Under the pieces are notes generated by a model, which saw nothing but the letters and a program-made list of their open reading frames with translations, was not told the DNA's origin and made no database searches. From the NCBI GenBank assembly GCA_028706745.1, contig JAQTVM010000015.1:1-35644 (forward strand): a stretch of DNA of 35,644 bases. Direction: 5' to 3'. Each line of letters opens with the position of its first letter. Within the stretch, counting starts at the first letter, position 1. Made by a program: the position numbers and the translations under genes. Source of the stretch: Candidatus Nanoarchaeia archaeon. GTDB lineage: Archaea > Nanobdellota > Nanobdellia > SCGC-AAA011-G17 > GW2011-AR17. Below are positions 1 to 35,644 of the stretch, one piece after another.

Positions 1-2
1 CT

Positions 3-926
3 TCTTTTGCTCCTGCAATGCCTCCAAAAGGAGAAATAGGCTTCATAAGCCAGTCAGGCGCATTGGCTGACAGCATCATTGACTGGGCTTTGTGGAAGAA
101 TTACGGGTTCAGCAAATTAGTAAGCTATGGAAATGCCGCGGACATAGGGATTACTGACTTAATTGAATACTTTGACAATGACAAGGAGACAAAGGCAATT
201 GCAGTTTATGCAGAAAGCATTCCAAAAGGCAGGGAGTTTATGCGGATTGCTTCAAAAGCAAAAAAGCCGATTGTGATTCTGAAAGCAGGGCAGCATGAGA
301 CCGGAATGAAAGCTGCAAAATCACATACAGGCAATCTGGCGGGCTCGTATGAAGTGTACAAGGCTGCATTCAAGCAAAGCAAGATACACGAAGTCCAGAA
401 TGTTGATGAATTATTTGAAGCTGCGCAGGTGATGGCATACCAGTCAAGATTAAAAGGGAATAATATTGCTATTGTGACAAATGGAGGGGGATGCGGAGTT
501 ATTACTGCAGACAACTGCTTTCAGGAAGGGCTGAATCTTGCTGTATTGGATGAGAAAACATTGAAGGCTCTTGATGCTTCCGGCAAGATGCATCCTGCTT
601 ACTCAAGAAGCAATCCATTGGACATTGTGGGTGATGCGCTGCCTGACAGGTATGAAACTGCAATTAATTATGTATTGCAGCAAAAGGATGTTCACGGGCT
701 TATTGTGATTGAAACTCTTCAGACAATGACTGACCCTGTTGAGAATGCAAAGGTTATACTGAAAGCAAAAGATAAGTTCAAGGACAAGCCAATAGTTGCT
801 GTGTTCATGGGCGGAAAGTTCACGAGAATGGGAAAGTTATTCCTTGAAGCGCACAAGGTGCCTGTTTATGCTTATCCTATGAAAGCAGTTCTGGCTATGA
901 AGGCGCTGCTGCATAAGAAAGGATAG
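3..926 (+). CDS. acdA: ADP-forming acyl/acetyl-CoA synthetase, alpha subunit (C-terminal part, 5' end cut by window)
   Basis: The reading frame is open to the left edge (codons before the first ATG at 18 encode SFAPA), so this is the C-terminal ~307 residues of a longer protein. It begins at the second CoA-ligase domain (GEIGFISQSGAL). It contains the SHTGNLAGS motif, whose His (residue 103 counted from the ATG at 18) is the phosphorylated His of this family, and then an NGGGCGVITADN segment. It ends in KKG without an ATP-grasp (beta) domain, so it is the separate alpha-subunit form or a protein with the beta domain elsewhere. Family knowledge: the enzyme converts acyl-CoA, ADP and Pi to acid, ATP and CoA, giving substrate-level ATP in fermentative archaea. 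The substrate (acetyl or other acyl) cannot be told from sequence. Confidence 0.9.
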   Translation, partial: SFAPAMPPKGEIGFISQSGALADSIIDWALWKNYGFSKLVSYGNAADIGITDLIEYFDNDKETKAIAVYAESIPKGREFMRIASKAKKPIVILKAGQHETGMKAAKSHTGNLAGSYEVYKAAFKQSKIHEVQNVDELFEAAQVMAYQSRLKGNNIAIVTNGGGCGVITADNCFQEGLNLAVLDEKTLKALDASGKMHPAYSRSNPLDIVGDALPDRYETAINYVLQQKDVHGLIVIETLQTMTDPVENAKVILKAKDKFKDKPIVAVFMGGKFTRMGKLFLEAHKVPVYAYPMKAVLAMKALLHKKG

Positions 927-943
927 AAAGCCGACTCTCTGCA

Positions 944-1237
944 TCAATACCCGGCTTTTCTAAGATACTTTTTTAAATCCTTGTATTCCTTATCCCTGTC
1001 GAGAATGCAAAGCACATAAACATATGGTTTGTCAACAAGATAGATAACCCTCTTTTCCTTGTGCAGGTCCTCAAACCTTATCCTGAAAAGAAAGAGGCTA
1101 TAGCCGTGGATTCGCTTGTTGCGGAAAGGGTTTAGTTTTACAAGCTTTAGCTTTTCTTCCAGCTGCCTTGCTGTTTCAGAGTTGATATCCTCAAGCTGCT
1201 CAAGGAAAAATTCAGAGGGCTTAAGAATGTATTCCAT
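944..1237 (-). CDS. RelE/ParE-family toxin
   Basis: 97-residue basic protein with the typical RelE/ParE layout: an N-terminal helix pair (MEYILKPSEFFLEQLEDI), then NPFRNKRIHGYSLFLFRIRF, then a beta hairpin RVIYLVDKPYVYVLCI and a C-terminal DKEYKDL helix. The frame is open further upstream through a TTG at 1282, but the ATG at 1237 gives the canonical length and overlaps the antitoxin by 17 nt, as usual for translationally coupled toxin-antitoxin pairs. Family members are mRNA interferases or gyrase poisons; which one is not resolvable here. It is the downstream gene of a two-gene operon with the antitoxin at 1221-1481. Confidence 0.8.
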   Translation of the reverse strand: MEYILKPSEFFLEQLEDINSETARQLEEKLKLVKLNPFRNKRIHGYSLFLFRIRFEDLHKEKRVIYLVDKPYVYVLCILDRDKEYKDLKKYLRKAGY

Positions 1238-1481
1238 TTCCGCGCTTCTTGAGCTTCCTGAAAAGCTCTTCTTCAGTTCCAAAGAGATTCTTTTTCATGC
1301 TTGTTTCAGCCAATTGCTTTACTAAAGCAAGCTCCTGCTTTGACAGGCTTGGCTCAAATAGCTTTTCCCTCAGTGTTTCCTTTAACAATTCCTGCAACGT
1401 GCCAAAGCCGTGTTTTTCAGCGTAAGACTTGGCCGCAACAAGCATGTTTTCCGGAAGCCGGAGGTTTATCTGCGCGTTCAT
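1221..1481 (-). CDS. Ribbon-helix-helix-type antitoxin
   Basis: 86-residue protein starting MNAQINLRLPENMLVAAKSY, a ribbon-helix-helix-like N-terminus (short beta strand, then two helices with an LQELLKETLREKL second helix), followed by a charged C-terminal tail that would bind the toxin. The frame is open upstream to 1541, but the ATG at 1481 is preferred. It removes 20 residues unlike the family, and a TATA-like TTTAAATA (minus strand, plus positions 1504-1511) lies 23-30 nt before it, so the transcript would be leaderless. An overlapping palindromic operator sits directly in front of this start. It probably neutralises the RelE-like toxin and autorepresses the operon. Confidence 0.75.
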   Translation of the reverse strand: MNAQINLRLPENMLVAAKSYAEKHGFGTLQELLKETLREKLFEPSLSKQELALVKQLAETSMKKNLFGTEEELFRKLKKRGNGIHS

Positions 1482-1511
1482 GGTATCTAAAGATACCAAT
1501 TGGTATTTAAA
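1482..1511 (-). promoter_or_regulatory. Toxin-antitoxin promoter and overlapping operator
   Basis: Two overlapping dyads share one half-site. GGTATC-TAAA-GATACC lies at 1482-1497 and the perfect 14-bp palindrome ATACCAATTGGTAT at 1493-1506. Together they form three alternating GGTAT/ATACC half-sites ending in the TATA-like TTTAAATA (minus strand). A dimeric antitoxin bound here would cover both the TATA box and the start site. The autoregulation is inferred. Confidence 0.6.
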
Positions 1512-1666
1512 GGTTTTGGTTTCCATATAGGGCTTAAGCATTAACTTATATAAAAAGTTTTGTCCGGAAAATTGCTCCTTTTTACGTCGTCAAAGTAAAT
1601 CCTGCGGAAAGCTTGAAAATATTACAATGAAATAGAAAACAGGGCTAATTCACGCGGCAGTTCTGC

Positions 1667-3055
1667 CTATTTCGTATGCCCAAGAACATCAGGCCTTCCG
1701 ACTGAGAAATAATCAAAGCCTTCCTCTTTCATCTGCCTTGGATTCAATATGTCTTTTCCGTCAAAGATTACAGGCTTTTTCAAAAGCTTCTTTACCTGCA
1801 AAAAGTCAGGATTCCTGAAATCATTCCACTCTACTGTAATCACAACGCCCTCTGCATCCTTGACTGCCTCGTACATGTCAGAGACAAATGAAAGCCTTGA
1901 AAGATGAGGCTTTATTTTTTCATCAAGTGACAAAGTGAACATTGCCTGCTCGCTTCCTGAAGGCTCGTATGCAGACACATAAGCTCCCTTAAGCAAAAGC
2001 TCCTTTATCATGTGAACGCCTGCTGACTCCCTTGTGTCATCTGTTTCAGGCTTGAATGCAGTTCCCCACACTGCTAATTTCTTTCCTTCAATACTATTGT
2101 AATATTTTTCTATTCTCGGAAGGAAAAGCTCTTTCTGCGCTTCGTTCTGCTTTACAATCATTTCAACATATTCCAAATCAGCTGTTCCAGGGCGGTGCTG
2201 TGACATTGTGTGTATAAGCTCTCTCACGTCTTTCGGAAAGCACGAGCCGCCAAATCCAAGCCCTGCATAAACAAACCTTCCAACCCTTGCGTCCTTTTTG
2301 ACGCCCTCAAGCACTTTTCTCCAGTCAGCGCCGAGTTCTCTTGAAAGGTTAGCCATTGCATTTGTAAGAGAAACCTGCGCAGCAAGGTAAGTGTTTGATG
2401 CATACTTTACTATTTCGGCATCAATGTTGCTCATGAACATGATTGAGACTTCCCTGTCCTTGAATGGAGCGTACAATTCATCCATTATTGAGGCTGCCTT
2501 TGCATTTGAAGTTCCAACCACAATTCTCGAAGGTCTTAAGCAGTCCTTGACAGCTCTTCCTTCTGCCAAAAATTCCGGATTTGAGACAACGTCAAACTCA
2601 TTTTTTGTTTCTTCAGCAATTGCATCATGCACCATCTTGTAAGTCATTGGCGGTACAGTGCTCTTGGTGACTATTATCTTGTATATTGGGGTTTCTGATT
2701 CATAATTCATTGCCTTCCCAATGTCGTGCGCAACATTTCTTACGTGATTGAGATTTGCAGAGCCGTCCTCGTTTGCAGGAGTGCCGACTGCAATGAATAT
2801 TATTTTTGCCTCTTTAACAGCTTCGTTAATGTCAGTTGTAAACCTTAATCTTTTCTTGTCATAATTTTCTTTCACAAGCCTCGGCAAATCAGGCTCGAGA
2901 ATCGGAAGGTCGTTTCTTTTTCCCTCGCAGAACTCGTTAAGATGGTCTATTTTTGCCTTTATTTTGTCAACACAGGTTACATTATGGTTAACGTCTGCAA
3001 AAGCAGCGCCCTGAACCAGTCCAACATATCCTGTGCCTATAACAGCCACTCTCAT
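1667..3055 (-). CDS. ugd: UDP-glucose/GDP-mannose dehydrogenase family protein (UDP-glucose 6-dehydrogenase)
   Basis: 462 residues, full length for the family. The N-terminal Rossmann motif is GTGYVG (residues 7-12), a GTPANEDGSAN loop is at ~91-101, the central dimerisation helix holds NTYLAAQVSLTNAMANL, and the catalytic Cys lies in FGGSCFPKD (Cys272). The C-terminal UDP-binding domain has AVWGTAFKPETDDTRES. It oxidises UDP-glucose (or a related UDP-hexose) twice with NAD+ to the uronate, feeding glycan or cell-surface polysaccharide synthesis. A minus-strand TATA box (plus TTTATATAT near 3080-3088) lies ~25-33 nt before the ATG, so the transcript is leaderless. No other glycan genes adjoin it. 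UDP-N-acetylhexosamine as substrate cannot be excluded. Confidence 0.92.
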   Translation of the reverse strand: MRVAVIGTGYVGLVQGAAFADVNHNVTCVDKIKAKIDHLNEFCEGKRNDLPILEPDLPRLVKENYDKKRLRFTTDINEAVKEAKIIFIAVGTPANEDGSANLNHVRNVAHDIGKAMNYESETPIYKIIVTKSTVPPMTYKMVHDAIAEETKNEFDVVSNPEFLAEGRAVKDCLRPSRIVVGTSNAKAASIMDELYAPFKDREVSIMFMSNIDAEIVKYASNTYLAAQVSLTNAMANLSRELGADWRKVLEGVKKDARVGRFVYAGLGFGGSCFPKDVRELIHTMSQHRPGTADLEYVEMIVKQNEAQKELFLPRIEKYYNSIEGKKLAVWGTAFKPETDDTRESAGVHMIKELLLKGAYVSAYEPSGSEQAMFTLSLDEKIKPHLSRLSFVSDMYEAVKDAEGVVITVEWNDFRNPDFLQVKKLLKKPVIFDGKDILNPRQMKEEGFDYFSVGRPDVLGHTK

Positions 3056-3190
3056 TTACAGAAAGTGATTAAATACGGGTTTATATATCTTGTGCAAAGA
3101 GGCTCTCACGAGCTTGAAAACCTCCCTTAGGCAATAGGTTTATAAGGAAAAGGCACTAATCCATTTTATCAGTTTCAGGAGGGTTTTAAA

Positions 3191-4195
3191 ATGGCATGCA
3201 AATGTGAAAATTCAGGGCACGAATGCAAAGGCGACTGCAGCTGCGGTGGAAAAAGCACCCCTCTGCAAAAAAAGGCAATGGCAACAGCCGTTGACCAGTT
3301 CCACAAATGGGACGACATGGTTTTCAAGGGAATTGATGGGATTCCTCCCCTGGTTAATGTTGAAATGTCTGCTTACACAATGGATTTCTTCATGAGGGAG
3401 AACCAGCTTCTTCAGCTTTTGTTTACGTCTGAGCCTAAAAATTTTGTAAGGGCGGACATGAACATGGCAACAGTGCTTTATGACAGGGACAAGCTTGTTG
3501 GAATTGCGATTGAATACGGAAATAAGGAAAGGGCGTTTATTTCAATGGACAAGCTTGACAAGAGCAAATTCTTGGGTTTGCCTGACTGGCAGGAAGAGCC
3601 TGAAAGGCACGCTTCAGCAATGAGGACAAGAATTGAGGAATGCACAGGCAGGTATATCGGCCTGGTAAAATGCGCTGACCTGATGGGATTCTTTGGAGGG
3701 CTGAACAGGGTTGTTGAAAACGAGAACACACTGGAAATGCTTCTGGATGGAGTGAAGTTTGCCTGCAACTGCGTGGCTTACGGGCACCTTTCAATACAGC
3801 CTGAGCCGAAGTTCTTTTCGTATTTGAAATTATTGAATAATTTAACTGATAAAATGGATTCAAAGAACTTGGCAGAGAAGATAAACAGCAAATTGCCTGA
3901 CTTTGCAATGGGACTGGTATTGCAGAACAAGAAAGGAGAGTTTGCAGCTGTTGACTTGTATTCAACAGACCATCAGTTGGGATTCAATGATTTCGGCGAC
4001 TTAGGGCTTTTTACAGGGATTCCTCTTAAAGAAGTTGCTCCTGCACTGAAAAAGATTACAGAAGAGACATTTGCAGTGGGACTTTCAACAGATTTCCTGT
4101 ACAATGCAATGCACGCTGCCTTGACATACTCACCTCTTAAGCTGGGAAAGGCAGTGTTCAATGCAGTGAGAAAAGGAGAGATTGTTTTATGCTGA
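3191..4195 (+). CDS. Unknown protein with Cys-rich N-terminus, in operon with GluRS
   Basis: 334 residues, not recognised. The first 21 residues (MACKCENSGHECKGDCSCGGK) hold six Cys and one His in CxC / C-x3-C-x-C spacing, suggesting a small metal-binding knuckle. The rest is a soluble mixed alpha/beta protein without membrane segments or a motif I can name. TATA-like TTTATAAG at 3139-3146 is followed by a strong Shine-Dalgarno AGGAGGG (3177-3183), 7 nt before the ATG, so unlike many neighbours this mRNA has a leader. Its last codons overlap the start of the GluRS gene by 7 nt, implying co-transcription and perhaps translational coupling. A role near tRNA charging is only a context inference. 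Confidence 0.75.
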   Translation: MACKCENSGHECKGDCSCGGKSTPLQKKAMATAVDQFHKWDDMVFKGIDGIPPLVNVEMSAYTMDFFMRENQLLQLLFTSEPKNFVRADMNMATVLYDRDKLVGIAIEYGNKERAFISMDKLDKSKFLGLPDWQEEPERHASAMRTRIEECTGRYIGLVKCADLMGFFGGLNRVVENENTLEMLLDGVKFACNCVAYGHLSIQPEPKFFSYLKLLNNLTDKMDSKNLAEKINSKLPDFAMGLVLQNKKGEFAAVDLYSTDHQLGFNDFGDLGLFTGIPLKEVAPALKKITEETFAVGLSTDFLYNAMHAALTYSPLKLGKAVFNAVRKGEIVLC

Positions 4196-5850
4196 AGAAG
4201 GACATTGAGAAGTACGCCCTGCACAACGCCGTGAAGTACGGAGGCAAGGCAAATCCGGGCGCTGTGATAGGAAAACTGCTTTCTGAGAAACCTGAATTAA
4301 AGGACAAGATGAAGGATGTTGCAAAGGAAGTTAATTCTGTAATCAAGGAAGTAAATGCAATGAATCCGAACGAGCAGCTTGAAAAGCTGCAGAAGACTGC
4401 GCCTGAGCTTCTTGAGAAGAAAGAGAAAGTGAAAACACACGAACTCCCTGAACTGGAAAATGCGCACGAAGGAAAAACAGTGATGAGAATGGCTCCTTAT
4501 CCGTCAGGACCTTTGCATATCGGGAATACGAGACCTTACATTCTCAATGATGAGTACACAAAGAAATACAAGGGCAAATTGCTTTTGGTGATGGATGACA
4601 CAATCGGCTCTGATGAAAAAAATGTCACAAAAGACGCATACAATATGATTCCTGAAGGCTTGAAATGGCTGGGTATTGAATTTGAGGACAAATTGCTTTA
4701 CAAGTCAGACAGGCTTGAGCTTTATTACAAGCACGCAGAGGAATTGATAAAGAAAGAAAAAGCATATGTCTGCTTTTGCAGCACTGAAAAATTAAGGGAA
4801 AACAGGAAAGACATGAAAATATGCGAGTGCAGGGAAGCGACTGTTGAGAAAACACTTGACGAATGGAAGAAGATGTTCAATCATTACAAGGAAGGGGAAG
4901 CTGCATTAAGAATCAAGACAAGCATGGAGCACCCGAATCCCGCGTTCAGGGACAGGGTAATATTCAGGATTTGCGAAAGAACGCATCCAAGAGTCGGAAA
5001 CAAGTACAGGGTATGGCCTTTATTGGATTTTTCCTGGGCAATTGACGACCATCTTCTTGGAATTACCCATATCCTGAGGGGAAAGGACCTGATGATTGAA
5101 AGCGACATGGAAAAATACATCTGGGATATTTTCGGCTGGAAGCACGCTGAATTAATTCACACAGGGCTTGTGCAGATTGACGGAGTGAAAATTTCAAAGT
5201 CAAAGGCGAAGAAAGAGGTTGAATCCGGCTTGTATTCAGGATGGGATGACCCAAGAACATGGAGCCTGCAGGCTTTGAGAAGAAGGGGAATACTGCCGGA
5301 GGCAATAAGGGCTTTTTCATTGAGCTTTGGAGTTAATTCAAATGAAATCACAGTGCCTGTTGACAGCCTTTATGCAGAGAACAGGAAGATTATTGACGAG
5401 AAGGCAAACAGGTATTTCTTTGTTGAAGACCCGAAGAAAATCAAGATTATTGATGCTCCTGCAATGAAGGCAGAGATTGATTTGCACCAGGATTTCAACG
5501 AAAGGGGAAAAAGGCATTTTGAAACATCTGATGAGTTTTATGTTGCTGACACTTTGACTAAGTCCCAGGTTTACAGGTTCATACATCTCTTTAATTTCAA
5601 GGACCTGAAGTTTGTGTCAAAAGAGCACGATACTTCATTGAATGCAAAGCTTATTCACTGGCTGCCTGCAAACGAGGACAATGCTGAAGTGGAGATTATG
5701 ATGGATGACGGAAGCATAAAGAAAGGGCTTGCCGAGAAAGGAGTGAAGCATTTGAAAGAAGGCGATGAAATCCAGTTTGAGAGGTTCGGTTTCTGCAGGT
5801 TTGACAGGAAGGAATCAGGGAAGTATGTGTTCTGGCTTACGCATAAGTGA
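4189..5850 (+). CDS. gltX: Glutamyl-tRNA synthetase, archaeal type
   Basis: 553 residues, the usual archaeal GluRS length. The N-terminal ~95 residues form the helical archaeal extension. The class I signature is PYPSGPLHIGN (HIGH-like, 110-113), and KISKS (334-338) is the KMSKS-like loop. A CxC...CxC pair (Cys195/197 and Cys212/214) may bind zinc in the catalytic insertion. The C-terminal anticodon-binding part is beta-barrel like, as in the GluRS/GlnRS archaeal-eukaryal branch. It attaches Glu to tRNA-Glu. Known for archaea: this enzyme is non-discriminating and also charges tRNA-Gln (a tRNA-Gln gene lies at 16317-16483) before amidation by GatDE/GatCAB. The start at 4189 overlaps the upstream unknown gene. 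Confidence 0.95.
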   Translation: MLKKDIEKYALHNAVKYGGKANPGAVIGKLLSEKPELKDKMKDVAKEVNSVIKEVNAMNPNEQLEKLQKTAPELLEKKEKVKTHELPELENAHEGKTVMRMAPYPSGPLHIGNTRPYILNDEYTKKYKGKLLLVMDDTIGSDEKNVTKDAYNMIPEGLKWLGIEFEDKLLYKSDRLELYYKHAEELIKKEKAYVCFCSTEKLRENRKDMKICECREATVEKTLDEWKKMFNHYKEGEAALRIKTSMEHPNPAFRDRVIFRICERTHPRVGNKYRVWPLLDFSWAIDDHLLGITHILRGKDLMIESDMEKYIWDIFGWKHAELIHTGLVQIDGVKISKSKAKKEVESGLYSGWDDPRTWSLQALRRRGILPEAIRAFSLSFGVNSNEITVPVDSLYAENRKIIDEKANRYFFVEDPKKIKIIDAPAMKAEIDLHQDFNERGKRHFETSDEFYVADTLTKSQVYRFIHLFNFKDLKFVSKEHDTSLNAKLIHWLPANEDNAEVEIMMDDGSIKKGLAEKGVKHLKEGDEIQFERFGFCRFDRKESGKYVFWLTHK

Positions 5851-6077
5851 AAAGCCCGCCTGCCGGCATTGTTTTTAGGATTATTCTGGCTTGGCATTGC
5901 TATTTAATCTGCCTTTAAACCATTAAAACACTATTTTTAGGCTTCCGAAAGGTTCTGTCACTTCGTTCCAAACTTCACGGTTTTTCAAACCGCAAAGCTT
6001 ATATATAGATAGTAATTGCTAAATGGTAACATATTAACAGGTTTTCCTGTCCTTAAAACAGGCGGGGGTAAAATAGA
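5851..6077. promoter_or_regulatory. Intergenic region with hairpin and promoter for the coiled-coil gene
   Basis: A small inverted repeat CGGTTT-TTC-AAACCG lies just before the TATA-like CTTATATATAG (about 5997-6008). The downstream gene starts at 6078, so this promoter would give a ~45-nt leader that contains the G-rich Shine-Dalgarno GGCGGGGGT near 6061-6069. Nothing coding is seen in these 227 bp. Confidence 0.45.
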
Positions 6078-7289
6078 ATGGGGATAATATTTGCTAGAGA
6101 ATGGGATGTAATAGCCGGCGGTCCGATGTATAGGCAAGGTTTAAATCCGGCTGTTTCAGCAGATGTAAGCGATATGGAATTAGCTGTGCTGAGGCAATCT
6201 TCTGGTTCTTCAACAGCTCTTGCCAAAGTGGAAGATGTTTCTCTTGCAAGAATAATGGATTCTGAAACAGCAAGAGCGTATATTCAAAAAGTATCAGTGC
6301 CTGCTGATGATGCAGGCCCTTACAAGGTGAAGCTTGGAACAAGCATTTCAGATGACCAGGCAAAATACGATGCCCTTGTGAAGGATGAAAAACAGAAATT
6401 CAGGAAAGGAACAAGGCTTCTGGCAAGATTGTTTGGAAAAGCAGAATTCAAGCCGTCAAGGGACGAGCCTGAGAAGTCAACAAAGACACAGCTTCTTGAG
6501 GGCATTGTCCTGATGAGCGACAAGCTGCAGAGGGATGTGCAGGCATTTGCAGACATACCTGCCGCGCTTGAAAGAAACAGGGGTACTTATGCTGAACTGC
6601 TGCAGAAAGAGGCTGCAGTGAGAAAGCAGATTGAAGGATACAGGGAGACTTATTCAGGAGTGCTTGAAATGCTGCAGGCTGTTGGCTTGCTGAAGCGTTA
6701 TGATGCATTAACTGATGACAAAAAGGAAGCTGCAAAGCGGATATTCCAGAAGGATGTCAGCATAGATGTTGATGTTCTCGAGGTAAGGCAGATATTCTGC
6801 GCAAATGTAGAGCCAGAGGCTGAAAAGCTGAAGGCAAAGATTGAGATTGATTTTCCGTTTGCAAGGGAAAGCTACCTTTCAATACAAAGGCGGATGAAAG
6901 ACATTGAGCAGTATGATGCAAGCGATGTAAAGGAGAAATTCGTGCCTGCAATGCTGGCTTTGCATAAGCTTAAGCTTAGGTATGACGAGGCAAAGGTTAA
7001 GGCAGACACAACAGCGCCTGCAGCCGACCTTGACGGCATCATAAGAAGCTGCAATGAGCTTGTTGAGGAAACCGACAGGATACTTGAGAGGGTTCAGATA
7101 GAGGCTGATGTTGACAGGGAAATGAGGGAAGATGCAAAGCAGATTGAGGAAGAGAAGCCCGTTGATATGCTTTCTGAAATGGATTTCTTGCTTGGAAAGC
7201 CTTCTGCCGAGTATGCTCCTGTACAACCTCCAAAGGAAGAAGTTATAATCGAGGCGGAATATACTGAAGTTGGCAAGAAGGAGGTATGA
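6078..7289 (+). CDS. Unknown coiled-coil protein
   Basis: 403 residues, not recognised. The first ~100 residues look globular or disordered. Residues ~110-350 are long charged helices rich in K/E/R/A with heptad-like spacing (for example LQKEAAVRKQIEGYRETY, EKLKAKIEIDFPFARESYLS). The C-terminus is acidic and Pro-rich. No signal peptide or membrane segment is seen. A G-rich Shine-Dalgarno precedes the ATG at 6078. The next gene (7291) starts one base after the TGA here, so the two form an operon. The function is unknown; such proteins are often structural or scaffold-like, but nothing here proves it. Confidence 0.7.
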   Translation: MGIIFAREWDVIAGGPMYRQGLNPAVSADVSDMELAVLRQSSGSSTALAKVEDVSLARIMDSETARAYIQKVSVPADDAGPYKVKLGTSISDDQAKYDALVKDEKQKFRKGTRLLARLFGKAEFKPSRDEPEKSTKTQLLEGIVLMSDKLQRDVQAFADIPAALERNRGTYAELLQKEAAVRKQIEGYRETYSGVLEMLQAVGLLKRYDALTDDKKEAAKRIFQKDVSIDVDVLEVRQIFCANVEPEAEKLKAKIEIDFPFARESYLSIQRRMKDIEQYDASDVKEKFVPAMLALHKLKLRYDEAKVKADTTAPAADLDGIIRSCNELVEETDRILERVQIEADVDREMREDAKQIEEEKPVDMLSEMDFLLGKPSAEYAPVQPPKEEVIIEAEYTEVGKKEV

Positions 7290-7290
7290 A

Positions 7291-8283
7291 ATGCCTTATG
7301 TTCCTAAAATTCTTAAGCAGTATAAGGAATGCGAGAAGGCGTTGAAGGAAGCTGAGAAAGAATTGCGAGGAGATCATCTTGACTATAATGAAATGTTTAA
7401 TCTTGCTAAACTTTCTGCTTTAGAAAGGACTCTTTCCGTTGATACTGACGCAGTGGCAATGATTAGAAGGCATCGGGAGTACGGGCAGAGATTGCCTGCT
7501 GTTTTGGAGATGATTGCAGGGATAAGGAAGAAGTACCCTTCTCTTTGGCCGTCTGAGCCGAGTATTGCTCCGAAGAACAGCCAGCTTATTGAGCCTGTAA
7601 CTGATGCTGAAATGCTTGAAGGCAACTGGGCAAAATGTGTTGCAGGCTGTAAATCAAAAAGTCTTGAAGTGGCAACTGCAAGGCAGATTGCTGAATTAAG
7701 AATGAAGCACGGCAAGGATAGTGTGTATTGCGTTAAAGGCAGCTGGGCTGCTGAGAATTTCAATTACTTGCTTGACGGGAGGATTCTTGTTGCATCTGCG
7801 GATTATAATCCTCACTTTGAATATGCAGAAGAGGCGACAAAGGCGCATAAAGCGGGAAATGAATTTTATCTTGATGACAAAGTTGTTGCAGGGCTTTTGG
7901 AAGGGGTAAAGCAAGGCAAGGTTCTGTTGCTGAAAAGAAAAGATGTCCCTGATAAAATCTCAGTTGATTCATTTGGCAAAGAGCCGCTGACTGTTTTTAT
8001 TGGGTGGAATCAGGATTATGGAGAATTTTTGGATAGCTGTGGGATTAAAAATATTAAATTGTATGTTGCTGAAGAGAAATATGCAAAAAAACAAAAGCAG
8101 GCATTCAGCCGCGCCCTCTGGGCTGGCAGCCTCGATTCAGCCCTTTACGGCGACATCAACAACCTCCTCTTCGGCAACCTCGGCCGTGCTTTTGGGGTAC
8201 GTCGTGGCGAGCAGCCGCAGGCTGCGAGCAGCGGCGAGCGGAGCGAGCAGTCAGGAACAAGGGGGCATGTGCCAACACCCTGA
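7291..8283 (+). CDS. Unknown protein with repeat-derived C-terminal tail
   Basis: 330 residues from the ATG at 7291, which follows a perfect Shine-Dalgarno AAGGAGGT (7278-7285) inside the end of the upstream gene. The N-terminus PYVPKILKQYKECEKALKEA is helical and is repeated in a truncated copy downstream (8291-8512). The middle ~130-270 is an alpha/beta region with VASADYNPHFEYAEEA and LTVFIGWNQDYGEF. I cannot name the family. The last ~35 residues (from about GRAFGV on) are read through a GC-rich intergenic-type repeat (8190-8255) and are low-complexity R/G/E/Q/S, so the native C-terminus was probably replaced by the repeat. Confidence 0.65.
   Translation: MPYVPKILKQYKECEKALKEAEKELRGDHLDYNEMFNLAKLSALERTLSVDTDAVAMIRRHREYGQRLPAVLEMIAGIRKKYPSLWPSEPSIAPKNSQLIEPVTDAEMLEGNWAKCVAGCKSKSLEVATARQIAELRMKHGKDSVYCVKGSWAAENFNYLLDGRILVASADYNPHFEYAEEATKAHKAGNEFYLDDKVVAGLLEGVKQGKVLLLKRKDVPDKISVDSFGKEPLTVFIGWNQDYGEFLDSCGIKNIKLYVAEEKYAKKQKQAFSRALWAGSLDSALYGDINNLLFGNLGRAFGVRRGEQPQAASSGERSEQSGTRGHVPTP
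8190..8255. repeat. GC-rich GCGAG/AGCGG-type repeat
   Basis: Stretch made of overlapping GCGAGCAGC, GCCGCAGGCTGCG and GCGAGCGGAGCGAGC units, strikingly G+C-rich against an AT-leaning background and able to fold into hairpins (for example GCAGCC-GCAG-GGCTGC-like pairings). Related motifs occur at 8520-8562 and inside the tRNA intron at 16352-16445. Confidence 0.55.
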
Positions 8284-8290
8284 GGAAAAC

Positions 8291-8512
8291 ATGACATACA
8301 CTCCGAAATTACTTGAGCAATACAGGGAATGCGAGCAGGCTTTGAAAGAAGCTGAGAATCTTTTGAACAGCGGAAGCACTGATGCAAATGTAATTTCAAG
8401 GCAAAGACAAGGGGATTCAGGGTTTTCAATCCGCAGTGATTCTAGCCCAACCACAGAACTAAAAGAATCCACGCCGGAGGCTGGCCTTTTTTGCCTGTTT
8501 TTTCCTATATAA
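8291..8512 (+). pseudogene. Truncated paralogue of the 7291 gene
   Basis: The ATG at 8291 opens MTYTPKLLEQYRECEQALKE, which matches MPYVPKILKQYKECEKALKE at the start of the 7291 protein at most positions. Similarity stops after ~25 residues and the frame ends at residue 73 with no recognisable domain. It appears to be a tandem duplicate that lost nearly all of its body. The last bases run into CGGAGGCTGGCC followed by TTTTTT, a possible terminator. Whether the short peptide is made is unknown. Confidence 0.6.
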
Positions 8513-8519
8513 AAGCTTT

Positions 8520-8594
8520 TCTCGCTATCGCTCGAAACCTCCCTCGCTTCTGCTCGGAAGGTTTTTAAACCTAAAACGCCACTATAATAGTCGT
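8520..8594 (+). promoter_or_regulatory. Repeat remnant and promoter of the UbiB-like gene
   Basis: CTCGCTATCGCTCG and CTCGCTTCTGCTCGG units resemble the GC-rich repeat at 8190-8255. They are followed by TATA-like TTTTTAAA (8563-8570), 25-32 nt before the ATG at 8595, consistent with a leaderless mRNA. Confidence 0.5.
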
Positions 8595-10298
8595 ATGGAA
8601 GAAGCTTCAACTAATGTAAACCACGAAATCTCAAGCGTAAAAAGGCTCAGGCAGATTACGAATGCGCTTTTCAAGCAGGGAATGGGCTATGCAATTGACA
8701 GGCTTGAGCTCAAGCGCCATCTTACTTTTCACAAAAGGCTGCAGAAAGAGGAATTTTCAAAGCCGATAACATCCCTGCCTGTAAGATTAAGGAGAGTTCT
8801 TGAAACTCTTGGCGGCACTTTCATAAAACTCGGGCAGATGCTCAGCATGAGGTATGACCTGCTGCCGAAAGAATACTGCGATGAGTTTGCAAAGCTGCAG
8901 GATGATGTCAAGCCAATGCATTTCAGGATTGTAAAGCAGATAATAGAGGAAGACCTGAAACAAAGCTTAAGCAGGGTGTTCAAGGAATTTGATACAAAAC
9001 CAATTGCCTCTGCTTCAATAGGGCAGGTGCACAAGGCAAAATTAAGGACAGGGGAAATGGTTGCAGTCAAGGTGCAGCGCCCGCGCCTGTATGACCTGTT
9101 TACTGCAGACACAAAGCTGTTTCATTATCTTGCAAAGCTGATAGAGCACAGGTATCCTGAAGTTAAGGAATATGACCTGAACACAATAATAAATGAGTTT
9201 GAATCTTATTCAAAGAAAGAGCTGGACTACATGCTTGAGGCAAGGAACATTGAGATTTTCCACAATAATTTCAAGAATGATGCGAATGTTTCGGTGCCAA
9301 AAGTATACTGGGAGCATACGACAAGAAGAGTAATCACAATGTCTTATGTGCACGGCGTGAAGATAAGCGATGTTGCTGACTTTGAAACATACCACAGTTC
9401 AATGAAAGCAATGTCCAATAACGTGTTCAATGCAATGCTTGACCAGATTTTTGATTTTAGGGTTTTCCACGCAGATCCGCATCCGGGAAATATCCTTCTT
9501 CTCGGGCACAACAAGATTGCGTTTCTTGACTTCGGCATTGTGGGAAGGGTTACGCCTGACATGGTTGACGGAATGGAAGAAATCCTGATAGGGCTTCTCA
9601 CAATGGACCTTGACATAATTGTTTCAGCATTCCAGAGGCTGGGAATAAGCGATCCTGCTGCATTCAATTCAAAGCAGTTCAAGGAAGACCTTGTAGACCA
9701 TTTTGCAGAGTATTATGACGCTTCAAACAACCAGATTAATTTTGCAACATTCTTCACAAATGCGTTTGACATGGCAAGGAAATACAAGATGAAACTGCCC
9801 ATAAACTTCATACTGCTCGGAAAATCAATAATCACTCTGCAGGGCTTTGGCGCAAGATACATTCCGGACTTTAATTTCACCGAATACATGAAGCCAAGGA
9901 TAGAGCAGATGATAAAGGAAAGAATAAGCCCGGGGCATGTTTATACAAATATGCGAAAAGCTGCAATCAATACAAGGGATTTCCTTTCAAATCTTCCTTC
10001 TGACCTGAACAGCTTTTTCAAAACATGGAAGGACGGGCAGAAGCTGAAGCTTGAAGTCAGGAAAAGCGACATGGACAGGGCTGTCGTTGAGCTTGACAGG
10101 TCAAGCAATCGGCTTGTGATAGGATTTATCATAGGCGCAATAATCGTTTCAAATGCCCTTATAATACACGCCCGGGTGCCGCCTTTGTGGTTTGGCATTC
10201 CTGCGCTCACTTATTTCGGAGTATTCCTGATTATATGGCTCGGCGTCTTGCTTACAATTTCAATACTGAGGGAAGGCAAGTACAGAAGCGAGGATTAG
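8595..10298 (+). CDS. ABC1/UbiB-family atypical kinase
   Basis: 567 residues, typical length. The family-specific KxGQ helix is at 78-81 (FIKLGQMLSMR), the Ala-rich loop that replaces the Gly-rich loop is ASASIGQVH (138-146), and the ATP-binding Lys is in VAVKVQRP (~159). The catalytic loop is HADPHPGNIL and the metal-binding motif is DFG (FLDFGIVGR). Two hydrophobic segments at the C-terminus (RLVIGFIIGAIIVSNALII and a following FLIIWLGVLLTISIL) anchor it to the membrane. Family knowledge: UbiB/COQ8 proteins are ATPases/kinases acting on isoprenoid lipid metabolism. Archaeal members exist without ubiquinone synthesis, so the substrate here is open. It is followed after 24 nt by a phasin-like gene. 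Confidence 0.93.
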   Translation: MEEASTNVNHEISSVKRLRQITNALFKQGMGYAIDRLELKRHLTFHKRLQKEEFSKPITSLPVRLRRVLETLGGTFIKLGQMLSMRYDLLPKEYCDEFAKLQDDVKPMHFRIVKQIIEEDLKQSLSRVFKEFDTKPIASASIGQVHKAKLRTGEMVAVKVQRPRLYDLFTADTKLFHYLAKLIEHRYPEVKEYDLNTIINEFESYSKKELDYMLEARNIEIFHNNFKNDANVSVPKVYWEHTTRRVITMSYVHGVKISDVADFETYHSSMKAMSNNVFNAMLDQIFDFRVFHADPHPGNILLLGHNKIAFLDFGIVGRVTPDMVDGMEEILIGLLTMDLDIIVSAFQRLGISDPAAFNSKQFKEDLVDHFAEYYDASNNQINFATFFTNAFDMARKYKMKLPINFILLGKSIITLQGFGARYIPDFNFTEYMKPRIEQMIKERISPGHVYTNMRKAAINTRDFLSNLPSDLNSFFKTWKDGQKLKLEVRKSDMDRAVVELDRSSNRLVIGFIIGAIIVSNALIIHARVPPLWFGIPALTYFGVFLIIWLGVLLTISILREGKYRSED

Positions 10299-10322
10299 TC
10301 AAATAAAAAAGGAGGTAATGAA

Positions 10323-10670
10323 ATGAAACCGGAAGAAGCAAAAAAGCTTGCAAGAAAAGCAATGCTCATGGGCATAGGGCTTGGAGTGGTGACAAAGCAG
10401 AAGGCAGAATCGATTGCAAAGGAGCTTCTTGCAAAAGGAGAGGCAAGCGAGCCTGAAGTAAGGAGATTTGCAGGCGAAATAGCTGCGCAGGCGCAGAAAA
10501 AGCAGAAAGAGGTTCAGGCTTTTGTCGAGAAGCAGGCAAAGGATGCCAGGGCAAAGGCAATGGCGCTTGTAAAGAAAGCTGAAAAAGAGTATGCTGCAAG
10601 GCTTAAGACTGTGCAGTCAAAGGTAAAGTTTAAAGCAAAGCCTAAGGCAAAGAAGAAACGGAAGAGATAA
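10323..10670 (+). CDS. Phasin-like helical protein
   Basis: 115 residues, Lys/Ala-rich and almost entirely helical. KPEEAKKLARKAMLMGIGLG is followed by VTKQKAESIAKELLAKGEAS and a long coiled-coil-like stretch, ending in a very basic KAKPKAKKKRKR tail. The layout resembles the PhaF/phasin-superfamily proteins found next to ABC1 kinases in some bacteria and archaea (from memory, not searched). Shine-Dalgarno GGAGGT (10311-10316) serves the ATG at 10323; an ATG at 10318 is out of frame. It lies in the same operon as the UbiB-like gene. The basic tail could bind membranes or nucleic acid. Confidence 0.65.
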   Translation: MKPEEAKKLARKAMLMGIGLGVVTKQKAESIAKELLAKGEASEPEVRRFAGEIAAQAQKKQKEVQAFVEKQAKDARAKAMALVKKAEKEYAARLKTVQSKVKFKAKPKAKKKRKR

Positions 10671-10704
10671 GGGCTTTTTTTATTTTATCTTTTTTTCAGC
10701 CCTT
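10669..10704. terminator. Bidirectional terminator between convergent genes
   Basis: Inverted repeat AAGGGCT (10669-10675) / AGCCCTT (10698-10704) enclosing two T-runs. It lies between the phasin-like gene and the convergent small basic gene, so the stem plus U-tract could end transcription from both sides. Confidence 0.5.
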
Positions 10705-10901
10705 GCAATCATCGGCTTTTTAAGAGCTATAAATGCTCCGCCTTTTTTTCCTTTTATGAATGTGATTTCTCCCGGCTTTATGATACTGCCGATTGCTCCT
10801 TCAATGTCAATGTGCGTGACTCTTGCGCCTGACTTGCCTTTTTTGTGGATATAAATTACTGTATTGTCCAGCCTGCGCTTTCCTTCTCCCGGTCCTGACA
10901 T
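10680..10901 (-). CDS. Small basic protein of unknown function
   Basis: 73 residues from the ATG at 10901 (MSGPGEGKRRLDNTVIYIHK). A longer frame to 10940 is less likely because a minus-strand TATA-like TTTATATTTG lies ~20-32 nt before 10901, placing the start site at this ATG. The protein is basic (pI clearly high by eye) with beta-strand-like segments (NTVIYIHKK, RVTHIDIEGAIG, EITFIKGKKGGAFIALK). The pattern could suit a small nucleic-acid-binding fold, but I do not recognise the family. Confidence 0.6.
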   Translation of the reverse strand: MSGPGEGKRRLDNTVIYIHKKGKSGARVTHIDIEGAIGSIIKPGEITFIKGKKGGAFIALKKPMIARAEKKIK

Positions 10902-11038
10902 GATTAAAACAAGGGCACAGGCAAATATAAATTTATGCATAAGATATATTCACTAAATAGTTATCAAATACCGCAATATTTATAAAGGGAAGGGAAATAG
11001 CCATTATTGCAGCCCTGCATAAGAAACGCAGATGAACA

Positions 11039-11632
11039 ATGATTCTGCGAGGTGAGCGGGGCATTCATGATTACGGGGGCAATATGCAAGATACAATAAG
11101 GCTTTCAGAGTGCTACAGCATAGCGCACGGAATTGACGTTCAAGATGATGATTCTTATTATTCCAAGATTGAGCTGATTGCAACCGGAAAACTTACTTCT
11201 GAAGCATGGGAATACCCCGGCATTCAATCAAGAATTTACAATGCATGGAAAAATTCGTGGAACGGGAAAGATTTTGCAGGATATCCTGTTGACATCTGCC
11301 TGAGGATAAGCAATACTTTTGAGGAATGCTGCGCCCGCGTTTTAAGCGGCGAGAACAGGAAGAATGCCGCGGTAAATGTCGGAGGATTATCAAGGCTTGT
11401 CGAGAGGCTTGACGAGACAACTTCAAAGGATTTCAAGATTTTTGCAGGATATGACGAAAGAAGGTGGGATTTCATAGCTTCAATGAAAAAAGACAAAGCC
11501 ATATTATACATAAAGAACAGCCCCGAGATTGAAAAGATAATGTCTTACCTTGAGCCGTTCCTGCAGGTTGAAATGGCAAGATATGTGATTGCAAGCGAGA
11601 TTGAGAAAAAATTCAAGGCGAGGAAATGCTGA
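11039..11632 (+). CDS. Unknown protein, first of a tandem paralogous pair
   Basis: Up to 197 residues; the alternative ATG at 11084 (MQDTIRLSECYSIAHG) is also plausible because the first 15 residues are not matched in its paralogue. The promoter is probably TATA-like ATATTTATAAAG near 10977-10987. Residues ~63-85 (GIQSRIYNAWKNSWNGKDFAG) and ~135-190 (FKIFAGYDERRW, KAILYIKNSPEIEKIMSYLE) align with the downstream gene at 11626. Soluble, no membrane segment, family unknown. It overlaps the next gene by 7 nt, so the pair is an operon. Confidence 0.65.
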   Translation: MILRGERGIHDYGGNMQDTIRLSECYSIAHGIDVQDDDSYYSKIELIATGKLTSEAWEYPGIQSRIYNAWKNSWNGKDFAGYPVDICLRISNTFEECCARVLSGENRKNAAVNVGGLSRLVERLDETTSKDFKIFAGYDERRWDFIASMKKDKAILYIKNSPEIEKIMSYLEPFLQVEMARYVIASEIEKKFKARKC

Positions 11633-12210
11633 TGTCAAGGCGAAGAAAAAGTAAAAGCTTAAACAATATTATTGAGGATTACTTTATTTCAAGCAGGATA
11701 TATGACTATTACAAACTGCCTGCTGAATCTCATGATAAGATATTTGAGGAAGATGGAGATTATTTTGCAGTAAAGCTTGAGGCAACGCTGACTTTTTGGA
11801 AAGACAGGGAGATTGTCAGAGGAATACAGAAAAGGATTATGCTTGCCTTAAGAAACTCATTCACAGAAAAATGTTTTGCAGGTTATGACCTCAAGGACAC
11901 TTCTGTGTCCATAAATCAGATTTCCCCCGAGTATTCTTCAAGATTGTTCAGTCTTAAAAGCCTTGAAGCGCACATTGATAATACTGCCTGCAGCCATGTT
12001 AAGCTGTTTTCAGGCACAATGCAAAACGGCTATTCGCAGCTTGCGGCAAGGCTTGAAGAAAAAGAAGCTGTTGTTTATTTGCATAAAAGCCAGATTTATC
12101 TCTCTGCATTTGAAATGCTGGCGCCTTTTGTGAAAGAAGAATCAGACAGGGAATGGCTTGTGTATTACATGCAAAGATTTCTTGAAGAAAAGCCTGAATT
12201 GCACTTTTAG
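11626..12210 (+). CDS. Unknown protein, second of a tandem paralogous pair
   Basis: 194 residues from ATG 11626 (or 192 from ATG 11632, which overlaps the upstream stop as TGATG). It matches the preceding gene at GIQKRIMLALRNSFTEKCFAG and VKLFSGTMQ...EAVVYLHKSQIYLSAFEMLA, with the same order and similar spacing of segments but low overall identity, so the duplication is old. The N-terminus is basic (SRRRKSKSL). The function is not recognised. The pair may form a heterodimer; that is inference only. Confidence 0.65.
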   Translation: MLMSRRRKSKSLNNIIEDYFISSRIYDYYKLPAESHDKIFEEDGDYFAVKLEATLTFWKDREIVRGIQKRIMLALRNSFTEKCFAGYDLKDTSVSINQISPEYSSRLFSLKSLEAHIDNTACSHVKLFSGTMQNGYSQLAARLEEKEAVVYLHKSQIYLSAFEMLAPFVKEESDREWLVYYMQRFLEEKPELHF

Positions 12211-12212
12211 AA

Positions 12213-12707
12213 TTACTTCTTTTTCGCTTTCTTTTTGCGGACAGTGTTTCCCTTGACTTCTTCTTTTGTCCTGTATAAAGAATGGCTTTTGCCTGCGTGG
12301 ATGTCCCTTACTTTTCCTATGAAAATGCCTATGAATGCGACAAGCACAAGGATTATGCCTGCAATCAAAGAGTAAGTGTTTGACGCTGTTTTCGGCGCCT
12401 CGACATGGACGCTCATTGTGCTGAACAGCGTGTATTTTTCATCCCTGCTCATTGTGTCGTATGAAGAAACCTTTCTTCTTGCGTCAAATGTGACTCTTGA
12501 AATGTCATCGCACTTGTCTTCTGTGTCGCAAACCCCGAATTCCTCATTGTAGAAATTGCAGCAGACTTTTCCATCGCCGCAGTCAAATTCCTTTCCGCAC
12601 GGCTCCTGCTGGAATTCCATTATATACAATCCCGTGATTCCCTCGCCGAACAGGAACAGGCCTGCCACAAACAGGATTGTAAACATGAATAATGCTCTTT
12701 TGTCCAT
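12213..12707 (-). CDS. Bitopic membrane protein with Cys-rich external domain
   Basis: 164 residues. An N-terminal hydrophobic helix (~7-28, FMFTILFVAGLFLFGEGITG) acts as signal or anchor. A ~75-residue external region follows with six Cys in a compact block (CGKEFDCGDGKVCCNFYN ... CDTEDKC), probably disulfide-bonded. A second membrane helix (~113-132, YSLIAGIILVLVAFIGIFIG) leads to a basic cytoplasmic tail ending KKKAKKK. A minus-strand TATA (plus TTTATATACT, 12729-12738) is 22-31 nt before the ATG, so leaderless. Family not recognised; a cell-surface role is inferred from topology. Confidence 0.65.
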   Translation of the reverse strand: MDKRALFMFTILFVAGLFLFGEGITGLYIMEFQQEPCGKEFDCGDGKVCCNFYNEEFGVCDTEDKCDDISRVTFDARRKVSSYDTMSRDEKYTLFSTMSVHVEAPKTASNTYSLIAGIILVLVAFIGIFIGKVRDIHAGKSHSLYRTKEEVKGNTVRKKKAKKK

Positions 12708-12748
12708 ATTGTATAGTAGTCTGCTTTTGTTTATATACTTTATTGCTT

Positions 12749-12793
12749 AAACCGGCATTATCCGGTTTGAGCTTAAAAAACCCGGCGGTTTTT
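12749..12793 (-). terminator. Terminator(s) downstream of aspS
   Basis: On the minus strand the aspS stop runs into AAAAAACC-GCCG-GGTTTTTT (plus 12775-12794), a hairpin whose 3' arm is a T-run. A second hairpin, AAACCGG / CCGGTTT (12749-12768), follows. Confidence 0.5.
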
Positions 12794-14556
12794 TATTGCT
12801 TTTTAACCAAGTCCCACTTTAAGTGTACTTCTTTAAGCTCTTTATCACTAATATCTGAAGGGCAGCTGTCCATAGGGCATTCTGCCGCCTTGTTTTTCGG
12901 GAATGCAATCACTTCCCTTATGTCATTTGTGCCTGTCATTAATGCGCAAACCCTGTCAAGCCCCAATGCAATGCCTCCGTGCGGCGGGGCGCCGTACCGG
13001 AATGCTTCAAGCAAGAATCCGAACTTTTTCTCTGCTTCTGCTTCCTTAATCCCCATTGCCTTCATTACCCTTTCCTGTATGTCTTTCCTGTGAATCCTTA
13101 TTGAGCCCGAGCCAAGCTCTATGCCGTTCAATACCAAATCATAGCACTCTGCAATGACTTTTGCAGGCTCTGATTCAAGATATTTTATTGTTGCCGCATT
13201 CGGCATTGTGAACATATGATGAGCCGGCTCCAATTTTTCAGTGTCCTCATTGTATTCAAAAAGCGGGAAATCAACAACCCACGCAAACTTGAATTCATCT
13301 TCCTTGTAAAGCTTCAGCTCTTTTCCCAGCAGGTTTCTTAATGCAGCCAGTGCAGAGCATACCACTTTTGGCTTGTCAGCCACAAACATCAGCATGTCCC
13401 CGTCAGCCGCCTTTGCCTTGGCTATTATTTCTTTCTGCACATTGTCATTAAGGTACTTGACTATTGAGCTTTCCAGTTTTCCGTTCTGCATTTTTGCCCA
13501 CGCCATTCCCTGCGCCTTGTTTGTTTTCACGAATTCAATCAACTCGTCCATCTTGTTTCTTGAAAAGTCGCATTTCTTTACGCAGAGGCATTTCACCTTT
13601 CCGCTTTTTGCAATCACATTCTTGAATACTGAGAATTCTGACTTGTTTGCTATGTCTGTAATGTCTGCTATTTCAAGCCCAAATCGCATGTCAGGCTTGT
13701 CGCAGCCGAACCTTTCCATTGCATCGTGATAAGTGATTCTTTCAAACGGGGTTTTTAATTTTATTCCTTTGGTTTTTTCAAAAATATGCTTTACAGTGCC
13801 TTCAATGACTTCAAATATCTGCTCCTGTGTGGGAAAACTCATTTCCAAATCAATCTGCGTGAATTCGGGCTGCCTGTCCGCCCTCAGGTCTTCATCCCTC
13901 AGGCATCTTGCGATTTGGTAATACCTGTCAAAACCTGAAACCATAAGAATCTGCTTGTATAACTGGGGCGATTGCGGAAGCGCATATACTTTTCCTGGAT
14001 TTACCCTGCTTGGAACCATATAATCTCTTGCTCCTTCAGGTGTCGGTTTTACCAGCAGGGGAGTTTCTATCTCCAAAAAGCCCCTGCTGTTCAATGATTC
14101 CCTGACAGCCTGCACAACATTGTGCCTCAGGATTATTTTTTCCTGCATTGAAGGGCGCCTTAAGTCAAGGTACCTGTATTTCAATCTTACTTCCTCGTTT
14201 GGAAGCTTTCTGTCGTCTATTTCCATTGGCGGAGTTTCTGACTCGTTAAGTATATCCAATTCATCAGCAAGAAGTTCAACCTCTCCTGTCGGCATGTTGG
14301 GGTTTATCATGCCCTCTTTCCTGTCTCTTAATTTCCCTTTAACCCTTAACACGAATTCCCTGCCTAGGTGCTCTGCTTTCTTGTGAACATCCTTATTATG
14401 CGACGGGTCAAAGACTGCCTGCGCCAGCCCATACCTGTCCCTTAAGTCTATGAAAATAACTCCTCCGTGGTCCCTTCTGCTTTGCACCCAGCCTTCAAGA
14501 ACAACTTCTTTCTTAATGTCCTTCTTTCTAAGCTCCCCGCAGGTGTGTGTCCGCAT
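12793..14556 (-). CDS. aspS: Aspartyl-tRNA synthetase, bacterial type
   Basis: 587 residues, much longer than the ~430-residue archaeal AspRS. It carries the bacterial hallmarks: an N-terminal OB-fold opening RTHTCGELRKKDIKKEVVLEGW, NPNMPTGEVELL, class II motif 2 RCLRDEDLRADRQPEFTQ, and a GAD insertion domain of >100 residues between motifs 2 and 3 (~280-420). The bacterial FAWVVDFPLFEY / AHHMFTMPN block and motif 3 GIALGLDRV followed by IREVIAFPKN are also present. It charges tRNA-Asp (and perhaps tRNA-Asn if non-discriminating). Horizontal acquisition from bacteria is the likely origin. It is divergent from the HD-domain gene, with a TATA box between them that could serve both. Confidence 0.95.
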   Translation of the reverse strand: MRTHTCGELRKKDIKKEVVLEGWVQSRRDHGGVIFIDLRDRYGLAQAVFDPSHNKDVHKKAEHLGREFVLRVKGKLRDRKEGMINPNMPTGEVELLADELDILNESETPPMEIDDRKLPNEEVRLKYRYLDLRRPSMQEKIILRHNVVQAVRESLNSRGFLEIETPLLVKPTPEGARDYMVPSRVNPGKVYALPQSPQLYKQILMVSGFDRYYQIARCLRDEDLRADRQPEFTQIDLEMSFPTQEQIFEVIEGTVKHIFEKTKGIKLKTPFERITYHDAMERFGCDKPDMRFGLEIADITDIANKSEFSVFKNVIAKSGKVKCLCVKKCDFSRNKMDELIEFVKTNKAQGMAWAKMQNGKLESSIVKYLNDNVQKEIIAKAKAADGDMLMFVADKPKVVCSALAALRNLLGKELKLYKEDEFKFAWVVDFPLFEYNEDTEKLEPAHHMFTMPNAATIKYLESEPAKVIAECYDLVLNGIELGSGSIRIHRKDIQERVMKAMGIKEAEAEKKFGFLLEAFRYGAPPHGGIALGLDRVCALMTGTNDIREVIAFPKNKAAECPMDSCPSDISDKELKEVHLKWDLVKKQ

Positions 14557-14578
14557 AGGGGATAAAGATAATGATAAT

Positions 14579-14588
14579 GTTTTTAAAG
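14579..14588. promoter_or_regulatory. Shared TATA box for aspS and the HD-domain gene
   Basis: GTTTTTAAAG reads as a TATA box on both strands. Its centre is ~28 nt from the aspS ATG (14556, minus) and ~26 nt from the ATG at 14610 (plus). This is the only good TATA candidate in the 53-bp gap, so one box may support two leaderless transcripts. Confidence 0.55.
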
Positions 14589-14609
14589 CTTTCCAAACTC
14601 CCTTATCTT

Positions 14610-15188
14610 ATGATATATGACAGGAAGCTGGGCAGGACGCTTGCATTGAAATATCTTTCAGAGCCGGAGTTCCAGAAAAAGCTCATTCACAGTTTTGGAG
14701 TCGGAGAGTTTGCGTTCCTTGTTGCTTCAAAGATAATGAACAGGCATCCTGCAATCGGGGATTTGGTTCCTGAGAGGGCGGGATTTCTCGGTTATGTGCA
14801 CGATATCGGCGTTTCAAGGTGTTTTTTGCAGCACGAGATTCCATCAATTGATATCCTTGTTGAGGAAGGCGTTGAGCATGAGATTGCAAGAAGGGCAATG
14901 CACGGGCAGATGGAGGAGCAGTACGGAAACGGCGATGGAAGGTATCTGCCTGTGGGCATTGAAGGGCTGATACTTACTTATTCTGACATGAGCATTCATG
15001 TCTTGAAGCCAATCAGCATTGAGGACAGGGCTGATGATATCAAGCAAAGGGTTTCAAATGCAAAAGGCATTACTCCCGAGCAGAAGAATGATATCATTGT
15101 GAATCTTGACAAGGCATATCCCAGATACAAGAGATATGAGAATATTGTGCTTCTTTTGTCAGGCGCTAATTCGTTTAATGATTTTTAA
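14610..15188 (+). CDS. HD-domain phosphohydrolase-like protein
   Basis: 192 residues from the ATG at 14610 (MIYDRKLGRTLALKYLSEPE). The in-frame ATG at 14571 is disfavoured because the likely TATA box (14579-14588) would lie downstream of it. The HD metal-site pattern is complete: His27 (IHSFGVGEF), His64-Asp65 (GYVHDIG), His98 (AMHGQ) and Asp126 (TYSDMS). Family members hydrolyse phosphate esters or nucleotides, and the HDIG core resembles small archaeal HD hydrolases. The substrate is unknown. It is divergent from aspS. Confidence 0.8.
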   Translation: MIYDRKLGRTLALKYLSEPEFQKKLIHSFGVGEFAFLVASKIMNRHPAIGDLVPERAGFLGYVHDIGVSRCFLQHEIPSIDILVEEGVEHEIARRAMHGQMEEQYGNGDGRYLPVGIEGLILTYSDMSIHVLKPISIEDRADDIKQRVSNAKGITPEQKNDIIVNLDKAYPRYKRYENIVLLLSGANSFNDF

Positions 15189-15191
15189 GAA

Positions 15192-15896
15192 TTATTTCAG
15201 TGCAAAGTAAACCCTTCTGTTGTCCTTGCCCTTGTTTTCTGCCTTGATGATTTCCATTACCCCGATTTCTGACGTGTTCTTCACATGGCAGCCTGCGCAT
15301 GCCTGCTGGTCAAAGCCCTCGACATCAATTACCCTTATTTCCGTGATTGATTCAGGCAAAAACTTTGCAAGCTTTACAATTGCGGGAATCTTGAATGCTT
15401 CCTCTCTTGCCATGAAATGAATATGCACAGGCAATTGCTTTGATATTACTTGATTTGCCTCTTTTATGAAATCACTCATTATTTCCTGGTCGAATTTTTC
15501 CAAACTAAAATCAAGTCTTGCCTTGTCCTCTGAAATTTGGTTTCCTGTGATTAATGCGCCTGTTTTCTGGTTGATTACGCCGCTGAGAATATGCGCCGCT
15601 GTGTGATAGCGCATGAAGATGTGGCGCCTTTCCCATTCTATTTTGCATTTTACCTTGTCGCCTTTTTTTAATCCTTCCCTGTCAACTTCGTGCCGGATGT
15701 CTGTTCCCACCTTGTTTACAAACAAAACAGAGTATGTTGAGCCTTCGCATTCCATTGTTCCTTTATCGGTTGGCTGTCCGCCGCTTTCGGGGTAGAATGC
15801 TGTCCTGTTCAGCATAACGTATTTTCCAAGCACTTCCTCAACTTCTGCCTCAAACTCCTTTGTGTAGCATTCCTTAAGCCAGATTTGTTCTGTCAT
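15192..15896 (-). CDS. alaX: Alanyl-tRNA editing protein AlaX
   Basis: 234 residues, the AlaX-M size class. The N-terminal beta-barrel has the AFYPESGGQPTDKG motif, and the editing domain has the zinc ligands HTAAH (His98, His102) and CAGCH (Cys200, His204). It is a free-standing homologue of the AlaRS editing domain that hydrolyses Ser- or Gly-tRNA-Ala in trans. A minus-strand TATA-like TTTAAATA (plus 15919-15926) is ~23-30 nt before the ATG, indicating a leaderless mRNA. Convergent with the HD-domain gene, separated by only 3 bp. Confidence 0.93.
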   Translation of the reverse strand: MTEQIWLKECYTKEFEAEVEEVLGKYVMLNRTAFYPESGGQPTDKGTMECEGSTYSVLFVNKVGTDIRHEVDREGLKKGDKVKCKIEWERRHIFMRYHTAAHILSGVINQKTGALITGNQISEDKARLDFSLEKFDQEIMSDFIKEANQVISKQLPVHIHFMAREEAFKIPAIVKLAKFLPESITEIRVIDVEGFDQQACAGCHVKNTSEIGVMEIIKAENKGKDNRRVYFALK

Positions 15897-15970
15897 TGTT
15901 GTTTGTAAGAACTGATTGTATTTAAAACTAACTCAAAAAGGAGGCAATGCTATCCTGCTTTTTTTGTTTG

Positions 15971-16031
15971 CATATAAAGTAGGGATTACTTTATGTGCTA
16001 AAGAAAGCGGGGCAATTAGCAACGCTTTCTT
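15971..16031. repeat. Two consecutive hairpins in the AlaX upstream gap
   Basis: CATATAAAGTA / TACTTTATGTG (15971-15997, one mismatch) is followed immediately by the perfect 9-bp stem AAGAAAGCG (16001-16009) / CGCTTTCTT (16023-16031). They lie between the alaX promoter and the small gene at 16099, and their purpose is unclear. Confidence 0.5.
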
Positions 16032-16098
16032 GTTTCTTTGCGTTTTATGCTGTTTTCTGAAAGAAAGGTTTATAAGAATGTTTAATGTCTGATAGTTT

Positions 16099-16311
16099 AT
16101 GAGCGAAGAGATAGACAGATGGATAAAATTCATGAAAGATAATCCTACCAAATGGAAGGCAATTCATACTAAAATAATCAATGCGTATATCAAAAGGGCA
16201 ATTGAAAAACGTAAGCAATTATTTAAAAATCCCATTGAACGAGAAAGATTTATTGCCGAATACAATGTTGGGAATAAAAAGTGGGTAAAAGAATGTATGG
16301 ATAATTGTTAA
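16099..16311 (+). CDS. Small unknown protein
   Basis: 70 residues, rich in Lys, Glu and Ile with helical character (DRWIKFMKDNPTKWKAIHTK, AYIKRAIEKRKQLFKNP). A TATA-like TTTATAAG at 16069-16076 is 23-30 nt before the ATG, exactly where leaderless genes in this window have it, which supports expression. It ends just before the convergent tRNA gene. No family recognised. Confidence 0.6.
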   Translation: MSEEIDRWIKFMKDNPTKWKAIHTKIINAYIKRAIEKRKQLFKNPIERERFIAEYNVGNKKWVKECMDNC

Positions 16312-16316
16312 TAAAA

Positions 16317-16483
16317 TAGCCCCGAGCGGATTCGAACCGCTGTCACCGGCTGTCTTCCACGGTTGGGATTGACTCTCCCACGGTACTCCCTTGCTGCGGG
16401 CGCCTCGCTTTCGCTGCGGCGCTCCTCGCTGTCGGTCGTCCGTGGCCAAAGGCCGGTATGATTGGCCGCTACACTACGGGGCT
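16317..16483 (-). tRNA. tRNA-Gln(UUG) with 94-nt intron at position 37/38
   Basis: Read on the minus strand. The acceptor stem AGCCCCG (16477-16483) pairs with CGGGGCT (16318-16324), with discriminator A at 16317. The T arm is AGCGG-TTCGAAT-CCGCT. The anticodon stem CCGGC pairs with GCCGG, and the loop C-U-UUG-G-A gives anticodon UUG (Gln). Exon 1 is 16446-16483 (38 nt) and exon 2 is 16317-16351 (35 nt). A strict bulge-helix-bulge forms: central helix CUUU/GAAG, bulges GG^C and AC^A, and intron stem CACGG/CCGTG, so splicing endonuclease cuts at 37/38. TATA-like TTTTTAAAT at 16511-16519 is placed to start ~5 nt upstream. No CCA is encoded. Confidence 0.94.
16352..16445 (-). other. tRNA-Gln intron, GC-rich
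   Basis: 94-nt intron bounded by bulge-helix-bulge cut sites. Its interior holds GCGAGGAGCGCCGCAGCG-like units resembling the repeats at 8190-8255 and 8520-8562, and can form an internal GGCGCC-based hairpin. It contains no open reading frame. Confidence 0.85.
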
Positions 16484-16556
16484 GAATGCTTTAAAAGAAG
16501 ATTCTGGTTGTTTTTAAATGTATTGCGCAAGCAGCTGTTTTGTCTATAGGCGCTTT

Positions 16557-16598
16557 TACGTCTACATTGTATAGCAATTTTTATTTAATGTGGACGTA
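16557..16598. repeat. Downstream inverted repeat of the Fic gene
   Basis: TACGTCTACATT (16557-16568) and AATGTGGACGTA (16587-16598), an inverted pair with one mismatch and an 18-nt spacer, ending 3 bp from the Fic stop codon. The same half-site and nearly the same spacing recur upstream of the gene at 17513-17555. Confidence 0.75.
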
Positions 16599-16600
16599 TA

Positions 16601-17503
16601 TCAAAAAAGCACGTTTTGCTTCTTGAGGATATCGCTAATCAACAGCACAAAATCCCTTATTTTGCCGTTAACCTGCGCTTCATGCAGCGCTTCATAATAC
16701 TCCCTCTTTCTGGCATTTGGTATGTTAACCATGGGGTATCCGCTCTTGTGCAGTATGGAATTCATAAGCAGCCTTCCAACGCGCCCGTTTCCGTCTACAA
16801 ACGGGTGTATGAGCTCAAATGCTATGTGAAAATAGCAGGCAACAACAAAGGGGTGCAGTTTTCGCCCATTGCGGGTGTGCCATGAGAGCAGGCTTTTCAT
16901 TTCATTTGGCACTTTGCCCGGAGGCGGGGGGATTTCTTTTACACCCCTTATATATACCTGCACATTGCGGTACCTGCCTTGCTGGTTTGCTATCTCTTCC
17001 CGCAGGGTATTCTTTATAACAATCTCATGCAGCCTGCATATAAATGAGCCCGTGATATTGCCCTTATATTTTAGCATATAGTCAAAAGCAGCCTTGTGAT
17101 TTATTGTTTCATTTACTTCCCTTAATGTTTTTGCATTAGGCACAATATTTTCAAAAAGAAGGTCTGCTGTTTCCCGCAGCGTGAGCGTATTTCCTTCTAT
17201 CGCATTTGAGTCGTATGTAAAAAACGCGCAGAACGACTCATAGCGGTTTTCAAAATTTTCCTTTGGTTCATGCGAGTATCTTTTCTTTAAGGATTCTATC
17301 TCATTAATCTCCTCTTTCCGGAGCAGGTTCCCGAGGAACAACAGCTGCAAGTCCGCTTTTAATTCTTTTGCCTTTCTCTCCTTTAATGAGAGGTTCTTTC
17401 CGAGATAAACCCTTTTTTTAGCCACTTTCTCGCCTTTTCTTACGGATTTAACCCTATAGTAATACGCGCTTCCGCCTTGCTTTTTTATCTCAGTGTATGC
17501 CAT
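16601..17503 (-). CDS. Fic/DOC-family AMP-transferase
   Basis: 300 residues. The Fic active-site motif is complete, HPFVDGNGR (233-241), with catalytic His233. The N-terminal inhibitory motif SNAIEGN (99-105) makes it a class II, self-inhibited Fic protein. The first ~90 residues are basic and coiled (IKKQGGSAYYYRVKSVRKGE), perhaps a substrate-binding or DNA-binding extension. Family knowledge: Fic proteins transfer AMP (or another nucleotide moiety) to Ser/Thr/Tyr hydroxyls of target proteins. The target is unknown. It is transcribed from a TATA box placed in the loop of the upstream inverted repeat (leaderless ATG at 17503). Confidence 0.92.
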   Translation of the reverse strand: MAYTEIKKQGGSAYYYRVKSVRKGEKVAKKRVYLGKNLSLKERKAKELKADLQLLFLGNLLRKEEINEIESLKKRYSHEPKENFENRYESFCAFFTYDSNAIEGNTLTLRETADLLFENIVPNAKTLREVNETINHKAAFDYMLKYKGNITGSFICRLHEIVIKNTLREEIANQQGRYRNVQVYIRGVKEIPPPPGKVPNEMKSLLSWHTRNGRKLHPFVVACYFHIAFELIHPFVDGNGRVGRLLMNSILHKSGYPMVNIPNARKREYYEALHEAQVNGKIRDFVLLISDILKKQNVLF

Positions 17504-17510
17504 ATGTATT

Positions 17511-17557
17511 TATACGTCTACATTATATATAAATGTTTGCATTAATGTAGACGTATA
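17511..17557. promoter_or_regulatory. Fic promoter/operator: perfect 15-bp inverted repeat around the TATA box
   Basis: TATACGTCTACATTA (17511-17525) and its exact complement TAATGTAGACGTATA (17543-17557) flank a 17-nt loop whose TATATAAAT (17526-17534) reads as the minus-strand TATA box, ~27 nt before the Fic ATG. A protein bound to both arms would cover the promoter. Confidence 0.75.
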
Positions 17558-17560
17558 AAC

Positions 17561-17720
17561 CTAATGTGGGTATTTCAGGACATCCGCAAGATTCTTGGAA
17601 TTAACAACGTGCGTTGCCGCCTTTTTCCAATGTGTCAAATGCCTTGTGCAGTTCCATCCAGAAGTTTACATCCTTAAAAATAACTCCGTCCATGTCAAAG
17701 CAGATTAGCTTATATTTCAT
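17561..17720 (-). pseudogene. HAD-superfamily phosphatase remnant (internal deletion and frameshift)
   Basis: The ATG at 17720 opens MKYKLICFDMDGVIFKDV, the HAD motif I start (DxDGV), continuing NFWMELHKAFDTLE and ending at a TAA at 17601 after 39 residues. In another frame directly after this comes THVVNSKNLADVLKYPH and a stop at 17561, which reads like a HAD C-terminus. The ~150-200-residue middle is missing. So the gene kept both ends but lost its core and frame. Its start abuts the stop of the methyltransferase gene, so it was once in that operon. The deletion scar lies 4 bp from the Fic inverted repeat. Confidence 0.75.
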
Positions 17721-18512
17721 TTATGCTCCTTTTATAATATAGAACACTTCATTCTCAACTTCAAAGACGCTGTAATTCCTGCCTGCTATAAGCTTCTCAA
17801 ACCACTTTCTTTTCTCGGGATTTATTGCCTTTCTTCCTCCCAATGACTTACTTGCGAAGCTTGCTATAATCCACTTTGCCTTTATTTTTGCCATTAACTC
17901 TGCTGTGACGTCCCACTGGATTGCCTCAAACGTGTCAATTACCTTGAACATGAAGCAGACATCTGCTGAAGGAAGGTTCTCGGCTTGTGTTAAGTCCATG
18001 TTAATTGCTTTTCCATTGATTTTGAACTTGTCAAAGTATCTTTGTATGAATTCCGCGTCTGTCTTTACAAGCTCAACAGCGTAGTATCTTATATCTTTCA
18101 GATTCATGAAAGGGAATGAGAAAGGGTTTAATCCGCAGCCTAAGTCCAGTATTGAAGATGGTTCTCCTGTGACTTCAAATATTTTCTGATAGATCTCCTC
18201 GTAGTATGGCAGGCGCTCCCTTGTTGAGAGATGCAATCCTAATATTTTTTCGTGCCCTTCTTTGTCATTTAAGCTTTTTAATTTTTGCAGGAACTTCTCC
18301 CTTTGGAAGAATTTAGGGGTGAGGAAAGCGCCATAGACTTCTCTTAAGTAAGCCCTTGTCTCCTTTTCCATCTTCTCGGCATCCCTTGGCTTCAGGTCTT
18401 CCACTTTCTTTCCTTTTAATCTCGCATCAAGCATCTTCTCTACGAAAGAATTGTCCAAATCCCTGAATTCTTTCTTTTGCTTGATTAAGTCAATTAAAGC
18501 CTGCCGGTTCAT
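17721..18512 (-). CDS. Rmt/FmrO-like 16S rRNA (m7G1405-type) methyltransferase homologue
   Basis: 263 residues from the ATG at 18512 (MNRQALIDLIKQ); the TTG two codons earlier is less likely. The first ~85 residues are a helical N-terminal domain. HLSTRERLPYYEEIY (~94-108) and the SAM-binding DLGCGLNPFSFPF (~123-135) match the two signature blocks of the aminoglycoside-resistance Rmt/ArmA/FmrO methyltransferases (HxSTRERL, then D-ACGLNP). Known members methylate N7 of G1405 in 16S rRNA. Here it lies behind dim2-rio1, which act in small-subunit maturation, so a housekeeping rRNA-modification role is plausible. Substrate position is inference. A TATA-like TTTAAATT at 18537-18544 gives it its own leaderless start. 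Confidence 0.8.
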   Translation of the reverse strand: MNRQALIDLIKQKKEFRDLDNSFVEKMLDARLKGKKVEDLKPRDAEKMEKETRAYLREVYGAFLTPKFFQREKFLQKLKSLNDKEGHEKILGLHLSTRERLPYYEEIYQKIFEVTGEPSSILDLGCGLNPFSFPFMNLKDIRYYAVELVKTDAEFIQRYFDKFKINGKAINMDLTQAENLPSADVCFMFKVIDTFEAIQWDVTAELMAKIKAKWIIASFASKSLGGRKAINPEKRKWFEKLIAGRNYSVFEVENEVFYIIKGA

Positions 18513-18546
18513 ACGCAATAAAAAGGAGGCATTAGAATTTAAACTT

Positions 18547-19242
18547 TTACCTTATTCTTCCCATGGCTTCCAATCTATGGCGGTGAATCTCTCTTCTCTT
18601 GTTTTCCAGCATCCTGTACACTGCTCCGTGAGGAGCTCCTGAAAGAAGCATGTCAACTGCTTCACGGGCTAAAGCTGCCATCTCCATATCTCCTATGATT
18701 CCGACTGTCTTGCCGTAAACAGAAATAGCTGTTTCAGTCAGGTCTTCAACAGACCTTCTGGCTCTTCCATTCTCTCCGATAACCCTTCCTCTCAGCCTGT
18801 CCATCTTTTTCTTTGACTTGCCTGCATAGTCTGTAATGTCTAAAAGCTCAAATGCAGCTGACTCATTGAAAAGCTGGAATGCGATGGCAGGTGAAAACCC
18901 CCTGCCGATTGCCTGAATCACAATCTTGACATCGTAAAGCATCACGGTGTCTCTTCCGCTGATTACAACATCGCCTTCGTGGCTTATGTCCAGTTTCACG
19001 TTTGCAGTCTTTTCAATATGTCTTTTTACAGCGCCTTTCGTGCCTACCAGAACGCCAACCCTGTCCTTGGGGATTTTCAATTCCTGCCTGAAGATTTCAG
19101 GAGAAGGCATTGCAGTAAGCTGTTTTGAAGGCTTTGAAGTGAGAGGAGCCTTGGCTGCCTTTTTTGTTACAGCTGCTTTTTTAGCAGGAGCTTTCACTTT
19201 AACCGCCTTAACTTCCTTCTTCACTGCCTTCTTTGCTTTCAT
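18547..19242 (-). CDS. dim2: Dim2/Pno1-like KH-domain ribosome-maturation protein
   Basis: 231 residues. A Lys/Ala-rich extension (~1-45) precedes two KH domains. The first has RVGVLVGTKGAVKRHIE (GxxG-like at 67-70) and the second VIGENGRARRSVE (156-159 GENG). The linker AIGRGFSPAIAFQLF is characteristic of archaeal Pno1/Dim2. The protein binds the 3' end region of pre-16S rRNA during small-subunit assembly. It overlaps rio1 by ATGA (19239-19242), forming the rio1-dim2 operon common in archaea. The N-terminal extension resembles histone-tail-like basic tails and is probably disordered. Confidence 0.92.
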   Translation of the reverse strand: MKAKKAVKKEVKAVKVKAPAKKAAVTKKAAKAPLTSKPSKQLTAMPSPEIFRQELKIPKDRVGVLVGTKGAVKRHIEKTANVKLDISHEGDVVISGRDTVMLYDVKIVIQAIGRGFSPAIAFQLFNESAAFELLDITDYAGKSKKKMDRLRGRVIGENGRARRSVEDLTETAISVYGKTVGIIGDMEMAALAREAVDMLLSGAPHGAVYRMLENKRREIHRHRLEAMGRIR

Positions 19243-19955
19243 TTTTTCATAACCTTCTCTGCTTCTTCCATGTAATCAAGCTTCATCCCGAGCTTGTTGA
19301 AGTATGCGCACACTATTTTTATGTCGCGCTCAAGCATGCTTCTCGAGTCCGGGTATCTTAAGTCGACTGCGTGCGAAAAGTCAATCAAAACCGGCTTTTC
19401 GTCGTGGTTTAAGATGTTGAACTGCGAAAGGTCAGCGTGTATGAGCTTTGCCTTATGGTATAATTTTCGTATGTTGCTTATAAGCATTTCGTAGAACTGC
19501 TCCGGGTTTTCAGGCCTGCAGTTGTTCAATTGAGGGGAAGGCTCATTGTGCCCTATGAACTCCATTACCAATACGTTTTTATTCACGTGTATTGGCTTTG
19601 GCACCCTTACGTCATTCTCCCTCGCTCTCAGCAGGTTCCTGTATTCCTTTATTGCCCATGTGTTGATTATTGACATCTTGTTTCTTTTCAAGCCGGAATA
19701 TCTCGGGTCAGGAGCCATGTACTCGTACATCTTCTTGAAGTTGGCTGCAATCCTGTAAATCTTCACGCACCTTAACTCGTCTCCCTTTGTTGCAGAGAAT
19801 ATGTTTGCTTCCTTTCCAATCTTGATAGGGCTCTTCAGGGCTTCAAAAGTGCCTATTGAGGCTTCCTTTTGCACTGCCCTTAAAGTTCCTTCATCAAACA
19901 CGTGCGAGAATGCCTTGAATCTTTCTCTCTGCGTGTCTTCCTTTTGTATTGCCAT
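19239..19955 (-). CDS. rio1: RIO1-family serine kinase
   Basis: 238 residues. The N-lobe has GKEANIFSA (48-55, the STGKEA-like nucleotide loop) and CVKIYRIA. The catalytic loop is HADLSQFNIL (Asp175) and the metal motif is IDFSHAV (Asp192). The flexible loop NTWAIKEYRNLLRA matches RIO kinases. Rio1 acts in final 40S/30S maturation and is usually encoded next to Dim2, as here (ATGA overlap). A minus-strand TATA-like TTAAATAT near 19981-19988 puts the start site at the ATG. Complete for the archaeal family. Confidence 0.95.
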   Translation of the reverse strand: MAIQKEDTQRERFKAFSHVFDEGTLRAVQKEASIGTFEALKSPIKIGKEANIFSATKGDELRCVKIYRIAANFKKMYEYMAPDPRYSGLKRNKMSIINTWAIKEYRNLLRARENDVRVPKPIHVNKNVLVMEFIGHNEPSPQLNNCRPENPEQFYEMLISNIRKLYHKAKLIHADLSQFNILNHDEKPVLIDFSHAVDLRYPDSRSMLERDIKIVCAYFNKLGMKLDYMEEAEKVMKK

Positions 19956-20146
19956 ATTATCCTATTATGTGCTTATTCTCTTAAATATCTTCGTATTGCA
20001 GAAAATTGGCGCGAGAAAGACAGAATAATGCGTTGTTTTTAACCTTTTCTGTTTTTTTGCTTTTTCTCCGACGGGTAAATGCGAAGTTTTAAAAGCAGGC
20101 GGAAGATTTGCTTGTTCTATATTCAACCTAAAGGAGGGGGAATAAA

Positions 20147-20659
20147 ATGGAACCGGAACAAACAAAAGACGAGGCTTCTGTGAAGGAAGCTGCAAAACTA
20201 AAAAAGCAAATGAGAATTGCAAAAGCGCTTTGCATTGGCGGGCTTGGAATTGCAGTTTTTGGAATTGGCACCTGCATGCAGATGAATGACAGGCTGGTAA
20301 ACAGGACGCACATATCCACTGATTCAGACAGCACTTATGCAAGCGAAACAAGAAGCGACGGCTTGTTTGGATTGCTTGGCTCAACTGAATATGTCTCGTT
20401 TACAGGCAAGTCAGGGTATATGTGCGAGGAAGTCAATGTGTTCAGGCCTTTTGGGCAGACTGCGTTTTATGAGGACTGCGACCATAGAGGCAAGCACGAC
20501 GGGCTTGTTGACAGGATATTCCTGCCTGACGGAGACAAGAGCATAGTGCTTTACAGAAGCAGGGATTATGCAGGCAACGAAGAAAGGTTTAATGAAGGCG
20601 ATAGAATACTGAAGGAAACAAAGGAAAGATTTAGTGTTGCAAACGGCGTTTTTTTCTAA
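20147..20659 (+). CDS. Unknown membrane-anchored protein
   Basis: 170 residues. The N-terminal ~22 residues are charged, and a single hydrophobic helix (~26-45, ALCIGGLGIAVFGIGTCMQM) is followed by an external soluble domain with SDGLFGLLGSTEYVSFTGKS, two Cys (MCEEV, EDCDH) and DGLVDRIFLPDGDKSIVLY. A Shine-Dalgarno AAAGGAGGGGG lies before the ATG, and a TATA-like GTTTTAAAAG at ~20087-20096 would give a ~30-nt leader. No family recognised. Confidence 0.65.
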   Translation: MEPEQTKDEASVKEAAKLKKQMRIAKALCIGGLGIAVFGIGTCMQMNDRLVNRTHISTDSDSTYASETRSDGLFGLLGSTEYVSFTGKSGYMCEEVNVFRPFGQTAFYEDCDHRGKHDGLVDRIFLPDGDKSIVLYRSRDYAGNEERFNEGDRILKETKERFSVANGVFF

Positions 20660-20741
20660 GCTGTTTTTTCTTTTATTTTTCTTTTTTTCAGCTTCTTATT
20701 TTTTCTTAATATTTATATACTTCTTTTGATTCCTTATTCCT

Positions 20742-21602
20742 ATGAAACACAGCTGGCTGTTTTACACCCTGATAACAATTATGATATGGGCAACCACTGC
20801 CGCTGTTTCCAAGATGACATTTGCTTCAATGGAGTTTGCGTCATTCCTCCTTTGGATGACTTTATTTTGCACTCTGGGGCTTTTTGTGATATTATTGTTT
20901 CAAAGAAAGCTGCACTTGCTTAAGTCATATACCCTGAAGGAGCACGCGTGGCTTTTTTCATTGGGAGCTTTGAGCATGTTCCTGTATAACCTGTTTTATT
21001 TCCTTGCAATTAATTCAGGCAGCGCTGTGCAGGCAAACATCCTGAATTACACATGGCCCTTGTGGATTGTGATATTCTCAGTAATTATCCTGAAGGAGAA
21101 GGCAGGGCTCAGGACTTTTCTGGGCATTTTATTAAGCTTTGTTGGAATTGTGATTGTTGTCACCCGTTTGGACTTTACTTCTTTTGCATCAGCTGCCCCT
21201 CTGCCTGTTATTTACGCGCTTCTTGGCGCTGCATTCTGGGGCTTGTTCTGCGTGCTTTCAAAGAAAGTGAAGTTTGAGGCATTTTCCTCCATGTTCTTTT
21301 ACAGCCTTTACGGGCTTTTGCTTGTGTTTGTTTATGCTATTATTAAGAATGCTGTTTCCTTGCCTTCATTCAGCGGGATTATCGGAACATTTTATGTGGG
21401 TGCTGTGACTACAGGCATTGGATTTACTTTCTGGATAAAGGCGCTTGCTTCAGGAAAGACGTCGATTGTTGCAAACCTTGCTTATTTGATTCCGTTTTTA
21501 TCCCTTGTGTTTATTTATTTCCTTGTTGGGGAGAAGATGTATCTTATGCAATTGGTTGGGCTTGTTGTGATTGTTCTTGGGATTCTCGTGCAGAAGAGAT
21601 AG
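20742..21602 (+). CDS. EamA/DMT-family transporter
   Basis: 286 residues with about ten hydrophobic helices in two repeats of five, the usual EamA layout. The first repeat has the characteristic NYTWPLWIVIFSVIILKEK at the end of helix 4, and the second has GAVTTGIGFTFWIKALASG and AYLIPFLSLVFIYFLVGEK. It exports or imports small metabolites (amino acids, nucleotide sugars or others); the substrate is not predictable. TATA-like AATATTTATATAC (~20708-20720) is ~22-33 nt before the ATG, so leaderless. Not obviously linked to its neighbours. Confidence 0.9.
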   Translation: MKHSWLFYTLITIMIWATTAAVSKMTFASMEFASFLLWMTLFCTLGLFVILLFQRKLHLLKSYTLKEHAWLFSLGALSMFLYNLFYFLAINSGSAVQANILNYTWPLWIVIFSVIILKEKAGLRTFLGILLSFVGIVIVVTRLDFTSFASAAPLPVIYALLGAAFWGLFCVLSKKVKFEAFSSMFFYSLYGLLLVFVYAIIKNAVSLPSFSGIIGTFYVGAVTTGIGFTFWIKALASGKTSIVANLAYLIPFLSLVFIYFLVGEKMYLMQLVGLVVIVLGILVQKR

Positions 21603-21611
21603 AAAGGCGGC

Positions 21612-21624
21612 AGGGGATACCCCT
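21612..21624. terminator. Hairpin after the transporter gene
   Basis: AGGGG-ATA-CCCCT, 10 bp after the stop codon, followed by GAACCCC. A sister motif (ATAAGGGG / CCCCTTAT, then AATCCCC) lies at 24533-24553. Both could be terminators or a small interspersed repeat. Confidence 0.4.
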
Positions 21625-21642
21625 GAACCCCTTAACAGAAAG

Positions 21643-21651
21643 ATATTTAAA
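21643..21651 (+). promoter_or_regulatory. TATA box of the candidate small RNA
   Basis: ATATTTAAA, centred ~28 nt before the first base of the 80-nt structured stretch at 21675 and not needed by any neighbouring gene on this strand. Confidence 0.45.
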
Positions 21652-21674
21652 CAAGCCTGCAACCTTAATATCTA

Positions 21675-21754
21675 GAAGGGTACTCCAGTGTATCGCCTGA
21701 GTAGGGCTTGCCCCAAACGGCGTTGCTGGGCTGGGAGCTAACGCTCGACCCTTC
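21675..21754 (+). ncRNA. Candidate 80-nt structured small RNA (three-armed, closed terminal stem)
   Basis: The ends pair perfectly: GAAGGGT (21675-21681) with ACCCTTC (21748-21754). Inside, arm 1 is ACTC(C)AG / CTGAGT (21682-21702), arm 2 is GGG-CTTG-CCC (21704-21713), and arm 3 is GCGTT-GCT / AGC-AACGC (21720-21744). A T-run (CTTTTTTC) follows. An upstream TATA box predicts a start at ~21673-21676. The size and cloverleaf-like outline resemble a tRNA, but there is no T-loop TTCRA, no D-loop GG and no anticodon arm of normal size. It is not a C/D sRNA by eye. The 3' end touches the stop codon of the convergent gene at 21753. Confidence 0.45.
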
Positions 21755-22337
21755 AACTTTTTTCATTAAACTTTCTCTTTTGATAATTGCTCCGTATAAA
21801 TCCTTGAAGTTCCCTTAAATCCTCTTTTGTAATGGAATAATTTGGATTCAGTTTCTTTCGCAATGTCTTGCGCGCGGTTTGATTAGCCATTGAGCGTGGA
21901 GCTTTTATCAATATGCCTTCTATTTTACAGCTTTTTCTGAAAGTAAGCTTTATTCTCGCTTCAACTTTGCTGCCAAAATGCCTGCAGGCGCGGTAGAAAT
22001 ACTTTTCGACTTTTTCTTTTGGGCGGGCGTCAGGGCAAACAATTATTGTGCCTTGCATTTTAGGATTAAGCGCTGCAATTTTGTGTATCATATACGCATG
22101 AATAATCGTTATGACAATGCTGTTGGCGTTCCTCTCTTTTTGGAATTCGTGATAATTTGGCTTGTCTTTTGGTATATTGTGGCAAAATTCTTCTTTAATG
22201 CTCAATTTATATTCTCCGTTTAATTTTATTGTAAACCGGAATGATTTATCTTGGCTGATTATTGCAAGGATAGTCTCCTTATTCCATGGATTTTCAATTT
22301 GGTTAGATATATCTGCTTCATACACTTCCTCTTTCAT
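21753..22337 (-). CDS. Unknown protein
   Basis: 194 residues, not recognised. It is soluble and basic towards the C-terminus. Segments include GTIIVCPDARPKEKVEKYFY, a Cys/His pair (FYRACRHFG) and KLTFRKSCKIEGILIKAPRS, ending with a helical basic tail. The N-terminal half has beta-rich FRFTIKLNGEYKLSIKEEF. A minus-strand TATA-like CTTAAAAA (plus 22360-22368) is ~23-31 nt before the ATG at 22337, so leaderless. It marks the edge of the accessory region, with the palindrome array beginning just upstream of it. Confidence 0.65.
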   Translation of the reverse strand: MKEEVYEADISNQIENPWNKETILAIISQDKSFRFTIKLNGEYKLSIKEEFCHNIPKDKPNYHEFQKERNANSIVITIIHAYMIHKIAALNPKMQGTIIVCPDARPKEKVEKYFYRACRHFGSKVEARIKLTFRKSCKIEGILIKAPRSMANQTARKTLRKKLNPNYSITKEDLRELQGFIRSNYQKRKFNEKS

Positions 22338-22407
22338 GTCTTTTTTGATATGATTGCTGTTTTTAAGCGTTTCTTTAATTTTTTGACGATACGAGATTTA
22401 AGTGCGC

Positions 22408-22632
22408 ATATTTTCAAGATGTCAGGAAAATATTCAAGTTTTATGGAGATTTTTTAGTAAATCCGAATTTTAATCCCGTCGAATTCGACGGGTTTAGACA
22501 GCAGGAAAATTTTGTTTGGACAAAAGAAGAACGTTTTGTTGACGTCAACAAAATGATAATTCATAGGCGACCATTTTCCTGATGTCAGGAAAATGGTTTT
22601 AGGGATCGTTTTCGTGACATCACGAAAACGAT
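22408..22632. repeat. Array of five palindromes/hairpins with shared TGA-N2-TCA core
   Basis: In order: stem ATATTTTC / GAAAATAT (22408-22433); the perfect 18-bp palindrome CCCGTCGAATTCGACGGG (22475-22492); the perfect 20-bp palindrome TTTTGTTGACGTCAACAAAA (22534-22553); 12-bp arms CCATTTTCCTGA / TCAGGAAAATGG with centre TG (22571-22596); and 13-bp arms ATCGTTTTCGTGA / TCACGAAAACGAT with centre CA (22605-22632). A weaker stem TTTTGT / ACAAAA is at 22510-22525. Three centres read TGACGTCA, TGATGTCA and TGACATCA. No gene is seen in this ~300-bp gap. The last hairpin abuts the stop of the gene at 22635. Confidence 0.8.
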
Positions 22633-22634
22633 GA

Positions 22635-24083
22635 TTATTCCAAAGCTGCTTTCTCTATAATTAATCTTCCGACGCACTCTGATTCCATCTTTATTTCTGC
22701 TTTCTCAATAATTATTTTCTTTTTAAAGAACGGAGCGTTAAGGACAAGGGATTCTGTCTCTCCACCCTCCCCTGCTATGTTCATGCCGTTCTTTTCGTTA
22801 ATCTTCACCAATTTGTCAATATCCTTCTCTGTAATAACTTTTCCAAGCCAGGACTTGTCCAAGCCGTCTGCGGCAACCGCCGTGAATATGAATTCAAAGC
22901 CATTTTCTATTAATTCTCTTAATTCTGTTTCCTGGTTCTTGTGCCAGAGCGGGGAGAATGATTTCAAGCCTAGCTTGTCTGCTATCTTTTGTATTCTGTC
23001 GCTCTGGTATTCTGAATACAATGCTCCTGTCACAATGCCTTCAATTTGGTACTGCTTTTTTGCCTTTCTTATTGCTTCTTCCAGGTCTTTAAGCTCTTCT
23101 TCCTTCTCGCCCTCTGTTTCGTGATACATTATTGGTATTTCCATTGCCTTTGATTGTAATTCTGTTATTTCAATTGCAGGAGTGTGGAACATGAACGAGT
23201 CCTTGTTTTTGCTTTTGATTGTGATTAAGCAGCTTATTTCGTGTTTTTGCTTTTGCATAAGGTGCAATGCATAGCAGCTGTCCTTGCCTGAGCTGAACAA
23301 GACTCCCAATTTCATTGGTTTTTTTAATAATGAGCTTAGGTATTCTGTTTTTGAAACTCCTTTTGCTAATTTCTCAATCGCCTTGTCTGCGTTGCTTCCG
23401 TACTGCGCTGCTTTCTTTGCTCTCATTGCTATAGCTTCTGGCACTCCCATGCTTATTGCTATCTGCCTTAGAATCAGTTTATTGTGCTCTCCTATTTTCT
23501 TTTCAGGCGGCAGGGATAATGCTAATTTGGCTAATTCTTCGTCCATGAAAGGCGATATTGCTGTCAAGTTGTTTGCTTCTGCTATTTTTGCATCCCTTAT
23601 GCAGTCTTTTGATTGGATAGCCAGGAAGTCTTTCCTGCAGTCCTTGTTAAGGGTGTTTGTTTTCTTGTATCTTGCATAGCCGCCAAACAATTCATCTGCG
23701 CCTGTGCCGTTTAAGACTACTTTTACGTCTTCTTTTGCCATTTCGCAGGCTGCGTACAATGGCATTGCAACGCCTATTTGGATTGGGTTTGAGTCGTTTA
23801 ATACTTGCAGGACTTTCTTTAGGGTTTGTTCCGGGTTTGCTATTCTTGTTTTTAACTTGAAGTTTAGGGCTTTTGCAGCTATTTGCGCTTTTTCTATGTC
23901 TTCTGCCTGGTTATCAAAGCCTGCTGTGTAGCATATGAAGTCTGCTTTTAGTTCCCTGCATATTCTTGCTATTAGTATTGAATCCAATCCACCTGAGAAG
24001 AGTATTCCGAATTTCTCTTTTGGGATTCTTGATTTTACTGCAGACATCAGTGCTTTCTTGACTTGTTCCAGTGAATTGTCCAT
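22635..24083 (-). CDS. Asparagine-synthetase-like domain fused to a Dph6/MJ0570-like ATP pyrophosphatase
   Basis: 482 residues with two PP-loops. Residues ~1-240 resemble the C-terminal (synthetase) domain of AsnB: FSGGLDS (29-35), NGTGADELFGGYARY (124-138) and ISPFMDEELAKLAL. Residues ~255-482 resemble the DUF71/Dph6 family: LFSSGKDSCYAL (261-272), IVTGALYSEYQSDRIQ, GFEFIFTAVAADGLD and the EGGETE signature. AsnB normally has an N-terminal glutaminase domain, which is absent. Dph6 amidates diphthine on EF2 using ammonia. The fusion suggests an ammonia-dependent amidating enzyme, but the substrate is not proven. A minus-strand TATA (plus GTTTATAAAT, 24108-24117) gives a leaderless start. Confidence 0.88.
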   Translation of the reverse strand: MDNSLEQVKKALMSAVKSRIPKEKFGILFSGGLDSILIARICRELKADFICYTAGFDNQAEDIEKAQIAAKALNFKLKTRIANPEQTLKKVLQVLNDSNPIQIGVAMPLYAACEMAKEDVKVVLNGTGADELFGGYARYKKTNTLNKDCRKDFLAIQSKDCIRDAKIAEANNLTAISPFMDEELAKLALSLPPEKKIGEHNKLILRQIAISMGVPEAIAMRAKKAAQYGSNADKAIEKLAKGVSKTEYLSSLLKKPMKLGVLFSSGKDSCYALHLMQKQKHEISCLITIKSKNKDSFMFHTPAIEITELQSKAMEIPIMYHETEGEKEEELKDLEEAIRKAKKQYQIEGIVTGALYSEYQSDRIQKIADKLGLKSFSPLWHKNQETELRELIENGFEFIFTAVAADGLDKSWLGKVITEKDIDKLVKINEKNGMNIAGEGGETESLVLNAPFFKKKIIIEKAEIKMESECVGRLIIEKAALE

Positions 24084-24171
24084 GGGGAGAAAGAGGAAAG
24101 AGGTGGTTTATAAATGTTGAGGGAAGGCAAATAGGAAGGCGAGCCTGCCGGCATTAAGTTTTTGAATCTAT

Positions 24172-24489
24172 TGTTTTTGCAACATTGTTTTACTTGAACT
24201 GCAAGCTATTTTCTTTAGGGATAAGGAGAAGCTTGTTGAGAAGGTTAAGGGAAGGTTGGGTGAAAAGTTAGGAGAAAATCAGAAAACTATCCAGAAAAGT
24301 TCGGAGAAAAGTTCGGAGAAAATATTAAGGATAATAAAGGAAAATAATGAAATTAGTGCAGAAGAAGTTGCAGGCAAGCTGGGGCTTTCCAGCAGAGCTG
24401 TTGAGAAGCAGATTGCAGGGCTAAAGAAGAAAGGGCTTTTGAAGCGCGCAGGCCCTGACAAGGGCGGGCACTGGGAAGCTGTTGAATAA
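24172..24489 (+). pseudogene. C-terminal HTH remnant of a larger protein (copy 1)
   Basis: The frame, open after a TGA ending at 24185 minus a few codons, has no credible start (only TTG 24256). It reads RDKEKLVEKVKGRLGEKLGE, then SSEKILRIIKENNEISAEEV and the winged-helix AGKLGLSSRAVEKQIAGLKK, ending KRAGPDKGGHWEAVE-stop. The order GEKLGENQ, then HTH, then GPDKGGxWE is the usual C-terminus of COG2865-type proteins (AlbA_2/divergent AAA-4 domain plus HTH), from memory. The N-terminal ATP-binding domain is gone. Two further decayed copies lie at ~25740-26083 and ~27620-27890. Confidence 0.6.
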
Positions 24490-24532
24490 GCGCTTTGAAA
24501 GCGACTGGAGAAAGAGGTAAAGGGAAAGGCGG

Positions 24533-24587
24533 ATAAGGGGCTCTACCCCTTATAATCCCCGCGGCAATTCGTGACGCAGTGCGTCAC
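24533..24587. terminator. Two hairpins at the 3' end of the DUF1016 gene
   Basis: The perfect palindrome GTGACGC-AGT-GCGTCAC (24571-24587) overlaps the DUF1016 stop codon. ATAAGGGG-CTCTA-CCCCTTAT (24533-24553) follows on that strand. Both could stop transcription or protect the mRNA 3' end. Confidence 0.5.
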
Positions 24588-25558
24588 ATTTCAACAACTT
24601 TTCTCAATTGTTCGGGAGAAGGCAGGCTGAGCATATATCTTGATGTAAATATCTGGTTGCTTATGCCTCCAAGCGCATATTTTATTTCAATGTTTTCGTT
24701 ATTGCGGGATAAGATTATGCCTATTGGTTCATTATCACCAATTGAATTAACCTTGGATTTAAAATAATTGAGATAAAGATTCATTTGCCCTATGTCTGCA
24801 TGGCTGCCTTTTATCTTTAAGTCTATAAGCACATAGCACCTTAGAGTCTTGTTATAAAATACCAAGTCTGCATAAAACTGCTTTTTGCCTATATTTATCC
24901 TGAACTGCCTTGCCACAAAGCTAAACCCCTTTCCCAATTCCAGCAGGAACATCTGGAGGTTTTTGATTATTCTTTCTTCAAGCTCTTTTTCAGAATAAGG
25001 CTCAGGCAGCTTTAGGAATTCAAGCACATAAGGGTCTTTTATTATATCTTCAGGCTTTTGAATGGCTTGCCCTGTTTGAGACAGCTGCAAAATTCCCCCT
25101 TGTCTTTTTCCTGCGAGTAACCTATGAATTAGTCCTGAATTTATCTGCCTTTTTAATTCTCTAACACTCCAATTCTCTTCAAAACACTGCTTTTCATAAA
25201 ATGCCTTTTCCAAATCGTCATTTATTGCTAATATCTCGACATAATGGCTCCAAGACAATTTCCGCGACAGTGTCGCGGAAATCTTAAAATTAGTATAAAA
25301 ACGCCTCATACGTTCAAGGTTATCAACAGAAAATCCCTTCCCATATTTCTGCTTAAGGTCATTAGACAGCATTTTCAGCAGCCTGCTTCCATATTTTGCC
25401 TTTAATTTTCCCCTCTGCTCAAACTCCACAATCCTTCTTCCTATCTGCCAATAAGTTTGTGTTATGGCTGCATTGACAGCAGACACAGCCTGCCTTCTGC
25501 CGCTTTCCAAAAGATTCCCTATCTCTGAAACAAGCAGGCTATAGCTCTCTTTTTTCAT
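24584..25558 (-). CDS. DUF1016/YhcG-type PD-(D/E)XK nuclease-like protein
   Basis: 324 residues, near family length. The N-terminal helical DUF1016 domain has TYWQIGRRIVEFEQRGKLKA, YGSRLLKMLSNDL and LSWSHYVEIL. The C-terminal nuclease-like domain has FSFVARQFRINIGKKQFYADLVFYN, LRCYVLIDLKIKG (D...D-x-K core) and HADIGQMNLYLNYF. Family members are common in mobile regions and are suspected DNA-processing nucleases; activity is unproven. The coding sequence contains a long perfect palindrome at 25260-25284. It lies between two HTH-remnant pseudogenes. The upstream promoter is weak by eye. Confidence 0.88.
   Translation of the reverse strand: MKKESYSLLVSEIGNLLESGRRQAVSAVNAAITQTYWQIGRRIVEFEQRGKLKAKYGSRLLKMLSNDLKQKYGKGFSVDNLERMRRFYTNFKISATLSRKLSWSHYVEILAINDDLEKAFYEKQCFEENWSVRELKRQINSGLIHRLLAGKRQGGILQLSQTGQAIQKPEDIIKDPYVLEFLKLPEPYSEKELEERIIKNLQMFLLELGKGFSFVARQFRINIGKKQFYADLVFYNKTLRCYVLIDLKIKGSHADIGQMNLYLNYFKSKVNSIGDNEPIGIILSRNNENIEIKYALGGISNQIFTSRYMLSLPSPEQLRKVVEM
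25260..25284. repeat. Palindrome inside the DUF1016 coding sequence
   Basis: Twelve-base arms ATTTCCGCGACA and TGTCGCGGAAAT around a single G. On the coding strand it specifies part of KISATLSRK just before the conserved LSWSHY block, so it is compatible with a working protein. Confidence 0.7.
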
Positions 25559-25597
25559 TATTTGAAGCTTGTTGCATCTTGTTCATAAACTCTTCGC

Positions 25598-25620
25598 CTG
25601 AAAAACACGTGTTTTTTCAG
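25598..25620. repeat. Hairpin related to the third stem of the tri-hairpin element
   Basis: CTGAAAAACAC / GTGTTTTTTCAG, one bulged base, lying ~40 bp upstream of the DUF1016 start. The outer CTGAAAA...TTTTCAG matches hairpin 3 at 26199-26221 and 27888-27912, with a different inner stem. Confidence 0.5.
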
Positions 25621-25739
25621 AGAAGTTGGAATATCTATTGGTTTGGTTGAAAAGGTTTCGGATTTTGATGATGGAATTAGGCGTTTTTCCGGCTTTTATG
25701 AAAGGCACTTTCTGCTTTACGTCGTCAAAGCTGGGCAGA

Positions 25740-26083
25740 GGAAGGTTGGGTGTAAAGTTGGGTGAAAGGTTGGGTGTAAATGAGGGATTAAATAAGGGAT
25801 TAAGTGAGGGATTATCTTTAAAACTGTGGAGAAAACTAGGGAGAAAATATTATCTGCCATCAAAGATAATCTGTCTATTACAACAGAAGAACTTGCTGAA
25901 AGATGCTCTTTGACGCTAAAAGGCATAGAATGGCAAATATCCGGGCTAAAGCAAGAAGGAATTATTAAGAGGATAGGCCCTGACAAGGGCACTGGGAAGT
26001 CGTTGAATAAGCGGGTTACTGCACTTGAAAACAACCCGCCGGACAGCTTTAGATTCAATAATAACAAGAAAGCCTGTCCTTAA
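25740..26083 (+). pseudogene. C-terminal HTH remnant (copy 2), frameshifted
   Basis: KVGVKLGERLGVNEGLNKGL is read in one frame from ~25738. After a frameshift near 25815-25825 the frame with VEKTREKILSAIKDN and the winged helix LAERCSLTLKGIEWQISGLK continues to KRIGPDKGTGKSLNKRV. Compared with copy 1 it lacks four bases after GACAAGGGC, so the native end GGHWExVE-stop is lost and the frame runs on to 26083. At least two inactivating changes make this a pseudogene. The stretch from 25971 onward, including the following tri-hairpin, is duplicated at 27629-27913. Confidence 0.6.
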
Positions 26084-26222
26084 GCCCTGAAACAGCCAAA
26101 GAGTGCATAACTGGCAGTAAGAAGAAGGATATGAATAAAGCGGATGGCTGCAGTGCAGCCATGGTATATTGGCAAAGCCCTGCGGGGCTTTGCGTGACCT
26201 GAAAAACTTTCAGTTTTTCAGA
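25971..26222 (+). repeat. Long direct repeat, copy A
   Basis: From GGATAGGCCCTGACAAGGGC through the tri-hairpin element. Matches 27629-27913 with scattered substitutions and a few indels (roughly 80% by eye over the first 110 bp and the last 80 bp, weaker between). Confidence 0.8.
26144..26221 (+). repeat. Tri-hairpin element, copy 1
   Basis: Three consecutive hairpins. Hairpin 1 is ATGGCTGC-AGT-GCAGCCAT (26144-26162), hairpin 2 is GCAAAGCCC-TGCG-GGGCTTTGC (26172-26193), and hairpin 3 has 10-bp arms CTGAAAAACT / AGTTTTTCAG (26199-26221). It sits between a decayed HTH gene and the convergent ATPase gene. Confidence 0.85.
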
Positions 26223-26244
26223 AAATGATATTTACGTATCCGGC

Positions 26245-27477
26245 TTATTTCTGCTCCAGGAGCCACTTCCATAGCGGCATAAACTTTATCTTTTTCTCCA
26301 TGCCGAACCAGCTTATTGTTTTCTCGCTTTCATCTTGTTCAGTTATAACGAGCAGATTATCGCACTTCAGCTCTCCGCTTGCCTTTATCAGCGCCCTTGT
26401 TTCCCGCTCAGGCATATCTGCGCAGGAAGCGCACATCTGAATAAGCTGCGCAACATTCTGCCCTTCCTTTACTGCAAAGTCCACTTCTTCCTGCTTTTCA
26501 TTTTTCCAATAATATACTTTTAATTCGCTGTTCAGCTCTTTCTTCTTAAGGGCTATTGCAACAAGATTCTCATAAAGCCTTCCCTTGTCAGGGGAAAGGG
26601 ACATTGATTTTGCATAAACAAGCCCGTTGTCTATGCAGTAAATTTTCTTGCCTGAATTTATGCTTTTCTTTGCGCTAAATGAGAGCCTGCTTATTGTGAA
26701 GAATAAAAACGTCTCTTCAAGAAACCCGAGATATCTTTCGGCGCTATGCACACTTTTGCATTTCGTTAATGTTGCGAGCGTATTGTAAGAAAACTCCCTT
26801 GCAATATTGGACAGAAGGTATAATGCAAGCCCTTCTATTGCCTGCGGCTTCCTTATCTTGTGCCTTTTCACTATGTCCTTGTATATCGTGGACGAGAGCA
26901 ATGCGGACAGGTATTCCTTGTAATCAATATTTTTTACCAGGGGCTCGGGATATCCGCCATATATCATGTATTGTTCAAGCCCTGCTCTTTTCTCGCTCTC
27001 CGTAAGCTCTTTTCCCTTGAAATCAAGAAACTCCGCAAAAGAAAAAGGCAGCAGGGTTATGGGAATGTGCCTGCCTGTAAGGTGCGATGCAAGCTCCATG
27101 CTTAACAAATTTGAGTTGCTGCCTGTAAGGACAAGCTTGTATCCCTGCCTTTGCAGGCGGTTTACAAACAGCTCCCATTTTGGCAGGTTTTGAATCTCGT
27201 CAAAGAAAATATATTTTGGGCTGCCGTATGCCTGGCTTATTGCATTTAGAATGTCATCATAATCCTTTGTTTCCGCAAGCTTTTCATCATCGAAATTGGC
27301 ATACCCGAAATTCTTCAGCGCATGCATCGCAAAAAACGACTTGCCTGCCCTTCTTGGGCCTGTAATCACGCGTATCATGTCGCCGCTTTCCTTAAGCTCT
27401 TGCTTTCTCTCTATGAATCTTTCCTGCAGCTTCTTTTCCAATTCCCTTTTTTGCATAAGTATTATGTCGTTTGCCAT
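26245..27477 (-). CDS. AAA_14/DUF4143-family ATPase
   Basis: 410 residues from the ATG at 27477 (MANDIILMQKRELEKKL); an in-frame GTG at 27495 is less likely. Walker A is TGPRRAGKSFF, Walker B is YIFFDEIQNLPKWE, and sensor 1 is LVLTGSNSNLLS. LLPFSFAEFL, YGGYPE and the C-terminal DUF4143 block with VYYWKNEKQEEVDFAV (D-x-A/V nuclease-like core) follow. Family members are widespread, multi-copy ATPases in archaea and in mobile regions, of unclear function. The gene is preceded by four copies of an AATGCACA-type repeat (27484-27609) that overlap its promoter. It is complete and shows no frame damage. Confidence 0.92.
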   Translation of the reverse strand: MANDIILMQKRELEKKLQERFIERKQELKESGDMIRVITGPRRAGKSFFAMHALKNFGYANFDDEKLAETKDYDDILNAISQAYGSPKYIFFDEIQNLPKWELFVNRLQRQGYKLVLTGSNSNLLSMELASHLTGRHIPITLLPFSFAEFLDFKGKELTESEKRAGLEQYMIYGGYPEPLVKNIDYKEYLSALLSSTIYKDIVKRHKIRKPQAIEGLALYLLSNIAREFSYNTLATLTKCKSVHSAERYLGFLEETFLFFTISRLSFSAKKSINSGKKIYCIDNGLVYAKSMSLSPDKGRLYENLVAIALKKKELNSELKVYYWKNEKQEEVDFAVKEGQNVAQLIQMCASCADMPERETRALIKASGELKCDNLLVITEQDESEKTISWFGMEKKIKFMPLWKWLLEQK

Positions 27478-27483
27478 AGGATA

Positions 27484-27609
27484 TTTATAATGCACAAAAG
27501 TTTATAAATTTATGCTTTATAATGCATAAAAACTACGACTTTTGATGTTTTAGGCTTTATAATTATTGTAATGCACAAAAGTAGCTATTATTGTGCATTA
27601 TAATGCACA
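27484..27609 (-). promoter_or_regulatory. Operator-like repeats in front of the ATPase gene
   Basis: TTTATAATGCACAAAAGT (27484-27501), TTTATAATGCATAAAAACT (27516-27534), ATTGTAATGCACAAAAGT (27565-27582) and the perfect 18-bp palindrome TGTGCATTATAATGCACA (27592-27609). The repeats include or flank TATA-like stretches (for example TTTATAAATTTA at 27501-27512), so a protein bound to them would control the ATPase promoter. Confidence 0.7.
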
Positions 27610-27891
27610 GAAATAGGCATTTTGAAAAGGATAGGCCCTGACAAGGGCACTGGGAAGTTGTTGAATAAGCGGGTTACTGCACTTGAAAACAACTCGCCGG
27701 ACAGCTTTAGATTCAGGAATAACAATAGAAAAAGAATTGCCCAAGCCCTGAAACAGGCAAGGAGCGGGAAGAAGAAGGATATAAAGAATAAAGAGGCAGA
27801 GAGAGCAGAGAAGAGAAAGGTAGAGAAAGCCAATGGCTGCAATGCAGCCATGGTGTATTGGCAAAGCCCCGCAGGGCTTTGCAGGACCTGA
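27610..27891 (+). pseudogene. C-terminal HTH-protein remnant (copy 3)
   Basis: Only the very end of the family remains, KRIGPDKGTGKLLNKRV, with the same four-base loss as copy 2. The out-of-frame extension ALENNSPDSFRFRNNNRKRI and a Lys/Glu-rich stretch follow, running through the tri-hairpin to a stop at 27891. The open frame of ~88 codons has no start with promoter or ribosome-binding support and is most simply a fossil. It belongs to the long direct repeat. Confidence 0.55.
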
Positions 27892-27913
27892 AAACCACGA
27901 AGTGGTTTTCAGA
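27629..27913 (+). repeat. Long direct repeat, copy B
   Basis: Matches 25971-26222; about 33 bp longer because of an A/G-rich insertion (AAAGAATAAAGAGGCAGAGA region, ~27780-27828) before the tri-hairpin. Confidence 0.8.
27833..27912 (+). repeat. Tri-hairpin element, copy 2
   Basis: Hairpin 1 is ATGGCTGC-AAT-GCAGCCAT (27833-27851), hairpin 2 is GCAAAGCCC-CGCA-GGGCTTTGC (27861-27882), and hairpin 3 has 11-bp arms CTGAAAACCAC / GTGGTTTTCAG (27888-27912). The linkers GGTGTATT and AGGA resemble those of copy 1. Confidence 0.85.
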
Positions 27914-27922
27914 AGAGATAGC

Positions 27923-28180
27923 TTAATGGACGATTTGTTTAAGATGGAGTAATATTTCTAAAAGTCTTTTACCTTTAGATGTTATTTCATAATCTACTTT
28001 TTGATGCCCTATATCATATTTAACGATAAAATTTTTATCTGCTAATTCCTTTAATACTGATTGTAATGTTGTATGAGATACCCTTGTTTTCCTAAACATA
28101 AGGTTATATTTGGATTTTTGAGTGTTCAATAGGTTAAGAATATCTACTATACACCTTACTTCTGCAAACTCAAATATCAT
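27923..28180 (-). CDS. Winged-helix transcriptional regulator
   Basis: 85 residues with a single winged-helix fold: helices around VDILNLLNTQKSKYNLMFRK, recognition helix SHTTLQSVLKELADKNFI, and wing VKYDIGHQKVDYEITSKGK. It resembles small archaeal HxlR/PadR-like or DUF-type wHTH regulators. It is divergent from the type III restriction-modification operon, with a 48-bp gap holding one TATA-like box and a 16-bp palindrome. So it probably controls mod-res expression and its own, analogous to R-M controller proteins (inference). Confidence 0.72.
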   Translation of the reverse strand: MIFEFAEVRCIVDILNLLNTQKSKYNLMFRKTRVSHTTLQSVLKELADKNFIVKYDIGHQKVDYEITSKGKRLLEILLHLKQIVH

Positions 28181-28198
28181 AAATAGATTTTGCCAACA

Positions 28199-28231
28199 TT
28201 TATAAATAAATACTACATCGATATATCGATG
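28199..28231. promoter_or_regulatory. Shared TATA box and palindromic operator of the regulator/mod pair
   Basis: TTTATAAATAAAT (28199-28211) lies ~25 nt from both the regulator ATG (28180, minus) and the mod ATG (28229, plus). The perfect palindrome CATCGATATATCGATG (28216-28231) covers the predicted mod start site, an ideal place for a dimeric repressor. Confidence 0.65.
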
Positions 28232-30277
28232 TTGATGACTGAAAAGGGTGAACCAGAAGATAAAAAGGTTGGTTTTAAGGAAAGAATATATACCTTGCTG
28301 AAAAAAGATTCTCGCCTCTGGAATGAAGAGACAAAAGAGTTTAATGATATTCTCTTAAAGGATTTGATTGATAAGCTGGATGAGAATATCCTTAATTTGC
28401 TTTTAAAAAATAAAGAAATGAAAGATAAGTTTTTTGTAAAGATTAATGACATTTTCGTATTAAAACAGAACGAGCTTAAGTTTTTCATTGATGAAAATAA
28501 ATTAGATAATTCTTATACACAATACAGGAATCAAATAGGGCTAAGAGCAGGCAATACTTTACTTTCAGAGCGGAATGAAACAGTTTTGGACTGGCCTTTT
28601 AAAGATTGCGTGCTTGAAGGCGGGATGACAAAAGAAGAAGAAAAAGACAGAAAAGAGGTATTTTTCAATGAAATTTTGGCAAAAGACGAAATTGATAGAC
28701 TTTTTGAACCAAAAGTATTAATCAATTGGAAGAGATATACTGCAAATGGGGAAGAAAAGGTAAAGGGGTTTAAGAGAGATGCAGATAGCACATTTCGCGA
28801 GAACTTGATTATTAAAGGTAATAATCTAATTGCATTACATAGTTTGAAAGAATTATTTAATCGAAAAATAAAATTAATATATATTGATGTTCCATTTAAT
28901 ACCGGTAATGATAGCTTTAGGTATAATGACCGATTTAATCATTCAACTTGGTTAACATTTATGAAAAATAGACTGGAGATTGCATTTTCTCTCCTCAAAG
29001 AAGAAGGAATTATATTTGTGCATATAGACGCAAGAGAACAAGCGTATCTCAAGGTTTTAATGGATAATATCTTTTCCAGAGATAATTTTTTAAGTAATAT
29101 TACACTTAAATCTAAAGCGGGCGGGGGTGTTGGACAAGAGAGTTTCTTATTTGATGTATGTGAATATATCCTAGTTTATGCAAAAAATAAAAATCTAGCC
29201 AAAAATAATATTAAATTTATCAAAACAATACTAAATGATAAAACTAAAAAAGTATACAATCTTATTTTAAATAATCTAGGGCACGAAAAGCACGTAAGTG
29301 ATATAGATGGAGGTAATGTTGGAAAAATCAGAGTATATACTCACGAGGATTATAGCGTAACTAAACTTCCTGAACAAGAAAGAACTGAGAATAATTATTA
29401 TGGGTATTTTGAAAAAATATTTAGAACAACTAACCCTCAAGGAGGATTAATGCAAAGAGTAATGCCCCAAATATCCTCAAAAGGCTTAGTTTCTATAGAA
29501 TATATTCCTACAAAAGGGAGATCAGCTGGTAAAAAATATAGGTATTATTTCCTAGATGGCTCATTAATTGTTTGGTTAAAAGATAGTGCAATAAAAAATG
29601 AAGAAGAGAAAAGAGTGTATAAATTAGTTAAGAATGATAATCTATGGATAGAAAATTTACATCAGGGGATAGCAAAAGAAGGTGGCGTAGAATTAAAGGC
29701 AGGTAAAAAACCAGAAAAACTACTTAAAAAGATTATTGAGATTGCTACAATGCCCGGAGACATTATTCTTGATTATCATATTGGGTGCGGAACAACTTGT
29801 GCAGTTGCACATAAGCTTAATAGGCAATATATTGGTATAGAACAATTAGACTATGGTAAGAATGATTCTTTGATTAGATTAAAGAATGTAACTAAGGGAG
29901 ATACCACTGGGATCTCAAAAGAAGTAAATTGGAAGGGCGGAGGAAATTTTATTTATCTTGAACTTGCAAAATGGAACGAAGAAGCAAAAGAAAGAATTTT
30001 TAAAGCTAAGAACTTAAAAGAATTGGAAAAGTTATTTGTTGAGCTTTGCGAGCAATATTTTTTAGATTATAATGTAAAAGTTAAAGTTTTCAAAGAAAAG
30101 ACTCTCAAAGAAGAGAATTTTAAACAATTGGGGTTAGATAAACAAAAAGAACTATTCGTTGAAATGCTTGATATGAACCAAATGTATGTAAGTTTTAGCG
30201 AGCGAAATGACAAAAAATACCATTTCTCTAAGGAAGATATTGCTTTGAGTGAAGAATTTTATAAATCCAAAAGGTAG
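28229..30277 (+). CDS. mod: Type III restriction-modification system methyltransferase (Mod)
   Basis: 682 residues from the ATG at 28229 (a second ATG at 28235 is equally possible); an upstream TTG at 28190 would lie within the TATA region. Layout: N-terminal helical part, ENLIIKGNNLIALHSL, motif IV region YIDVPFNTGN (~218-227), then FMKNRLEIAFSLLKEEGIIFVHID and C-terminal motif I DYHIGCGTTCAVAHKL followed by YIGIEQLDYG. This is the beta-class N6-adenine methyltransferase order. Oddities are DVPF where the family has DPPF/DPPY, and CGTT in place of SGTT in motif I. It modifies the recognition site and gives the complex its specificity. The region is distinctly AT-rich, as is res, suggesting transfer. 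Confidence 0.93.
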   Translation: MLMTEKGEPEDKKVGFKERIYTLLKKDSRLWNEETKEFNDILLKDLIDKLDENILNLLLKNKEMKDKFFVKINDIFVLKQNELKFFIDENKLDNSYTQYRNQIGLRAGNTLLSERNETVLDWPFKDCVLEGGMTKEEEKDRKEVFFNEILAKDEIDRLFEPKVLINWKRYTANGEEKVKGFKRDADSTFRENLIIKGNNLIALHSLKELFNRKIKLIYIDVPFNTGNDSFRYNDRFNHSTWLTFMKNRLEIAFSLLKEEGIIFVHIDAREQAYLKVLMDNIFSRDNFLSNITLKSKAGGGVGQESFLFDVCEYILVYAKNKNLAKNNIKFIKTILNDKTKKVYNLILNNLGHEKHVSDIDGGNVGKIRVYTHEDYSVTKLPEQERTENNYYGYFEKIFRTTNPQGGLMQRVMPQISSKGLVSIEYIPTKGRSAGKKYRYYFLDGSLIVWLKDSAIKNEEEKRVYKLVKNDNLWIENLHQGIAKEGGVELKAGKKPEKLLKKIIEIATMPGDIILDYHIGCGTTCAVAHKLNRQYIGIEQLDYGKNDSLIRLKNVTKGDTTGISKEVNWKGGGNFIYLELAKWNEEAKERIFKAKNLKELEKLFVELCEQYFLDYNVKVKVFKEKTLKEENFKQLGLDKQKELFVEMLDMNQMYVSFSERNDKKYHFSKEDIALSEEFYKSKR

Positions 30278-30279
30278 GC

Positions 30280-33042
30280 ATGGAAACATTATTTCAGAGA
30301 ATTGGGAATTATCTGGATATGGCGGGAGAATCCTTTGTCATACCAGAGTATATTAGCAGTAATCTCCGACATAATCTGTGGTCATGGCAAAAAGATGCCC
30401 TGTGCTATTTTAATGCATATGAAACAAAAAGAGATAGAGTTGTTGATAATTTAAATGAACCAATACATCTGATGTTTAATATGGCAACGGGAACAGGCAA
30501 AACTCTTCTTATGGCTGCTTTAATCTTACATTACTACACAAAAGGGTATAGGTATTTTATTTTCTTTGTAAACCAAAACAATATTGTTGATAAAACAGAG
30601 AATAATTTTATTGACAAGGAACACACAAAATACCTATTTCGCAAAAATATTGTAATTGATGATAAGATTATAAATATTCGTAAAGTAGAAACTTTCGATA
30701 ATACAAATGATATACAAATAAAGTTTACCTCGGTACATAAACTCCATAATCTAGTTTATGGGGCAGAAGAGAATACTTTAACATTAGAAGAATTGCAAAA
30801 ATTAGATTTAGTTATGATTGGTGATGAGGCACACCATCTCAATGCTCAAACAATACGAAATGGCCAGATTAATCAAAATTTGCCTTTGGAATTAAAAGAA
30901 AATGCTCGTGAAGAAGATGTTGAGAAAAGTTGGGAAGATACCGTATTGAACAAGATATTAAATAGGGGCAAAATCAAGCAAGATAAGGAAAATAGGAATG
31001 TTTTATTAGAATTTACAGCTACAATCCCTAAATGTGAAGAAGTTAAAGCAAAATATCACTCAAAAACTATTTTTGAATTTAAATTAATTGATTTTTTAAA
31101 AGCAGGCTATACTAAAGAGATAAACCTTATCTCCACATCATTAAAGAAAAAAGAAAAAATCTTGCTTGCTTTGCTTTTTAATTGGTATCGCCACCAAATT
31201 GCACTAAAGAATAATATCCCTAACTTTAAGCCTGTTATCTTATTTCGAAGCAAGTTTATTGAAAAATCTAAGGAAGATTATACTGAATTTCTGGCAATTA
31301 TTGCCAGTTTGCATTTAACTGATTTTGATTTCTTAAAGAATATCGAAGAAAGTATTAAGCAGGATCAAACGAGCTTATTTACAGCGTATGAACAAGGAAA
31401 AAGTAGAATCAAACAGATCATGCAATTTATAAAAACTGAAAAAGTTAGCATTAATGAAATTGTAAGCTATATTAAAGACGAATTTGTTGAAAGAAATTGC
31501 ATTATAACAAATTCAAAAGAAAATAAGGCCTTGACAAAAGAGAAGACAACAGAAGAACAAGAACAATTATTAAATAGCTTAGAAGACAAAAATAATCATA
31601 TCCGAGCAATCTTTACTGTAAAACGGCTTACAGAAGGGTGGGATGTTTTAAACCTATTTGACATTGTCAGATTATACGAAGGAAGAGATGAGGGGCATCG
31701 CAATGGGCAAAGAATTGCTGGACAAACGACAGTGCAAGAAATACAGCTTATCGGAAGAGGAGTGAGATATTTTCCTTTCGAATATAGAGATTATGAGAAA
31801 AATAGAAGAAAGTTTGATAATGATTTAGAGAATCCTGCCAGAGTTTTAGAAGAATTTTATTATCATAGTGAAGACGACCATCGTTACCTTGACGAATTAA
31901 AGCGAGAACTTAAAAATAAGGGTTTTATTCAAGAAAATAGAGTTATTAAAAAATTTGCATTAAAAGAGGAATTTAAGCAAAGTGATTTCTTTAAAGAAAT
32001 AAAAGTATGGAAAAATGATAAAATGGATAATCCCGAAAGGAGAAAAAAGAATTTAGCAGAATTAAAGAAAGAATTTAGCTTAAAAACCTATAAACTTAAA
32101 GAGCTTAGAATAAGTGAACAGCAGGTTATATTGGATAAGGACAAAGACAAAATTCTCGTTGAAAGCCCACATAAAGACAAGCGAACAATAACTGTGAAAA
32201 TTGCTGAATTCGAAAAACCAATTATTTGGAAAGCCATTAATATAAAAGCGACAAAAGAGCTATCCATCTTACGTTTTGAAAATCTACAAGAAGAACTTAA
32301 TTTGGACAGTATTAATGAGCTTTTGGAAGATAATTTTATAGGCAACTTAGAGATTAATATTGTTGTTCCAAAAGAAATAATCTCCTTTACAGAGATTAGT
32401 AATAATGAAAAATTAGACTTGCTCCTATACTTTTTTGATGATTTTACAAAGAAACTCAAAGAAATAACCAATCCTTTCAAAGGAAAAGAAATGTTTGAAT
32501 CATTTTTATTTAAAGATTTATTCGGAATTGAAAAAGAAAAGATGATGCTTATAAACCAAGAGAGTAAAACCATGGAAGCGGATTTATTGCAACATAAATG
32601 GTATGTACTTAATGGATTTAATGGCACTAGCGAAGAAAGAGAATTATTGGAATTTATACGGACTAAAATTGGGAATTTAGAAGATAAGTATCCTGAAGTA
32701 TATTTGCTCAGAAATGAAGAGATATACACTTTATATGATTTCGAAAAGGGTAGGGGATTTGAGCCTGACTTTTTGTTATTTCTTAAATGCAAGGAAGGCG
32801 AAGCATATTATCAGATATTTATTGAACCGAAAGGGTCGCAATTTAAAGACATAGGAGGAGAATTTAAACAGGGCAAAGAAGGCTGGAAAGAAGAATTTTT
32901 ACAGCAGATTACAGATAAGTATGGAGATGGAAAATTATTAAAAGCAGAGAATAAAAATTATAAGCTAATCGGACTGCCATTATTTAATAAAAAAGCAGAA
33001 TTGACCTTTGAAAAAGCATTTAGCGAGCGACTATTAAATTAG
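30280..33042 (+). CDS. res: Type III restriction endonuclease subunit (Res)
   Basis: 920 residues, typical length. The SF2 helicase core has Walker A NMATGTGKT (67-75), DEAH (182-185), motif III FTATIP, motif V region TVKRLTEGWDVLN and motif VI QLIGRGVRYF. The C-terminal endonuclease has EPDFLLFL (Asp830) and IFIEPKG (Glu849-x-Lys851), a PD-ExK site. The ATG lies 2 nt after the mod stop, so the two are translated together. With Mod it forms the ATP-dependent type III complex that cuts DNA with unmodified sites. All key motifs are intact, so the system looks active if the Mod motif change is tolerated. Confidence 0.95.
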   Translation: METLFQRIGNYLDMAGESFVIPEYISSNLRHNLWSWQKDALCYFNAYETKRDRVVDNLNEPIHLMFNMATGTGKTLLMAALILHYYTKGYRYFIFFVNQNNIVDKTENNFIDKEHTKYLFRKNIVIDDKIINIRKVETFDNTNDIQIKFTSVHKLHNLVYGAEENTLTLEELQKLDLVMIGDEAHHLNAQTIRNGQINQNLPLELKENAREEDVEKSWEDTVLNKILNRGKIKQDKENRNVLLEFTATIPKCEEVKAKYHSKTIFEFKLIDFLKAGYTKEINLISTSLKKKEKILLALLFNWYRHQIALKNNIPNFKPVILFRSKFIEKSKEDYTEFLAIIASLHLTDFDFLKNIEESIKQDQTSLFTAYEQGKSRIKQIMQFIKTEKVSINEIVSYIKDEFVERNCIITNSKENKALTKEKTTEEQEQLLNSLEDKNNHIRAIFTVKRLTEGWDVLNLFDIVRLYEGRDEGHRNGQRIAGQTTVQEIQLIGRGVRYFPFEYRDYEKNRRKFDNDLENPARVLEEFYYHSEDDHRYLDELKRELKNKGFIQENRVIKKFALKEEFKQSDFFKEIKVWKNDKMDNPERRKKNLAELKKEFSLKTYKLKELRISEQQVILDKDKDKILVESPHKDKRTITVKIAEFEKPIIWKAINIKATKELSILRFENLQEELNLDSINELLEDNFIGNLEINIVVPKEIISFTEISNNEKLDLLLYFFDDFTKKLKEITNPFKGKEMFESFLFKDLFGIEKEKMMLINQESKTMEADLLQHKWYVLNGFNGTSEERELLEFIRTKIGNLEDKYPEVYLLRNEEIYTLYDFEKGRGFEPDFLLFLKCKEGEAYYQIFIEPKGSQFKDIGGEFKQGKEGWKEEFLQQITDKYGDGKLLKAENKNYKLIGLPLFNKKAELTFEKAFSERLLN

Positions 33043-33121
33043 TGTATTACATTTTCAGAGAGGATAAGGCGGCACATAGTCTTATCTACCCTAATCTTAG
33101 CTTCCAGTTATCCAGATAATT

Positions 33122-33289
33122 TTATCCTTTTGAAAAGCACAAGGCTGCTAATACGAAAACACATCCTACAATAGCGATAAGGAGCTTACCAAAAAATCCG
33201 ACATTCGTGCTCCAAGGGGCTATTATTAGGACTGCTCCTACTATTACAGCCATTGCTGTTCCGGATATTAATGCAGTTGTTCCAGACAT
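33122..33289 (-). CDS. Small two-helix membrane protein
   Basis: 55 residues: MSGTTALISGTAMAVIVGAVLIIAPWSTN...FGKLLIAIVGCVFVLAALCFSKG, written here in part. Two hydrophobic helices (~8-26 and ~34-51) are joined by a short polar turn. A minus-strand TATA (plus GTTTATATTTAAAT, ~33306-33319) is 17-30 nt before the ATG, which supports a real leaderless gene. It lies behind the convergent res gene. Function unknown; such small proteins in defence neighbourhoods are sometimes membrane effectors, but nothing here demonstrates that. Confidence 0.6.
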   Translation of the reverse strand: MSGTTALISGTAMAVIVGAVLIIAPWSTNVGFFGKLLIAIVGCVFVLAALCFSKG

Positions 33290-33345
33290 AAGATGTTGAA
33301 ATAGGTTTATATTTAAATTAAAGACTAATAATTATGGGAATTCCC

Positions 33346-33999
33346 CTATTTTAAAAGATATACTTTTGTTGTGCTTCTATCATTCCCGCCAGTCGGGCTT
33401 CTATAAGCCCGTTCTTCTATTTTTATTGATGAAGACAGCTGATTTAGATACTCGTCTATTGTTTTAGGATCAAGACTTTTTCCAAATTCTCTTTGTGAAA
33501 GTTTCCGGATATCAGCTTTATTTAATCCATTGGAGTGCTGTGCAAGTAACTTTAAAATAAATACGGCTCTTGGATTCGGTGAGTCTGTTTTTTTAGGCTT
33601 GTGCTTATTTTTCAATATAAGTGCAATCTTGTTTCTTTCTCTATAAAGTTCCCGCGTATCATCTTCGAGTAAGGCAAAAATAATAGTCAAGGGTATAAGT
33701 AGAATCATCATAGGAATAAACCAATTCTGGAAATTTTCTATGGGCTTAGCATGATGCATAAATGAAAAAACTATAAATATGAACATGAATATACTGAAAA
33801 AACCAAGAATGACAAAAGCAGTCCATTTGAGGACTCTTCTAATATCAATTTTTAGTTTTTCTTGAGCCCTATTTAGCCAATGATTCTTTTCCCTGTATTC
33901 AATCTTATCTTCATAGGATTTAAGGAGCGTCTCAAGCTCATCTATTGAAAGCTTTACATATTCGCTTAAATCCTTATTTTCGTCTTTTTCTTGGCTCAT
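33346..33999 (-). CDS. Membrane protein with C-terminal winged-helix-like domain
   Basis: 217 residues. A charged helical N-terminus (~1-55, ELETLLKSYEDKIEYREKN) precedes two membrane helices (~60-82 WTAFVILGFFSIFMFIFIVF and ~93-112 FIPMMILLIPLTIIFALL). A cytoplasmic C-terminal domain (~140-217) has AVFILKLLAQHSNGLNKADI, the helix KTIDEYLNQLSSSIKI, and a wing-like TGGNDRSTTKVYLL, reading like a winged helix. This could be a membrane-tethered regulator (inference). TATA-like TATAAATA at 34035-34042 would leave a ~10-nt leader. AT-rich like the adjacent R-M genes. Confidence 0.65.
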   Translation of the reverse strand: MSQEKDENKDLSEYVKLSIDELETLLKSYEDKIEYREKNHWLNRAQEKLKIDIRRVLKWTAFVILGFFSIFMFIFIVFSFMHHAKPIENFQNWFIPMMILLIPLTIIFALLEDDTRELYRERNKIALILKNKHKPKKTDSPNPRAVFILKLLAQHSNGLNKADIRKLSQREFGKSLDPKTIDEYLNQLSSSIKIEERAYRSPTGGNDRSTTKVYLLK

Positions 34000-34061
34000 T
34001 TTCTATTACCAAAAATAGAATTTACTTTCAAGATTATAAATATTCCTCTTCGTTCTCGCAT

Positions 34062-34135
34062 GAAAGCCACGGGCTTTCGGGCACCTGCAAAGCACTTCGT
34101 GCTTTGCCACCAGAACATGGCTGCATCGCAGCCAT
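34062..34135 (-). repeat. Tri-hairpin element, copy 3 (inverted)
   Basis: On the minus strand, hairpin 1 is ATGGCTGC-GAT-GCAGCCAT (34117-34135), hairpin 2 is GCAAAGCAC-GAA-GTGCTTTGC (34087-34107), and hairpin 3 is GAAAGCC-CGT-GGCTTTC (34062-34078). It lies directly after the stop of the reductase remnant. Same order and spacing as copies 1 and 2, but with different, still complementary inner bases. Confidence 0.8.
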
Positions 34136-34139
34136 CCGC

Positions 34140-34599
34140 CTACCAAATCACCTTCAACCCGTACTTCCACAGCCGTGGCTCACTCTTAATCAATTTAAAT
34201 ATAAACTTGCTCGGAAAATCCCTATCTTCTTCCTCAAGAACGTTCTTAGCCTTCCCTTCACTTATAATACTAATAATATCATTATAATCCTTAACCCCTA
34301 ACTTATCCATAGTAACTCTCATAAGAATAGCGGAGTGCACAGCTGTCAGGGCGTTATACAGGCACTCTGCTATTTGGCAAATAGGGATTTGCCATAAGAT
34401 TCAATTTAAGCTCTTTCTTAACATCAGCACAATTATCCTCATACTTCTCAATACCCTTGGAAAGTGCATTAGCAGCAAGCAACCCGGGAATTATCCCTCC
34501 AAACGAAACAGCCTTCACCTGAGTTGCAGCGTCACCAACAAGAGCAACATTATCCTTGACAAGCTTCTGAGAAGGATTGTAAATCGGAATAAGCCTTGT
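34140..34599 (-). pseudogene. Geranylgeranyl-reductase-like gene remnant with insertion
   Basis: The first piece (34599 down to ~34396) reads RLIPIYNPSQKLVKDNVALV, GDAATQVKAVSFGGIIPGLL and AANALSKGIEKYEDN. This is the FAD-binding GDAA...GGI...GLLAA region of geranylgeranyl reductases (archaeal lipid saturation). It breaks at a stop at 34354-34356. The C-terminal part then resumes in another frame: RVTMDKLGVKDYNDIISIIS...FIFKLIKSEPRLWKYGLKVIW-stop. Between the pieces is a ~60-nt insert with two hairpins. The N-terminal half is absent: a stop (34600-34602) precedes the first piece. So it is a truncated, interrupted gene; the short frame at 34140-34340 is unlikely to be a separate gene. Confidence 0.7.
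34330..34397. repeat. Hairpin insert inside the reductase remnant
   Basis: AGCGGAGTGC (34328-34337) pairs with GCACTCTGCT (34362-34371), one mismatch. The adjacent 7-bp hairpin GGCAAAT-AGGG-ATTTGCC (34376-34393) follows. Together they separate the two reading frames of the reductase remnant. Confidence 0.55.
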
Positions 34600-34602
34600 T
34601 TA

Positions 34603-34860
34603 AGGCGTTAGGGGAGCTTGAAGGCTAACTAAGTTGTCCACAAATTGTGTACAACTGCTTTTCCACGGCTTTGTCAAGTGGTTCCTTGCATTATTTGGCA
34701 TTCAATAAAGCCGTCTCCGAGGAAAGGCTTTGAAAACTTTTCACAAGAGCCGAAAATACGCATTACTCAGCCGAAAATTCAGAGCCACTTGCCACTCGTC
34801 ACACGAACGCACAGGATTTATAAGCAACATAATATTCATCATACGCAGGAAGGTGATAGA
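34603..34860. other. Non-coding leader/junction region before the BRO-N gene
   Basis: No gene is seen. It holds a near-perfect hairpin AGTTGT-C-CACAA-A-TTGTG-T-ACAACT (34632-34656) and a pair of GCCGAAAAT units (~34751 and ~34781). TATA-like GATTTATAAG at ~34815-34824 and the Shine-Dalgarno AGGAAGGTG (34847-34855) of the next gene close the region. Confidence 0.5.
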
Positions 34861-35595
34861 ATGGAAGAACATAATGCGCTGGTAGTATTTCAAGGAATGC
34901 CCATCAGAAGGGAATGGCATAATAACGAGTGGTATTTTAGTGTAACAGACATAATCTTAGTTTTAACTAACAGCAAAGATTCACTTGCATACTGGAGAAA
35001 ATTAAAGCAAAGGGAACCCCAACTCGTGACAATTTGTCACGCTTTCAAATTGCCTGCTGCGGACGGCAAATTAAGGGCTGCAGACTGCGTTAATACACAA
35101 ATGGGCTTTAGGCTTGTGCAGTCCATTCCTTCGCTGAAAGCAGAGCCGTTTAAGCAGTGGCTTGCCCAGGTTGGCTACGAGCGCATACAGGAGATACAGG
35201 ACCCTGAGCTTGCCCAGAACAGGGCAAAGGCATATTACGAGATGAAAGGATACCCGAAAGACTGGATTGAAAAAAGATTAAGGGGCATTGCCATAAGGCA
35301 AGAATTGACTGATGAATGGAAAGGCAGGGAAGTCACGGAAGAGAAGGAATTTGCCATACTTACAAATGAGATAAGCAAGACTGCCTTTGGAAAGACAGTG
35401 GAAGAATACAAGGAGCTTAAAGGGCTGAATAAACAGAACCTGCGCGATCACATGACTGACTGGGAGCTTATACTTACAATGGTTGGAGAAAAAGCAACAA
35501 CAGATATTACAAAGGCAAAAGACTCAACAGGATTTGAAGAGTGCAAGGAATCCGCCCATGAGGGCGGAAAGATAGCCCAAGATACCAGAAAGTAG
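34861..35595 (+). CDS. BRO-N/antirepressor-like protein, probably ended by a premature stop
   Basis: 244 residues from the ATG at 34861, which has its own Shine-Dalgarno; the open frame upstream to 34645 is non-coding. The N-terminal BRO-N domain has VVFQGMPIRREWHNNEWYFS, VTDIILVLTNSKDSLAYWRK and LVTICHAFKLPAADGK. QSIPSLKAEPFKQWLAQVGY, ERIQEIQDPELA and RLRGIAIRQELTDEW follow, as in archaeal/bacterial BRO-family antirepressors. The frame ends GGKIAQDTRK-TAG, but the same frame continues IEEKTGKSIVSKDNF to the window edge, as intact relatives do, so GAG to TAG mutation is likely. The family is linked to phages and mobile elements; the exact role is unknown. Confidence 0.82.
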   Translation: MEEHNALVVFQGMPIRREWHNNEWYFSVTDIILVLTNSKDSLAYWRKLKQREPQLVTICHAFKLPAADGKLRAADCVNTQMGFRLVQSIPSLKAEPFKQWLAQVGYERIQEIQDPELAQNRAKAYYEMKGYPKDWIEKRLRGIAIRQELTDEWKGREVTEEKEFAILTNEISKTAFGKTVEEYKELKGLNKQNLRDHMTDWELILTMVGEKATTDITKAKDSTGFEECKESAHEGGKIAQDTRK

Positions 35596-35644
35596 ATTGA
35601 GGAAAAAACAGGCAAATCCATTGTTTCAAAAGATAATTTCATGC

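Follow-up and report, generated by a model that had tools for sequence, protein, structure and literature searches.

The window analysed here, a stretch of 35,644 nucleotides, is contig C13 of a Woesearchaeales-like archaeon (labelled G000; 1,236,138 bp in 32 contigs), and one of its intergenic gaps holds five dyads inside 225 bp (22408-22632), four of which (P2 to P5) are near-perfect. At P5 the array abuts the stop codon of a minus-strand gene for a 482-aa Asn_synthase/diphthamide-synthase fusion (22635-24083), and at its other end it lies 70-295 bp upstream of the start of a minus-strand open reading frame of 194 aa without a Pfam match (21753-22337). P1 (22408-22433, ATATTTTCAAGATGTCAGGAAAATAT) is a degenerate palindrome of the dinD type and has a frame reading AYFQDVRKIF, and P2 (22471-22496, TAATCCCGTCGAATTCGACGGGTTTA) is a palindrome of the KilA-N type that reads NPVEFDGF. 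The other three are again of the dinD type. P3 (22532-22555, CGTTTTGTTGACGTCAACAAAATG; core at 22534-22553, TTTTGTTGACGTCAACAAAA) has the variable block GTT/AAC and reads ERFVDVNKMI, P4 (22570-22597, ACCATTTTCCTGATGTCAGGAAAATGGT) has 13/13 arm pairs with the variable block CCT/AGG and reads DHFPDVRKMV, and P5 (22605-22632, ATCGTTTTCGTGACATCACGAAAACGAT), also with 13/13 arm pairs, has the variable block CGT/ACG and reads DRFRDITKTM.

An earlier note on this DNA had reported five strong dyads in these 225 bp, three of them with TGA-N2-TCA centres, and had taken the first for a degenerate version of the fourth. The dyads are present, the three centres read as that note stated, and P1 is identical to P4 at 20 of 22 positions (91%, across 22410-22431). 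Its view that the arms are unrelated does not hold, however: P1, P3, P4 and P5 share the frame TTTT-NNN-GACGTC-N'N'N'-AAAA and thus represent a single type of site in which a 3-bp block and the ends vary; P3 to P5 fit this frame with a paired variable block, single changes at the centre apart, while P2 belongs to a distinct type. Four dyads of score at least 10 (loop of at most 2) were observed in a region of 450 bp, compared with none in 1,983 and one in 17 of 2,000 order-1 shuffles of that region, and never more than one. The genome as a whole contains 92 dyads of this score versus 24-35 in shuffles, and P2 to P5 form its sole cluster of four, the largest cluster in the shuffled genome being two.

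The sites of the array have counterparts inside genes. P1, P3, P4 and P5 match a palindrome found in dinD genes at the DHFxDVxKMV codons, and P2 matches one found in KilA-N genes at the NFNxVEFDGF codons, fitting the coding palindrome TTTAA-N..-TCGAATTCGA-..N'-TTAAA at NF[NK]xxEFD. These correspondences show that the array sites originated as counterparts of the coding palindromes of dinD and KilA-N. G000 has neither a dinD gene nor a KilA-N gene, and the array is therefore an orphan set of such sites. P2 lies within a KilA-N-like relic (22424-22531, plus strand), in which about 41 codons align with residues 47-87 of the KilA-N protein of a sister species at 37% identity. The tblastn E value of this relic is 2e-5 in a search space of 400 bp and 0.67, which is not significant, genome-wide, so that the relic is weak on its own; P2 lends it support.

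The relatives that a protein search gives are Woesearchaeota and Nanoarchaeota assemblies. A DNA search of relatives found a counterpart of P3-P4 in the sister species G002 (C13:11628-11692), where both the arms and their order are unchanged. P2-like sites of the KilA-N type occur at two other intergenic places in G002, and the KilA-N motif of its own KilA-N gene is likewise palindromic. In G000, a second place (C4:3911-3968) holds two more dinD-type sites, and the 26 nt at C4:3911-3936 recur unchanged in the dinD palindrome of the sister species G003; both G003 and G005 have the same palindrome within a gene that NCBIfam names DNA damage-inducible protein D. G000 thus carries five strong dinD-type copies plus the degenerate P1, and one copy of the KilA-N type. 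Around P3-P5, the C4 sites and the G002 pair, similarity to dinD amounts to essentially nothing beyond the palindrome. Among the matches listed for 371 archaeal genomes, G000 and G002 are the only two with clear cases of well-paired dinD-type palindromes that lie outside dinD genes, and in the other genomes the good matches lie in dinD genes. A genome-wide family of TGA-N2-TCA palindromes was also considered and rejected, as such palindromes occur in G000 in the window and in C4 only, and most of the weak matches elsewhere pair poorly or fall within dinD. As for orthologous gaps, which the earlier note had expected to carry palindromes, the outcome is divided: in a comparison that covered some of the loci, these palindromes are absent from the orthologous gap in G002, which has a different pair of hairpins, and the dinD-type pair lies at a distance of 1.6 kb. 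The array is therefore not fixed in place.

Partial genes are found as well. The dinD remnants in other archaea (L284-L289) keep the part that codes for the palindrome, and G003 has a 32-aa KilA-N fragment (L168). One locus (L287, G266:C82:5695-6021) is a short open dinD derivative in which profile positions 1-83 are fused in frame to 255-283, the palindrome region immediately preceding the junction. Another dinD gene (L293, G172:C1:3396-4451) is interrupted in frame, near profile position 207, by about 220 bp and is open over 380 codons. At a further locus (L144:854-1711), DinD residues 54-95, around the motif coded by the palindrome, weakly resemble the archaeal RNA polymerase subunit N/Rpo10 (E about 0.001), a likeness that is short and weak and probably due to chance.

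In archaea and viral contigs, genes of the dinD, KilA-N, ORF6N and DUF1016/YhcG families, whose products are phage-type proteins with DNA-binding domains, contain one dominant coding palindrome each, with two or three in some ORF6N genes. We scanned codon-aligned genes at even and odd centres, scoring 12 pairs against a control in which synonymous codons were resampled. The mean pairing was 9.98/12 for dinD, where 6.57 was expected (43 genes, z 17), 10.94/12 for KilA-N, where 6.96 was expected (36 genes, z 19), 10.5/12 for ORF6N, where 5.16 was expected (10 of 15 genes aligned at the site, z 12), and 10.41/12 for DUF1016, where 4.73 was expected (17 genes, z 16), compared with at most 6.6 at all other positions in these genes. 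The DUF1016 palindrome is seen with odd centres, and an even-centre scan misses it; in viral contigs, the scan for DUF1016 gave no match. In a separate count of the dinD motif in 44 distinct genes of archaeal, plasmid and viral-contig origin, 12.05 of 15 positions were palindromic, compared with 8.33 for random synonymous codons, for which 1,000 simulations gave 9.05 at most; the figure was 3.8 in other parts of the gene and 10.1 for chimeric halves taken from different genes. Strong palindromes are found in 49-86% of the family genes versus 3-8% of neighbouring ORFs; the diphthamide-synthase control family has no palindrome peak, and the DUF4143 ATPase family has no coding palindrome. Among the long ORFs of G000, the strongest palindromes sit in ORF6N and DUF1016 genes.

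The arms of these coding palindromes change in a paired manner. In dinD, the codons on either side of D-V are often mutual reverse complements (for instance, GTT/AAC, CCT/AGG, GCT/AGC and CGT/ACG, and further CCC/GGG, TCC/GGA and ACT/AGT). Conserved blocks flank a variable block, and at KilA-N positions 5-9 and DUF1016 positions 2-8, mostly three to four Watson-Crick pair types are seen. The KilA-N arms show 9-21 double changes per position among 35 genes, and in DUF1016 a serine codon covaries with its partner, as GAG..TCT in one gene and GCG..TCG in another. The palindromes of the four gene families are thus maintained as DNA, their two arms covarying. Among the mismatches there is no preference for G:T, and the constraint therefore acts on double-stranded DNA and not on an RNA hairpin. 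An arm-replacement hotspot between close homologues was considered as well, and the results were mixed, with no general rule. The ORF6N genes of the genus hold between one and three palindromes, arranged in tandem and in frame, 16-20 codons apart and with different arms, an arrangement that P3-P5 resemble. Some dinD genes (for instance, Thiothrix, L361) have no good palindrome, and dinD homologues align without gaps at the site whether or not a good palindrome is present. In the open-access papers searched, we found no report of palindromes in DinD, KilA-N or ORF6N genes.

The window itself contains further members of these types. A DUF1016/YhcG gene on the minus strand (24584-25558) has the coding palindrome ATTTCCGCGACACTGTCGCGGAAAT at 25258-25282, at ISATLSRKLSWSH, and this is an in-gene member of the same phenomenon as the array. 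A DUF1016-type palindrome, GTGACGCAGTGCGTCAC, lies at the 3' end of this gene (24571-24587), and an ORF6N-type palindrome, AGTTGTCCACAAATTGTGTACAACT, lies upstream of the Bro-N coding region (34632-34656). The Bro-N gene (ORF 34645-35595) has a coding palindrome of its own, CGTGACAATTTGTCACG at 35025-35041, with a centre resembling that of the ORF6N genes. Across G000, palindromes with one of the four centre types number 14 outside the family genes (13 of them intergenic) versus about one in shuffles, with two of the 14 placed in the DUF1016 type by their centre only and possibly belonging to another hairpin family.

The genome also carries hairpin repeats of other kinds. A family of three hairpins (CTGAAAA..TTTTCAG, GCAAAGC..GCTTTGC and ATGGCTGCA..TGCAGCCAT) occurs in the window at 26144-26221, 27833-27912 and 34087-34135, with further copies in C4, C24 and C28 of G000 and in sister genomes; the order of the hairpins is fixed, and the arms change yet stay paired. 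These repeats matched no Rfam family in the window, and none of the translations tried gave a Pfam counterpart. Two-hairpin families of the same build are found at C24:37460-37519 and C30:57106-57158 of G000, at C13:12745-12795 and C7:27838-27886 of G000, and at C32:46338-46385 of G000 together with C13:10041-10091 of G002. Moreover, the pair AATAAACCTC..GAGGTTTATT and CTGGTGACATATGTCACCAG, or its first half, lies at the starts of C10, C11, C17, C20 and C25 and at the ends of C8, C18 and C27 of G000, and this repeat near contig ends probably broke the assembly.

The explanation that we favour, and that we hold to have an even chance of being right, is that the array consists of orphan cognate sites of dimeric DNA-binding modules, sites that are built into the modules' own genes and were left behind or multiplied between genes. 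Each palindrome would be the two-fold symmetric binding site of a dimeric DNA-binding module encoded by its gene, the conserved blocks serving as a shared frame and the variable block of 3-7 bp as the determinant of specificity. As phages and plasmids shuffle such modules, the site would move along with its gene, and the intergenic copies would derive from such genes, being kept or multiplied as extra sites after gene loss, perhaps as decoys, operators or immunity-like sites. The earlier note had listed a set of binding sites among its possibilities; that idea has become the leading candidate, and the identity of the sites as orphan counterparts of dinD and KilA-N coding palindromes is new.

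Conserved blocks around a variable symmetric block are what one expects of a homodimer site with diversifying specificity. The best, though weak, match of AlphaFold models of KilA-N and DinD is DdrC of Deinococcus, a dimeric DNA-binding protein; searches for solved structures by sequence gave none for DUF1016 and insignificant matches for KilA-N. Little is known about the recognition sequences of KilA-N domains outside fungi, and TCGA is the motif given for the fungal KilA-N relative Xbp1 (2016, eLife 09492, PMC4862756). The core of the KilA-N palindrome contains TCGA, and this common motif is suggestive of binding; it is not proof, because the protein sequence, too, restricts which letters the core can have.

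Recognition of the palindromes by the protein of their own gene may be the case or may not, with about equal probability, because the flanks hold no second copy, the arms differ within the array and the encoded structural elements differ. Most genes have no second copy of their own palindrome within 1.5 kb on either side, and such copies are no closer than in controls. An operator with a second same-arm site in the promoter was rejected for this reason, the gene's own palindrome not being found in the flanks. Since the arms differ within one array, one protein is not expected to bind all of its sites, and the arms of the G002 KilA-N gene (CCCCTC) do not match those of the intergenic KilA-N-type sites of G002 (CCCGTC). 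Furthermore, the stretch that the palindrome codes for is a helix in KilA-N and a beta strand in DinD, and it is therefore not a shared recognition element. A more ambitious proposal is that the genes of at least four families (DinD/Bro-N, KilA-N, ORF6N and DUF1016) are self-addressed: the stretch encoding part of the DNA-binding domain would be the two-fold symmetric target of that domain, its symmetry would dictate codons and amino acids, paired arm changes would diversify specificity, and sites would multiply in tandem and in orphan arrays. We advance this proposal tentatively, judging it to be somewhat more likely wrong than right.

A more passive origin, in which dinD and KilA-N genes were gained and then lost and the palindromes are their leftovers, seems to us rather unlikely, although it has several observations in its favour. 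P2 sits in a KilA-N-like relic, fragments of KilA-N and dinD genes are known from G003 and other archaea, the latter with the palindrome-coding part retained, and both genes are missing from G000. Nevertheless, what resembles dinD near P3-P5, in C4 and in the G002 pair is essentially the palindrome alone, and the decay of whole genes would not leave the same 30 nt three times side by side. The arms are, moreover, still perfect although the flanking protein is just 73% identical in the sister species, and P3-P4 is found again as a pair in G002. The earlier note had also thought of a graveyard of a palindromic mobile element; the graveyard part agrees with the 41-codon relic around P2 and with the absence of both genes from the genome, but a generic mobile element is less supported, given that clear dinD-type palindromes outside dinD occur in two of 371 genomes, among the matches listed.

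That limited distribution also weighs against a mobile or self-propagating unit similar to REPs or Rickettsia palindromic elements, in which a hairpin multiplies, enters genes in frame and keeps its symmetry through hairpin-templated correction, an account that we regard as improbable. That ORF6N genes and the array hold tandem copies whose arms differ would fit it, as would the existence of copies without gene flanks, the difference between families in the encoded structural element and the many other multi-hairpin repeat families of the genus. However, each gene family has one fixed position for its palindrome across archaeal genomes and viral contigs, and in the case of dinD also across bacterial plasmids, and templated correction alone would leave the palindrome-free neighbouring genes unexplained. 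In addition, a Y1 (HUH) transposase of the RAYT type (PF01797) gave no match in G000, with matches in three sister genomes.

Very improbable, in our estimation, is an origin as RNA hairpins, that is, as structures of mRNAs or small RNAs that act as terminators, processing sites or in translational control. Every dyad can form a stem, and some lie at gene ends, but palindromy continues through the centre and the coding palindromes do not tolerate changes of the G:U type better than others; the lack of a G:T bias among non-Watson-Crick cells led us to reject the RNA hairpin as the main reading. There are also no terminator-like sites (a GC-rich stem with a T run) in 22300-22750, in line with the remark in the earlier note that the array is more than a terminator needs, and no matches to Rfam families in the window. 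Finally, some long AT palindromes do arise in AT-rich gaps, but an effect of chance or base composition can be dismissed in view of the shuffles and of the independent recurrence of the same sites in the coding sequences of many genera.

KilA-N, Bro-N and ORF6N domains occur widely among phages and DNA viruses. Should recognition of the coding palindrome be borne out, one could read the targets of many uncharacterised proteins from their own genes, and domains shuffled among phage regulators would bring along their own address. Even if binding fails, a constraint at the DNA level that dictates amino acids in four gene families needs an explanation.

Among known systems, a CRISPR array was considered and rejected, the units here being 67-76% identical, with spacings of 40 and 35 and differing arms instead of near-identical repeats and constant spacers. 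REP and BIME sequences are similar in that they, too, are short palindromes between genes and often come in twos or threes; in contrast, the sites described here are low-copy, have no common arm sequence and have counterparts in the coding sequence of specific genes, and a REP/RAYT system was rejected, the genome lacking many near-identical copies of one palindrome. The closest published ideas are the palindromic elements of Rickettsia (PMC4316617) and the coding palindromes of nematomorph mitochondria (PMC6649704). The former likewise lie between and inside genes, in frame, but they are about 100-150 nt long and occur in unrelated genes, compared with 25-34 bp and one fixed site per family here; an insertion of this type was rejected, given the gap-free alignment of dinD homologues at the palindrome. 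The latter are perfect inverted repeats in protein-coding genes, but they reach 284 bp, are lineage-specific and mitochondrial, and are not tied to families of DNA-binding proteins. The families that host the palindromes here include DNA-binding domains of the antirepressor type (KilA-N, Bro-N and ORF6N), which are known to be shuffled among DNA viruses and for which we did not find a built-in palindrome in the open-access literature. The coding palindrome of dinD normally lies inside the dinD gene, unlike the array copies, which are outside any dinD gene and whose similarity ends at the palindrome. Autoregulatory operators and intragenic cognate sites are exemplified by parS inside spo0J/parB genes. 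Such systems, too, have a two-fold symmetric site inside or beside the gene of a dimeric DNA-binding protein, but the candidate sites described here have arms that are hypervariable between homologues and yet symmetric, in four families, and their symmetry dictates which codons and even which amino acids are used.
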